Source: Pseudomonas lopnurensis
GTDB lineage: Bacteria; Pseudomonadota; Gammaproteobacteria; Pseudomonadales; Pseudomonadaceae
NCBI RefSeq assembly: GCF_015070855.1
Contig: NZ_JADDIX010000070.1
Location: forward strand, 60,378 to 124,377
DNA: 64,000 nucleotides
Reading direction: 5' to 3'
Made by a program: the position numbers and the translations under genes. This document shows, piece after piece, positions 1 to 64,000 of this stretch. The notes below the pieces were generated by a model, which made no database searches, was not told the DNA's origin, and saw only the letters and a program-made list of their open reading frames with translations. The first letter of the stretch is position 1, and each line of letters starts with the position of its first letter.

Positions 1-345
1 ACACCCGGTGGATGTAAAAAGCGACATCCACCCTACGCGGTTGCGTTGCGGCAGGCGGCTGCTCCGTAGGGTGGATCACGCTCCACCGATCCACCGGGCG
101 GCATCGCGGTGGATGTAAAAAGCGACATCCACCCTACACGGTTGCGTTGCCGCAAGCGGCTGCTCCGACGTAGGGTGGATCACGCTTCACCGATCCACCA
201 AGCGACACCCGGTGGATGTAAAAAGCGACATCCACCCTACGCGGTTGCGTTGTGGCAAGCGGCTGCTCCGGCGTAGGGTGGGTCACGCTCCACCGATCCA
301 CCGGGCGGCATCGCGGTGGATGTAAAAAGCGACATCCACCCTACT
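1..345. repeat. Array of palindromic repeats, about 103-bp period
   Basis: Four copies of a 30-bp imperfect palindrome (arm A, core GGTGGATGT/ACATCCACC) start at 7, 108, 211 and 315, alternating with a second palindrome (arm B, GTAGGGTGGATCACGC...GATCCACC; one copy at 170-199). Copies are separated by a conserved GCGGTTGCGTTG...GGCTGCTCC spacer. The design, alternating related palindromes that start with GTAGGGTGG, is that of a REP/BIME-like intergenic element. No gene is supported from 1 to 408. The same arms occur in inverse orientation at 12142-12213. Confidence 0.85.
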
Positions 346-408
346 GTCACGCGCTGTCACGCGCGATGCAGCGCCACGGTGGAGATCACCGCCCTCCACC
401 CACCTTGC

Positions 409-2250
409 CTACGGCTGGGTCAGCTGTTTGTACAGCTGCGGCAGGCGGAACGGCAGTTGTTGCGGTTCCTTGATCAGGGTGTAGCCGTTGGCGCCGAACA
501 TGTACGGCAGGTAGTCGCCGGCCTCGCGGTCGATGGTGATGCAGAACGGCAGCAGGCCCTGCTTGCGCGCTTCCATGACGGCCTGGCGGGTGTCTTCGAC
601 GCCGTAACGGCCTTCGTACAGATCCAGATCGTTCGGCTTGCCATCGGTCACCAGCAGCAACAGCTTGCGCCGCTGCTCGCAGTTGCCGAGCAGTTCGGTG
701 GCCTGGCGGATGGCGGCCCCCATGCGGGTGTAATAGCCGGGCTTGAGCGCCTGGATGCGCCCGCGGGTTTCGTCGCCATAGGGCTGGCGGAAGCTCTTCA
801 GCTCCTGCATGCGCACCTGCTGGCGACGCAGCGAGGAGAAACCGTACAGCGCAAACGGGTCGCCGACCGCCGACAGCGCCTCGCCGAATAGCAGCAGGCT
901 GTCGATGATGACGTCGATCACCCGGTGCTGGTTGTCCAGGTGCGCGTCGGTGGACATGGACAGGTCGGCCAGCAGCAGGCAGGCCAGGTCGCGGCGATTC
1001 TGCCGCTGCTCCATGAACAGACCGCGCTCGGCGCACTGACCATTCTGCCGCTCGACGTGAAAGTCGAGCCAGGCCTGCATGTCCAGTTCGGAACCCTGGG
1101 GTTGCTGACGCAGCCACTGGCGGTCGTTGCGCAGGTGCTCGAACTGCCGACGCAGACGCCGCGCCAGTGGTGCCAGGTGCGGCGGCAGCGGCCTGGCCTC
1201 GGCGCCGCGGGGCAGCATCAGCTGCAGGTTGACGAAATCCTGCCGCAGGCACTGCTTGCGGTAGTCCCATTCGGGCAGCTTGATGCCCTCGCCCAGCGGC
1301 ATGTCGTCGAAGTCGGCGGCCGGCAGGTCCAGATCCAGCTTGAGGCCGCCGCCCTGGCGCATGCGCTGACGCGAAAGGGCCAGCTCGTCGAGGTCCTCGG
1401 CGACGCGCGCCGCATCCAGGTCCTCGGTGTCGTCGCCGCAGCGATCCAGTTCGATATGCTCGGACCAGCTGAACAGGTTCTCCAGGCGGAACAGCAGCAG
1501 GCCGCCCTTGCTGGCGCTCTCCTCCACGCGCCGGGCACGCTTGCGCTGGCGCGATTCGCCGCCGGGCGGCGCTTCCAGGTTGCCCTCGCCTTCCTCGGCC
1601 CGATCGGCAGCCTGGGGCTCACCAAGATTGTCCGCCGGGTACAGCCACAGCGGCAATGGCCAAGGCGCGCGTTCGCTGCGCGGGAACTGGCTGACGCTGC
1701 CTGGTTCACGCAGCGCTTGGCACAGCGCGCTTTCCAGCGCGGCCTCGGCCTTGGGCAACTGGCTCGGGTCCGGGCGCAACTGCAGATGGGCCTCGACCAG
1801 GCGCCGGTAACGCGCACGCATGGCCGGGAACTGCTCGAGGATGGCCCGGGTCCAGCGCTGGTTGTCCCGCGCCCAGTGGCGCATCTGGCCCGCCTGCGCG
1901 GCGAGCAACGCCAGCCAGCGATACAGATCCTGGTTCAGCGAGACTTCCGGGTAGACCGCCAGGCTCTGCGGCAGCCGCAGGTTGCTGGCGTCGCACCAGG
2001 CCACCGGCAGTTGCTTGCAGGTCCCGGCGACCTGTTGCAGCAGGTTGCGCCGCAGCAGCAGATCTCGCGCGCTGGCGGCTTCGACGCCGACCCCGCTGGC
2101 CCCGCCCATGGCGCGGAACAGCAGCGACAGCGGCCGCTGCATGCTCTGAAGCTCCACCCGTGCCTCGGGAAAGTCCGGGCTGGCGCGACGGGTGATGAAG
2201 CGGTGCCAGACACTGCCGACCCACTCTTCCACTTCGATGGTAAAGGCCAT
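409..2250 (-). CDS. norD: NorD, nitric oxide reductase activation protein (VWA domain)
   Basis: Accessory protein needed for active NO reductase in the norCBD operon; it is thought to work with the MoxR-type ATPase NirQ/NorQ in inserting or activating the NorB metal site. The 613-residue product has a C-terminal von Willebrand A domain with the MIDAS motif DLSMS near residue 427 and a following LLLVTDGKPND strand near residue 535. I chose the ATG at 2250 because GGAG lies nine bases upstream and the product then begins MAFTIEVEEWVG; an in-frame ATG at 2283 has no ribosome site. It is the last gene of the nor operon, about 80 bases after norB. Confidence 0.93.
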   Translation of the reverse strand: MAFTIEVEEWVGSVWHRFITRRASPDFPEARVELQSMQRPLSLLFRAMGGASGVGVEAASARDLLLRRNLLQQVAGTCKQLPVAWCDASNLRLPQSLAVYPEVSLNQDLYRWLALLAAQAGQMRHWARDNQRWTRAILEQFPAMRARYRRLVEAHLQLRPDPSQLPKAEAALESALCQALREPGSVSQFPRSERAPWPLPLWLYPADNLGEPQAADRAEEGEGNLEAPPGGESRQRKRARRVEESASKGGLLLFRLENLFSWSEHIELDRCGDDTEDLDAARVAEDLDELALSRQRMRQGGGLKLDLDLPAADFDDMPLGEGIKLPEWDYRKQCLRQDFVNLQLMLPRGAEARPLPPHLAPLARRLRRQFEHLRNDRQWLRQQPQGSELDMQAWLDFHVERQNGQCAERGLFMEQRQNRRDLACLLLADLSMSTDAHLDNQHRVIDVIIDSLLLFGEALSAVGDPFALYGFSSLRRQQVRMQELKSFRQPYGDETRGRIQALKPGYYTRMGAAIRQATELLGNCEQRRKLLLLVTDGKPNDLDLYEGRYGVEDTRQAVMEARKQGLLPFCITIDREAGDYLPYMFGANGYTLIKEPQQLPFRLPQLYKQLTQP

Positions 2251-2332
2251 GCGGGTTACTCCGTGCTGGCAGTTGAAACGCAAAACGGCCCGCTATTACC
2301 AGCCGGGCCGTCGATGCTCATTGCGACTCGTC

Positions 2333-4242
<1,910 letters not shown>

Positions 4243-4299
4243 GGTCGCCTCCTCATGGCTTGGCGTAGCCAGTTTAAGAAGGAGGCTATCGAAACCTGC

Positions 4300-4313
4300 T
4301 TGATGGCAATCAA
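4300..4313. promoter_or_regulatory. FNR/DNR-type box of norC
   Basis: TTGATGGCAATCAA is a perfect match to TTGAT-N4-ATCAA, the site of FNR/ANR/DNR regulators. It lies 57 bases before the norC start, consistent with a class II activator position. Confidence 0.88.
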
Positions 4314-4314
4314 G

Positions 4315-4609
4315 AAAAAACCGAACGTGGCAGTCGGTCTTTCCGGGCGCTTCGAGGGCTGCCGGGGGTCCTTGCAGAACATGCCAAGCACGCCGCACAG
4401 CGCGCCGGCTCACGCCGGCAGCTTGCAGCGAAAGCCGGATGACTCATACGCGCCGAAGCCCGGCGCCATGCGAAGGCATCGCCTGGGAGGTCGCCCGTCG
4501 GGCTTCGCTGCGCTCAACCCAAGGTACGTCGTGCGATTGCCGGTAGGTTGGGTTGGGGCGCGAAGCGCCGAAGCCCAACATCGCCCGCGCAGTCGCCGGA
4601 ACGGACGTC
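4315..4609. repeat. Intergenic region nirH-norC with a palindromic element
   Basis: No gene is supported between the norC box and nirH. A palindrome beginning GTAGGTTGGG and ending GCCCAACA lies at 4543-4580; an element of the same design is at 44061-44099. It separates nirH from norCBD and may limit read-through. Confidence 0.6.
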
Positions 4610-5119
4610 TCAGGCGCTGCGCTGCAGCGCGCCGATGCGCAGGCCGGTCTTCTTCAGGATGCGGCTGGAAACCAGCATTTCGTCGCCATGGCAGGCCTTG
4701 CCGAGCAAGGCGCGGATCTGGTTGCGGTAGGCCTCGATGGCTGCCGCGTCGCGTCCGTGGACCATGGCGAACAGGTTGTACGACCAGCCCTCGCGGCGGG
4801 GGCGACGATAGCAATGGCTGACGAAGGGCTGGGCGCCGATCAGCGCGCCGAGGCGCTCGATCTCGGCATCGTCGACGTCCCACACGGTCATGCCGTTGTG
4901 CCGGTAGCCCAGACGGTAGTGGTTGGGCACGGCGGCGATGCGGCGGATCGCGCCGGCGGCCTGCAACCGCTGCAGCAGCGCCAGGGTCTCATCCACCTCG
5001 AGGCCGAGCTCACCGGCGAGCCAGGCCCAGGGGTCCTCGACCAGCGGCAGGCCGGCTTCGGTGAGCGCCACCAGGCGCTGCGCCAGCGCCTGGTCAGACG
5101 GGGAAATGCAATCCGACAT
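4610..5119 (-). CDS. nirH: NirH, siroheme decarboxylase-type subunit of heme d1 synthesis
   Basis: One of the four related NirD/L/G/H proteins that together decarboxylate siroheme to didecarboxysiroheme, a step towards heme d1 of NirS. The 169-residue product has the Lrp/AsnC-like winged helix and the family segments PNHYRLGYRHNGMTVWDV and GWSYNLFAMVHG. The start MSDCIS at 5119 lies within the end of nirG (26-base overlap), typical of this translationally coupled operon. Confidence 0.93.
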   Translation of the reverse strand: MSDCISPSDQALAQRLVALTEAGLPLVEDPWAWLAGELGLEVDETLALLQRLQAAGAIRRIAAVPNHYRLGYRHNGMTVWDVDDAEIERLGALIGAQPFVSHCYRRPRREGWSYNLFAMVHGRDAAAIEAYRNQIRALLGKACHGDEMLVSSRILKKTGLRIGALQRSA

Positions 5120-5537
5120 GGTAGGTTTCCTCCTTCGGCAGGTTGAGCACCGCCAACCCGGTTCGCGCCTCGATGCGCGCCACGGTTTCGGCGATGCCCT
5201 GCGGGGTCGCGCAACCGAGCACGAACCACATGTTCCAGGGGTGTTCACGGCGATAGTTGTGCGCCACTTCCGGCATCGCCGCGAGCTGCGCGGCGACCTC
5301 GTCGAAGCGCGCCTCGGGCACCGCCAGCGCCGCGAGGGTGAAGGCGCCGCCCAGGCGCTCGATATCGAACATCGGCCCGAAGCGGGTCAGCACGCCATCG
5401 TCCAGCAAGGCCTGCACCCGCGCGCGCAGCGTCTCGGACATGCTGCCCAGTTCCTCGGCCAGCGCCTCCCAGGGCTGGCGCACCAGCGGCAGGCCATGCT
5501 GCAGGCGGTTGATCAGCGCGCGGTCGAACTCATCCAT
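5094..5537 (-). CDS. nirG: NirG, siroheme decarboxylase-type subunit
   Basis: Lrp-like subunit of the siroheme decarboxylase complex in the cytoplasm. The 147-residue product begins [18 protein letters not shown], has the helix-turn-helix region with [13 protein letters not shown], and the conserved [15 protein letters not shown] segment that is the counterpart of [15 protein letters not shown] in NirD. The start at 5537 overlaps the nirL stop region by eight bases. An ATG 24 bases further upstream is possible but lies inside nirL. Confidence 0.92.
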
Positions 5538-6039
5538 GGGCGGCCTCCGCTGGCGGCGCATAACGCCCGCCGCACTGTTTGAAGGCGCGCGTGCTGAACA
5601 GCACCTGATGCGGCAGCGCGCTCAGGCCGTGCGCGGCCAGCAGCGCCTCGATCAGCCCGAGCACCTGCTCGCGCTCGCGGCCATGGACCATGCAGAACAG
5701 GTTGTAGCGCCACTGTGGCAGCCGTCGCGGGCGCTGGTAGCAGAGGTTGACGCCCGCGGCCTGGCCGAGCAGGCGGCCGACCGCGTCGACCTGTTCGTCG
5801 GGCACGTCCAGCACCAGCATAGCGTTGGCGCGAAAGCCCAGGGCGCGGTGCTTGAGCACCAGGCCGACGCGGCGGAACAGGCCATCGGCCTGCCACTGCC
5901 GGACCTGTTCCAGCACCAGCGCTTCACGACTGCCGATCTGCTCGGCGAGCCGCCGATACGGGCGCGGCACCAGCGGCAGGCCGGCTTCGAGCAGGCGGCG
6001 CAGCTGCAGCGCCTGTCGATTGTCGAGGCAGGCGTTCAT
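5530..6039 (-). CDS. nirL: NirL, siroheme decarboxylase-type subunit
   Basis: 169 residues, NirD/L/G/H family, acting on siroheme for heme d1. It carries the paired segments [17 protein letters not shown] and [14 protein letters not shown], which align with NirH (YRLGYRHNGMTVWDV, WSYNLFAMVHGRD); NirL and NirH form one sequence subtype and NirD and NirG the other. The start at 6039 overlaps the nirD stop by four bases (ATGA). The long open frame upstream to 6435 is a shadow of nirD. Confidence 0.93.
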
Positions 6040-6494
6040 CGGGCGTCTCCCAGCGGAAAACCCAGGTCGATGCGAAACGCGTTCTGCATCGGCAGGTCGA
6101 GCGGTTTCAGACCGGTTTCGGCCTCGATCACGGCGAGCAAGCGGTCGATATGCGCACGATCCGGGCCGGTGAGCACGAACCAGAGGTTGTAGCGATGCTC
6201 GCGCAGGTAATTGTGATTGACCTCGGGAAAGGCGCTGATCCATTCGGCGACCCGCTCCAGGCGCGCCTGCGGAACGGCCAGGGCAACCAGCGTGCTGGCG
6301 CCGGCGCGGCTGTGTTCGAACACCGGGCCGATACGCGACAGGCCGTCGCCCTGCTGCAGCCGTTCGAGGCAGGCGAGCACCTCGCTTTCCGCGCAGCCGA
6401 GCGTCTCGGCCATCGCGCGGTAGGGCTCGGCGCACAGCGGCATGCCGTGCTGGTAGCAGTCGATCAGGCGGCGACTGAGGGCGTCGATGTGCAT
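6036..6494 (-). CDS. nirD: NirD, siroheme decarboxylase-type subunit
   Basis: 152-residue member of the NirD/L/G/H set. It begins [20 protein letters not shown] and has [22 protein letters not shown] and the [15 protein letters not shown] motif. It starts one base after the nirF stop and overlaps nirL by four bases, so nirF-D-L-G-H are probably translated as a coupled chain. It is separate from nirL here, unlike organisms with a fused NirDL. Confidence 0.93.
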
Positions 6495-6495
6495 G

Positions 6496-7671
6496 TCACA
6501 ACCCCGTCTGGTGGGCGCGGCTGCTGAAAAAGATGCCGCTCGGACTCTGCGCCGGCAGACGCTTGATCAACTTCAGCGTGTAGGGGTCCCAGACCTGCAC
6601 CTCGTTGGCGTCGCGTACCGACAGCCAGAGCTGGTCGCCGCGGGCGGTGAATTCCATGTGCAGCACCGCCGGGCCGGGCTCCAGGGTGGCGATGACCTCG
6701 TGCGTCTCGCTGTCGATCACCTGCACCTTGCCGTTGTCCGGGTGGGCGAAGTTGACCCAGATCTGCCGCGCATCGGGGCGCGCCATGACGAAGATCGGCT
6801 GGCCGGCGACGTCGATGGCGTCGGTCTGCTGCCACTTCTCGGAATCCATCACCAGCACGCGGTGCTGGCCGACCGCCGGCACGAAGGTCTGGTTGCCGGC
6901 CACGGTCCAGCCTTCCAGGTGCGGCATCTTGTACACCGGCAGCTTCTGCTGGCCGCGGCCGTAGCCGTCGAGGATGCGCTCGACGCCACGCTCGGGGTGC
7001 CAGAGGTCGATCTTGGCCATACCGTCCTCGCCGAACAGGCCGGCGATGTAGTAGCGGCCGTCGGGCGTGAGCAGCGCGTCGTAGGGCTGCTTGCCGACAT
7101 TCTCGAAGCGCGTGACGGTGGGTGTATCGCCCTGACTGAAGTCCAGCAGCCAGGTCTCGTTGGTGTCGAACAGGCTGTAGATGAAGCGCCGGCCCGGTGC
7201 GTCGAGCACCCCGACGACACGCGAATTGCGACTGCCGTCGGCCAGCGGCGTGGCCGGGATGTCGGCGACCAGCTCCAGCGTGTCGGCGTTGAACACCTTC
7301 ACCCCGCCCGGCTCGTAGTTGCCGACCGCGATCAGCGAGCCATCCTGGCTGATCGCGCCGCCGATGCTGTTGCCGCCCTGGATCACGCGCCGGTCGATAC
7401 GCTGGCGCAGCAGGTCGACCCTGGTCAGCCCGCCGTCGCGGCCGAATACGTAGGCGTAGCGCTGATCACGGGAGAACACCACCGAGGCGTGGGACAGATC
7501 GCCCAACCCCTCGATGCGCGCCAACCGGATCTGGCCGCTGCTCTCGACGATCTGCAGGCTGCCGGTGGCGCGTTCCACCACCACGCCGAGATCGCCCGTG
7601 CCGCGCAGCGGGTGTTGCGCGCAGGCGGCGAGCAGACCGGCCGCGGCCAGCAGCAGGAAAGGACGGATCAT
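6496..7671 (-). CDS. nirF: NirF, heme d1 biosynthesis protein (lipoprotein)
   Basis: Beta-propeller protein required for a late step of heme d1 synthesis, anchored at the periplasmic face. The 391-residue product has a lipobox ending LLAAC (Cys17) and an eight-bladed propeller related to the d1 domain of NirS, with SHASVVFSRDQRYAYVFGRDGG near the start and HMEFTARGDQLWLSVRDANEV near the end. It overlaps nirC by four bases. Confidence 0.94.
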   Translation of the reverse strand: MIRPFLLLAAAGLLAACAQHPLRGTGDLGVVVERATGSLQIVESSGQIRLARIEGLGDLSHASVVFSRDQRYAYVFGRDGGLTRVDLLRQRIDRRVIQGGNSIGGAISQDGSLIAVGNYEPGGVKVFNADTLELVADIPATPLADGSRNSRVVGVLDAPGRRFIYSLFDTNETWLLDFSQGDTPTVTRFENVGKQPYDALLTPDGRYYIAGLFGEDGMAKIDLWHPERGVERILDGYGRGQQKLPVYKMPHLEGWTVAGNQTFVPAVGQHRVLVMDSEKWQQTDAIDVAGQPIFVMARPDARQIWVNFAHPDNGKVQVIDSETHEVIATLEPGPAVLHMEFTARGDQLWLSVRDANEVQVWDPYTLKLIKRLPAQSPSGIFFSSRAHQTGL

Positions 7672-8009
7672 GGCGTGGGATATCCTTCGAGGAGACGATC
7701 GACCAGCCAGGCGATGTCCGGCTCGTCGAGCAGGGCATTCCAGCCGGGCATGGCGGTGCCGGGGCGGCCATGGGCGACGGTGGCGATCAGGCTGTCACGG
7801 GGTTTGCCGGCAAGCGCCTCGCGGGTCAGCGCGGGGCCGAGGCCGCCGGTCATGCGCAGGCCATGGCAGGAGCCGCAGTCCTGCAGGAGCAGATGGTCGA
7901 GCTGGGCCTGGCGCGCGGCGCTGGGCGCATCGGCCTGGGCCGCGGGAATCAGGAGGAGGGACGCCAGTGCGAGCCCCAGACGCGATACGGCATGGCGGGA
8001 CAGAATCAT
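7668..8009 (-). CDS. nirC: NirC, periplasmic cytochrome c55x
   Basis: Small monoheme cytochrome c that can feed electrons to NirS or take part in d1 maturation. 113 residues with a signal peptide to about residue 26, heme motif CGSCH at 45-49 and a late methionine in GTAMPGW. GGAGG sits just before the ATG. It follows nirM after 15 bases. Confidence 0.92.
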   Translation of the reverse strand: MILSRHAVSRLGLALASLLLIPAAQADAPSAARQAQLDHLLLQDCGSCHGLRMTGGLGPALTREALAGKPRDSLIATVAHGRPGTAMPGWNALLDEPDIAWLVDRLLEGYPTP

Positions 8010-8024
8010 GACGTCCTCCGGGTG

Positions 8025-8339
8025 TTACTTCTGGCTAAGAACCCACTCGGCGAGGATCTTGGCTTCTTCTTCGGTGACAGCATTTGGCGGCATCGGGATC
8101 GGACCCCAGACACCCTGGCTGCCATTCTTGATGTGCCCGGCCAGCAGGTCGGCAGCGCCGTCCTGGCCCGCGTACTTGGCGGCGACTTCCTTGAAGGCCG
8201 GACCGACCAGCTTGGCATCGATGCTATGGCACGCGGCGCAAGGCTTGCTCTTGAACAGCGCTTCGCCGTCCTGCGCCAGGGCCGGCTGCAGGGTCAGCGC
8301 GCCACCCAGGGCGAGCAAGGGAATCAGGATTTTCTTCAT
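8025..8339 (-). CDS. nirM: NirM, cytochrome c551
   Basis: Periplasmic electron donor of cytochrome cd1. 104 residues: signal peptide 1-22 (ends ALA), then a mature c551 with CAACH at 34-38 and the PIPMPPN region carrying the axial methionine. It follows nirS directly; nirT and nirB, which separate these genes in the P. stutzeri type arrangement, are not here. Confidence 0.95.
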
Positions 8340-8362
8340 GCGTTACTTCCTCAAGGCTAATT

Positions 8363-8388
8363 GGGAGCGGATCTTGAGGCCCGCTCCC
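8363..8388 (-). terminator. Hairpin in the nirS-nirM gap
   Basis: An 8-bp inverted repeat (GGGAGCGG / CCGCTCCC) lies in the 57-base gap between nirS and nirM with no T-run after it. It could be a partial terminator or an mRNA-stabilising 3' end, which would favour nirS transcript over the downstream genes; this role is inferred. Confidence 0.5.
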
Positions 8389-8396
8389 GGTGGGAC

Positions 8397-10196
<1,800 letters not shown>

Positions 10197-10222
10197 CTAG
10201 GAGAGGCCCATTGCCGACGCGC

Positions 10223-10236
10223 TTGACGACAATCAA
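10223..10236. promoter_or_regulatory. FNR/DNR-type box of nirS
   Basis: TTGACGACAATCAA matches TTGAT-N4-ATCAA with one mismatch in the first half. It is the box closer to nirS, 117 bases from its start. Confidence 0.8.
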
Positions 10237-10313
10237 GAGATAGATCGGCACCCCTTGAACGTGACGCCTTGTCGCGGCTTCGCGCGTCGATCCGGTCGCG
10301 ATCTCGAGCAGTC

Positions 10314-10327
10314 TTGATCGCAATCAA
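10314..10327. promoter_or_regulatory. FNR/DNR-type box of nirQ
   Basis: TTGATCGCAATCAA is a perfect FNR-type palindrome 88 bases before the nirQ ATG. Confidence 0.86.
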
Positions 10328-10415
10328 GCTTTGCCGGCGGATGGCTTGAGGGGAGCCGGCGAGGTCGGTAGCTTGGCGGCAGATGCTTAACCAACTGCCG
10401 CAGTGAGGTATTACC

Positions 10416-11225
10416 GTGAATGCGCCAGAGATCCCGACCGCAGACAGGCCGGACGCCCCCTTCTATCAACCGCTGGGCAACGAGCAGGCGCTGTTCGAGC
10501 AGGCCTGGCGGCACGGCATGCCGGTGCTGATCAAGGGCCCGACCGGCTGCGGCAAGACCCGCTTCGTGCAGCACATGGCGCATCGGCTGAACCTGCCGCT
10601 GTACACCGTGGCCTGCCACGACGACCTCTCCGCCGCCGACCTGGTCGGTCGGCACCTGATCGGCGCCCAGGGCACCTGGTGGCAGGACGGCCCGCTGACC
10701 CGTGCGGTGCGCGAGGGTGGCATCTGCTACCTGGACGAAGTGGTGGAGGCGCGGCAGGACACCGCCGTGGTGCTGCACCCGCTGGCCGATGATCGTCGCG
10801 AACTGTTCATCGAGCGCACCGGCGAGGCGCTCCAGGCGCCACCGGGCTTCATGCTGGTGGTGTCCTACAACCCCGGCTACCAGAACCTGCTCAAGGGCAT
10901 GAAGCCGAGCACCCGCCAGCGCTTCGTGGCGATGCGTTTCGACTATCCGCCGGCCGCCGAGGAAGAGCGCATCGTCGCCAACGAGGCGCAGGTGGATGCC
11001 GCGCTCGCGGCGCAGGTGGTCAGGCTCGGCCAGGCGCTGCGCCGGCTGGAGCAGCATGATCTGGAAGAAGTCGCCTCGACCCGCCTGCTGATCTTCACCG
11101 CGCGGATGATTCGCTCCGGGATGACGCCGCGCCAGGCCTGCCTGGCCTGCCTGGCCGAACCGCTGTCGGATGATCCGCAGACCGTCGCCGCGCTGATGGA
11201 TGTGGTCGATGTCCACTTCGGCTGA
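10416..11225 (+). CDS. nirQ: NirQ/NorQ, MoxR-type AAA+ ATPase
   Basis: Cytoplasmic ATPase that activates NO reductase (and affects nitrite reductase) together with the VWA protein NorD. 269 residues with Walker A GPTGCGKT at 41-48, Walker B ICYLDEV near 104-110, and the CbbQ/NirQ C-terminal domain (STRLLIFTARMIRSGM). It starts the plus-strand unit nirQ-norE-norF; the next gene's start lies inside its last 17 bases. Confidence 0.95.
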   Translation: MNAPEIPTADRPDAPFYQPLGNEQALFEQAWRHGMPVLIKGPTGCGKTRFVQHMAHRLNLPLYTVACHDDLSAADLVGRHLIGAQGTWWQDGPLTRAVREGGICYLDEVVEARQDTAVVLHPLADDRRELFIERTGEALQAPPGFMLVVSYNPGYQNLLKGMKPSTRQRFVAMRFDYPPAAEEERIVANEAQVDAALAAQVVRLGQALRRLEQHDLEEVASTRLLIFTARMIRSGMTPRQACLACLAEPLSDDPQTVAALMDVVDVHFG

Positions 11226-11796
11226 AACGCTCGCCCGCGCGCCCCGGCGGCTGCCGGGCGACCTGGCGATGTGGTTCTTCATCCTCGCCGAGCTGACCGT
11301 GTTCGCCATCCTGATCCTGGCCTTCGCCGTCACGCAGATGTTCAACCCGCAGTTGTTCGACCAAAGCCGCGCGGCGCTGGACAGCTCGACGGGCCTGGCA
11401 CTGACCCTGGGCCTGCTGACCTCCGGCCTGTTCGCCGCCCTGTCGGTCGAACAGGTACGCCAGGCCCGCCAGGGACGCGCGGCCCTGCTGCTGCTCGCCG
11501 CGCTGGCCTCGTCCTGCGTCTACGTGGCGCTCAAGCTCGACGAGTACCGGCATCTGGCCGGGCTCGGCCTGGGCATGGAGCACAACACCTTCTTCACCCT
11601 CTACTGGATTCTGACCGGCTTTCATTTCCTGCATGTCTTGCTGGGCATGCTGATCCTCGCCTGGCTGGCCGAGCGCTGCCGCCGCGGCGCCTACCGGCCG
11701 GACGACCACGGCGGACTGGAATCCGGCGTGCTCTACTGGCACATGGTCGATCTGGTCTGGGTGCTGCTGTTCCCGCTGGTCTACGTGCTGAGGTAA
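11209..11796 (+). CDS. norE: NorE, cytochrome c oxidase subunit III family protein
   Basis: Membrane protein associated with NO reductase function in denitrifiers (also called NirO). 195 residues with about five transmembrane helices; heme-copper oxidase subunit III features include LPGDLAMWFFILAELTVF, KLDEY and the HFLHVLLGM and YWHMVDLVWVLLFPLVYVLR ends. The start MSTSAE at 11209 overlaps nirQ by 17 bases; an in-frame ATG at 11200 is an alternative. Confidence 0.9.
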   Translation: MSTSAETLARAPRRLPGDLAMWFFILAELTVFAILILAFAVTQMFNPQLFDQSRAALDSSTGLALTLGLLTSGLFAALSVEQVRQARQGRAALLLLAALASSCVYVALKLDEYRHLAGLGLGMEHNTFFTLYWILTGFHFLHVLLGMLILAWLAERCRRGAYRPDDHGGLESGVLYWHMVDLVWVLLFPLVYVLR

Positions 11797-11799
11797 CTC

Positions 11800-12048
11800 A
11801 TGTCCGCTTCCAAGGTGCTGGTCGCCTGCTGGCTCGGCCTGGTCGCACTATCGGTTTGCACCGTCCTGCTGGGTAACGCCGGTGCCACGCAGGCGCTGGC
11901 GACAGGCGTTCTGCTCGCAGCGTTCGGCAAGGCCTGGCTGATCACTGACGGCTTCATGGAGCTGCGCCACGCACCTCGCGCATGGCGTCTGCTGCTGCTC
12001 GGCTGGCCCCTGGTCATGGCCATCGGCATGCTGCTGACCCTGCTCTGA
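11800..12048 (+). CDS. norF: NorF, cytochrome c oxidase subunit IV family small membrane protein
   Basis: 82 residues, almost entirely three hydrophobic helices, with KAWLITDGFMELRHAPRAWR typical of the NorF/NirP and subunit IV family. It lies three bases after norE and ends the unit. Required for full NO reductase activity in relatives; exact role unknown. Confidence 0.85.
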   Translation: MSASKVLVACWLGLVALSVCTVLLGNAGATQALATGVLLAAFGKAWLITDGFMELRHAPRAWRLLLLGWPLVMAIGMLLTLL

Positions 12049-12657
12049 ACCCGTATATCACTCGCATTCGGTCGGGTGGCGCTGCCCTGCGGCGCATGCT
12101 TCGGCTGTGCCTGCGTTAACTGTCGGGGATGGCAAAGGCACGTAGGGTGGATGTCGCTTTTTACATCCACCGTGGCGCCGCAAGGTGGATCGGTGAAGCG
12201 TGATCCACCCTACGAAGGCCAATACCGGACTATGTGATGACGACCGCGTGGGCCACCGCTTACCAATGGCGGTCAGCAGGGCCGGGGGGAATGGCGCGTT
12301 TTACATCCACCATCGCGCCGCTAGGTGGATCGGTGAAGCGTGATCCACCCTACGAAGGCCAATACCGGACTACGTGATGACGACCGCGTGAGCCACCGTC
12401 TATCAATGGCGGTCAGCAGGGCCGGGAGGAATGGCGCGTTTTACATCCACCATCGCGCCGCAAGGTGGACCGGTGAAGCGTGATCCACCCCACGCGGACT
12501 GCAGGCCAGCATGGGCCGAAGCGGATCGCCACCCTGCTCACCTCCCGCGCCCGTTTGTTGTTTCCGATCAAGGATGCCCGGCCCACCGTCGGGGATTCTG
12601 CCGTCATCGAATCACGCGCCCGTGCAGCGCTTTGGCGCGCCATGAGGAGAGACGTCC
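12049..12657. repeat. Palindromic arms plus a 140-bp tandem repeat between norF and nirJ
   Basis: No gene is supported in these 609 bases. Arm A at 12142-12171 and arm B at 12184-12213 are exact inverse copies of palindromes at 7-36 and 170-199. From about 12158 a 140-bp unit (containing ACATCCACC, the arm-B palindrome and GAAGGCCAATACCGGACTA) is repeated: ACATCCAC recurs at 140-base steps (12163, 12303, 12443). About 2.3 copies end near 12490. The remaining part up to nirJ holds the candidate nirJ promoter. Confidence 0.85.
12558..12571. promoter_or_regulatory. Candidate weak FNR/DNR box of nirJ
   Basis: TTGTTTCCGATCAA has one mismatch to TTGAT-N4-ATCAA and lies 87 bases upstream of nirJ. 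It would give nirJEN its own anaerobic promoter now that these genes are apart from nirH. Confidence 0.5.
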
Positions 12658-13839
12658 ATGTTGAGAATCAGCCATTACCTGCGCGCCCTGGCTCGGCCGA
12701 CCACTCCGGTGCTCGGTGTCCGCAGCGTCAGCGACAAGCGCCCGCCCGTGGTGATCTGGAACCTGCTGCGGCGCTGCAACCTGACTTGCAGGCACTGCTA
12801 CGCCACCTCCGCCGACAGCGAGTTCCGCGACGAACTGGATACTGCCGAGGCGCTGAAGGTGATCGACGACCTGCACGCAGCCGGCGTGCGCGTGCTGATC
12901 CTCTCCGGCGGCGAACCGCTGCTGCGAGCCGACATCTTCCAGCTCGCCGACTACGCCCGCGACAAGGGCTTCTTCGTTGCGCTGTCCACCAACGGCACGC
13001 TGATCGACGAGGGCAACATCGAGCGTATCGCCGCGGCGCAGTTCGACTACGTCGGCATCAGCATCGATGGCCTGGAGGCGGTGCATGACGACTGGCGCCA
13101 GCTCAAGGGCAGTTTCGCCGCCTCCATGCATGCCATCGACCTGTGCCGCCAGCGCGACATCCGCGTCGGCCTGCGCACCACCCTGACGCAGAACAACTAC
13201 CCGCAGTTGCCGGCGCTGCTGGCGCTGATGCGCGAACACGACGTGCAGAAGTTCTACCTCTCGCACCTCAACTACAGCGGCCGCGGCAAGCGCAGCCGCA
13301 AGGCCGACACCCATCACCAGATGACCCGCGACGCCATGCGCCAGCTCTTCGAGCAGGCCTGGGACGACGTCCAGCACGGCCGCGAAACCGATTTCGTCAG
13401 CGGCAACAACGACGCCGACGCCGTACTGCTGCTGCAGTGGGTCGAGGAACACCTGCCGGAACATCGCGAGCGCCTGGAAGGCATGCTGCGCGCCTGGGGC
13501 GGCAACGCCTCGGGCAGCGGCATCGCCAACATCGACAACATCGGCGACGTGCACCCGGACACCTACTGGTGGCAGCACACCGTCGGCAACGTGCGCCGCC
13601 AGCGCTTCAGCGACATCTGGCTGAACGAGCCGGCGCCGCTGCTGCAGGAGCTGCGCCAGCATCCGCGCGCGGTCGGCGGACGCTGTGTCGACTGCCGCTG
13701 GCTGGCGATCTGCAACGGCAACACCCGCACCCGCGCCTGGGCGCAGGGTGATCTCTGGGCCGAAGACCCGGGCTGCTACCTCTCCGACGAAGAGATCGGC
13801 CTGCCAGCCGCCGAGCGCATTCCCAGCATCGCCATTTGA
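12658..13839 (+). CDS. nirJ: NirJ, radical SAM enzyme of heme d1 synthesis
   Basis: Converts didecarboxysiroheme by replacing two propionates with oxo groups. The 393-residue product has the radical SAM motif C40-x3-C44-x2-C47 (CNLTCRHC), the SGGEP segment near 84-88, and a C-terminal SPASM-like cysteine set ([16 protein letters not shown]...DPGCY) for a second iron-sulfur cluster. It heads nirJ-E-N. Confidence 0.95.
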
Positions 13840-13900
13840 TCGAAGCGGCCGCCAAGCGCCGCCCGCACACCGTAGTCCGATGAGCATTCAGGAGCACCGC

Positions 13901-14737
13901 ATGGACCAGCCACTCACATTTCCCGCCGCGCTGAGCGCCGCGTTCGCCCCGGGCGAAGTCGCTCTGGTCGGCGCCGGGCCGGGCGACCCCGGCCTGCTCA
14001 CCCTGCGTGCATGGAGCCTGCTGCAGCAAGCCGATGCGGTGGTCTACGACCGCCTGGTCAGCGACGGCCTGATGGCGTTGCTGCCGGCCGACTGCAGCCG
14101 CCATTACGTCGGCAAGACCAGCGGCTACCACAGCCTGCCGCAGCCGGAGATCAACCAGCTGCTGGCCGACCTGGCCCTGCAGAACAAGCGCGTGGTGCGG
14201 CTCAAGGGCGGCGACCCGTTCATCTTCGGCCGCGGCGCCGAAGAACTCGAATTCCTCCTGCAGCGCGGCATCGACTGCCAAGTAGTGCCGGGCATCACCG
14301 CCGCGGCCGGCTGCAGCGCCTATGCCGGCATCCCGCTGACCCACCGTGATCTGGCCCATTCCTGCCAGTTCATCACCGGCCATCTGCAGAGCAACGGCGA
14401 GCTGCACCTGCCTTGGGACGCATTGGCCCAGGGCGGACAGACGCTGGTGTTCTACATGGGCCTGGCCAGCCTCGGCGAGATCTCGCGCAACCTGATCGCC
14501 GCCGGCCTGCCAGTGGACACACCCGCCGCGCTGATCGGCAACGGCACGCGGGAGAACCAGCAGGTGGTGCGCTGCACGCTGCGCCAGCTGCCGGGCATGG
14601 CCGATGAGCAGCAACTCACGCCGCCGACCCTGACCGTGATCGGCCGAGTGGTCGGCCTGTTCGCCGAGCGCCAGGTCCAGCATCCGGCGCGGCTGCACGG
14701 TGATCCAGCCGCGCAAACGGAGGCCTTATGCAACTGA
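13901..14737 (+). CDS. nirE: NirE, uroporphyrinogen III C-methyltransferase
   Basis: SAM-dependent methylation of uroporphyrinogen III to precorrin-2, the first committed step to siroheme and heme d1. 278 residues with the SUMT signatures [11 protein letters not shown] (23-33) and [18 protein letters not shown], and [20 protein letters not shown]. The ATG at 13901 has AGGAG eight bases upstream. Overlaps nirN by ten bases. It is denitrification-dedicated by context. Confidence 0.95.
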
Positions 14738-16251
14738 TACCCGCCCTATTGCTGGCCACCGCGCTGCCGGCGGCCACCTTCGTCGCCCTCGACCTGGCCA
14801 TTCCGAGGGCTGCCGCGGCGAACCCGCCAGCCGGTAGCCAGGCGCTGTACGAACAGCACTGCCAGAGCTGCCACGGCGTCAATCGCCTCGGCGGCGCCGG
14901 TCCGGCGCTGCTACCGGAAAGCCTCAGCCGCATCAAGCCGGCCGAAGCCCACGCGGTGATCCGCGACGGCCGCCCGGCGAGCCAGATGGCGGCCTATTCC
15001 AAGGTGCTGGACGAAGCCCAGATCGCCAGTCTGGTCGACTACCTGTATCAGCCTTCCGCGGTAGCGCCGACCTGGAGCGATGCCGACATCCGCGCCAGCC
15101 ACCGCATCCTCAAGGACGTCGCCACCCTGCCGACGACCCCGCAGCACGGCGCCGACCCGCTCAACCTGTTCGTCGTGGTCGAGGCCGGCAATCACCATGT
15201 CCGGGTGCTGGACGGCGATCGTTTCGAGGAGCTGGCGAACTTCCAGTCGCACTTCGCCCTGCATGGCGGGCCGAAGTTCTCGCCGGATGGCCGCTTCGTC
15301 TATTTCGCCTCCCGCGACGGCTGGATCAGCGTCTACGACCTGCACAACCTGAGCATGATCGCCGAGGTCCGCGCCGGGCTGAACACGCGCAACCTGGCGG
15401 TGAGCAACGACGGCCGCTGGGTGCTGGTGGGCAACTACCTGCCGGGCAACCTGGTGCTGCTCGATGCCCGCAACCTGTCGCTGGTCAAGCACATCCCCGC
15501 GGTCGGCCAGGACGGCACGCCGTCACGGGTCAGCGCCGTGTACACCGCGCCACCGCGCGACAGCTTCGTGGTCGCGCTGAAAGATGTGAAAGAGGCCTGG
15601 GAGCTCTCCTATGCCGGCGAGCCAAACTTCGAACCCCGCCGGATCGAGGCCGCCGACTTCCTCGACGACTTTTCCTTCACCCCCGACTACCGCCACCTGC
15701 TGGCCACCTCGCGCAAGGCCCACGGTGGCCAGGTGATCGATCTGGATACCGGCAAGGCGGTCACCGACATTCCGCTGCCAGGCATGCCGCACCTGGGCTC
15801 GGGCATCTACTGGAAGCGCGACGGCAAGTGGGTATTCGCCACGCCCAACGTAAGCAAGGGACTGATCTCGGTGCTGGACCTGGAAACCTGGAAGCTGATC
15901 AAGGAGATTCCCACCGAAGGCCCGGGCTTCTTCATGCGCAGCCAGGCCAACTCGCCCTACGCCTGGACCGACGTGTTCTTCGGCCCGAACAACGACGCCG
16001 TGCACCTGATCGACAAGCAGACCCTGGAAGTCGCCCATACGCTACGCCCGATGCCGGGCAAGAACGCCGCACACGTCGAGTTCACCCATGATGGCCGCTA
16101 TGCCCTGCTCAGCGTCTGGGACGCCGACGGCGCGCTGATCGTCTACGACGCCAACAGCCTGGAAGAGGTCAAGCGCATCCCGATGAACAAGCCCTCCGGC
16201 AAGTACAACGTCGGCAACAAGATCGAGTTCGCCGAAGGCACCTCGCATTGA
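14728..16251 (+). CDS. nirN: NirN, cytochrome c / d1-propeller protein (dihydro-heme d1 dehydrogenase)
   Basis: Periplasmic paralogue of NirS that makes the acrylate double bond of heme d1 and passes it on to NirS. 507 residues: signal peptide (about 1-31), cytochrome c domain with CQSCH at 45-49, then an eight-bladed d1-type propeller ([14 protein letters not shown]..., [17 protein letters not shown]). Last gene of nirJEN; a long palindrome follows. Confidence 0.94.
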
Positions 16252-16299
16252 GCGCTGTGCGAGTCGCCTAGTAACGTTCTGCTTCGGCCATGTAGGCAT

Positions 16300-16353
16300 G
16301 TAGGGTGGGCTTCAGCCCACCGTTACGGGTTGGTGGGCTGAAGCCCACCCTAC
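16300..16353. repeat. Perfect 22-bp inverted repeat after nirN
   Basis: GTAGGGTGGGCTTCAGCCCA... at 16300-16321 pairs with 16332-16353 across a ten-base loop. It is a GTAGGGTGG-type palindromic element and may also stop or stabilise the nirN transcript; no T-run follows. Confidence 0.75.
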
Positions 16354-16441
16354 AGGGAGTCCCGGTCTTTTGTTGTATTTACCGACCTCGATGCCTCATC
16401 CAAACTGGCCTTGATATGAATTTATTTAATATGAGGCCGCC

Positions 16442-17302
16442 ATGGATATCGATCTCGCCCGCACTTTTCTCGAGATCATCCGCAGCGGCAGTTTCATCGC
16501 CACCGCCGAACGCCTGCACATCACCCAGACGGCGGTGACCGCACGGGTACACAACCTCGAAGGCCAGCTGGGTTGCCGGTTGTTCGTGCGCAACCGCGCC
16601 GGCGCGCGACTGACCGATGATGGCCAGCGCTTCGTCGCCTATGCCACCCAGTTGGTGCAAACCTGGGAAGCCGCGCGGCGCGACCTGCCGCTGTCGCAGG
16701 GTGGCGGCAAGCTGCTGACCCTCGGTTCCGAGGTGAGCCTGTGCAACCCGTTGATGCTGGCCTGGGCCCAGCGCCTGCGCCAGGGACTGCCGAGCCACGC
16801 GGTGCGGCTGGAAGTCGGCAGTGGCGAAGAGCTGCAGAAGAAGCTCGATCTGGGCGTGCTGGACGCCGCGCTGGTGCACTTGCCGGAGTACTGGCCGGGC
16901 CTGCAGGTCGAGCAGTTGCTGGAGGAAAAGCTGATCCAGGTGGTGCAGACCCAGAATCCCGACCCGTACCTGTATGTGGACTGGGGACCGGCATTCCGCA
17001 AGCAGCACAACCAGGCGCTGCCCGAATGCACCCGTGCCGCGCTGTCGTTCAGCCTCGGCCCGCTGGCGCTGCAATACCTGGTGCAGTGTGGCGGGCGCGG
17101 CTACTTCCGCACCCGGGTGGTCCAGCGCTATCTGGAAGAAGGCATTCTCAAGCGGGTGGAGCAGGCGCCGGAATTTTCCTACCCGATCTACCTGGTCCAT
17201 GCACGCGCCAGCGAATCCCCGGCGCTGCTCAGGGCCATCGAGTTGCTGCGCGAGGTGGCCCTCGACGATTACGACTGGTCACGCGGGTATTACGAGATCT
17301 GA
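16442..17302 (+). CDS. LysR-family transcriptional regulator
   Basis: 286 residues with the N-terminal LysR winged helix (ARTFLEIIRSGSFIATAERLHITQTAVTARV is the helix-turn-helix region, roughly 7-37) and a LysR substrate domain (from about 90). No inducer can be read from the sequence. It follows the nir genes and is convergent with the HPP-CBS gene. The AT-rich ATATGAATTTATTTAATAT just upstream could be a self-operator. Confidence 0.85.
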   Translation: MDIDLARTFLEIIRSGSFIATAERLHITQTAVTARVHNLEGQLGCRLFVRNRAGARLTDDGQRFVAYATQLVQTWEAARRDLPLSQGGGKLLTLGSEVSLCNPLMLAWAQRLRQGLPSHAVRLEVGSGEELQKKLDLGVLDAALVHLPEYWPGLQVEQLLEEKLIQVVQTQNPDPYLYVDWGPAFRKQHNQALPECTRAALSFSLGPLALQYLVQCGGRGYFRTRVVQRYLEEGILKRVEQAPEFSYPIYLVHARASESPALLRAIELLREVALDDYDWSRGYYEI

Positions 17303-17314
17303 ACCGGCCGCCGC

Positions 17315-18454
17315 TCAATCCGGCAGCTGTTTGAGCCAGTTGCGATACAGCGCGGCGATCAGGTCGGTCTGGGTGATCATCCCGACCAGCCGCTGCCGCT
17401 CGTCCACCACCGGCAGGCAGTGCAAACCGCGATCGGACAGCAGGTAGACCAGCTCGACCATGTGCGTGTCCATGCCCACCGAAACCACCGGCGAGCTCAT
17501 GATTGCGCGCAACTTGGTGCCGCGCAGGAACTTCAGCTGGCCGAAGCTGAGCCGCCCCGGACGTGGATGGAAGTGCTTGAGCAGATCGACCAGGGTGACG
17601 ATCCCCACCAGGCGGTGGTCGTCGCCCTCCACCACCGGCAGCGAGCGCAGGCGGTGGTGCTGCAGCGTCTGCCAGGCCTGCTCGATGAAGACGTCCGGCG
17701 TGTGCCAGTGGATATCCCGCGACATCACGTGCGCCGCGGTGATTTCACCCATGCTGCGCCGCAGCGCATGCTTCTCGGTCTGCTTGATCAGCCGCGCGAG
17801 GTCGTCGCGGGAAACGTCGACGTACTCGCCGAACTCGGCCAGCGCCCGCTCGACATCGTCCTGCATGAAGCTCATCCGCTCACCGGGGCGCGGATCGCGG
17901 GTGCGGTGCTCGTTGTCCCGCGACAGGCGCGCCCTGGGATAGGCGTTGCCGGTGAGGTTGTTGAACAGCAGGGCAAAGGTCACCAGCAGCAACGAATTGA
18001 ACGTGACCGGCCAGAGCAACCCGTAGCGCAGGTCGTGCAACTCCGTGCTACCGACGGCCGCAACGAGTGCCAGGGCGATGCTCGGCGGGTGCAGGCAGCG
18101 CAGGCAAAACAGGCACAGGAGCGCGAAACAGGCGGCGAGCGTGGCGGCCAGCACCGGGGGCAGTCCGCTTAGCCCCAAGCGGATGCCGATCAGCACGGCG
18201 AAGAAGTTGCCGCCGATCACCGACCAGGGCTGGGCGAACGGGCTGGAAGGCGCAACGAACACCAGCACCGCCGACGCCCCCACCGGGGCGATCACCTGCA
18301 GCGCCAGGCTGCTGCCCAGCAGCCAGCGATCGCTGATGAACGCCAGGGGCACGACCAGGGCGACGCCGACGGCCGCGCGCAGCCATTGCCGCGGTGCGAC
18401 GTTCAGCGGAGCGGGCACGAAGGATTTGAACCAGTCGATCAGGGTGTCTTGCAT
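17315..18454 (-). CDS. HPP-family membrane protein with two CBS domains
   Basis: 379 residues. Residues about 20-160 form four hydrophobic helices with the family signature LHPPS; about 225-375 hold a CBS pair (AAHVMSRDIHWHTPDVFIEQA..., LRAIMSSPVVSVGMDTHMVELVYLL). HPP-domain proteins have been linked to nitrite transport in some organisms, and CBS pairs bind adenine nucleotides, so a nucleotide-gated anion carrier is possible but inferred. I used the start MQDTLIDWF at 18454; 18487 is an alternative without a ribosome site. Confidence 0.82.
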   Translation of the reverse strand: MQDTLIDWFKSFVPAPLNVAPRQWLRAAVGVALVVPLAFISDRWLLGSSLALQVIAPVGASAVLVFVAPSSPFAQPWSVIGGNFFAVLIGIRLGLSGLPPVLAATLAACFALLCLFCLRCLHPPSIALALVAAVGSTELHDLRYGLLWPVTFNSLLLVTFALLFNNLTGNAYPRARLSRDNEHRTRDPRPGERMSFMQDDVERALAEFGEYVDVSRDDLARLIKQTEKHALRRSMGEITAAHVMSRDIHWHTPDVFIEQAWQTLQHHRLRSLPVVEGDDHRLVGIVTLVDLLKHFHPRPGRLSFGQLKFLRGTKLRAIMSSPVVSVGMDTHMVELVYLLSDRGLHCLPVVDERQRLVGMITQTDLIAALYRNWLKQLPD

Positions 18455-18529
18455 GAAGGCTCTGTCAATCGAAGGGCCGGCCGCCATCAGAGCGCGACCA
18501 GGTAAAAAAAGTCCACCCCTGGACCGTCA

Positions 18530-18900
18530 GGAGCTACAGGGGGGGCGACGGAAAATCAGGCGGTCACCGGCCGCGGCTCCCGGCGTGCCTGGCACACGAT
18601 CAGCCAGCGCCATCAGCAGCATGCCGGAGGCGAACAGGCCACCGCCGAGCATGCGCGCCAGGCAGCCCGTATGGCTGGCATCGAGCGCCTCGTCGAAGGA
18701 ATCGCCAGCGTGCCGTCCTCGTTGATCGCCCGCCACACCAGACCCTGGGTGAGGCCAATGATCCACATCGAAGCGATATAGAGCACGGTGGCAATGGTGG
18801 CCAGGCCGATACGGTGCATCTGCCAGCGTCCCAAGTGTTGTGGATCAGGTGCTACAGCGAGCCAGATGAAGATCATCGCCATCCAATCGCTGGCGATGGT
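18530..18900 (-). pseudogene. ccoN: Decayed 3' part of ccoN (cbb3 oxidase subunit I)
   Basis: Two overlapping minus-strand frames together read as the end of CcoN. The first (18613-18882) has [31 protein letters not shown]; after a frameshift near 18695 the second (18527-18766) continues with [29 protein letters not shown] full ccoN is about 475 codons, so only the last fifth is left. No other part of a cco operon is present. The rest of the gap (18455-19030) has no gene. Confidence 0.72.
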
Positions 18901-19030
18901 GCCGAAGAATTGGAATGAGCTCTAACGAATAGTATTGCTTGGTTAGTGCAATTATTTTGCACCGGAGGGCCAGTCATCCGATACCGAGGGGTGCCGGCCC
19001 GCGCGGCCCGGGCGTGGCGCCATGGTCGAC

Positions 19031-20131
19031 TCAGGCGCCATTGCCGCGTTCGATGTGATCGACCACTTCGGTGACGATGCGCATCACCTCCAGGTTGGCC
19101 TCCTCCATTCGTCCGAGATGGTCGAGCGCCACCTCCAGCGCATCCGCATCGAACGCGTCCAGCGCCGCCTGCCCCTGTTCATGTACGGCGGTATGCGGCC
19201 GCTCGATCTGGCGGAAGTGCTCCAGCCCCTGGATTGCGCCGTAATCCTGAGCGTAGTACCAGCGGCCGAAGCGGCATTCGCGCTCGCCGGGCAGTTGCGC
19301 AACGGTCTGTCTTTCGCTGCCCAGCAGGTGGTTGTAGACGACGAATTTCAGCGACAACTCGTCCAGGTTCGCCAGTTCCACGCCAGCGCGCAGAGACGAC
19401 GCCGCGCTGCTGTCACGCATGGCACCCGCCAGCTGGTACAGGCTGCGCATGGCCTCCACCGCCTTCTCGGTCGTCCGGTTGAAGCCCTGCGCCTGGCTGC
19501 CCTGCAGGCGGATGTAGTCGTGTACGTTGGCGATCTCGGCCTGCACCTCCTCGATCTTGCGCACGATGTCGCCGGTGGCCAGCGCAGTCTTTTCCGCCAG
19601 GTTGCGAATCTCGCCGGCGACCACGGCAAAGCCGCGCCCTGCCTCGCCGGCACGCGCCGCTTCGATAGCGGCATTGAGCGCCAGCAGGTTGGTCTGGCTG
19701 GCGATGCCGCTGATGAGATCGACGATGCCGTTGATCTCATGCGACCGTTCGGCCAGGGTGTCGACCTTGTGCGAGGCGTGCTCCAGACCGCTTTCCATGT
19801 CCGCGGCCTTGCCCTGCAGTTCGCCAAAATGCTTCTGGTTGCTCAAGGCCGCGCCGGCCACCTGCTCGGCGCGCGAACGGTTTTCGTCCAGTTGCCCGCT
19901 GAGGTGCTCGAAGGAATCGCCCAGATGGGCTACCGAGTGGCTGAAGCGGATCAGGTTGGCCGACACCCCACGGTAATAAGCCAGCAGACGCTGGCTGTTC
20001 CGGTCGGCCTGTTCGGCAGCCGTCAGCGACAGCTGCAGAGCCTCGATGCGTGCTGCCTGCGCCGCACAGCTGGCGCGCAACTCGTCTCGTTCCTGTCGCA
20101 GGCGCGCCGCGCTTTTGCTTTCGAACCACAT
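19031..20131 (-). CDS. Soluble methyl-accepting chemoreceptor with CZB domain
   Basis: 366 residues, no membrane helix. An N-terminal coiled coil (about 8-45) leads into the MCP signalling domain with the tip region [31 protein letters not shown]... (written in part) near 135-180, then a C-terminal CZB zinc-binding domain (about 255-350: [28 protein letters not shown] with conserved Cys and His). CZB receptors sense zinc and, in known cases, hypochlorous acid. GGAGG is close to the ATG. Confidence 0.9.
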
Positions 20132-20143
20132 CTGCCACCTCCG

Positions 20144-20887
20144 TCAGCCGATGGTATAGCCGTTGTCCACCACCCAGTCCTGGCCGAACACACCGCGGGC
20201 GCCCTGCGAAAGCTGGAACAGAATGACATTGGCCACCGCCGCGGACTCGAGGAAATGCCCCGGCAGCAGGCGCTTGGTAACGCCGTCGGCGACGCTCTCG
20301 AGCTGATCGTCGCTCAGCCCCAGCGTGCCCCAGATGGCGGTGGCCGTCGGGCCGGGCGAGACCATGTTGATGCGCACGTCCAGCGGCGCGAACTCCACCG
20401 CCAGGGTGCGCGCCTGAGCCGCCAGCGCCGCCTTGCTGGCGATGTAGGCGGCCAGCCCGGGAAAGCTCGAGCGAATCAGAAAGGTACCGACGAACACGAC
20501 CGAAGCGGGCTTGGCCAATTCGTTGCGCATGACCGCGAAGGTATTCAGTGCACCGGCGCCATTGACCGCCCACTGCCGGTCGAACGCCGCCATGTCCAGG
20601 CCATCGGCCAGTTCGGCGATGCCGGCATTGGGCACCAGGTAGTGCACCGGGCCGAGCTGCGCGGCGCGGCGCGCCAGCTGCGCCAGGTCCTCGGCCGAAG
20701 TGACATCGCCACGCAGCCACTGCAGCTGCTCCGGGTGGGTGCCCAGCAACGGTTCGAGCCCACCGAGGCTGCGCGACATCGCCAGCACCCGCGCGCCCCG
20801 TTGCAGCAACGCCGCGCACAGCGCCAGACCGATCCCCGAGCTGGCGCCGGTAACCACTGCCAGACGATCCTGGAACTCGCTTTTCAT
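20144..20887 (-). CDS. Short-chain dehydrogenase/reductase
   Basis: 247 residues with the NAD(P) motif TGASSGIG, NAG, and catalytic YIASK (Tyr-x3-Lys). The C-terminal DWVVDNGYTIG is typical of classical SDRs. The start is one of three consecutive ATGs at 20887-20893; GGAG favours the last two. Twelve bases separate it from the chemoreceptor gene, so they may be co-transcribed. Substrate not predictable. Confidence 0.85.
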   Translation of the reverse strand: MKSEFQDRLAVVTGASSGIGLALCAALLQRGARVLAMSRSLGGLEPLLGTHPEQLQWLRGDVTSAEDLAQLARRAAQLGPVHYLVPNAGIAELADGLDMAAFDRQWAVNGAGALNTFAVMRNELAKPASVVFVGTFLIRSSFPGLAAYIASKAALAAQARTLAVEFAPLDVRINMVSPGPTATAIWGTLGLSDDQLESVADGVTKRLLPGHFLESAAVANVILFQLSQGARGVFGQDWVVDNGYTIG

Positions 20888-21011
20888 CATCATCTCCGAT
20901 GCTCGGCGCACGCCGAGTCGCTGGCTGCCTCGGGGCGAGGCAGCGGTGTTGAAGGTTGGGTAGTAGTTGTCGCCGAGCGCGCCGGGCGCCCGCCTCGCTT
21001 GCGCGCTCCGG

Positions 21012-22202
21012 CTAGCCCGGATGGCCGTCCACGCGCGGCGCGACCAGCATCGGCGCGTAGCGCCAGGCATAGAGGGCGAAGGCCAGCGCCCAGCAGGCCG
21101 CCGCCAGCCAGAGGCCGCCGACCGGCCAGATCGCCGAGACGAACACCCGTGCCACCGTGCCGAGGTTGAACAGGATGAAAGCCGCAACCATGCCCGCCGG
21201 CAGTTGCAGCGGGCGGCCGGTATGGCCGAGGGATACGCGGGCGACCATCGCCAGGATCAGGCCGCTCATCGAGCCGACGCTCAGCGCATGCAGCGCGGGG
21301 CTGGATTGCGCCAGCAAGCCGAAATGCCACAGCGCCAGGCCGAACGCGGCGGCCGCCAGCCAGAGCATCGCCAGGTGCAGCGACCAAAGCAGGCCGACCT
21401 TCCAGATGCCGTGGTCGTACCAGCGCGCCAGGCGCAGCAGATGGCCGATGCCGATGGCGACGAACAGCAGGCCCAGCAGCGGATGTGGCTGCAGGGCAGT
21501 GCCGAAGGCATGCAGCAGGGCGACAACCCCGCTGCCCACCAGCAAGGCGATATCCAGCCAGACCCACGGCTTGACCGCCTCGACCTTGCCCAGCCCGCGC
21601 TGGGTGAAGAACGGAATCACCCGGCCGCCGATCAGCGCCATCAGTGCCGCGACCAGCCACAGGCCGGCCAGTGCGCCCTGCCGTTGCAGACCATCGTCGC
21701 CCTTGAGCAGCCCCGCCAGCGTCAGCACATCGGCGCCGAACATGAGCGACAGCACCACCACGATGGGGTAGTTGCGCTTCTGCCGCACGGCCCAGAGCAT
21801 CCGCGCCATCATCCAGGCCAGCGCCAGCAGGAACAGCAGATCCAGCGGCGCCAGCCAGGCGGCCGGCAAGCCGAACAACCAGCCCAGACGAGCAGCCAGC
21901 CAGACCACCGCCAGCCCCATCAAGCGACGCCCCGACGGTGCCGTCTGGCCGGTCCAGGTCTGCACGGCGGTGAGCAGAAAGCCGGCAACGATGGCCATGG
22001 CGAAGCCGAACAGCATTTCGTGGCGATGCCAGGCGAGCCAGCCGCCGGTCGGCTGCAAGCCCGGCCACAGCCCGGTCCAGGCCGCTACCCAGAGCGGAAT
22101 CGCCAGCAGCGCATAGATGCTGCCGGCGAGAAAGAAGGGGCGAAAGGCGAGCCGCCAGACAGGCGGGATACTCAGGGCTTTTCGCCGATCGATAACTTGC
22201 AC
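21012..22202 (-). CDS. nnrS: NnrS family heme-copper membrane protein
   Basis: 396 residues with about twelve transmembrane helices and the NnrS hallmark WHRHEMLFGF at 58-67, plus GGRVIPFFTQR and GHTGRPL. NnrS proteins protect cells against NO and nitrosative stress, often under NNR/DNR control. It uses a GTG start with GGAGG six bases upstream. An FNR-like box 113 bases upstream ties it to the denitrification regulon. Confidence 0.94.
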   Translation of the reverse strand: MQVIDRRKALSIPPVWRLAFRPFFLAGSIYALLAIPLWVAAWTGLWPGLQPTGGWLAWHRHEMLFGFAMAIVAGFLLTAVQTWTGQTAPSGRRLMGLAVVWLAARLGWLFGLPAAWLAPLDLLFLLALAWMMARMLWAVRQKRNYPIVVVLSLMFGADVLTLAGLLKGDDGLQRQGALAGLWLVAALMALIGGRVIPFFTQRGLGKVEAVKPWVWLDIALLVGSGVVALLHAFGTALQPHPLLGLLFVAIGIGHLLRLARWYDHGIWKVGLLWSLHLAMLWLAAAAFGLALWHFGLLAQSSPALHALSVGSMSGLILAMVARVSLGHTGRPLQLPAGMVAAFILFNLGTVARVFVSAIWPVGGLWLAAACWALAFALYAWRYAPMLVAPRVDGHPG

Positions 22203-22505
22203 GGAAGGCCTCCAGAACGCTCTTTATCCTGCCGCATGCTCAGCATGCCGGCGCAGCCGCGCCTCCGACTGGGGACGCTGGCTACTTTTTACAGGTTAGG
22301 CGGCTTGCACAGACTTGATTGCAATCAGCTTTTTCCGAGACGGTGGATGAAGTGACAATCGGTTGGAGAGCCCCGTTGCGCGCAGCCACGGTGGCGTGTG
22401 GCGCGACGCTTTTCGTGCTTGCGCAAGCTCGGCGTTGGAGGATGTTCCCGGAATCGCGGGCAGGCCTTGCGAAGTGCATATACCGCTCTTGTGGAGCCCC
22501 GAGAC
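22203..22505. other. nnrS upstream region
   Basis: No gene is supported here. It contains the FNR-like box at 22315-22328; the rest shows no recognisable element. Confidence 0.6.
22315..22328. promoter_or_regulatory. FNR/DNR-type box of nnrS
   Basis: TTGATTGCAATCAG matches TTGAT-N4-ATCAA at nine of ten fixed positions. It shares its core TTGATTGCAATCA with the nosR box at 31626. Confidence 0.8.
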
Positions 22506-22898
22506 TCAGGATTGCCCTGGCCCTGTCTCTTCAGGAACGGAGCCAGGAAGCGTCGTGCCCATCTCGATGAACCGTGAATGCAGGCGGGGAAGATCATCCT
22601 GGATCGTTCTCCAGACGATTTCCAGATCCACCTTGTCATAGCCATGCGAGAGACGATTGCGCATGGTGTACATGACCTGCCAGGGAAGGTCGTCGTGCTG
22701 GGCGGCAAACGCAGCATCGGCACGCAGAATGTTATTCGATGCCTCGCCGATGACCTCGATGTTGCGGATCACCGCGTCTTGCACCAGCTCGTTATCCAGG
22801 AATCCGGCCTCATCCATGTCCGCTGTATAGCGGTCGATACGCTCCATTGCGTTCAGGATGTGCGCAAGGTAATCCGGTACGCGCAGCGCTTTGCTCAT
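22506..22898 (-). CDS. hepT: HepT-like toxin (HEPN ribonuclease) of an MntA-HepT pair
   Basis: 130 residues, all helical by composition, with the HEPN motif R80-NRLS-H85-GY87 (RNRLSHGY) whose Arg and His form the RNase site and whose Tyr is AMPylated by MntA in studied systems. It overlaps the upstream antitoxin gene by four bases. The last 15 residues (PGSVPEETGPGQS) are outside the family core. Confidence 0.88.
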   Translation of the reverse strand: MSKALRVPDYLAHILNAMERIDRYTADMDEAGFLDNELVQDAVIRNIEVIGEASNNILRADAAFAAQHDDLPWQVMYTMRNRLSHGYDKVDLEIVWRTIQDDLPRLHSRFIEMGTTLPGSVPEETGPGQS

Positions 22899-23185
22899 AC
22901 CGGCACGGCCTCGGCGAGCACTCGATTGCGCAATGCATCAGGCAACGCCTTGGGCGTCAGCACGTCAACCGACACGCCAAGCAGGCGTTGCAGCTCCACC
23001 TGAATGGTGGCCACGTCCATCAGCGTCGTTTCCGCTGTCGGATCGACGAGGATGTCCAGGTCGCTGCTGTCCGTGTCCTGGCCATGCAGGACGGAGCCGA
23101 ATACCCGAGCGTTACGGGCGCGATGGGACTCGACCACCCGCCGGATGGCCGCCCGGTTCAAGTCCAGTGCCTCAGAGGGTCTCAT
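22895..23185 (-). CDS. mntA: MntA-like minimal nucleotidyltransferase antitoxin
   Basis: 96 residues with the nucleotidyltransferase motif G30-S31...S41-D-L-D44 (FGSVLHGQDTDSSDLDILVD). Members AMPylate the partner HepT and neutralise it. The gene precedes and overlaps hepT, the normal order. It sits between nnrS and the nos operon, where a toxin-antitoxin module may have inserted. Confidence 0.88.
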   Translation of the reverse strand: MRPSEALDLNRAAIRRVVESHRARNARVFGSVLHGQDTDSSDLDILVDPTAETTLMDVATIQVELQRLLGVSVDVLTPKALPDALRNRVLAEAVPV

Positions 23186-23313
23186 GCGCCTCCTCCCGTG
23201 CCAGTGCCTCGGCCATCTTCAGCGAGACCAGATCGGCTTTTGCCGGCATTTTATACCTGTACAGCACATGGATATCCACAGTAGCCAACTCCAGGCATGG
23301 CCCCACTCCCGCC

Positions 23314-23469
23314 CTATTTCAGCTCCTTCTCGCCCTCGCTCACCGACTTGCGGAAGCCGCTGATCGCGCTGCCCAGATCGGAGCCCAGACCGCGCAGGCG
23401 CTTGGTGCCGAACAGCATGACGACGATCAGGAGAATGATCAGAAGTTGCCAGACGCTGATACCCATCAT
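23314..23469 (-). CDS. tatE: TatA/E-type translocase protein of the nos operon
   Basis: A 51-residue product too short for usual gene length cut-offs: one hydrophobic helix ([15 protein letters not shown], 7-21), the [14 protein letters not shown] hinge with an amphipathic helix, and a charged tail ending SEGEKELK. This is the TatA/TatE fold. GAGGT lies eight bases before the ATG pair (23466/23469). It follows nosL, the place of tatE in P. stutzeri, and would assist Tat export of NosZ. Confidence 0.9.
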
Positions 23470-23505
23470 TGTGCTTACCTCGGATGTGTCGGAGATGATC
23501 GCGGC

Positions 23506-24078
23506 TCAGTGACCCGCGTGTGCGTTGTGTTGCGCGCCGGATGCCTGCCCGTGCATGCCGCCGTGCTGCATGCTCGCCGCTTCCTGCAGCAGAGCCTGAT
23601 CGATTTCCTCGAAGCGCAGGACGCGACCGCCGTGCTCGTCGGCCATGCGCCGGGCGGCCTGCTCTTCGGCGAAGCTCGCCAGCGACGCGCCCATGGCGGC
23701 CTTGAGCGAGGTGCCGACGACATAGTAGGCACTGGTTGCATCGATCAGGTGATTGTCATCGGGCTTTTCCCAAACGCTGCGGCCCATGTCGTGCACATAC
23801 AGCTTGGCGTCGCGCATACGGTTTTCCGGCTGCAGCCACCAGCCGAGCAGCTCGGCGGTGGAGCAGAACTTCCTGACCCCGTCCTTTTCCACCGCCTGGC
23901 CCTTGGGCCCGGCGAAATCGCTGATGATCATGCCACAGACGTGGCATTCGTCCGCGTCGTGAAAGGCCACCGGATCGAGCGCTTGCCGGACCTCCTCCTT
24001 CTCGCCGCAGCCGGCCAGGCCGACGGCGAGCAACAGGGCCAGTAGCGTTCCGGCGCCGATGCGATGCAGTGCGTTCAT
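23506..24078 (-). CDS. nosL: NosL, copper chaperone lipoprotein
   Basis: Outer-membrane-type lipoprotein delivering Cu(I) for the CuZ site of NosZ. 190 residues with lipobox LAGC (Cys24) and the copper-binding CHVCGM at 45-50; DATSAYYVVG and the final domain match the family. The ATG at 24078 has AAGGA upstream; the ATG at 24102 has none. The last 22 residues are rich in His and Met, which may add metal sites. Confidence 0.93.
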   Translation of the reverse strand: MNALHRIGAGTLLALLLAVGLAGCGEKEEVRQALDPVAFHDADECHVCGMIISDFAGPKGQAVEKDGVRKFCSTAELLGWWLQPENRMRDAKLYVHDMGRSVWEKPDDNHLIDATSAYYVVGTSLKAAMGASLASFAEEQAARRMADEHGGRVLRFEEIDQALLQEAASMQHGGMHGQASGAQHNAHAGH

Positions 24079-24107
24079 AGAGGGATTTCCTTTTCGAATC
24101 ATGAAAG

Positions 24108-24938
24108 TCAGGCCAGGCGCCGGCGGAAGATGCCGTAGGCGAGCAGCAGCGAAACGCCGATCCAGGCCAGCAGGCACAGCCAGAGCACCGCGGCCGGCAC
24201 CGGCAGGTCGGCGCCCAGCGACAGCACACCCATGGCACTGCCGCTGCCTTCGAAGCCGGACAGGTTGATCAGGCGGTAAATGTCGGTGGGGTTGAGCAGC
24301 AGCAGCCAGGGCAGCAGTTCCGGGTTGAACTTGCCTTCGCTGAGCACCAGCAGCGCGAGCAGGACCAGATCGAACACCAGCACGAAGAGAAACCACACGC
24401 CGAGCGCCAGCCCCGCGGCGCTGGACTTCTCGTTGACCTTGCCGCTGAGCACATAGGCGAAGGCGAGGAACACCCAGCCGAGCAGCGTCGAGGAAACCAT
24501 GAAGCGGCCGAAGGCCCAGAACAGTAGGCCGAACTCGACGCCATCGACCAGCAGCGCAATGGCCAGCGCCGCACAGCCGAAGCCGATCAGCACCGCCAGG
24601 GCGAGGATCAGCCCGTGGCCGACGAACTTGCCGAGCAGGATCTGCCCGCGCCCCAGCGGATAGGTCAGCAGCAGCATCAGCGTGCCACCCTCGTCCTCGC
24701 CAACAATGGCGTCATAGGCCAGCAACAGCGCGATCAGCGGCATCAGGAAGGTAGCCAGGCTGGCCAGGCTGGCGATGGTCGCCGGGATCGAGGTGAAGCC
24801 CAATTGCCCGGACGCGGCGGCGCCGAGCCAGGCGATGCCCACCGCGAGCACGGCGAAGAGCAGGCTGATGGCGAGCAGCCAGCGGTTGCGCAGGCCGTCG
24901 CTGAGTTCCTTGCGGGCGATGTTCCAGACCTGGTTCAT
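24108..24938 (-). CDS. nosY: NosY, ABC transporter permease for NosZ maturation
   Basis: 276 residues, six transmembrane helices, ABC-2 type permease with the [25 protein letters not shown] loop (in part) that contacts the ATPase. Works with NosF and NosD in assembling the CuZ centre. Overlaps nosF by four bases. Confidence 0.94.
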
Positions 24939-25861
24939 GGGCGACCCTCCTGGGCGCGCACGTCACCGGCGCGCTCCATGTAATAGCGGTAGAGGTCTTC
25001 CAGCGACGGCTGGTGGATCTCGATGTCCTCCGGCTCGCTCTCGCCCAGCAGCTGGCGCAGCAACAGCAGCTTGTGGCCGTTGACCGCGACCACCTCCAGG
25101 CTCGATTCGCTGAGGCCACGGGCGCTGTGCCCGGCATCGGTCCAGCGTTGCAGCCAGCTGTCACGCTCGCTGATGCCGCTGGCACGGATGCGCACCGGCA
25201 GCCCGGCTTCGGCACGCAGCTGCGCCAGGCTGCCGGCCGCCTGCAGGCGGCCCTTGGCGAGGATCGCTGCGCGGTTGATGTGCGCCTCGACACCCGGCAG
25301 TACGTGGGAGCAGAGGATGACGCTGGTGCCGCGCTGACGCAGGCGGTCGATCAGCAGGTAGAGATCGCCAGTGGCGATCGGATCGAGGCCCACGGTCGGC
25401 TCGTCGAGCAGCAGCAGGCGGGGTTCGCCGAGCAGCGCCTGGGCCAGGCCGAGGCGTTGGCGCATGCCCTTGGAATAGGTCTTCACCCGCCTATCGGCGG
25501 CATGCGCCAGGCCGACCTGCTCGAGCAGGTCGTCCACCTGGCTCAGCGCCGCGCCCTTCAGGTGGGCGAAATGACGCAGGGTTTCATGGCCGCTCAGTTG
25601 CGGATAGAAGGTCACGTTCTCCGGCAGATAGCCGAGTTGGCGGCGCACCTGCGGATCGTTCGGCGCGCGGCCGAGGACTTTCACCTGGCCCTCGCTCGGC
25701 GCGAGCAGGCCGAGGATCAGCTTCATGCTGGTGGTCTTGCCCGCGCCGTTATGGCCGAACAGCCCCAGCACCTCGCCTTCAGCGAGGTTCAGGTTCAGAT
25801 CGTGCAGCACGGTCATGCTGCCGTAGCGCTGGCTTACGCCCTGGATCTCGACGGCGTTCAT
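24935..25861 (-). CDS. nosF: NosF, ABC transporter ATPase
   Basis: 308 residues with Walker [10 protein letters not shown] (36-44), signature [10 protein letters not shown], and Walker [13 protein letters not shown]. Cytoplasmic motor of the NosDFY complex. Start overlaps the nosD stop by four bases. Confidence 0.95.
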
Positions 25862-27168
25862 GACGTTGGCTCCTGCTTTACGGTAAGGCGTTCTTCGGTG
25901 GGCAGCTTCATCAGCGGATGGCTGTCCTGCACCCCCGGCGCCTTGACCACCGGGAAGGCGCGTTGCACCCAGCGCAGCACCTCGATGCTCGGGCTGTTCA
26001 TCAGCAGGCGCACCTGCGGGTAGAGCCAGAGCAGGCGGTCGACGTTGTCGTTGGGTTCGTAGGCGACATCGCCCAGGCCGTCGTCATTGCGATCCCACCC
26101 CAGGTAATCGCTCCAGTAGTTGCCGCGGCCGTCCACCGACCACTCCTGGGTACGGGTGGCGACATACTTGACCTGCTGGCGGTTGCCGACGAAGGCGTTG
26201 CCGGCGATGCGGTTGTCCTCCGAGCCGGCGGTCAGGTGGATGCCCAGCGAGCTGTTCTCGAAGCGGTTGTTCTCGATGGTGTTGAACAGCGAGTTGTAGA
26301 TGAACAGCGCCTTGCCCTCGCCGCCGCTGATCATGCTGTCGCCGCCGGTGTCGCCACGCTGCACGGCGCTGACGAAGTTGTCCCTGAGCGTCGAGTAGGT
26401 GATGTAGTTCATCAGGATGCCGTAGTTCTGATCCTGCTCGGAGCGGTTGCCGATCACGGTCAGCTTGCGGCTCTGCATCAGGGCGTAACCGGTGCGGGTG
26501 CGGCGGGTGATGTTGCCGATCACGCTGTTGTCGTTGGCGAACATGTAGTGCACGCCATAGCGCAGGTCCTCGAGGACGTTGCCTTCGAGGTGGTTGCCGT
26601 TCGAGGTGTCGATGTAGATGCCGTCGCGGGTATCGCGGACGTAGTTGCCGATGATCCGCGCCCCGCTCACGGCATACAGGTGGATGCCGTTGCCACGGTC
26701 CTGGGAGCGCACCGAGGGGTCGCCCACGATGTGGTTGCCGCGCAGCTCGACATCGCGGGAGCCATCGACCCAGATACCGAAGCCGGGGCCTTCGAGGTGG
26801 TTGTCGCGGATCACCGCGCCATGGGCCCCGGAGCCGATGAACACGGCCGAGTTCATTTCGGTCAGGTCGCGCCCCCAGTCGAGCAGGGTGCAGCCTTCGA
26901 CGGTCACGCCAGGCGCGCCGATGGCCAGCGCGTTGCCGACGCCCTGCGCACGAATGATCGCCCCGGGCTCGCAGCGCAGTTGCAGCGGCTGGTCGATACT
27001 GAACTGTCCGGAGTACTCACCGGCGGGAAGCCGCCAGCGGGCATCACCCTCTGCCACGAGCGGCAGCGCGGTGATCGGTTGCGGCGCCGCCTGGGCCGCG
27101 CCGCCGAGAAACAGGAGCACCAGAAGTGCCAAGGGGTGGAGCGATTCGAGCGCCTGAGGTCTGGGCAC
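25858..27168 (-). CDS. nosD: NosD, periplasmic copper-site maturation protein
   Basis: 436 residues: signal peptide ending AAQA, then a right-handed beta-helix of repeated N-x-I/V...N units ([28 protein letters not shown]), as in NosD, which receives copper from NosL and engages NosZ. I chose a GTG start at 27168 (AAGG upstream; compact signal peptide). An ATG at 27210 is possible and would add 14 residues. Confidence 0.92.
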
Positions 27169-27236
27169 TGCGTTTACCTTCTTTCTATCCGCTGGCTTGC
27201 GTATGCACATCTTTCGCAGCCCCTGTAGCAATTTGT

Positions 27237-27270
27237 AAGGAGCCGGCTTGCCGGCGATCAGCCAGGCAAA
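27237..27270. repeat. Short REP-like element in the nosZ-nosD gap
   Basis: GGAGCCGGCTTGCCGGCGAT at 27241-27260 is a small palindromic element; a close relative is at 45831-45852, and an inverse one is near 34899-34914. The nosZ-nosD gap of 235 bases holds no gene. Confidence 0.6.
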
Positions 27271-27364
27271 AAAGCATCGCCGACAAGGACTCGGCGTCCC
27301 CCAGGCTCCTGCAGGTTCGGTTGGCAGACCGCAGCGCTTGCCGGTCTCCATCCTCTGGAGAGAA

Positions 27365-27383
27365 CCGCAGCCATAGGCTGCGG
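27365..27383 (-). terminator. Hairpin after nosZ
   Basis: CCGCAGCC-ATA-GGCTGCGG is an 8-bp stem with a three-base loop 21 bases beyond the nosZ stop. No run of T follows; it may protect the nosZ mRNA end or reduce transcription into nosDFYL. Confidence 0.6.
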
Positions 27384-27403
27384 CTCCCTTGCCCAGGCAG
27401 GAT

Positions 27404-29317
27404 TCAGGCCGGCTCGACCATCATGCGGCCGACCATCTCCATGTGCAGCGCGTGGCAGAACCAGCTGCAGTAGTACCAGTGCAGTCCCGGCTTGTCGGCG
27501 ACGAAGGTCACCGAGGAGGTCTGCTGCGGGCTGATCTCCATGCTCACACCGTGGTTGACCATGACGAAGCCGTGGGACACGTCCTCGATCTGGTCGATGT
27601 TGGTGATGACCACGGTGACCTCATCGCCCTGCTTGACGGTGAACTCCTGCACGCCGTAGCTGGGCGCCATCGAGGTCATGTAGACGCGTACCTTGTTGCC
27701 GTCGCGGATGACCTTGTTGTCGGTCTCCAGGTTGATGCCGTCCTTCTTCGCCATGGCCACGGTGCCGGCGAAGAACGGGTCGTTGCGATCCCAGATCTTC
27801 TTGGTCTTGATCTGGTCGCGACGGGCCATGATGCAGTCGTGCGGCTCGGCGTAGGTCGGGCCGTCGTGGACCAGCTTCATCTCCTCGCCGGAGATGTCGA
27901 TCAGTTGGTCGTTTTCCGGGTGCAGCGGGCCGGTCGGCAGGAAGCGGTCCTTGCCGAACTTGCACAGCGCCACCAGCCACTTGCCATCGGCTTCGCTGGT
28001 TTCGCAGAGCGAAGCGTGCAGGTGCCCTGGCTGGTAATGCACATCGAGCTTCTGCTTGATGTAGTTGACCTTCTCGCCGTTGTAGGCGCGCACCGCGTCG
28101 GCCATGTTCCACTTGACCACCTGGCTGTCGATGAACACGGTGGTGTAGGCATTGCCGCGACCGTCGAAGGTGGTGTGCAGCGGGCCGAGGCCCAGTTCCA
28201 CTTCGGCGGCGATGGTGTCGCGCGGGTCCTTGAGCTTGCCGGCGAACAGGTCCGGCAGCTTGGCGATCTCGATCATCGATACGGTCGGCGAGAGCTTGCC
28301 ATTGGCGATGAAGTACTTGCCGTCGGACGAGGTGTTGCAGCCATGCGGGTTCTTCGGCACCGGGATGTAGCGGGTGAACGGGCTGTCCTTCTCGGCCTTC
28401 TTGCGGCCATCGAGCACCGGCACCTTGGAGTCGCCGAGGGTGATGAACTTGCCGGCCTTGACCGCCTTCTCCGCTGCCTCGATGTCGAACACCACGACCC
28501 AGTCGCGCTCGTTGCGCATCATGCCGCCGAGGTCGTAGGCCTTTTCCGAGTTGTAGCAGGTGGCAGCGGTGAAGCGGCCGGTGTAGTCGGCATCGGTATT
28601 GTCCAGGTTGCCGTCGACGATGATCTGGAAGGCCATCTCCATCTTTTCGGCATCGATGACGTTGTACATGGTGTAGCTGTTTTCATCCTGCAGGTCGAAG
28701 ACCTTGCCGTCGTTCGGGTGCGGAATGACGAATTCGGCGTTGGCGAACACGTACTGGGTGTGCGGCACCTTCTGCAGGCGCAGGCCGTGGATGGCCTGGC
28801 AGTTCGGTACGGTGATCATCTTGTCGCACTTCATGATATCCAGACGGATACGCGCGACGCGGGTGTTGGCCTTGTCGTTGATGAACAGGTACTTGCCGTC
28901 GTACTTGCCGTCGGTCATGGAGATGTGCGGGTGGTGGCAGTCGCCGTTGAGGAACTTGGCGCTGTCGCCCATGATCGCGCGGCTTTCGTTGGTCAGGCCC
29001 CAGCCGGTGGCGGAGTCGACGTTGAACACCGGGATGCGCATCAGCTCGCGCATCGACGGGATGCCCATCACGCGCACTTCGCCCTGGTGGCCGCCGCTCC
29101 AGAAGCCGTAGTAGTCGTCCAGGTCGCCCGGCGCGACGTGGATGTTCTGCCGCGCGTCCTTGACCGCCGCGGCCCAGGATTCGCGGCTCATCACCGCGCC
29201 ACCGAAGGCAGTGGCGGCAACGGCCGCGCCGGTCATCGCGCTGGCGCCGAGGAAGCCGCGACGGCTCATGCCGCCCTTTTCCAGCACCTCGGGATGGTTC
29301 TTGCTCTTGTCACTCAT
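27404..29317 (-). CDS. nosZ: NosZ, nitrous oxide reductase
   Basis: Periplasmic copper enzyme reducing N2O to N2. The 637-residue precursor has a Tat signal (SRRGFLG at 18-24), the seven-bladed propeller that carries CuZ histidines (HHPHISMTDGKYDG, HGLRLQKVPHTQ, NPHGCNTSSDG), and a C-terminal cupredoxin domain with CuA ligands C617-SWF-C621-HALH625-ME-M628. The Tat signal and propeller mark it as clade I. Confidence 0.98.
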   Translation of the reverse strand: MSDKSKNHPEVLEKGGMSRRGFLGASAMTGAAVAATAFGGAVMSRESWAAAVKDARQNIHVAPGDLDDYYGFWSGGHQGEVRVMGIPSMRELMRIPVFNVDSATGWGLTNESRAIMGDSAKFLNGDCHHPHISMTDGKYDGKYLFINDKANTRVARIRLDIMKCDKMITVPNCQAIHGLRLQKVPHTQYVFANAEFVIPHPNDGKVFDLQDENSYTMYNVIDAEKMEMAFQIIVDGNLDNTDADYTGRFTAATCYNSEKAYDLGGMMRNERDWVVVFDIEAAEKAVKAGKFITLGDSKVPVLDGRKKAEKDSPFTRYIPVPKNPHGCNTSSDGKYFIANGKLSPTVSMIEIAKLPDLFAGKLKDPRDTIAAEVELGLGPLHTTFDGRGNAYTTVFIDSQVVKWNMADAVRAYNGEKVNYIKQKLDVHYQPGHLHASLCETSEADGKWLVALCKFGKDRFLPTGPLHPENDQLIDISGEEMKLVHDGPTYAEPHDCIMARRDQIKTKKIWDRNDPFFAGTVAMAKKDGINLETDNKVIRDGNKVRVYMTSMAPSYGVQEFTVKQGDEVTVVITNIDQIEDVSHGFVMVNHGVSMEISPQQTSSVTFVADKPGLHWYYCSWFCHALHMEMVGRMMVEPA

Positions 29318-29384
29318 GGGGTTTCGCTCCTTTGGGACATCTGCTTCAAATACATCGGTCGAGCACCTCGCCAGCGGCGACGGC

Positions 29385-31562
29385 TCAGGGTTCCACTACC
29401 TGCACCACGGGGATCAGCGACGGGTCGGCCGGCGCCTTCTTGCCGCGCTTGGCGCGCTTGTTCTTCAGGATCAGCGGCGGGCACTTGTTTTCGTTGTGAT
29501 AGGTCATCTGGCAGTCCAGGCAGTAGTGGCACTCGTTGTGATTGATGTGCCCGTCCGGGTGGATGGCCTGGATCTCGCATTCCTTGGCGCACAGCTGGCA
29601 GGGGCTGCCGCATTCCGGGCGGCGCTTGAGCCAGTCGAACAGGCGGACCTTGCTGCTGATCGACAGCGCCGCACCCAGCGGGCAGACGTAGCGGCAGTAC
29701 ACCTTGCGGGTGAAGAGGTTGATCACCAGCAGGAACAGCGCGTAGGCGACGAACCACCACTGGCGGTCGAACTTGAGGGTGATGGCGGTCTTGAACGGCT
29801 CCACCTCGGCGGCCTTCTCGGCCAGCATCATCGACTCCAGGGAGATGCCGAACAGCACCAGCAGGACGATGTACTTGATCGCCCAGAGCCGCTCGTGCAC
29901 GGCGAAGGGCAGCTCGTATTGCGGAATCTTCAGCTTGCGGGCGGCCTCGTTGATCAGCTCCTGCAACGCACCGAAGGGGCACAGCCAGCCGCAGAACACG
30001 CCGCGGCCCCAGAGCAGGATGCTGGCGGCGGTGAAGGTCCAGATGATGAAGATCAGCGGATCGGAGAGGAACAGCTCCCAGCGGAAGTCCTGGAACAGCG
30101 CATGCACGAAGGTCAGCACGTTGACCACCGACAACTGCCCCAGCGCGTACCAGCCGATGAACACCACGGTGAAGACCAGGTAGCCGCGACGCAGCCAGTG
30201 CAGGAATTGCGGCTTCTGGGTGAAGGTGTCCTGCAGGAACAGGATGACCGTCAGCAGGCCCAGCGCCGCGAGGATCACGCCGATCTGGAACGACTTCTGG
30301 TACCAGATGCTGACCCACAGCGGGCGGTTGGCTTCCTCGATGGCGGCCAGTTCCTCGGCAGTCGGCTGGGGGCGCTCGATGTACTGCTCGGGCATCTGAT
30401 ACGGCAGTTCGAAGCTGGTGAACATGCCGCTGACCGGACCGGTCTGGCGCCGCACCAGCAGCTCCAGCGTCCAGGGCGAGCCGGGGTCGAACGCGGCCTG
30501 TTCGCGGACGACGAACACCGCCATCTCGCTGAAATCCGGAATGCCGTCGGCGTACACATCGTCCAGGCGCTGGAAGTCCATGTCGCGGAAGCTGATGACG
30601 TTGCCGAACTGGCGCAGCTGGACCCGATCGAAGATGCCGCCGCGCACGTAGCCCGAGCCCTTGAACGAGTATTCGCCGCTGGCCATCACCGCGACGGCGT
30701 GCTCGCCGGGCTTGAGCGCGTCCATCAGCGTGCGGTAGTGCGCATCGCCGAGCAGCGCGCGGCCGATGCTCGGCGGATTGAGATGGGTGGCGTAGAGGTC
30801 GATGAAGGTGTCCTGCACCTCATCGGCCGCGGCCTCGTCGATGCCTTCGGCCTCGGTGCCCTTGAACGCCTGGTCGATGTCGCCCTTGGTCAGGTGCAGG
30901 CGGCGGATCGCGCCGTTGCCGGTCAGGTCGCTCCAGGTCGCAGGCTGGTAGTAATCCTCGCGGACGGTCGCCGGCTTCTGCGCAATGCCGGCGTTGTCTT
31001 CCACCAGCCCCAGCGATACCGCGACGTCGTGGGCGGCGCGCATGACGATCTCGTTGACCACCATCACCGTGACGGTGGCACCGGTGACTGCATCGATGGT
31101 GACCGCATTCTCGTCCCGGGAACGGCCGACCACGACGCGCTGATCGACCCTGATGCCCTGGTACTTGGCATTGAACGCGTGCAGCTCTGCTTCGGGAATG
31201 CCGATCAGCAGGATCGGCTCATGGTGTTCGAGCACGTAGGCATCGACGATCACACCCTGCGGATCGAGCAGCACCTGCATGTTGATCGGCTTGCCGGAAT
31301 AGGCGGGGATATCCACCACGTTGATGGACTGGAAGGCGTAGCCGAGTATCTCGTCACCCTTGCTGATGGTGCGGACCTGGTAGTCGCCCTCGGCCACCGA
31401 GAGGCTGGCACCGGGAAAGAACTTGTCGAGGCGCTGCTGTTCGGCCTGGTATTCCCTGGCCTGCAGCGGCAACGCGCAGAACGCCAGGGCCAGAACGATA
31501 AGAAGGCCCTTGGCCCAGGCGCGTAGAACACCGGACAGCGACCAGAACTCGCGGGGAGCCAT
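29385..31562 (-). CDS. nosR: NosR, membrane flavo-iron-sulfur regulator/electron donor of NosZ
   Basis: 725 residues: signal helix, periplasmic FMN-binding domain (covalent flavin motif TGATVT), about five transmembrane helices with CGWLCPFGAL and CRYVCPLGAA (NapH-like CxxxCP), and a cytoplasmic two [4Fe-4S] tail (CGSPCQLCAKEC, CHYCLDCQ...CPP). Needed for nos expression and NosZ activity. The ATG at 31562 has AGGTGG upstream; the ATG at 31598 does not. First gene of nosRZDFYL-tatE. Confidence 0.95.
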   Translation of the reverse strand: MAPREFWSLSGVLRAWAKGLLIVLALAFCALPLQAREYQAEQQRLDKFFPGASLSVAEGDYQVRTISKGDEILGYAFQSINVVDIPAYSGKPINMQVLLDPQGVIVDAYVLEHHEPILLIGIPEAELHAFNAKYQGIRVDQRVVVGRSRDENAVTIDAVTGATVTVMVVNEIVMRAAHDVAVSLGLVEDNAGIAQKPATVREDYYQPATWSDLTGNGAIRRLHLTKGDIDQAFKGTEAEGIDEAAADEVQDTFIDLYATHLNPPSIGRALLGDAHYRTLMDALKPGEHAVAVMASGEYSFKGSGYVRGGIFDRVQLRQFGNVISFRDMDFQRLDDVYADGIPDFSEMAVFVVREQAAFDPGSPWTLELLVRRQTGPVSGMFTSFELPYQMPEQYIERPQPTAEELAAIEEANRPLWVSIWYQKSFQIGVILAALGLLTVILFLQDTFTQKPQFLHWLRRGYLVFTVVFIGWYALGQLSVVNVLTFVHALFQDFRWELFLSDPLIFIIWTFTAASILLWGRGVFCGWLCPFGALQELINEAARKLKIPQYELPFAVHERLWAIKYIVLLVLFGISLESMMLAEKAAEVEPFKTAITLKFDRQWWFVAYALFLLVINLFTRKVYCRYVCPLGAALSISSKVRLFDWLKRRPECGSPCQLCAKECEIQAIHPDGHINHNECHYCLDCQMTYHNENKCPPLILKNKRAKRGKKAPADPSLIPVVQVVEP

Positions 31563-31625
31563 CAAACCACCTGCTTGCACTATTGATGTGGCTCGCATGG
31601 TAGGAGAGCGCCCAGTCGATCCCCC

Positions 31626-31639
31626 TTGATTGCAATCAA
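31626..31639. promoter_or_regulatory. FNR/DNR-type box of nosR
   Basis: TTGATTGCAATCAA is a perfect FNR-type palindrome 63 bases upstream of the nosR start. Confidence 0.9.
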
Positions 31640-31790
31640 GGACGCCTCCGGCGGCCGCTTTCGTTGGCTTATGTCAAAGAAACGCCCTGCCCCCCGAACG
31701 AAGTGGGCGGGGCGGGGCGGTGATGGATGATGAGCGTGGGGCGCTGCCTGCGCGCTCCGGGCAGAGGCGCAGGCAGCGGAGACGGCGCGT

Positions 31791-33041
31791 TCAGTGACGG
31801 CCGGGCGGGGTGAGATAGGCCGCCGTCGCACCGCGGCTGGCTTCACTGGCCTTGATTTCCATCTTCGCGATGCTGCGCAGATGCACCTGATCCGGGCCGT
31901 CGGCAAAGCGCAGGGCGCGGCCACCGGTCCACATGTCGGCCAGCGGCGTGTCCGGCGTCAGGCCCATCGCGCCATAGACCTGGATCGCGCGGTCGACCAC
32001 GCTGGTGTGCATGCGCGGCACCAGCGCCTTGATCATCGAGATTTCCTTGCGCGCCGCCTTGGCGCCGACCTCGTCGATCATCCAGGCGGTCTTGAGCACC
32101 AGCAGCCGCGCCTGCTCGATCTCGATGCGCGACTCGGCGATCCAGTCGGCGACATTGGAATACTGCTGCAGGTACTTGCCGAATGCCTTGCGCTCCTGGG
32201 CGCGCTCGACCATCAGCTCCAGCGCCAGCTCGGCCATGCCGATCGAGCGCATGCAGTGGTGGATGCGCCCCGGCCCCAGGCGCGCCTGCGCCATCATGAA
32301 GCCGTCGCCCTCCTCGCCCAGCAGGTTGCTTGCCGGCACCCGCACATTGCGCAGCAAGAGTTCGCTGTGGCCTTCCGGGGCGATGTGGTTCATCACCGGG
32401 ATGTTGCGCAGCAGCTCGACACCAGGCGTGTCGAACGGCACCAGGATCATGCTCTGCTGCTGGTGGGTCTCGGCGTCAGGGTCGGTCTTGCCCATGACGA
32501 TCAACAGCTTGCAGTTGGGATGCGAGGCGTTGGTGATGAACCACTTGCGGCCGTTGATCACGTAATCGTCGCCGTCGCGGCGGATCAGCGTCTGGATGTT
32601 GGTGGCGTCCGAGGACGGCACGTCCGGCTCGGTCATGGCGAAGGCCGAGCGGATCTCGCCTTCGAGCAACGGCTGGAGCCAGCGCTGGCGCTGCTCCGGC
32701 GTGGCGAACATATGCAGCAGCTCCATGTTGCCGGTGTCCGGTGCGTTGCAGTTGAACACCTCGGAGGCCCAGTGCACGCGGCCCATGATTTCCGCCAGCG
32801 GCGCGTACTCCAGATTGCTCAGGCCCATGCCCGGTTCGTCTTTACCGAGCGAGGGCAGGAACAGATTCCACAACCCTTCCGAACGCGCCAGCGCCTTGAG
32901 ATCGTCCATGAAGGAAACGGGGTACTGGCCGGCGGCGACCTCGGCATGCCAGGCGCCGATGCGCGGCACGATGTGCTGCTCCATGAAGGCGCGCAGCTGC
33001 TGGCGCAGCGCCTCCACGCGCGGGCTGTAGGCGAAATCCAT
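31791..33041 (-). CDS. Acyl-CoA dehydrogenase family flavoprotein
   Basis: 416 residues, full-length acyl-CoA dehydrogenase with FAMTEPDVPSSDATNIQT and WFITNASHPNCKLLIVMGKTD of the flavin-binding middle domain and the C-terminal helical domain (QVYGAMGLTPDTPLADMW). It resembles the 400-residue ACAD10/11-like bacterial group. ATG at 33041 has AGAGG before it. It is upstream of nosR in the same direction but separated by the nosR promoter; no link to denitrification is evident. Confidence 0.9.
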   Translation of the reverse strand: MDFAYSPRVEALRQQLRAFMEQHIVPRIGAWHAEVAAGQYPVSFMDDLKALARSEGLWNLFLPSLGKDEPGMGLSNLEYAPLAEIMGRVHWASEVFNCNAPDTGNMELLHMFATPEQRQRWLQPLLEGEIRSAFAMTEPDVPSSDATNIQTLIRRDGDDYVINGRKWFITNASHPNCKLLIVMGKTDPDAETHQQQSMILVPFDTPGVELLRNIPVMNHIAPEGHSELLLRNVRVPASNLLGEEGDGFMMAQARLGPGRIHHCMRSIGMAELALELMVERAQERKAFGKYLQQYSNVADWIAESRIEIEQARLLVLKTAWMIDEVGAKAARKEISMIKALVPRMHTSVVDRAIQVYGAMGLTPDTPLADMWTGGRALRFADGPDQVHLRSIAKMEIKASEASRGATAAYLTPPGRH

Positions 33042-33208
33042 GGCTAACCTCTGCTGATCGGGAAAGGATGCAGCCACCTTAGCCCCCGCGGCCGCTAAAG
33101 CAACGAGGCTGCAATGGCTGAATCAGGCCCGATAAGCACGGAGCGAAGCGCCAGCCGAATTGACCCTGGTCATCACCGCGGCTGACGAAACTGCTATGCG
33201 GCGCAGCC

Positions 33209-33649
33209 TCACCAATGCAGGTAGAACATGCCTTTGGCGAGCAGCACGATGCCGATCATCTGCAGCAGGATCGCCCAGTGGATGGCCCGGTAGCGGGCGG
33301 GCGTCATGCGCCCCTTGCGCAGCAGGATAGCGACCAGGCCGAAGCTGAAGAACACGCCGATCGCCAGCAGGATCTTCAGCGTCAGCAAGGTGGCGAAGCT
33401 GCTGGCCAGCGGATCGGCCAGCGCCTCGCGGTGATACCAGCCCAGGCCGATGCCGGCACCGTAGACGAATAGCACCACCCAGTGCAGCACCACCCGCGAA
33501 CGCGCACCCACGGCCCGATCCACCCGCGTCATGGCCTGCTCGCCGAGCTGCTGGCGGATACGGCCGAGGATCGTCACCTCGAAGAACAGCGTGCCGATGA
33601 AGAAGATCGCCGCCAGCAGGTGCAGCACATGCAACAGTGAATAACTCAT
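33209..33649 (-). CDS. CopD-like four-helix membrane protein
   Basis: 146 residues with four transmembrane helices and conserved HVLHLLAAIFFIGTLFFE and HWAILLQMIGIVLLAKG segments, as in the CopD/YddL-like (DUF) family of inner-membrane proteins. GGAGG precedes the ATG. The function is unknown; proximity to nos copper genes makes a copper link conceivable but unproven. Confidence 0.7.
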   Translation of the reverse strand: MSYSLLHVLHLLAAIFFIGTLFFEVTILGRIRQQLGEQAMTRVDRAVGARSRVVLHWVVLFVYGAGIGLGWYHREALADPLASSFATLLTLKILLAIGVFFSFGLVAILLRKGRMTPARYRAIHWAILLQMIGIVLLAKGMFYLHW

Positions 33650-33720
33650 CAGGACCTCCGCAGTGGCACTCCAGGGCGATCATCCCTCAACCGGCGGACG
33701 CACGACCAGCGGCGCCTCCG

Positions 33721-34074
33721 CTACTTCGCAGCAGTGGTGATCCGTGCACCGTCGCGCTCGATATGTTGCCCCTGCAGGAAGCGCCCGTCGGAGGTGCGGA
33801 TGCGCGAAATGTTGCCGTCGTCCTTCTTCACCACGTAGAGGGTCTGCTCCAGCCTGGCGGCACTCTGCGCGCCCTGCCCCAGCAGATAACCGAGGCCGCC
33901 GCCGACCAGTGCGCCTATCGGCCCGCCTGCCGCCGCGCCGAGCATGAAACCGCTGAGCCCACCGAAGCCGCCGCCCACCGCCCGGTCTTCATGCACTTCG
34001 AGAATCTCGTCCGCGCTGGCCAGGTTGCTAACCAGGATTGCCGCTGCAGCGATCAGAACCGTCGACTTTTTCAT
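33721..34074 (-). CDS. Exported glycine-zipper protein
   Basis: 117 residues: signal peptide 1-21 (ends ASA), a Gly/Ala-rich zipper (GGGFGGLSGFMLGAAAGG..., about 35-65) of the kind that packs in membranes, and a C-terminal soluble part (DGNISRIRTSDGRFLQGQHI). The ATG at 34074 is right after GGAG-like AAGGAGCAAGAC. Role unknown. Confidence 0.75.
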   Translation of the reverse strand: MKKSTVLIAAAAILVSNLASADEILEVHEDRAVGGGFGGLSGFMLGAAAGGPIGALVGGGLGYLLGQGAQSAARLEQTLYVVKKDDGNISRIRTSDGRFLQGQHIERDGARITTAAK

Positions 34075-34167
34075 GTCTTGCTCCTTGAGGGATAGTGAGT
34101 CGCAACCTTCCTCTTCACGAAGCGTGCCCATTATTTAGTCTATATAAATCAAATAAATAGAATAAAA

Positions 34168-34686
34168 ATGGTTCTATATACCCTATATATGATGGTTTTT
34201 ATGACAACAAAAGAAGTCATTAATACCCGACAAAAGCGATCGGCTTCTCCTACGCTGCATGAGCCTGCCACTGCGCGGAAGCGAACCACGATTCAGTGCA
34301 AGCGTGCCTACCAGACCGCAGCGGCCAGCGATGGCAGACGGGTGCTGGTGGACCGGCTCTGGCCACGCAACTGCCGCAAGGAGAGCCTGCCGCTGGACGC
34401 CTGGCTACCGGCGCTGGCGCCATCGACCGAGCTGCGCCGCGGCTTCAAGGGCGGCGCGCTGGACTTCGCCGCGTTTCGCCAGCGCTATCGCGCGGAGCTG
34501 GCGGCCCATCCGGAACACTGGTGGCCGCTGCTGGAGCTGGCCGAGCACGGTACGCTGACGCTGGTCTATGCCGCCCGCGACGAACAGCACAACAACGCGC
34601 GAGTGCTCGCCGAATGGCTGGAGGAGGAGCTGGACCGGCTGGATCGTCCCAGCTCGCCGGCCTGCTATGCCGGTCGGCGGTCGTAG
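34168..34686 (+). CDS. DUF488-family protein
   Basis: 172 residues in the longest frame; from residue 42 it matches DUF488 (IQCKRAYQ, RVLVDRLWPRNCRKESLPLDAWLPALAPS written in part, RYRAELAAHPE, LTLVYAARDEQHNNA). The first 40 residues are poor in family features and the region is AT-rich, so the true start may be 34201 or later (even a rare start near 34291). A GTAGGGTGCGCG palindrome follows at 34684-34703. Confidence 0.75.
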   Translation: MVLYTLYMMVFMTTKEVINTRQKRSASPTLHEPATARKRTTIQCKRAYQTAAASDGRRVLVDRLWPRNCRKESLPLDAWLPALAPSTELRRGFKGGALDFAAFRQRYRAELAAHPEHWWPLLELAEHGTLTLVYAARDEQHNNARVLAEWLEEELDRLDRPSSPACYAGRRS

Positions 34687-34870
34687 GGTGCGCGACGCGC
34701 ACCACTTGCGCCGGGTCCTTGCCGGCGATGCTTTTGCGGGGCTTGGCTCGCTCTACGACAGATCGCCCAGGCATTTCCTGCCCGGGGCGATCGCACGATC
34801 ACATGGGGATGCCATGGTTGCGGCTGCCCCCTCTCCCCCTGCGGGAAGGGCCGGGGAGAGGGGGGACGTC
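34684..34870. repeat. Palindromic elements after the DUF488 gene
   Basis: A 17-bp palindrome GGTGCGCGACGCGCACC (34687-34703) and a second element CCCCCTCTCCCC...GGGGAGAGGGGG (34827-34865) occupy this gap. Both are common intergenic repeat designs in this genus. Confidence 0.6.
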
Positions 34871-34939
34871 GAGCCGCTGTCGAGGGCTGCGGATCGCCGG
34901 CAAGCCGGCTCCTGTGGTGTTCGAATCGCTGAGGCCGCC

Positions 34940-35938
34940 TCAGCGCCGGCGGTTGGCCGTCGTCGCCGCGCGGATCACGTCGGCACCGATATCCGCCTCG
35001 TAGGCGTTCCAGATCGGCAGCATCTTGTCGCGCCACAGCTGGCGTTCTTCCGTCGTCAGGGTGATCAACTGGCTGCTGCCACTGGCGAGAATGCGTTCGC
35101 GATCGCGCTGGTTGACCGCGGCGGCCTCGCGGTTCACCGCCTGGGTCACCTCGAGAATGATGCCTTCCAGTTCGGAACGCAGGGCGAAAGGCATGCTCAG
35201 CCAGAATTCATTGTTGGTGATCAGCATGTAGTCCAGCACGCCGTGATTGCTCTCGGTGATATAGGGCTGCACGCTGTGCATGTTCTGGCTGAGGATGTTC
35301 GACCAGGGGTTCTCGGCGCCCTGCACCACGCCGGTCTTGAGCGACTCATAGACCTTGGCGAACGGCAGCACCACCGACGTGGCGTCGACTGCGGCGAACT
35401 GCGCCTCGAGCACCGGCGATGGCTGGATGCGGAACGCCAGGCCACTGGCATCGCTCGGCGTGCGCAGCGCCGTGGTGGCGGAAAGCTGCTTCAGTCCGTT
35501 GTTCCAGTAGGCCAGCCCATAGACGCCGTAGTCGGCCATCGAGCGCAGCAGTTGGCGCGCGGTATCGCGCTTCTGGAAGCGCTGCAGCGCCTCGGCGTCG
35601 TCGAACAGGAAGGGCAGGTCGAACACCTGCAGTTTTTTCGTATAGGGCGCGAACTTGGACATCGACGGCGCCAGCAACTGCACCTTGTTGTCGAACAGCG
35701 CCTGCATTTCCTCGGCATCGCCGACCAGCGTCGAATTCGGATACACCTCGACCCTGACCTTGCCGGCCAGGCGCTCCTCCACCAGCTTCTTCAGCAACAG
35801 GGCGCCCTTGCCCTTGGGCGTGTCGTCCGCCACCACGTGGGCGAACTTGATGACCACCGGCTCGCCGTCGGCGGCCATGGCCGGAGCGGCCAGAACATAC
35901 AACGCAGCGACCGCTGCGGCAACGCAAGACCTGAACAT
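34940..35938 (-). CDS. TRAP-type solute-binding protein (DctP family)
   Basis: 332 residues with a signal peptide (1-22, ends AMA) and a DctP fold: FAHVVADDTPKGKGALLLKKLVEER near the start, FDLPFLFDD, and the PSDASGLAFRIQPSPV region with the arginine that usually holds a carboxylate ligand. No DctQ or DctM membrane genes are next to it; instead it is divergent from a hybrid sensor kinase, which suggests a sensing role. Confidence 0.9.
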   Translation of the reverse strand: MFRSCVAAAVAALYVLAAPAMAADGEPVVIKFAHVVADDTPKGKGALLLKKLVEERLAGKVRVEVYPNSTLVGDAEEMQALFDNKVQLLAPSMSKFAPYTKKLQVFDLPFLFDDAEALQRFQKRDTARQLLRSMADYGVYGLAYWNNGLKQLSATTALRTPSDASGLAFRIQPSPVLEAQFAAVDATSVVLPFAKVYESLKTGVVQGAENPWSNILSQNMHSVQPYITESNHGVLDYMLITNNEFWLSMPFALRSELEGIILEVTQAVNREAAAVNQRDRERILASGSSQLITLTTEERQLWRDKMLPIWNAYEADIGADVIRAATTANRRR

Positions 35939-36435
35939 ATAGCCCCCAAAAATGCAATGCACCGGGCCGGGCACCTGGTGAGCGCCGCCCGATTCGTTCA
36001 GTGGAATCAATGGATGAAGCCGTGCGCTGCTGGCAACTGGCCCATCGACTGGAGGGGCAGCTCGTTCGCGGCGGCGATCACCAGCGGCTGCCTTTATTGG
36101 AATGCGACCTGCATGCGACGAATGCGCACGCACGCGGAGTGTTCGGGAGACACGGCGCCGGTACAAGCGGGGGAAGCGCATGCCAGTCCGCACTTGCAAA
36201 CTGGTTCACGTTTGCACGGGACAGCTGAGCGGCAAGGCCAAGCCTGTATAGGCTTAATCCGTACAGATTCAGGCCGCAGCGCAAGCCCTGTCCTGGCTCG
36301 CGCCCCATTAGTCGGATATGACCTGTGCAGGCGCAACAGGGCCTTCTAGACTGGCTAGTGGCCATCACAGGCAAAGACGCACATCGTCGCTTGGGTCAAT
36401 TAATTCGTCCCCGGGAATTGCAAAGGCGGCCCTCG
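35939..36435. promoter_or_regulatory. Divergent promoter region between dctP-like gene and sensor kinase
   Basis: No gene is supported in these 497 bases. Two perfect inverted repeats are visible: TGCAAAC-N8-GTTTGCA at 36195-36216 and AAGCCT-GTAT-AGGCTT at 36240-36255. The first is a candidate operator; the second is a small hairpin. Confidence 0.5.
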
Positions 36436-39400
36436 ATGAAGCTTCGAAAGCTCAGCAACCTCATTTCCCTGCTGATGATGAGCCTGCTGGGCATGGCCTG
36501 TATCAGTGTGATACTGGCGTTCGCCCTGGCCCAGGAACGCCGCGACGGGTTGCTGGAAACCCAGCAGGCCGGTGAACTGCTGAACCGTTTCCTGCGCGCC
36601 AACGAGGCACTGACCGACATCACCGAAGGCTACGCCTACACGCGCCAGAAGCAGTACCTGGAAACCCACCAGCAGACCATCGAGCGCTTCGGCGGACGCG
36701 AGCCGATACTCGCGCAGCTGCTCCGGTACAACCTGGCCGGGGACGAGCGGACGCTGCTGGAACAGGCCCGGGAAAGGTCCGCGCGGCTGACCGCGATGGA
36801 GGACGCCGTCTTCGCCTTTGCCAGGGGAGGCGACATCAACATGGCGCTGGATGCGATCTACGGCACGCGCTACCGCGAGCACAAGATCGCCCTCAACAGC
36901 CTGATCGGCGACATCTCGCTGAGCATGCAGAACCGCATGCAGGACATCCGCAGGACGCTCGACGGCAAGGTGCAGCGCGCCATGGCAACCGCCCTGCTGG
37001 CAATGGGGCTGAACCTGCTGCTGGTGCTTTTCACGCTCTTCTATCTGTACAAACGCAAGGTTCTCGATCCGCTGGAAAGCCTGACCCGCAAGACCCACCG
37101 CCTGGCCCAGGGCGAGCACAGCCTCGACTTCAGCCACGCCGAGGACAACGAGATGGGCGACCTGTCGCGGGCCCTGCAGGACTACCAGGCCACCATGGCG
37201 GAGCTGGAGAACCAGCGGCGCAAGCTGCAGAGCACCGAGACCTGGTATCGCCATATCATCGAGGCCTCCCCGGACCCCATGGTGGTCGTGGATGACGGCG
37301 GCATCATCCTCATGGCCAATCCGAGGATGCACGAAACGTTCGGCTACCCGCCCGGCGAACTGCTCGGCCTCGGCGCCGACCTACTGGTGCCGCAGCGCTT
37401 CCGCAGCCGCCACGCAATGCTGCGCGAGGCGTTTCTGCACAGCGGCGGCACCATCGCCGTGGGCAGCCGTGCCGGCAGCTATATCGGCCTAACCAGGTCG
37501 GGGCACGAACTGCCGCTGGAGATGAGCATGACGCGCATGCCCTATCTCGACGGCCGCGGCATCTGCCTGTGCGCGGTGCTACGCGACATCAGCCAGCGCA
37601 TGGCCTACGAACGGACCATCGCCGACCAGCTCAACTTCAAGCGCGTGCTGCTCAACACCCTGCCCTACCCGGTGTTCTTCAAGGACGCGCAGGGCCGCTA
37701 CCTGGGTTGCAACCAGGCCTTTCTGGAAGCCTTCGCGATGCGCGAGGAAGATCTGCTCGGCAAGACCGTGCATGACCTGGTCAAGCTGCCGGTGGACAAG
37801 CGCCTCTTCTTCCAGGCCCAGAACCAGGCCTTGCTGCAGCAGGGCGGCACGCTCACCGTGGAAACGGAAATCCCGCTGGCCGACGGCCAGTTGCACCCGA
37901 TCATCTATACCCTGGCCAGCTTCACCGGCAGCGAGCAGGGCATCAGCGGGCTGGTCGGCACCCTGATCGATATCGGCGCGCAGAAGGAATCGGAGCGCGT
38001 CATCGCCGAGGCCCGCCGGCTGGCCGAAGAGGCGGCGCGGATGAAGTCGGACTTCCTGGCGAACATGAGCCACGAGATCCGCACACCGATGAACGTGATC
38101 ATCGGCATGTCGCACCTGGCCCTGCAGTCCGACCTCGCCCCCGGCCAGCGCAACTACATCGAGAAGGTCCACGGCGCCGCGCAAGGGCTGCTGGGCATCA
38201 TCAACGATATCCTCGACTTCTCGAAGATCGAAGCCGGCAAGCTCGCCTTCGAACAGGCGCACTTCCAGCTCGACGACGTCATGCACAACCTCGCCGATCT
38301 CTCGGTGATCGACGCCCAGGACAAGGACCTGGAATTGCTCTTCGACATCGCCACCGACGTTCCCACCGCGCTGGTCGGCGACCAGCTGCGGCTCGGCCAG
38401 GTGCTGCTGAACCTGCTCAGCAACGCCATCAAGTTCACCGAACGGGGCGAGGTCAAGGTCAGCATCCGCGTCGAGGACGCCGGCGAGCAGGACGTCGGCC
38501 TGCGCTTCGAAGTCAGCGATACCGGCATCGGCATCGGCGAGGCCGATCGCCTGCGGCTGTTCCAGGCCTTCACCCAGGCCGACTCGTCCACCTCGCGGCG
38601 CCATGGCGGCACCGGCCTGGGGCTGACCATCAGCAAGCGCCTGGTGGAAATGATGAATGGCGAGATCGGCGTCGAGTCGGGCCCCGGCGCCGGTAGCACC
38701 TTCTGGTTCAGCGCGCGCTTCGGTCTGCAGCACGGGCAGCGCGAATTGCCGATGTGCGACGAGGACGTACAGGGCATGCGCATCCTGGTGGTGGACGACA
38801 ATGCCAGCGCGCGGCAGATCTTCACCGCCATGCTCGGCGCGCTGGGCTTCGACGTGGCCACCCTCAGCCGCGGCGAAGAGGCCGTCGACGAGCTGCTGCG
38901 CGCCCAGCAGCAGGGCCGGCCCTACCGCCTGGTGATCATGGACTGGCTGATGCCCGGCATGGGCGGCGTCGAAGCGGTGCGCCATATCCGCGCCAGCGAG
39001 GTGGCCGAAACGCCGCTGTTCGTCATGGCCACCGCCTACAGCCGCGACGAGCTGATGGCGAGCCTCGGCGACCTGCCGATCGAGGCGATCCTGATCAAGC
39101 CGGTGACGCCCTCGATCCTGCTCAAAACCCTCCTCAACGCCTTCGGCAAGCAGGTCGCACGCCAGCCCCAGCGCAACCTGCCGGCCAGCGAATACCGCCA
39201 GGCCCGCGAAGAACTGCGCGGCACACGCCTGCTGCTGGTCGAGGACAACCCGCTCAACCAGGAAATGGCGGTGGACATCCTCGCCCAGGCCGGCATCCAC
39301 GTGGAGGTTGCCGAGCATGGCGCGCAGGCATTGGAGATGCTGCTGTGCAGCGACTACGACGGTGTACTGATGGACTGCCAGATGCCGGTGATGGACGGTT

Positions 39401-40287
39401 TCGAGGCCACCCGGCGAATCCGCCAGCAGCTCGGCCTGCTGGACCTGCCGGTGCTGGCGATGACCGCCAACGCCATGGCCGGTGACAAGGAGAGCTGTCT
39501 GGCCGCCGGCATGAACGCCCATATCGCCAAGCCGATCGACGTGCAGCGCCTGTTCATCACCCTGCGCCAGTGGATCGCCCCGCGGCAGGCTCGGCCACCG
39601 GAAGATGCGGTCGCCGCCGAGCCATCGGCGGACGCTTCGGCGCTGCCGGCGATTCCCGGCCTGCCGCAGCAGGCCCAGGCTCTCGAACGCCTGGCCGGCG
39701 ACGCGCCACTGCTGCGGCGCCTGATTCGCCGCTTCGGCGAAACCCAGGCCGACAGCGTCGAACGCATCCGCCAGGCGCTGGCCAGCGAGGACCGCGCCAG
39801 CGCCGCGCGGATCGCCCATACACTCAAGGGACTGGCCGCAACCATCGGCGCCACGGCCCTCGCCGAGCAGGCCGCCGCGCTGGAGCATCAGCTGCGGCAC
39901 GAACGACACGACCCCGCGCCTTCGGCGCTCGCCGCCCTCGGGCAAACGCTGGGGCAGTTGCTGGAGCAGATTCATCGCGCCCTGCCGCCCGCCACGGACG
40001 AGGCGCCGTCGGGGCAGGCCGTGCACGATCCTGAGCGGCTGCTCGGCCAGCTGGAGCAACTGGCCAGGCTGCTGCGCGAGGACGATGCCGCGGCGATCCG
40101 CGTGGTGCCGGACATCGTCGAACAACTCGGGCTCATGCAACGCATGGTGGCGGCCGATGAACTGAACGAACTGGTCACGCGCTATGCCTTCGAGGAAGCA
40201 CTGGCGCTGGTGGAAGAACTCGCCGGCGAAATGACTGGAAATCGCGATCCGCGCGTCGCGGCGGGCCAACCACACAGACAGGGATAG
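36436..40287 (+). CDS. Hybrid sensor histidine kinase (PAS-PAS-HisKA-HATPase-REC-REC-HPt)
   Basis: 1283 residues. TM helices at about 9-32 and 183-207 enclose a helical periplasmic sensor; HAMP follows, then PAS near 269 and 398, HisKA with MSHEIRTPM near 545, HATPase with DTGIGIG and GTGLGL near 690-740, receiver 1 near 780-900 (VVDDN, VIMDWLMPG), receiver 2 near 929-1045 (VEDNPLNQ, VLMDCQMPVMDG), and an HPt domain with HTLKG near 1130. I chose MKLRKLSNL at 36436; the frame opens at 36325. The next gene, an HD-GYP regulator, starts three bases after the stop. Confidence 0.93.
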   Translation: MKLRKLSNLISLLMMSLLGMACISVILAFALAQERRDGLLETQQAGELLNRFLRANEALTDITEGYAYTRQKQYLETHQQTIERFGGREPILAQLLRYNLAGDERTLLEQARERSARLTAMEDAVFAFARGGDINMALDAIYGTRYREHKIALNSLIGDISLSMQNRMQDIRRTLDGKVQRAMATALLAMGLNLLLVLFTLFYLYKRKVLDPLESLTRKTHRLAQGEHSLDFSHAEDNEMGDLSRALQDYQATMAELENQRRKLQSTETWYRHIIEASPDPMVVVDDGGIILMANPRMHETFGYPPGELLGLGADLLVPQRFRSRHAMLREAFLHSGGTIAVGSRAGSYIGLTRSGHELPLEMSMTRMPYLDGRGICLCAVLRDISQRMAYERTIADQLNFKRVLLNTLPYPVFFKDAQGRYLGCNQAFLEAFAMREEDLLGKTVHDLVKLPVDKRLFFQAQNQALLQQGGTLTVETEIPLADGQLHPIIYTLASFTGSEQGISGLVGTLIDIGAQKESERVIAEARRLAEEAARMKSDFLANMSHEIRTPMNVIIGMSHLALQSDLAPGQRNYIEKVHGAAQGLLGIINDILDFSKIEAGKLAFEQAHFQLDDVMHNLADLSVIDAQDKDLELLFDIATDVPTALVGDQLRLGQVLLNLLSNAIKFTERGEVKVSIRVEDAGEQDVGLRFEVSDTGIGIGEADRLRLFQAFTQADSSTSRRHGGTGLGLTISKRLVEMMNGEIGVESGPGAGSTFWFSARFGLQHGQRELPMCDEDVQGMRILVVDDNASARQIFTAMLGALGFDVATLSRGEEAVDELLRAQQQGRPYRLVIMDWLMPGMGGVEAVRHIRASEVAETPLFVMATAYSRDELMASLGDLPIEAILIKPVTPSILLKTLLNAFGKQVARQPQRNLPASEYRQAREELRGTRLLLVEDNPLNQEMAVDILAQAGIHVEVAEHGAQALEMLLCSDYDGVLMDCQMPVMDGFEATRRIRQQLGLLDLPVLAMTANAMAGDKESCLAAGMNAHIAKPIDVQRLFITLRQWIAPRQARPPEDAVAAEPSADASALPAIPGLPQQAQALERLAGDAPLLRRLIRRFGETQADSVERIRQALASEDRASAARIAHTLKGLAATIGATALAEQAAALEHQLRHERHDPAPSALAALGQTLGQLLEQIHRALPPATDEAPSGQAVHDPERLLGQLEQLARLLREDDAAAIRVVPDIVEQLGLMQRMVAADELNELVTRYAFEEALALVEELAGEMTGNRDPRVAAGQPHRQG

Positions 40288-40290
40288 ACC

Positions 40291-41362
40291 GTGAACGGAA
40301 CCGAACAGCCAAGCACCATTCTCGTGGTCGACGACCAGCCGGAAAACATCGACCTGCTCACCACGGTACTCGCGCCCTTCTACCGCACCCGGGTCGCCCT
40401 CGACGGCGAGAAGGCGTTGCGCATCGCCTTCGCCGAGAACCCGCCGGACCTGATCCTGCTCGATGTGATGCTGCCGGGACTGGACGGCTTCCAGATCTGC
40501 GAACGGCTCAAGCGCAACCCGGACACCCGCGACATCCCGGTCATCTTCATTACCGGGATGAGCGAGATCGAGGACGAACGCAAGGGGCTGCAACTGGGCG
40601 CGGTGGACTACATCACCAAACCCATCAGCCCGCACCTGGTGCTGGCCCGGGTGCAGACCCACCTGGCGCTCTACGACCAGACCCGCGAACTGGCCCGGCT
40701 GGTCAACCTGCGCACCGCCGAGCTGAACAACAGCCGCCTGCAGATCATCCGCCGCCTCGGCCGCGCCGCGGAATTCCGCGACAACGAGACCGGCAACCAC
40801 ATCATCCGCATGAGCCACTTCTCGCGCCTGCTCAGCCAGGCGGCGGGCTTCGGCGAGAACTTCACCGAGATCCTGTTCAACGCCGCGCCGATGCACGACG
40901 TCGGCAAGATCGGCGTGCCGGACCATATCCTGCTCAAGCAGGGCAAGCTGGACGACCGGGAATGGGCGATCATGCGCCAGCATGCGCCAGCATGCGCAGA
41001 TCGGCGCGGACATCATCGGCGACCACAGCGACGAGCTGCTGCAGGCGGCCCGCAGCATCGCCCTCTGCCACCACGAGAAGTGGGACGGCAGCGGCTATCC
41101 GCGCGGCCTGCGCGGCGAGGAGATTCCACTGATGGCACGCGTCATCGCGATCGCCGACGTGTTCGACGCGCTCACCTCGGAACGCCCCTACAAGAAGGCC
41201 TGGGCGGTGGAGGACGCGCTGGACTACATCGAGCAGCAGGCCGGCAAGCACTTCGATCCGGCGCTGATCGAGCCGTTCAGACGGGCCTTGGCGGACATCC
41301 TGCGCATTCGCGAGAAGTATTCCGACCGCCATGGCGCCATGCTGGATACCGACCTGGCGTAG
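40291..41362 (+). pseudogene. Response regulator with HD-GYP domain, frameshifted
   Basis: GTG start. Residues 1-125 are a receiver (VVDDQPEN, LLDVMLPG), followed by an HD-GYP phosphodiesterase for cyclic di-GMP (MHDVGKIGVPDHIL). The frame is lost at 40971-40990, where CATGCGCCAG stands twice in tandem; the frame continues from 40982 in another phase as MRQHAQIGADIIGDHSDELL...HHEKWDGSGYP to 41362. Removing one 10-base copy restores a normal 350-residue protein. As written, the product ends as a shifted 364-residue frame at 41385 lacking the GYP half. A sequencing error is possible. Confidence 0.88.
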
Positions 41363-41550
41363 GGTCTGTCGACGTTTCATCATGAACCACATCGCCGCGA
41401 GAAGGACCAGGGTTCGCGAGCATGGCTCGGTCCTACAGCGCTCGCCACGTTCCCCTGGCGCATAGGCCGCTGCCCGGCCATCGGCCGGCGTGAACTTCGA
41501 TGCCGGCGTGCCCTTCATAAAGGCATCGCCTCGCAAGAACCGCCGCGCCG

Positions 41551-42504
41551 ATGACCACTGAAGAAAACGTCCCCACGCCCAACTCCGACGACGCGCGCGC
41601 CGACCTGGACTGCCTGATCGTCGGCGGCGGCCCCGGCGGGCTGACCGCGGCGCTGTACCTGGCGCGCTTTCGCCGCAGCTGCCTGGTGGTGGATGCCGGC
41701 AACAGCCGCGCCGCGCTGATTCCGCGTTCGCGCAACTACCCGGGCTTTCCGCCGGGCATCACCGGTACCGACCTGCTCGAGCGCCTGCGGCAACAGGCCA
41801 GCGAGTATGGCGCGCGAATCGAACAGGGCACCGTCGAACGCATCGAACGGCACCCGCTGGGTTTTCTCGTCAGTTGGGGCGGCCAGCGGCGCATCGCCCG
41901 CCGGGTCATCCTGGCCACCGGCATCGAGGATACGCTGCCGCAGATGGACGATGCGCAGCAGGCCATCGCTGCCGGCCATCTGCGCCTGTGTGCGATCTGC
42001 GATGGCTACGAGGTCAGCGGCGACAACGTCGCGGTATACGGCGAGGTGGAGTGCGCCATCGGCCATGCCGCCTTCCTGCGCACCTTCAGCGATCGGATAA
42101 CGGTGGTCGGCTACGGTGAGCACGACGCCTGCGAACAGGCCGTGGCGCTGGCCCGGCACCACGGCATCGAACTGATCCGCGACCGGGTCGCCTCGCTGCG
42201 CGCATGCGCCGATGGCATCGAGCTGGTCACCGCCAGCGGCGACATCCGCCGGTTCGACATCATCTACCCCTGCCTCGGCGCACGCTTTCGCTCCGAGGTG
42301 GCGCGGGCGCTGGGTGTCGACTGCGACGCGGACGGCGCGCTCGAGGTCGACGCGCATCAGCAGACCCGCGTACCCGGCCTCTACGCGCTGGGCGACGTGG
42401 TCGTCGGGCTCAAGCAGATCAGTGTCGCCATCGGCCAGGCCGCGCAGGCGGCGACCGCCGTGCACAATGGCCTCGAGGCCAATCCCTGGCCGGGTTCCCG
42501 ATAA
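41551..42504 (+). CDS. Thioredoxin-reductase-like FAD/NAD(P)H oxidoreductase
   Basis: 317 residues with FAD motif [16 protein letters not shown] near 27-42, redox-pair CAICDG near 148-153, and [26 protein letters not shown] for the second FAD segment. It lacks a clean NADPH GxGxxA ([14 protein letters not shown]), so its partner is unclear. No thioredoxin gene adjoins. Likely cytosolic disulfide reductase or ferredoxin-reductase type. Confidence 0.85.
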
Positions 42505-42644
42505 CCTGCCGCCCCGACCGTCAGCGGCGGGCTTCACGGTCTAGGCTAGGGGTATCCCGGTCGATGCGGTTTGGCCGGAGGCCGCCGCATCGGCAACGCA
42601 GGCTTCGACAGCCTGCGCCGCCATCACGCCAACCGGAGCCACCC

Positions 42645-44021
<1,377 letters not shown>

Positions 44022-44041
44022 AGGGGGTTCATCCCACGAGC

Positions 44042-44059
44042 CCGGCCGGGCCGGTTTTT
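44042..44059 (+). terminator. Rho-independent terminator of sdaA
   Basis: CCGGC-CGG-GCCGG then TTTTT, 21 bases after the sdaA stop. Confidence 0.75.
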
Positions 44060-44060
44060 C

Positions 44061-44099
44061 GTAGGTTGGATTGAGCCGCGCAGCGGCGAAGCCCAACAC
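44061..44099. repeat. GTAGGTTGG palindromic element
   Basis: GTAGGTTGG ... CCCAACA with a GCCGCGCAGCGGC stem inside; same design as 4543-4580. Confidence 0.6.
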
Positions 44100-44136
44100 C
44101 GCACCGAGGCCCGAGCGGACCTCCAGCGCGCGCCAC

Positions 44137-45693
<1,557 letters not shown>

Positions 45694-45830
45694 GAAGGCT
45701 GCCCGGGTTTGTTGTTATGGGGCGGGCGCTGCGATCCGGTCGCGCCGCCATTGGCTGTCAAGATTATTTGACGCTGCGCGAAGACCGCAAGGTCGGTGCG
45801 CCCGCCGGTCGCAGCGGGGGCACACTTACG

Positions 45831-45893
45831 TAGGAGCCGGCTTGCTGGCGATGCTGTTGAAACGTCGATCGCCAGCAAGCTGTCTACAGGCAA
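45831..45893. repeat. REP-like element downstream of the D-2-hydroxyacid dehydrogenase gene
   Basis: GTAGGAGCCGGCTTGCTGGC at 45831 and GATCGCCAGCAAGC at 45869 form an imperfect inverted pair, a common Pseudomonas intergenic repeat. Confidence 0.65.
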
Positions 45894-45905
45894 TCCACGA
45901 AAAGC

Positions 45906-46880
45906 TCAGCCACCGCGAACGCTGACCTCCGGATTGGCCAGTTCGCAGCGCTCGCCGGCGAAGAAGGCCCGCACATTGGCGAAGGCATCGCCGAAATACA
46001 GCTCGTAGCCCTGCCGCTCCACGTAGCCCAGGTGCGGCGTGCAAAGCACCCGGGGGTGACGCAGCAGCGGATGATCGGGGTCGTCCAGCGGTTCGTCCTC
46101 GAACACGTCGAGCGCGGCGAATCCCGGCCGACCGCGCTCCAGCGCCTCGAGCAGCGCGCCCGGGGCGATCAGCTGTGCGCGGCTGGTATTGACCAGCAGC
46201 GCCGTGGGTTTCATCAGCGCCAGGTCGGCGGCGGTGACGCTGTGCAGCGTGCTGTCCACCAGCCGCAGGTGCAGGCTGAGCACGTCGGCTTCGGCGAAGA
46301 AGGCCTCGCGGCTGGCCGCCGCGCGGTGGCCGTCGCGCACCGCGGCTTCGCGGGAAGCCTCGCTGCCCCAGACCAGCACCGGCATGTCGAAGGCCTGGGC
46401 GTAGCGGGCCAGGCGCTGGCCGATCTTGCCGTAGCCCCAGATGCCCAGCGTCTGGCCGTACAGCCGCTCGCCCAGGTTGACCTGCCAGTGCCCGGCATAG
46501 AAGCCCTGCAACGCCGGGAACAGCTGGCGCCGCGCCATGAGCATCAGCGCCCAGGTCAGCTCGGCCGGCGCGATGGGCGAGCCGCGCCCTTCCATCACCG
46601 CCACGCCATGACGGCTGCAGGCGGCCAGGTCCAGATGCGCGGCGACCTTGCCGGTCTGGCTGATCAGCTTGAGCCGTGGCAGCCGCGCCAGCAGCGCCGC
46701 GTCGATCACCGTGCGTTCGCGGGTCAGCACCAGCGCATCGGCGTCGGCGAAGCGCGCGGCCAGCTCGTCGCGATCGGCGGGCGTGTCGTGGTAGAGCGTC
46801 ACCCGGTGCCCGTCGAGGCGGGCGAAGCAGTCCAGCGAGCGGACGACGTTCTGGTAGTCGTCGGGAATCACGATATGCAT
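45906..46880 (-). CDS. D-2-hydroxyacid dehydrogenase family protein
   Basis: 324 residues with the NAD motif GYGKIGQ within a Rossmann fold (about 140-190), LLVNTSRAQLIAPGALLEAL, the ALDVFEDEP segment and the catalytic HLGYVERQGYELYF. NAD(P)H-dependent reduction of a 2-oxoacid, substrate unknown. Confidence 0.87.
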   Translation of the reverse strand: MHIVIPDDYQNVVRSLDCFARLDGHRVTLYHDTPADRDELAARFADADALVLTRERTVIDAALLARLPRLKLISQTGKVAAHLDLAACSRHGVAVMEGRGSPIAPAELTWALMLMARRQLFPALQGFYAGHWQVNLGERLYGQTLGIWGYGKIGQRLARYAQAFDMPVLVWGSEASREAAVRDGHRAAASREAFFAEADVLSLHLRLVDSTLHSVTAADLALMKPTALLVNTSRAQLIAPGALLEALERGRPGFAALDVFEDEPLDDPDHPLLRHPRVLCTPHLGYVERQGYELYFGDAFANVRAFFAGERCELANPEVSVRGG

Positions 46881-46908
46881 GCATGGCTCTCCTGATGAGC
46901 GGCGGTCT

Positions 46909-47118
46909 TCATTCGCTGCCCCGCTTGATCCGGTCGGGCTGGCGTTTCTCGATGGCGTACTTCAGCAACGCGGCGCTGCGGAAGATGCCATGGGCGAACT
47001 TGCCATAGGGCATGGTCAGGAAGAAAGCCATCACCACGCCCAGGTGTACCGCCAGCAGGATAGCCCTCGCCGCCGCACTGCCAAGCTTGGGCCGCTGGGT
47101 TTTACATACGCCGTGCAA
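46909..47118 (-). pseudogene. tcuB: Probable 3' remnant of tcuB-like (tricarballylate utilisation) gene
   Basis: A 69-codon frame whose middle, [39 protein letters not shown], reads as the end of TcuB/CobZ-type membrane iron-sulfur proteins of about 370 residues. The first 18 residues ([14 protein letters not shown]) are not family-like and the rest of the gene is missing. Remainder of the 46881-47317 gap is the phhA leader. Confidence 0.55.
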
Positions 47119-47123
47119 CTCGT

Positions 47124-47141
47124 CGTAAAGAATTGCTTACG
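47124..47141. promoter_or_regulatory. Candidate PhhR/TyrR box of phhA
   Basis: CGTAAAGAATTGCTTACG matches TGTAAA-N6-TTTACA at nine of twelve positions and is nearly palindromic; it is 177 bases before phhA. Confidence 0.5.
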
Positions 47142-47317
47142 AGTCACGCCTCGCAGTTACCCGCCAGGGCGCCACCCTGACTAATCGTCAGCATTTATTT
47201 ACGAAATCCGCATTTCCAGTATTTCCCGAGACGACCTCGGAATGCCCCTTGGGCATGCAACCGCGCTTGAATGGACGCTCAGAACAACAAGATGCACGCT
47301 CAGGCCTGGGAGGTCGG

Positions 47318-48103
47318 ATGAAAACCACCCATTACGTTGCCCGCGAACCGGACGCGCAGGGGCACATCCATTACCCGGACGCCGAACATGCCGTCTGGCA
47401 GACGCTGATCGAGCGGCAGCTGAAGCTGCTCGACGGCCGTGCCTGCCCGGAATACCTGGACGGCCTCGCCCAGCTCGCCCTGCCGCGCGAACGCATCCCG
47501 CAACTCGGCGAGATCAACCGCGTGCTGCAGGCCAGCACCGGCTGGCAGGTGGCGCGGGTGCCAGCGTTGATCCCGTTCCAGACCTTCTTCGAGCTGCTGG
47601 CGAGCAAACGCTTCCCGGTGGCCACCTTCATACGCACGCCGCAGGAGCTGGATTACCTGGAGGAACCGGACATCTTCCACGAGATCTTCGGCCATTGCCC
47701 GCTGCTGACCAACCCCTGGTTCGCCGAGTTCACCCATACCTATGGCCAGCTCGGCCTGCGCGCCTGCAAGCAGGAGCGCGTCTACCTTGCGCGGCTGTAC
47801 TGGATGACCATCGAGTTCGGCCTGGTCGAGACCCCGGCAGGGCGACGCATCTATGGCGGCGGCATCCTCTCCTCGCCGAAGGAGACGCTTTACAGCCTGT
47901 CCGCCGCGCCCGAACGGCAGCCCTTCGATGCCTTGGAAGCCATGCGCACGCCCTATCGCATCGACATTCTGCAGCCGCTGTATTTCGTCCTGCCGGACCT
48001 GCATGCGCTGTTCGACCTGGCCCGCCAGGACATCATGGCCCTAGTCCACGAGGCCATGCGCCTCGGCCTGCACGCACCGAAGTTTCCGCCCAGGGCGGCG
48101 TAG
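47318..48103 (+). CDS. phhA: Phenylalanine-4-hydroxylase
   Basis: 261 residues; converts phenylalanine to tyrosine with pterin. Iron ligands are in HEIFGHCP (His121, His126) with the glutamate in WMTIEFGLVE near 166. GGAGG precedes MKTTHYV. Heads phhABC, with a 279-base repeat-filled gap before phhB. Confidence 0.97.
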   Translation: MKTTHYVAREPDAQGHIHYPDAEHAVWQTLIERQLKLLDGRACPEYLDGLAQLALPRERIPQLGEINRVLQASTGWQVARVPALIPFQTFFELLASKRFPVATFIRTPQELDYLEEPDIFHEIFGHCPLLTNPWFAEFTHTYGQLGLRACKQERVYLARLYWMTIEFGLVETPAGRRIYGGGILSSPKETLYSLSAAPERQPFDALEAMRTPYRIDILQPLYFVLPDLHALFDLARQDIMALVHEAMRLGLHAPKFPPRAA

Positions 48104-48308
48104 GGTGGACAACGCCGCAGGCTTGTCCACGCGTCGCTCGAGGCCGTCGCTCAGCCTGTGCAGGCCAAACGTGCAGACCGAAGCCGACGCGTGGAAAACG
48201 CTTCGCGGTTTTCCACCCTACGCGGGCAAACAACAAACCCGTGGGAGCGGCCTTGGCCGCGAAGCCTCTTGGCTTGTAGGGTGGACAACGCCGCAGGCTT
48301 ATCCACGC
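48101..48308. repeat. Composite palindromic repeats between phhA and phhB
   Basis: GTAGGGTGGACAACGCCGCA at 48101 faces ...TTTTCCACCCTACG ending near 48225, and a second forward copy is at 48275-48307; GCGGCCTTGGCCGC lies between. This is a GTAGGGTGG-type element inside an operon. Confidence 0.7.
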
Positions 48309-48382
48309 GGAACGCCGCCGCTGCCAACCCCTCGATTTCACCTACGCTCATACTCTCAATCATTCCAACAAAAGGAGCGACC

Positions 48383-48739
48383 ATGACCGCCCTCACCCAA
48401 GCCCACTGCGAAGCCTGCCGTGCCGACGCGCCGAAGGTCTCCGACGAGGAGCTGGCCGAGCTGATCCGCGAAATCCCGGACTGGAACGTCGAAACCCGCG
48501 ACGGCCACCTGGAGCTGGAGAAGGTTTTCCTGTTCAAGAACTTCAAGCACGCCCTGGCCTTCACCAACGCGGTCGGCGAGATCGCCGAAGCCGAGGGCCA
48601 CCACCCCGGCCTGCTCACCGAATGGGGCAAGGTCACCGTCACCTGGTGGAGCCACTCGATCAAGGGCCTGCACCGCAACGACTTCATCATGGCCGCGCGC
48701 ACCGACCAGGTCGCGAGCACCGCGCAGGGGCGCAAATGA
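48383..48739 (+). CDS. phhB: Pterin-4a-carbinolamine dehydratase
   Basis: 118 residues, recycles the pterin cofactor of PhhA. The family motif is EGHHPGL with a His pair, then [28 protein letters not shown] precedes the ATG. Its stop overlaps the phhC start by four bases (ATGA). Confidence 0.96.
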
Positions 48740-49935
48740 TGCACTTCGGTCAGATTTCCCGCGTACCCGGCGACCCGATCCTCGGGCTCATGGAGCTGTA
48801 TCGCAGCGATCCGAACCCGGCCAAGATCGATCTCGGCGTCGGCGTCTACAAGGACTCCCAAGGCCTGACGCCGATCCCGCGGGCGGTGAAGCTGGCCGAG
48901 CAGCGGCTGGTGGACAGCGAGCAGACCAAGAGCTACATCGGTGGCCACGGTGACCCGCAGTTCGGCGCCCAGTTGCTGCGCCTGGTGCTCGGCGGCCGCT
49001 CCATCGCCCTCAGCGAGCACCGCGCCGGTTGCACCCAGACCCCCGGTGGCACCGGGGCGCTGCGCCTGGCCGGCGAGTTCATCGCCAAATGCCTGCCCGG
49101 GCGGGGCATCTGGCTGAGCGACCCGACCTGGCCGATCCACGAAACCCTCTTCGCCGCCGCCCGCCTGCCGGTCAACCACTACCCCTATGTCGGCGCCGAC
49201 AACCGCCTCGATGTCGACGGCATGCTCGCCGCCCTGCAACAGATTCCGCGCGGCGACATCGTGCTGCTGCACGCCTGCTGCCACAACCCCACCGGCTTCG
49301 ACCTCGGCCAGGACGACTGGCTGCGGGTACTGGAAGTGGTACGCGCGCGCGAACTGCTGCCCCTGTTCGACTTCGCCTACCAGGGCTTCGGCGACGGCCT
49401 GGAGGAGGACGCCTGGGCGGTGCACCTGTTCGCCGAAACGCTGCCGGAAATGCTGGTCACCAGCTCCTGCTCGAAGAACTTCGGGCTGTATCGCGAACGC
49501 ACCGGCGCGCTGCTCGCCATCGCCGCCAATGCCGAGCGCCTGCTGGATGTGCGCAGCCAGCTCGCCTCGCTGGCGCGCAACCTCTGGTCGACGCCACCGG
49601 CCCATGGCGCCGCGGTGGTGGCGGCGATCCTGGCGGACGACCCGCTGCGGCAGATCTGGCAGGACGAGGTCGAACGCATGCGCCAGCGCATCGCCAGCCT
49701 GCGTCGCGGCCTGGTGGAGGCCCTGACGCCTTACGGCCTGGATCAGCGTTTCGGCCACATCGCCCGGCAACGCGGCATGTTCTCCTACACCGGGCTGAGC
49801 GCCGAACAGGTGCGCCGCCTGCGCGCCGAGGATGCGGTGTACCTGGTCGAGAGCGGCCGCGCCAACGTCGCCGGGCTGGATGCCGAGCGGCTGGACCATC
49901 TGGCGAGCGCCATCGCGCGAGCGGTGCAGGGCTGA
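48736..49935 (+). CDS. phhC: Aromatic amino acid aminotransferase
   Basis: 399 residues, PLP-dependent class I aminotransferase acting on tyrosine/phenylalanine. [25 protein letters not shown] and [14 protein letters not shown] (Lys of the Schiff base) mark the active site; [10 protein letters not shown] and [13 protein letters not shown] contain C-terminal substrate residues. The start overlaps phhB. Confidence 0.95.
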
Positions 49936-49948
49936 GCGCCGGGCGAAC

Positions 49949-50470
49949 TCAGCGCAGCAGCGGCAGCATGCCCTTGAGGGTATCGTCGCGGCGCACGTAG
50001 TGGTGCCACAGCGCGGCGCCGGCGTGGCCGAGGATCATGGCGAACAGCAGGTACTGGGCGAGGATGTGCACGTCCTTGGCCAGCCCGCGCAGGTCGGCCG
50101 ACAGCGGCAGCGGGCCGACCTCCACCAGCCAGAACAGGCTGAACGGCCGGCTGCCGAACAGCAGTCCGGAAAGCGGCATCGCCAGCAGCAACAGGTAGAG
50201 CAGGCCATGCCCGGCCTTGACCAGGAACCGCTCCAGCGGCGCCTTGGCCTCCAGCGGCTGGGCGCGGCGGCGCATGCACAGGCGCAGCACGGTGAGCAGC
50301 AGCACCAGCACGCCCAGCGACTTGTGCAGGGTGAACACATTGCCCTTGCCGCCGAGCAAGGCCTCGAAGAACGCCTCGCTGCCATAGGGCAACGCGACGA
50401 TCAGCAGGATCAGAGCGGCGGTGAGCCAGTGAAAGGCGATCTGCAACGCAGAGAAACGAGAGTGAGTCAT
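49949..50470 (-). CDS. Cytochrome b561 family protein
   Basis: 173 residues, four transmembrane helices with heme-ligand histidines in FHWLTAA, TLHKSLGV, AGHGLLYLLL and VHILAQY...GHAGAALWHHYVRRD. Inner-membrane electron-transfer protein; partner unknown. Convergent with phhC, 13 bases between stops. Confidence 0.88.
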   Translation of the reverse strand: MTHSRFSALQIAFHWLTAALILLIVALPYGSEAFFEALLGGKGNVFTLHKSLGVLVLLLTVLRLCMRRRAQPLEAKAPLERFLVKAGHGLLYLLLLAMPLSGLLFGSRPFSLFWLVEVGPLPLSADLRGLAKDVHILAQYLLFAMILGHAGAALWHHYVRRDDTLKGMLPLLR

Positions 50471-50652
50471 CTGTACATCCGGTTTTCAGCGAATCATGGA
50501 TGGCGAGGATTTTCCCCCAACGCGCGGACAGAACTGAAATCCCTTTACCCAAAGCTGACCGAAACCTCGCCTGCGCGGCCCGTGGCATCGCCGGCCCGCG
50601 ATGACCGCACCCGACTATCCTTGTAGCGATCAGAACACGTGGAACCTGCCCG

Positions 50653-51423
50653 ATGCCTGCCATGCCGCCCGACAGCCTCACCGCCACTCGCCTGCGGGCG
50701 CTGCACGAACAGGGCTTCGCCCTGCTGCCCAGGGTGATCGACGCGGCGCGGATCGCCGAGCTGCGCACGGCCATCGACCGGCTCGAACCGGTTCACTGGG
50801 ACTACCAGGGACTGGTGGACGATCACTACAAGTGCGTCTTCAACCGCTCGCCGTTCTGGCTGCCGTACCTGGACCTGCCCGGCGTGATCGAACTGGCCGA
50901 AGCGGCCCTCGGCGCGGACTGCCACGTCATCGGCCAGACCGCCTGGCGCAGCCACCCGGGCTTCGTCGGCGGCGAACTGCATGCGGACTACCTGGCCATG
51001 GAACTGCCGGAAAGCCTGCTGGCAGACCCGGCATTCGAGCTGCCGATGCAGGTCTGCACCGCGCACCTGTACCTCGACCGCATCGACGCGGATCTCTGCC
51101 CGACCCGGGTGACACCCGGCAGCCACCGCGCCGGGCGCAAGCCGCGCCCGGGCGAAACCCACTGGCAAGGCCGCGAGACCGAGCCGGTGCTGTGCGACGC
51201 CGGCGACGTGCTGTTCTTTCGCAGCGAACTCTGGCACGCCGGCAGCCGCAACCGCACGCGCGACCGCAGCCGCTACCTGCTCCAGGTGCATTACGGCCGG
51301 CGGATGGTGGCGCAGAAGTTCTCACCCTATCTGCACTTCACCTTCGACCCCGAGGTGCTGGCCGCCGCCACGCCGCGCCAACGGCGTCTGCTCGGCGAGC
51401 ACGAGCCGACGGAGTACGACTGA
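50653..51423 (+). CDS. Phytanoyl-CoA dioxygenase family protein
   Basis: 256 residues, cupin-fold 2-oxoglutarate/Fe(II) oxygenase. Iron triad is visible as HADYL (His, Asp) and the distal His in ELWHAGSRN followed by Arg (RDRSRY) for 2-oxoglutarate. Substrate unknown. It stands alone on the plus strand. Confidence 0.82.
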   Translation: MPAMPPDSLTATRLRALHEQGFALLPRVIDAARIAELRTAIDRLEPVHWDYQGLVDDHYKCVFNRSPFWLPYLDLPGVIELAEAALGADCHVIGQTAWRSHPGFVGGELHADYLAMELPESLLADPAFELPMQVCTAHLYLDRIDADLCPTRVTPGSHRAGRKPRPGETHWQGRETEPVLCDAGDVLFFRSELWHAGSRNRTRDRSRYLLQVHYGRRMVAQKFSPYLHFTFDPEVLAAATPRQRRLLGEHEPTEYD

Positions 51424-51661
51424 TCCCGGTACGCGCACACTCCCGCAGCAAGCATTGGCATTGGGCTGTCAGAGCGGAGCATAGTCCTCGTCGGGAACCG
51501 GGCTAAACGGGTGCACAACCACGGCGCACCGCACCCATTGCGCGCACTCGTTCCGCCGACCGGGCACAATCCCCGCGGCATTGCTGACCTGACCATCCGG
51601 TCAACCAATGGCATGACACCTGCTACGGCCGGCCATCACTTCTCGACACGGAGCAACGGCA

Positions 51662-52939
51662 ATGACCCAGCACAGCGACAGCGACTTCCCCTTGAGCGAA
51701 GTGCCGGCAGGCGCGCGCAAGGGCCTGTGGTCCACCTCCATCCTGCTGTTCGGCTTCACCTTCTTCACCGCCACCATGTTCGCCGGCGGCAAGATCGGCC
51801 TGGCCTTCGACTTCAAGACCATGCTCTGGGCGGCAGTGATCGGCAACCTGCTGCTCGGCGCCTATGCCGCGGCGCTCGGCCTGATCGCCTGTCGCAGCGG
51901 CCTGAATTCGGTGCTGATGGGCCGCTTCTGCTTCGGTGAAAGCGGCAGCCGGCTCTCGGACCTGCTGCTCGGCTTCACCCAGGTCGGCTGGTACGCCTGG
52001 GGCACCGCCACCATCGCCATCGTCCTGGTGCGCCTGCTGGAACTGCCGCAAGGCTGGACGATGCCGCTGATGGTGCTGTTCGGCTTCGGTTTCTGCCTGA
52101 CCGCCTTCGTCGGCTACAAGGGCCTGGACCTGCTCTCGCGGGTGGCGGTGCCGGCAATGCTGTTGTTGCTGGTCACTTCACTATGGATCGCCACGCGCGA
52201 CATCGGCGGCCTGGATGCACTGCTGGCAGTAACGCCAGGCGAAAGCATGGACCTCGGCATGGCCATCACGCTGATCTTCGGCACCTTCGTCAGCGGCGCG
52301 ACCCAGGCCACCAACTGGACGCGCTTCGCCAGGAGCGGCAAGGTCGCGGTGTGGGCCAGCCTGATCGGCTTCTTCGTCGGCAACGGCCTGATGATCGTCG
52401 CCGGCGCCTACGGGGCGATCGTCTACCAGCAGCCGGACATCGTCGAGGTGCTGGTGCTGCAGGGGCTGTCGATGGCCGCGGTGGTGATGCTCTTTCTCAA
52501 CCTCTGGACCACCCAGGACAACACCATCTACAACTTCGCCGCCGCCGGCTGCAATCTGCTGCGCACCGAACGGCGCCGGCTGGTCACCTTGAGTGGCGCT
52601 TTCGTCGGCACGCTGCTGGCGCTGGGCGGCATGTACGAACTGCTGATCCCGTTCCTGATCCTGCTCGGCTCGATCATCCCGCCGATCGGCGGCGTGATCA
52701 TGGCCGACTACTTCTACCGCCACCGCGGCCAATACCCGAAACTGGCCGAGGCGCGCCTGCCGAAGTACAACAGCCTGGGCCTGGCGGCCTACTTCCTGGG
52801 CGCCGCCTGCGCCTATTTCTCGCCCTGGATCGCGCCCATCGTCGGCATACTGGTGGGCGCCACGGCCTATATTGTCCTGCACGAGGGCCGGCGCCTGGCC
52901 CTGTCGCGCACGGTACTGACGCACCCGAGCTCACGCTGA
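51662..52939 (+). CDS. codB: Cytosine permease
   Basis: 425 residues with about twelve transmembrane helices, NCS1 family (GGKIGLAFDFKTMLWA, GTFVSGATQATNWTRFAR). It precedes codA by 13 bases. Imports cytosine. Confidence 0.92.
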   Translation: MTQHSDSDFPLSEVPAGARKGLWSTSILLFGFTFFTATMFAGGKIGLAFDFKTMLWAAVIGNLLLGAYAAALGLIACRSGLNSVLMGRFCFGESGSRLSDLLLGFTQVGWYAWGTATIAIVLVRLLELPQGWTMPLMVLFGFGFCLTAFVGYKGLDLLSRVAVPAMLLLLVTSLWIATRDIGGLDALLAVTPGESMDLGMAITLIFGTFVSGATQATNWTRFARSGKVAVWASLIGFFVGNGLMIVAGAYGAIVYQQPDIVEVLVLQGLSMAAVVMLFLNLWTTQDNTIYNFAAAGCNLLRTERRRLVTLSGAFVGTLLALGGMYELLIPFLILLGSIIPPIGGVIMADYFYRHRGQYPKLAEARLPKYNSLGLAAYFLGAACAYFSPWIAPIVGILVGATAYIVLHEGRRLALSRTVLTHPSSR

Positions 52940-52952
52940 ACAAGGAGTCGCC

Positions 52953-54188
52953 ATGAACATCCTCAACGCCCGCCTACGAGGCCGCAGCGGTCTCCATCGC
53001 ATCGAGCTGGATGGCGCGCGGATCGCCGCCATCACCGCGCAGCAGGCGCCGGCCGAAGCCTGCGACGGCGATATCGACGCCGCCAGCAACCTGGTGGTGC
53101 CACCCTTCATCGAACCGCATATCCACCTCGACGCCACCCTCACCGCCGGCGAGCCGGCCTGGAACATGAGCGGCACGCTGTTCGAGGGCATCGAGCGCTG
53201 GGGCGAGCGCAAGGCGCTGGTGACCCACGAGGACACCAAGGCGCGGGCGAAGAAGACCATCGACATGCTGGTCGAGCACGGCATCCAGCACGTGCGCACC
53301 CACGTCGACGTCACCGACCCGACGCTCTCGGCGCTCAAATCGATGCTCGAAGTGCGCGAGGAAACCCGTCACCTGATCGACCTGCAGATCGTCGCCTTCC
53401 CCCAGGAGGGCATCGAGTCGTTCAAGGACGGCCGCGCGCTGATGGCCGAGGCCATCGCCATGGGCGCCGACGTGGTCGGCGGCATTCCGCACTTCGAGAA
53501 CACCCGCGACCAGGGCGTCAGCTCGATCAGGTTCCTCATGGACCTGGCCGAGCGCACGGGCTGCCTGGTGGACGTGCACTGCGACGAGACCGACGATCCG
53601 CAGTCGCGCTTTCTCGAAGTGCTCGCCGAAGAGGCGCGGGTGCGCGACATGGGCCAGCGGGTCACCGCCAGCCACACCACGGCGATGGGCTCCTACGACA
53701 ACGCCTACTGTTCCAAGCTGTTCCGCCTGCTGAAGATAAGCGGGATCAATTTCGTCTCCTGCCCGACCGAGAGCATCCACCTGCAGGGCCGCTTCGACAC
53801 CTACCCCAAGCGCCGCGGGCTGACCCGCGTCGCCGAAATCGACCGCGCCGGGATGAACGTCTGCTTCGGCCAGGATTCCATCGTCGATCCCTGGTATCCG
53901 CTGGGCAACGGCAACATCCTGCGCATCCTCGAAGCCGGGCTGCACATCTGCCACATGCTCGGCTACGAGGATCTGCAACGCTGCCTCGACCTGATCACCG
54001 ACAACAGCGCCCGCACGCTGAACCTGGGCGAGCGCTACGGGCTGGAAGCGGGTCGGCCGGCGAACCTGCTGATTCTCTCGGCGCCGGACGATTACGAGAT
54101 GCTGCGCACCCAGGGCCATGCGCTGCTGTCGATCCGCAATGGCAAGGTACTGATGCGCCGGACACCGGCGCAGATCGAGCGCTACTGA
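52953..54188 (+). CDS. codA: Cytosine deaminase
   Basis: 411 residues, amidohydrolase. Metal and active-site residues are in EPHIHLD (His-x-His), DVHCDETDD, SHTTAMGSYD and FGQDSIVDPWYPLGNG. Deaminates cytosine to uracil. ATG preceded by AAGGAG. Its end overlaps the convergent cytochrome gene by seven bases. Confidence 0.96.
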   Translation: MNILNARLRGRSGLHRIELDGARIAAITAQQAPAEACDGDIDAASNLVVPPFIEPHIHLDATLTAGEPAWNMSGTLFEGIERWGERKALVTHEDTKARAKKTIDMLVEHGIQHVRTHVDVTDPTLSALKSMLEVREETRHLIDLQIVAFPQEGIESFKDGRALMAEAIAMGADVVGGIPHFENTRDQGVSSIRFLMDLAERTGCLVDVHCDETDDPQSRFLEVLAEEARVRDMGQRVTASHTTAMGSYDNAYCSKLFRLLKISGINFVSCPTESIHLQGRFDTYPKRRGLTRVAEIDRAGMNVCFGQDSIVDPWYPLGNGNILRILEAGLHICHMLGYEDLQRCLDLITDNSARTLNLGERYGLEAGRPANLLILSAPDDYEMLRTQGHALLSIRNGKVLMRRTPAQIERY

Positions 54189-54862
54189 GCGGCCACCTTG
54201 CGCAGCCGGACGAGGTTGGCCAACTCCTCGCTCGGGCTCAGTTGCAGGCTCGACAGATAGGCGGCCAGCGCCTCGATCTCGGTCACCGAGAGCTTGCTGG
54301 CCACGGCGATCATCACCGAACCGGCGCGACTGGGGTCGTTCTCGCGAAACCGCATCAGCGCCTTGCGCAGGTATTCGTCGGGCTGCCCGGCCAGCCGCGG
54401 CATGGTTTCCATGCCCTCGGCGTGGGTGCCATGGCAACCGGTGCAGGTGCTCTGGAAGATGTTCTCGCCGGTCTTGCGCAACTGCTCGTCCGGCGCGCCC
54501 TCGGTCGGATTGACCTTCTGCTGGCTGAAATACACCGCGACGTTCACCCGGTCCTCCAGGGTGAGGTTCTCCGCCAGCCTGGACATGACGAAGTCGCTGC
54601 GCTCGCCGCTGGCGAACTTCTCGAAGGAGTGGAACAGGTACAGCGGATTCTGCCCGGCCAGATTGGGAATGTGCTTGCGCTTGCTGTTGCCGGTCTCGCC
54701 ATGGCAGTAGGTGCAGAACACCGCGCGTTCCTGGCCGGCCAGGCTGGCCTGCTGGCGCCGCTGTTCATCGGCCATCAGGTAGTTGAAGCGCTGCATCGCC
54801 TCCTCGCTGGCGTGGGTGAGTGGGACGAAACAGCAGAACAGAGCGAGGACAAGAGCGCGCAT
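54182..54862 (-). CDS. Diheme cytochrome c (c4-like)
   Basis: 226 residues, signal peptide 1-18 (ends THA), two cytochrome c domains with CTYCH at 50-54 and CTGCH at 140-144 and methionines in SRLAENLT / MPRLAGQPDEYLRKAL. Periplasmic electron carrier of cytochrome c4 type. 328 bases upstream hold no gene. Confidence 0.88.
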   Translation of the reverse strand: MRALVLALFCCFVPLTHASEEAMQRFNYLMADEQRRQQASLAGQERAVFCTYCHGETGNSKRKHIPNLAGQNPLYLFHSFEKFASGERSDFVMSRLAENLTLEDRVNVAVYFSQQKVNPTEGAPDEQLRKTGENIFQSTCTGCHGTHAEGMETMPRLAGQPDEYLRKALMRFRENDPSRAGSVMIAVASKLSVTEIEALAAYLSSLQLSPSEELANLVRLRKVAAQ

Positions 54863-55190
54863 GGGGTCATCCGGTACCGAGGTGGGCCAGTGGGATCGTT
54901 TTGGGGTGACCGACTATAGGTGTGGGGAGAGCTCGAATCCCGGCCCAAATCAACAAAAGGCGTCCCGAGCGGGGCGGCCTGGCACCTTTTGCGAAAACCA
55001 TCACAGATCGGCGTCAGGTTCTCGCTCGCGGTACGACGATCCCGCCGTTGCGGCGGTTATTACGGCCAAGCACCCACTGCGCGCTTGCGCCGCATTGACG
55101 ATCGAAAAAAAAGATGAAGCGAATCGGAAAATCAGCACACAGGCGCGGCGCATTCGACTAAAGTAGCACCCCTTCATCCACCGAGGAGCC
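54863..55190. other. Intergenic region, cytochrome c4-like / thioesterase
   Basis: Divergent promoter space with no gene. An inverted repeat CAAAAGG ... CCTTTTG (54954-54960 and 54985-54991) is the only structure I see. Confidence 0.5.
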
Positions 55191-55199
55191 GTGACCCCC

Positions 55200-55703
55200 A
55201 TGCTAGATGGACATGCAGAGCTGACCATGACCGTACTGATGACGCCGGACAAGGCCAATTTTTCCGGCAACGTACATGGCGGCACGCTGCTCAAGTACCT
55301 CGACGAAGTCGCCTACGCCTGCGCCAGCCGCTACGCCGGGCAGTACGTGGTAACCCTCTCGGTGGACCAGGTGGTGTTTCGCCAGCCGGTGCACGTCGGC
55401 GAACTGGTCACCTTCCTCGCCTCGGTCAACTACACCGGCACCACGTCGATGGAGATCGGCATCAAGGTCGTCACCGAAGACATCCGGACGAAGACCGTAC
55501 GTCACACCAACAGCTGTTTCTTCACCATGGTCGCCCTCGGCGAGGACGGCAAGCCGGTGCCGGTACCGCCGTTGAACCCGAAGACGCCCGAGCAGCAGCG
55601 CCGCTTCGCCCAGGCCTACCAGCGCCGCGAAATCCGTCGCGAACTGGAACAGCGCTACCGCGACCTGCGTACCGGCAACGAGCCCCTCGCCGCGGTGAAC
55701 TGA
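55200..55703 (+). CDS. Acyl-CoA thioesterase, hotdog fold
   Basis: 167 residues, BFIT/YciA-type hotdog domain (NFSGNVHGGTLLKYLDEVAY, written in part; NYTGTTSMEIGIKV; HTNSCFFTMVAL). Hydrolyses acyl-CoA. The ATG at 55200 was chosen with GAGGAG upstream; a GTG at 55191 is nearer to that site and is a real alternative. Confidence 0.88.
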   Translation: MLDGHAELTMTVLMTPDKANFSGNVHGGTLLKYLDEVAYACASRYAGQYVVTLSVDQVVFRQPVHVGELVTFLASVNYTGTTSMEIGIKVVTEDIRTKTVRHTNSCFFTMVALGEDGKPVPVPPLNPKTPEQQRRFAQAYQRREIRRELEQRYRDLRTGNEPLAAVN

Positions 55704-55963
55704 CCGCGTGATCGCACTATGCGCTCAAAAAAGCCGAAAACAGCGCGGGAAGCTGGAGGCTGAACGACAAGTGGCTCGAGAGTGAACGCAGATCTGGCGT
55801 TTCTTTCGTCCAGCTTTCCAGCCTTCAGTGCTTTGTTATCGAATGGCCGTTACGGAATAGCGCCATAGCGCGATTGCCCTACGCCGCCTGCGCACCAGCC
55901 CCCAAGCGGGACAAAACCTTATACAATGCGCGGCTTTCCGCAATTCCGTCCCGAGGACCTCCC

Positions 55964-56305
55964 GTGAGCACGCTGCCACCCTGCCCCCAATGCAACTCCG
56001 AATACACCTATGAAGATGGCCAGATGCTGGTCTGCCCGGAGTGCGCCCACGAGTGGTCCGCCACCGAGGAGGCTGCGGCCGGCGAACACGACAAGGTGAT
56101 CAAGGACTCGGTCGGCAACACCCTGCAGGATGGCGATACCGTTACCGTGATCAAGGACCTGAAAGTCAAGGGCTCGTCCCTGGTGGTCAAGGTCGGCACC
56201 AAGGTGAAGAACATCCGCCTGTGCGACGGCGACCACGACATCGACTGCAAGATCGACGGCATCGGCGCCATGAAGCTGAAGTCCGAATTCGTCAAGAAGG
56301 TCTGA
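55964..56305 (+). CDS. phnA: PhnA-like zinc-ribbon protein (alkylphosphonate utilisation-type)
   Basis: 113 residues from a GTG start: zinc ribbon C-x2-C...C-x2-C ([23 protein letters not shown]), then the PhnA domain ([17 protein letters not shown]...). Despite the name, a phosphonate role is not shown; other phn genes are absent. The 260 bases before it hold an imperfect inverted repeat pair (AGCTGGAGGCTGAA / TCCAGCTTTCCAGCCTTCAG). Confidence 0.88.
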
Positions 56306-56306
56306 G

Positions 56307-57047
56307 CTACTGCACCGGCAGGAAGTTGAGGAACAACAGGCCGTGGGCGTAGTTGACGCCGATGCGCCGATAGCGTTCGTCGAGTAGGTCGGTGAGCAGG
56401 TCCAGGCGCGCGACCATCTTGGCGAGTTCGGTGGCGAAACTCAGGTTGCGGCCCTGCTCGGAGATCTCATTGGCCAGCAGCAGCTTGTGCCCGTCGCTGC
56501 CACGCCGACTAGCGAGCATCCAGACGGCCTTCTCCAGGTTGCGCGCGGCGTTGTGGATGAAGCGCACGTCCAGGTTGTCGGTGATGTAGAACGCCTGGCG
56601 CCCGCCGTGGGCGGTGATCAGCATGCTGCGCAGGGCTTAGATGAAGGCGCCGACGAGGTCACCACGAAAATCGGCGCCCAGCGCATAGTCTAGCGCGGCG
56701 ATGTCCTGGCGGCCACCCAGCGCCGGTGGCGGACGCCGCAAGTCGATCGCAGTCATCACCGCCTGGCGCGCGGCATCGGCGTCGGCCAGTCCGGTCTTAC
56801 GCCACTGCTTGGGATTGCGCAGGTAGAGCTTGCCGGCCAGTCGATCGAAGCTCTCCAGGTTGCTGCGCATGGCCAGGGTCGCCAGGCGATCCACCTGGGT
56901 CTGGAACAGTTTGCCCACCTGCGGCTGAGTGCGCGGTTTGCCCGGCAGGGCATCGCAGCCGCCCAACAGCAATGTCAGCAGCACAACCAGCAGGCCGCTG
57001 CGGCGTATCGGGCGTGCATCGGCAATGAGCGAAGCGGGCATCGACAT
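56307..57047 (-). pseudogene. Lipoprotein gene interrupted by an in-frame stop
   Basis: The first part (56637-57047, 136 residues) is a lipoprotein with lipobox LLGGC near residue 31, ending ...FRGDLVGAFI. The next 105-residue frame (56307-56624: MLITAHGGRQAFYITDNLDV...) is in the same phase, with only TAA plus GCCCTGCGCAGC between. Read through, they form one protein of about 245 residues. So a single TAA at 56637-56639 appears to split the gene; the function is unknown. Confidence 0.72.
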
Positions 57048-57272
57048 CGTCCCTGTAGACCACGGGCCACCCGTCGCGAGCGACGGGCCTGGCTCGGGCG
57101 CATCGGGCGCCCAGGATGGCTTTAGAGCCTGAGGCATCGCACCTAGGCAAGCCGGAAAACCGCCATGGAGGCCCCAGGCGCACTGGAACCTGCGTGATAG
57201 ACCACTTCTACACAATACCACCAGGTCGGGTATGCTCCCCGTCCATTCCCTGAGGCAGCGCGCCGCAGTCAG

Positions 57273-57560
57273 ATGAGAGGATCACCATGCCCCGCCACCC
57301 AACGCGCGCCGTCCTTGCGCCTGGGCCTGCTCGCCGCACTCTTCACGGTCAGTGTCTGGACCACCTTGGACCGTCAGTACCCGTGTCGCCATGGGCAGCC
57401 AATACCTGGATCCGGCGCTGCTGGCCTTCATCCGCTTCGGCACCGCCTCCCTGGTGCTCGCGCCTTGGTGGTGGCGACGGCGGCGCATCCCCCGCGAGGT
57501 TTCGCCCTGGGTGTTGCTCGGCCTGCTGTGCGCCGGGCTGCCCATGGGACGGCAGGCTTC
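57273..57560 (+). pseudogene. EamA-family transporter, 5' remnant
   Basis: LRLGLLAALFTVSVWTT in one frame and, after a one-base shift near 57365, TVSTRVAMGSQYLDPALLAFIRFGTASLVL in the next give the first two or three helices of a DMT/EamA carrier; homology ends at GLLCAGLPMG near 57550. A full gene would be about 290 codons. The remainder up to 57742 has no gene. Confidence 0.65.
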
Positions 57561-57742
57561 TCGTCACACAGCGTCGACGGATCGCACCAAGCGCCGCGCT
57601 GCGACCGACCGGGGTCGCGAAAGCACGAACACATTCTGATCTGACTGTTCGTGAAATATGCTTCTTTATTTCCCGAAGATAGGGATAGGATTGAAAAATC
57701 CTTTTACAGAATCAGAGAAATGCAAAAAACAGTCCAGACGAG

Positions 57743-58183
57743 ATGGACCGAAGAATTCTGCGGGTTCTCAGCAAGGACGGACGGGCCAGCCTGCAGGAGG
57801 TCGGCAAGCAGGTCGGACTGTCCTCCAGCCCCTGCTGGCAACGGATCAAGCGCATGGAGGAAGCCGGGGTGATCCGGGGCTACGAAGCCCGTATCGACCT
57901 CGCCGAACTCGGCTACCGCGACAACCTGATCGTGATGCTCACCCTCGATCACCACAGCGACGAAACCCTGGAGAAGTTCGAGCGGGCGCTGGCGGAAACT
58001 CCCGAGGTGATCGAGGCCTACCTGGTGTCCGGCGAATACGACTACTTCATCCGCATCGCGGTGAAGGACACCCGCGACTACGAACGATTGCTGCGCGAAA
58101 AGCTCTACCACATCCCTGGCCTGCGGCATTCGGTATCGAGCTTCGTGCTCCGCCAGTTGAAGGCCAGCAGCGTACCGCTCTGA
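57743..58183 (+). CDS. Lrp/AsnC-family transcriptional regulator
   Basis: 146 residues: winged helix (DRRILRVLSKDGRASLQEVGKQVGLSSSPCWQRIKRM, in part) and C-terminal ligand-binding RAM domain (TPEVIEAYLVSGEYDYFIRIAVKD). Likely senses an amino acid. It is next to the uptake/catabolic cluster and may control it. Confidence 0.9.
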   Translation: MDRRILRVLSKDGRASLQEVGKQVGLSSSPCWQRIKRMEEAGVIRGYEARIDLAELGYRDNLIVMLTLDHHSDETLEKFERALAETPEVIEAYLVSGEYDYFIRIAVKDTRDYERLLREKLYHIPGLRHSVSSFVLRQLKASSVPL

Positions 58184-58256
58184 GCTCCACTGAAAACAAA
58201 AACATCCGATGCCCCGAGGGACATCGGATGAACGACGCGGCAAGCGAACTATCGCG

Positions 58257-59783
58257 TCAGACGTGCCAGCGAGAAGGCAGCATCCAGCCATTCTGGAACG
58301 GCTGGTAGCGCAACGCAGTCGTGTGCGCCACGCTCGACACGCCTTGCAGCAGTGGCAGGCTGTAGCCCTGCTCTACCGCCCAGCGCTCGAACGCCTGGTA
58401 GCCGGCGATGCGATTGGCGTAGTCGCGCTCTACCAGCAGTGGACGCAAACGCTCCATCACATCCTCGCTACGCCACACGGAGAACACCGTGTCGGCATTG
58501 AGGTAGCTGCCCGAGTACAGCTCCGGGTCCGCCGTCGAGTTGTTCCACAGCCAAAGAGCAGGACCTTCGAGAGTGCCAGCGGCCACCGACTGGAAGTACT
58601 TGCCCATGTCGATGGTCTCCAGCTCCGCCTGGATGCCGACCTTGCTCCACATCTGGACGATGGCGCGGGCCATCTGGTTGTCGACCGGATGCACGCCATT
58701 GGTGGCGAAGAACTTGAAGCGCACCGGATTGCTCAGGCTGTAGCCAGACCTGGCCAGATAGTCGCGAGCCTTCTGTGCATCGAAGGCCATGCTGAAGTGC
58801 TCGTCATGCGCGGGCGTACCAGGCGGCGAAGGCATCGACAGGGGCTGCGGGTCGCCGTCGAGCAGGGCCCGCGAGAGCACCTCCTTGTCGATGGCATGGT
58901 GCATCGCCAGGCGCACGTTGATGTCGTCCAACGGCGCCTTGTCGAGCATGTGGATGAGATAGGTATCCACGGTCACCGTCAGCGCACTGGTGAGGTTCGG
59001 CATGTCGCCCAGGCGCAGCGCATCACGAATCGGCAGTGCATAGCTGAAGGCAACCTGCCCGGACTGAAGCGCTGACACCCGCGAAGTCGGGTTGGGAATG
59101 ATCTGGATGCTCACCTCGCGCAGGGTCGGAATGCCCCCCCAGTAGCGATCGAAGGCCTCCAACACCACCCGATTGTTGCGCTGATACTCCACCAGCTTGT
59201 ACGGCCCCGAGCCGATCGGCTTGGCCAGGAATGCCTCCATACCCACCTGTTCGATGTATCGCTTGGGCAGGATGAAGGAGCCGGCAAAGCCGAGGTACTG
59301 GGGGGCAGTCACGAAGGGCTTGCTGAAGTGGATGACCGCCCGTGTGGGAGACGGCGTTTCGATACGCTCGATGCCGCTCCAGATGAAGCCCAGTTGCAGC
59401 GACTGATCGGCTTTCAGGCGTTCCTCGAAGGTGTACTTGAAGTCCTCGGAAGTCAGCTTATCGCCGTTGTGGAAATACACGTCGTCGCGAAAATCCAGCG
59501 CCAGTTCCAGCCCGCTGTCGTCAGTCCATTGGTAGGCGCTGACCACGCCACCGGCCAACTGGTTACGCTCGTCATACTGCAAGGGCTGGTCGAACACGCA
59601 TTTGTAGAGCGAGGTGGCCTGCGGGATGATCCGCGCCGTGGGATCCCAGCTGACTACATCGAAGGGAAACGCCAGCGAAACTCTCTCGGTGTCCGCCGCC
59701 AGCACGCGAGCGATGCTCCCCGGGCCCATCAGCAGCGCCAGGGCGCTCAGCGGCGCGGCTCTCAACAAGGTTCTGCGTTGCAT
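58257..59783 (-). CDS. ABC transporter solute-binding protein, peptide/opine type (family 5)
   Basis: 508 residues. N-terminus MQRRTLLRAAPLSALALLMG resembles a Tat signal ending AADTE. The SBP_bac_5 core shows DVVSWDPTARI, LDFRDDVYFHNGDKLTSEDF, KPIGSGPYKLVEY and INVRLAMHHAIDKE. Ligand unknown. No permease or ATPase adjoins it in the window. The next gene upstream, a porin, may form the outer-membrane entry. Confidence 0.88.
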   Translation of the reverse strand: MQRRTLLRAAPLSALALLMGPGSIARVLAADTERVSLAFPFDVVSWDPTARIIPQATSLYKCVFDQPLQYDERNQLAGGVVSAYQWTDDSGLELALDFRDDVYFHNGDKLTSEDFKYTFEERLKADQSLQLGFIWSGIERIETPSPTRAVIHFSKPFVTAPQYLGFAGSFILPKRYIEQVGMEAFLAKPIGSGPYKLVEYQRNNRVVLEAFDRYWGGIPTLREVSIQIIPNPTSRVSALQSGQVAFSYALPIRDALRLGDMPNLTSALTVTVDTYLIHMLDKAPLDDINVRLAMHHAIDKEVLSRALLDGDPQPLSMPSPPGTPAHDEHFSMAFDAQKARDYLARSGYSLSNPVRFKFFATNGVHPVDNQMARAIVQMWSKVGIQAELETIDMGKYFQSVAAGTLEGPALWLWNNSTADPELYSGSYLNADTVFSVWRSEDVMERLRPLLVERDYANRIAGYQAFERWAVEQGYSLPLLQGVSSVAHTTALRYQPFQNGWMLPSRWHV

Positions 59784-59817
59784 CGTTTTATCCTCGTAAA
59801 TCGCTGCCGAGCGAAAA

Positions 59818-61137
59818 TCAGAACGTGTAAACCATGCCAAGACGGAAAGTGTCCTGACGGTTGTCGCTGGAGTTATCCAGGTACCAGCCGGCACCCTGGT
59901 TGGCGCGAATGCCATCGGATGCCTTCATCCAGGAATAGGAGGCGTACAGCCAGGTCTTGTCGGAGAGATCGCGCTTGAGGCCGAAAGTGACCTGATCCCA
60001 GTCGTTACCCTCGAAATCGGACCATTGATAGGCGGCGATGGCCGTGGTCTTCTCAGCGATCGGGTAGTAGCCACCCAGTTCGTATACGTGCTGGGTGGCG
60101 GTCTCCCCGTCACGCTTAAACTTGGTCTGCGAGGTATTGCCGACCAGCGTGAAGTCACCCAGTTGGTAATGCCCACCGACGATAGCGGTCTCCTGATCGA
60201 CGATAAGCGGCGTGCCATCGAAATTGAGCGTCTCACCAAACAGTTCGGTCTTGCCAATCTGTAAGTCGGGATAGATGTCGTTTTTGTCGATGCGCACGTA
60301 AGCCGCCGCCAGGCTCCAGGGGCCGGCGAAGTAGCTGGCGCCCAGGCTGAGCGTTTCCTTGTTGCCCGAGGACTGACCGGGGTAGGCCGCATCGTCGGTT
60401 GCATACATGATGCCAAACTTGAAACCGTCGAAAGTCGCGCTCTGGAACTTGATCGAGCGATCCACCCGCCAGCCGGAAATACGGTCGAAGTCGCCGTGAT
60501 GTCCCGCGTAGGTCGTGGCATAACCGCCGATATTGAGCTGGTTGAGGTAGTCGTAGACGAAGTCGTACTGGCGCCCGAAGGTCAACCGCCCCCACTTGTT
60601 CTCGACTCCTGCATAGGCCTGGCGCCCCCAAGTGGTGCCGTATTGCGAGGTGGTACCATCGCTCAGGTTGAAACCGTGCTCGATGGTGAAGATCGCCTTG
60701 AGGCCCCAGTCCAGATCCTGGGAGCCGGTCAGGCCCAGGCGATTGCCCCAGTTCACCCCGTCGCGCTCACCGAACTTGCTGCTGCCGCCTTCGTCGCTCA
60801 CATAGGTAGCACCGAAGTCGAGCACGCCGTACAACTTGACCTTCTCGGTGATCTCGTCGATCAGGTCAGCAGTGGCCGTGCTGCGCTTGGCCGGCGCTTG
60901 CTGAGCCTGGGTCACCTGCTCTTCGTCAAGCCCCGCAGGCGCCACGGCGGTTGCCGGTGGTTGTTGGGCCTGCTGCTTGGCGAGCGTCTCGCGGACGATT
61001 TTCTCGACCATCGCGCGCACCTGCGCTTTGGCCTCCGGGCTCAGCGAAGCCGCTTCATCGGCGGCCACCAGGCCGCTGTAGGCGAACATCCCGAGCGAAC
61101 ACACAAACGCTAACGTCGAATACCTGCCGATTTGCAT
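59818..61137 (-). CDS. Outer-membrane porin, trimeric type
   Basis: 439 residues with a signal peptide (about 1-26, ends LVAA), an N-terminal coiled coil with a Gln/Ala-rich stretch (30-85), and a 16-strand-like barrel (VKLYGVLDFGATYVS, LGLTGSQDLDWGLKAIF, ..., RLGMVYTF with terminal Phe). The coiled coil before the barrel is like the DUF3138/phosphate-selective or OprO-like exposed region. Co-oriented with the binding protein. Confidence 0.85.
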   Translation of the reverse strand: MQIGRYSTLAFVCSLGMFAYSGLVAADEAASLSPEAKAQVRAMVEKIVRETLAKQQAQQPPATAVAPAGLDEEQVTQAQQAPAKRSTATADLIDEITEKVKLYGVLDFGATYVSDEGGSSKFGERDGVNWGNRLGLTGSQDLDWGLKAIFTIEHGFNLSDGTTSQYGTTWGRQAYAGVENKWGRLTFGRQYDFVYDYLNQLNIGGYATTYAGHHGDFDRISGWRVDRSIKFQSATFDGFKFGIMYATDDAAYPGQSSGNKETLSLGASYFAGPWSLAAAYVRIDKNDIYPDLQIGKTELFGETLNFDGTPLIVDQETAIVGGHYQLGDFTLVGNTSQTKFKRDGETATQHVYELGGYYPIAEKTTAIAAYQWSDFEGNDWDQVTFGLKRDLSDKTWLYASYSWMKASDGIRANQGAGWYLDNSSDNRQDTFRLGMVYTF

Positions 61138-61184
61138 GGCACTGTTCCATTGTCGGATTGATTGGATGGATAAATTGGCAGTGG

Positions 61185-62261
61185 TCAAGGCATAACGCGT
61201 GGGACGGCGGCTTCGACAATATGGAAGTTGCCCTTCGAATCGTCCGCCCCCGCGTCCCTGTGGGTCGTGCGGTTTTGCACCACACTCTTCCCGAAGCCCG
61301 GGGTCACTGCCCGGGGTTCCCGGCGGCGCAGCCACAGGCGCATCAGGTGACGTCTGCGCTGCGGCTCCGGGTAGTCGATAAACTCGGTACGCGAGTGCAG
61401 CGCCGCATGGTTGGAGAGCCACTGGATATCACCGGGACGGAAATCCATCTCGATGGCCATGCCCGGCTCGTAGGTGATCGCCTCGAACAGCTCCAGCAGT
61501 TCTCGCTGCGCCTCGGTCAGGCGCGGCACTTCCGGAAAGTCCTGGGCGGTGAGGATGTACAGCGAGCCGGCGTACATGCTGAAGGTGCCGTCCACCAGGC
61601 TGATGATCGGCGAGCAGTAGGTATTGGCCGGCGCATCCGGGTCCTGGCGGCGCCAGTCCCAGTGGAAGGGTTCGAACAGCAGCGGTGCGAGGTCGGGGCG
61701 ACGGGCCAGGATCTCGTTGTAGATCTGCGCACCGGAGACCAGGCAGGACGCGCCACCGGCCTTGGATGGACGCAGGCACATCAGCGATACCACATCCGAG
61801 CTGTCGGAGTGGAACGGCAGCTTGTCGCGAATCGACTTGGAAAGCGCCGTGGGGTCGTCCAGGGTCTTGTCCGAGGTCGCGTAGATGTGGTCGATCAGGT
61901 CACCCAGCTCGTTCTGCCGCATCGGCTCGCCCATCAGCAGGCCGAGCAGGTAATAGATGGCGGCGCTCAGCGCGTCGGAATACAGCTGGGTGCGCAAGCC
62001 ACGTACCAAGACGAAACCGTGGCCGACGTCGAGGCGCTCCTTCCATTGCGCCACGGCCTCCTGAAGGCTTTCCAGCGGATAGTCGCCGGGCTCGACGCGG
62101 CGCAGGTCCGGATTGTCGGCGATCAGCTGGGCACCGGCGGCCTCGAGTTCGGCGAGCTGCACGTCGTCGAGCAGATAGATCCAGTCGCCACCGCGTCCCA
62201 GCTCGTCGCCGCGCCAGGCGGCCGAGGTGGTGATCGGTTGCAGAGTCAGAGGTTTCGCCAT
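61185..62261 (-). CDS. TauD/TfdA-family 2-oxoglutarate dioxygenase
   Basis: 358 residues. Fe(II) ligands appear as His-x-Asp in FHSDSSD and the distal His in NHAALHSRTEF; Arg in RRRHLMRLWLRRR binds 2-oxoglutarate. The gene is divergent from the VanB-type reductase (start-to-start gap about 190 bases) and in line with porin and binding protein. Substrate unknown. Confidence 0.88.
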   Translation of the reverse strand: MAKPLTLQPITTSAAWRGDELGRGGDWIYLLDDVQLAELEAAGAQLIADNPDLRRVEPGDYPLESLQEAVAQWKERLDVGHGFVLVRGLRTQLYSDALSAAIYYLLGLLMGEPMRQNELGDLIDHIYATSDKTLDDPTALSKSIRDKLPFHSDSSDVVSLMCLRPSKAGGASCLVSGAQIYNEILARRPDLAPLLFEPFHWDWRRQDPDAPANTYCSPIISLVDGTFSMYAGSLYILTAQDFPEVPRLTEAQRELLELFEAITYEPGMAIEMDFRPGDIQWLSNHAALHSRTEFIDYPEPQRRRHLMRLWLRRREPRAVTPGFGKSVVQNRTTHRDAGADDSKGNFHIVEAAVPRVMP

Positions 62262-62451
62262 CGCCGGATGCTCCCAGGGTAGTTCGTTGCGGATGGCAAA
62301 ACTCTCGCAAGATGCCGGCGGGCGATCTTGTCCGGACGCGCATGAAGGCTTGACGCTCGAGCGGCAGACGTCCTAATTCCCGTGCGCAGGTGTCCAAGAA
62401 CTGCCCCGCCGGCTGCGGCCACACTGGCACCAAATCGCTCGGGAGCCTTTC

Positions 62452-63417
62452 GTGAACGCACCCCCTGAACCCTTCACGTCCGCGGTACGACTGCGTGTGG
62501 TCCGCCACGAGCCGGCAGCGCAAGGCGTCACCCTGATCGAGCTGGAACCGGACGACGGCCAGCCGCTGCGCCCGTTCCGCGCCGGCGCCCACTTGGCGCT
62601 GGAACTGAACGCCGGGGTACGCCAGTACTCGCTGTGCAACGGCCCCGCCGAGACCGTGCGCTATCGCCTGGCGGTACGCCTGGAAGCCGACGGCCGTGGC
62701 GGTTCGCGGGAAGTCTGCGAGGACTTGCAGGCAGGCTCGACGCTGAACGCCAGCGGTCCGTTCAACCATTTCCCGCTGGAGGAAGACGATCCCTGCCCGC
62801 TGCTCATCGCCGGCGGCATCGGCATCACCCCGCTGCTGGCGATGGCCCGTGAGCGCGAGGCCCAGGGGCGCGCGTTCGAACTGCACTACAGCGGGCGCAG
62901 CCAGGCCGGCATGGCCTTCCATGAGGAACTGAGCGGGCGTGGCGATGGCCAAGTGTTCTGCTACGCCGATGGCGTGCGCATGGATCTGGAGCAGGTCATC
63001 CCCTCTCCCTCCGCGCGCCACCTGTATGTCTGCGGTCCGGCCCGGCTGATCGATGCGGTGCTAGCCGTCGCCCGCGGCAAGGGCTGGTCCGATGCGCAGG
63101 TGCATTTCGAGCGTTTCGGCGCCGAGGCCCCGGCGGCACTGGACGGCGACGGCGCCTTCGAGGTGCAGATCAAGTCCAGCGGCGAGGTCATCGCCGTCGG
63201 TGCCGAGGAGAGCGTTGCCGACGCCCTGCAGCGGCACGGTCTGTACATCAACCTGTCCTGCGGCTCCGGGGTTTGCGGCAGCTGCCGCCTCGGCGTGCTG
63301 GACGGCGACGTCGACCACCGCGACTACTTTTTCTCCCCCCAGGAACAGGCCGCGAACGACCAGTTCACGCCCTGCTGCTCACGGGCGCGCAGCGCCCGCC
63401 TGGTTCTCGATCTCTGA
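62452..63417 (+). CDS. PDR/VanB-family oxidoreductase (FMN/FAD, 2Fe-2S)
   Basis: 321 residues, GTG start. Order: flavin domain (QYSLCNGP), NAD domain (LIAGGIGITPLLAMA, YVCGPARLIDAV), and C-terminal plant-type ferredoxin with C270-GSGV-C275-GS-C278 and a last Cys near 308. Such proteins reduce Rieske-type oxygenases; no such oxygenase is in view. Confidence 0.9.
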   Translation: MNAPPEPFTSAVRLRVVRHEPAAQGVTLIELEPDDGQPLRPFRAGAHLALELNAGVRQYSLCNGPAETVRYRLAVRLEADGRGGSREVCEDLQAGSTLNASGPFNHFPLEEDDPCPLLIAGGIGITPLLAMAREREAQGRAFELHYSGRSQAGMAFHEELSGRGDGQVFCYADGVRMDLEQVIPSPSARHLYVCGPARLIDAVLAVARGKGWSDAQVHFERFGAEAPAALDGDGAFEVQIKSSGEVIAVGAEESVADALQRHGLYINLSCGSGVCGSCRLGVLDGDVDHRDYFFSPQEQAANDQFTPCCSRARSARLVLDL

Positions 63418-63443
63418 CCCGACCGCTGTGAGGAATCACCCGC

Positions 63444-64000
63444 ATGTCCACGAAGCAATCCCTGAACGCCGGCCGCAGCCATCCCATGCCCAGCGCCCTG
63501 CACACCCTTCGGGCCACCCCGGAGAACGTCCACTGGGGCTATTTTTCCGCTGACCTGGCGCCAGCGCTGAAGGTGCGCAGCGGCGATATCGTGCAGGCCG
63601 AAGCCATCACCCATCACGCCGGCGACGCGCCGGAGCTGATGATGGACGAGACCGTCTGGCGACTGTTCCGGGAAATCCCGGAGAACGACCGCAACCCCGG
63701 TGTGCACATCATGACCGGGCCGATCTGGGTGGAAGGCGCGCAGCCCGGCGACATGCTCGAAGTGCGCTACCTGCAGATGACCCCGCGCAACCGCTACGGC
63801 GCCAACCTCGCGGCCAACTGGGGCTACCTGTACAAGGAGTTCGACGAGACAGAACGCGTCACCATCTACGAGCTGGACACCAACGCCCACAACGCCAAGG
63901 CGCTGTACGCCTACGACGTGAAGGAGAAGTACCTGATCCCCGGCCGCGTCACCCATTGCCCGGAGTGCGACCGGCAACAAGCACTCAACGGCGTGCGCGT
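63444..64000 (+). CDS. Acetamidase/formamidase family protein (partial)
   Basis: The N-terminal 185 codons, open to the window end. The family features are VHWGYFSADLAPAL, GDIVQAEAITHHAGDAPELM, GVHIMTGPIWVEGAQPGDMLEVRYLQM (in part) and NWGYLYKEF. It starts 26 bases after the reductase stop, so the two are an operon. It should hydrolyse a short amide, releasing ammonia. Confidence 0.88.
   Translation, partial: MSTKQSLNAGRSHPMPSALHTLRATPENVHWGYFSADLAPALKVRSGDIVQAEAITHHAGDAPELMMDETVWRLFREIPENDRNPGVHIMTGPIWVEGAQPGDMLEVRYLQMTPRNRYGANLAANWGYLYKEFDETERVTIYELDTNAHNAKALYAYDVKEKYLIPGRVTHCPECDRQQALNGVR

Follow-up and report, generated by a model that had tools for sequence, protein, structure and literature searches.

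A TauD/Rieske oxygenase gene cluster in Pseudomonas lopnurensis as a candidate catabolic island for a nitrogen-containing aromatic compound

The window analysed here is a 64-kb stretch (bases 60378-124377 of contig 69) of the 4.91 Mb genome of Pseudomonas lopnurensis. Its end carries six genes which the first-pass annotation had grouped as one uptake and catabolic cluster, all of them intact and matching their families above the Pfam cut-offs (window positions):

57743-58183, forward strand: Lrp/AsnC regulator (PF01037, E=1e-24)
58257-59783, reverse strand: family-5 (Opp/Dpp type) substrate-binding protein, SBP5 (PF00496, E=1e-65)
59818-61137, reverse strand: outer-membrane porin, Porin_4 (PF13609, E=2e-45)
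61185-62261, reverse strand: TauD/TfdA-type 2-oxoglutarate Fe(II) oxygenase (PF02668, E=1e-30)
62452-63417, forward strand: VanB/GbcB-type NAD(P)H-FAD-[2Fe-2S] reductase (PF00111 and NAD-binding PF00175)
63444-64514, forward strand: FmdA acetamidase/formamidase-like amidohydrolase, running past the window end at 64000 (full-length PF03069, E=5e-37)

The binding protein starts with MQRRTLLRAAPLSALALL, a twin-arginine (Tat)-like signal beginning MQRRTLL, and the reductase has an FAD/NAD part followed by a C-terminal Fer2 domain, the arrangement of VanB, BenC and GbcB. FmdA is complete in the host contig (356 aa, 185 of them inside the window). It belongs to the acetamidase/formamidase (FmdA/AmdA) family by the PF03069 cut-off but reaches only 77.5 bits against the formamidase equivalog NF045496, for which the cut-off is 500.

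Extension of the sequence past 64 kb, as proposed with the first-pass annotation, brought further genes into view on the same contig, including the Rieske oxygenase which that annotation had offered as one of two alternatives and which lies ~7.3 kb beyond the window. Positions below follow the host contig numbering (L009), to which 55622 is added to obtain the window position:

9176-10207, forward strand: AraC (FeaR-like) regulator, downstream of FmdA
10949-11758, reverse strand: LigB-type extradiol dioxygenase
11755-13665, reverse strand: fused Opp-type ABC ATPase (PF00005 with PF08352, oligo_HPY)
13667-14542, reverse strand: Opp-type permease (PF00528)
14539-15606, reverse strand: Opp-type permease (PF00528)
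15632-16852 (~71254-72474 in window numbering), reverse strand: Rieske oxygenase alpha subunit

The complete Opp-type ABC transporter, the LigB extradiol dioxygenase and the AraC regulator had all been outside the view of the first-pass annotation. With SBP5, two permeases and oligo_HPY ATPase domains, the locus has the Pfam composition of an Opp/Dpp peptide ABC importer. The nearest solved relatives of SBP5 are agrocinopine and dipeptide binders of low similarity, and its homology is uninformative as to the ligand. LigB scores 341 bits against the 4,5-DOPA extradiol dioxygenase model NF007914 (YgiD type), above the curated cut-off of 233, and is thus assigned by sequence to a family that also has members outside catabolic clusters. 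The Rieske protein is represented by an alpha subunit only, a beta-subunit gene being absent from the locus. Its presence past 64 kb gives the VanB-type reductase an obvious client, and the reductase is presumed to be its electron donor.

Both oxygenases retain intact iron-binding motifs. In TauD, which carries the HxD...H plus Arg signature of TauD/TfdA 2-oxoglutarate oxygenases, the iron triad H150, D152 and H288 and the downstream R303 are invariant across 32 aligned orthologs, as are the Rieske iron ligands (C88/H90/C107/H110 and D205/H208/H213) in the corresponding ortholog alignment. P. syringae GR12-2 has the closest relative of TauD, at 80%, followed by P. bohemica at 78%. A fold search with its predicted model (pLDDT 75) retrieved FrbJ and TtnM as the nearest solved structures; these are biosynthetic hydroxylases with unrelated substrates, and the fold was rejected as a clue to the substrate.

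Gene order was compared with that of other genomes holding a TauD ortholog. P. syringae GR12-2 and P. bohemica have a tight cluster in the order TauD-porin-SBP-Rieske-permB-permC-ATPase-LigB, with reductase-FmdA divergent (60-86% identity). A Pseudomonadota metagenome bin, Thalassolituus and an Oceanospirillaceae genome have instead Rieske-LigB-Red-TauD, divergent from porin-SBP, and in Lampropedia all parts are present, AraC included. In P. lopnurensis the Rieske-permease-ATPase-LigB block is found on the far side of reductase-FmdA-AraC, a rearrangement relative to its Pseudomonas relatives that explains why the block falls outside the window. SBP5 orthologs (58-74%) lie next to TauD in six contigs, gamma- or betaproteobacterial or related, and the same six loci hold porin orthologs (46-80%). 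Reductase orthologs are TauD-adjacent in the two Pseudomonas loci (60%) and reach 38-49% in other loci. The loci of some genomes lack this reductase family, and other reductases must therefore be used there. Five of the six genes first grouped together are thus found together again in other genera, which argues against a chance grouping. The exception is the Lrp gene, claimed as a member of the set: of the surveyed loci only two hold any relative of it, distant (33-36%) and in neither case adjacent to TauD. By this comparison the Lrp gene adjoins the conserved set and is not part of it, and the AraC (FeaR-like) gene, which has 30-53% relatives across 44 surveyed loci, is the likely regulator candidate instead.

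The partnership between the two oxygenases extends well beyond local gene order. Of 49 genomes or records to which the TauD loci led, 46 hold Rieske; of 49 TauD-holding genomes counted with that of P. lopnurensis, 47 hold FmdA. The Oceanospirillaceae bin yielded no FmdA, and two other marine genomes have only distant copies (48-50%), so that amide hydrolysis is not a universal part of the system. The comparison also took in 120 genomes from the genus of the sphingomonad Novosphingobium profundi. TauD and Rieske occur together in 25 of these, Rieske alone in one and neither in 94 (Fisher P ~6e-25, uncorrected for shared ancestry); one additional TauD match in this sample is a 43% paralog. In 13 of the 25 carriers the two genes are no more than 25 kb apart; in seven they are more distant on the same contig, and in five they are on separate contigs. 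As they are unlinked in about half of the carriers, linkage alone cannot explain the pairing, and a co-occurrence that persists in unlinked genes indicates that the TauD and Rieske oxygenases very probably act in one pathway. Mirror-tree correlations between TauD and its partners (r = 0.52 for Rieske, 0.81 for FmdA and 0.89 for LigB) were reached in none of 2000 permutations, but were given no weight since they still include shared species history.

Both TauD and Rieske are absent from the 97 relatives searched, 55 of them of the same genus (E <= 1e-60), and the locus is therefore accessory. Absence from close relatives, the rearranged gene order and the unrelated Lrp gene are what could be expected if accessory metabolic genes from different pathways had come together by chance. 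Such a collection is, however, largely refuted by the way TauD and Rieske accompany each other almost without exception in different genera, unlinked cases included, and we regard it as highly improbable. A lack of co-occurrence in other genomes, which had been named as grounds for refuting the original grouping, is clearly contradicted by the partnership of TauD, Rieske and FmdA.

As to the chemistry, the nearest characterised systems by fold are quaternary-ammonium demethylases. The top Foldseek matches of the Rieske model are the stachydrine demethylase Stc2 and the carnitine monooxygenase CntA (TM 0.67-0.75); GbcA is its best family match, GbcB is the best among the reductase matches, and TauD weakly matches TmpA and trimethyllysine dioxygenase. 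GbcAB, CntAB and Stc2 also share with the present locus a Rieske alpha subunit without beta and a single flavin plus [2Fe-2S] reductase. By analogy, TauD could oxidise a trimethylamino compound, the Rieske/reductase pair could demethylate it, and FmdA could free ammonia from the remaining amide. This is an unlikely explanation. Identity to these systems is only ~20-24% in structural alignments, and the scores fall far short of the curated cut-offs, at 119.8 bits for Rieske against GbcA (NF058607, equivalog cut-off 670) and 81 bits for the reductase against GbcB (cut-off 500). An Asp invariant in the 32 orthologs (NNNDGYH) occupies the position where CntA has Glu (MECYH), a residue bridging the Rieske cluster and the mononuclear iron. 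Membership among the betaine demethylases was rejected on these family cut-offs and on the Asp/Glu difference. Furthermore, genes for sarcosine or dimethylglycine oxidase and for formaldehyde oxidation were not seen recurring beside the set, and demethylation leaves LigB without a role; here, unlike in those systems, an extradiol dioxygenase and an amidase are linked to the oxygenase. The failure at the quaternary-ammonium cut-offs, Asp in place of Glu and the accompanying LigB together argue for ring chemistry over betaine demethylation.

We therefore consider the locus to be one accessory, self-contained catabolic island whose candidate substrate is a nitrogen-containing aromatic or heteroaromatic compound (probability about 0.6), an N-heteroaromatic being favoured over a betaine. 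The porin, together with the Opp ABC transporter and its SBP5, would import the compound, which TauD and the beta-less Rieske oxygenase would oxidise in successive steps, the VanB/GbcB-type reductase feeding electrons to the latter and not to TauD. The vicinal diol so formed would then undergo extradiol cleavage by LigB, and FmdA may hydrolyse the amide or formamide freed by ring opening to ammonia and an acid, the whole being controlled by the neighbouring AraC (FeaR-like) regulator. The placement of both oxygenations before LigB cleavage is a proposed order only. A last step hydrolysing an amide, as suggested in the first-pass annotation, is plausible given that FmdA is the most conserved partner, and the locus may serve the degradation of a nitrogen compound.

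A second group of genes accompanies the set in the sphingomonads and a few other genomes. Its main members are a RutA-like monooxygenase, two RutB-like hydrolases, a ribokinase-like kinase and an M20 protein akin to 5-nitroanthranilate aminohydrolase (E=1e-78); with these come TRZ/ATZ deaminases, a second TauD, VOC proteins, TonB receptors and MFS transporters. The RutA- and RutB-like proteins recall the Rut pyrimidine pathway, but score below the respective equivalog cut-offs (261 bits against 498, and 97 against 378). A role of the RutA-like protein as riboflavin lyase (RcaE) was rejected, RutA being a far better match. The second module stands apart from the first in P. syringae GR12-2 and Thalassolituus, as a locus equipped with an Opp transporter, an SBP5 and a FeaR-like regulator of its own, all related to their first-module counterparts. 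A RutA-like ortholog is present in 38 of the 49 TauD genomes and, among the 120 sphingomonads, in exactly the 26 that have Rieske. As a lead by analogy, RutA- and RutB-type steps could open a fused uracil ring and leave an ortho-amino acid, from which a 5-nitroanthranilate-type aminohydrolase could make the hydroxy acid.

Riboflavin and lumichrome were considered as substrates because the ribokinase and RutA/RutB-like genes adjoin the set in sphingomonads. More generally, the compounds degraded could be heterocycles carrying a fused uracil ring (derivatives of flavin, lumichrome, pteridine or purine), the pyrimidine ring being opened by the RutA-like, RutB-like and M20 proteins and the remaining ring degraded by TauD, Rieske, LigB and FmdA, with P. 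lopnurensis retaining the lower part only. The distribution of the RutA-like gene, the M20 relationship and the nearby RutB-like, ribokinase and TRZ/ATZ deaminase genes are consistent with this. So is the reconstituted lumichrome pathway of Nocardioides simplex, in which urea and amino hydrolyses by LumI and LumM precede Rieske and extradiol steps (PMC12746152). The chemistry proposed for the present cluster follows the logic of lum, where a Rieske enzyme oxygenates an N-heteroaromatic, the ring undergoes extradiol cleavage and amides are hydrolysed, and the sphingomonad second module mirrors its ureide and amine hydrolysis steps using other protein families. However, lum as described there has an alpha/beta Rieske oxygenase (LumC/LumD), a separate ferredoxin, a P450, a thiamin decarboxylase and a xanthine oxidase, and the text consulted mentions no TauD, FmdA or Opp transporter (PMC12746152). 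None of the lum markers (self-sufficient P450, thiamin decarboxylase pair, xanthine oxidase, alpha/beta Rieske) was seen in the host contig segments examined. The RutA-like ortholog and the M20 protein are moreover absent from P. lopnurensis, P. bohemica and Lampropedia. Riboflavin or lumichrome as the substrate of the P. lopnurensis cluster was accordingly demoted to a rival, the RutA/RutB module being absent and the lum genes differing, and the reading by which P. lopnurensis keeps the lower part of a uracil-fused heterocycle pathway is decidedly doubtful. A separate RutR-A-B-C-like locus occurs elsewhere in the P. lopnurensis genome.

Only tentatively, and at rather low odds, can the two modules be joined into a widespread pathway for uracil-fused (flavin-, pteridine- or purine-like) N-heterocycles in Sphingomonadaceae, Caulobacterales, pseudomonads and marine gammaproteobacteria, of which the TauD/Rieske/LigB/FmdA module would also be usable alone with its own importer. 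The enzyme families concerned are established ones. No description of their obligate combination was found, and no paper on this cluster was retrieved from the literature, including full-text searches on homarine, Rieske/TauD clusters and RutA clusters.

TauD and Rieske oxygenases as an obligate pair are rare, and here they are co-inherited over several bacterial classes. Their near-perfect partnership, even when unlinked, points to one unnamed catabolic pathway, whose compound would occur often enough in soil, plant and marine habitats for the pathway to be retained. The pathway is directly testable, as strains exist with both modules and with the first module only, and its substrate, once named, would give a function to many genes now labelled 'TauD family', 'aromatic ring-hydroxylating' or 'acetamidase'.

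Directly upstream of the accessory catabolic locus lies a remnant of an EamA/DMT transporter gene (window 57352-57639; E=8e-5, under the cut-off), which possibly represents the insertion boundary of the locus. Further upstream (window 50653-54188), a PhyH-like 2OG oxygenase and a CodB-like permease, both called by eye from the sequence, stand in tandem with a cytosine deaminase.

Downstream of the window, the assembly of the host contig holds a single ambiguous base (N) at position 10716 of segment L009, equivalent to continued window position 66338, close to a reading frame with similarity to an F420-type NADP oxidoreductase. A frame of this kind forms the end of the cluster in the Pseudomonas relatives, and the host frame may be broken or misassembled. 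On a second host segment outside the window (L010:136-5413), a BMP-family ABC importer adjoins a VOC protein and an IPNS-type 2OG oxygenase, the closest match of which is thymine 7-hydroxylase (E=1e-48). Oxygenase and VOC genes resembling these neighbour the TauD gene in some sphingomonads.

In two other genomes, the RutA-like, M20 and flavin-reductase genes constitute a separate locus that includes an Opp transporter of its own:

L098:7502-19889, separate RutA-like/M20/flavin-reductase locus of P. syringae GR12-2
L099:6906-19664, separate RutA-like/M20/flavin-reductase locus of Thalassolituus

The surroundings of TauD in Micromonospora endophytica (L063:10001-21049) differ from the proteobacterial ones, as the gene (60%) there adjoins an apparent self-sufficient P450, an amidohydrolase and a BMP-type binding protein. 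The conserved family represented by L041:16947-18347 (a locus in another genome) and its orthologs is related to 5-nitroanthranilate aminohydrolase. It gave no match to Pfam models at E<=0.01, and is present in 29 of the 49 genomes holding a TauD ortholog.
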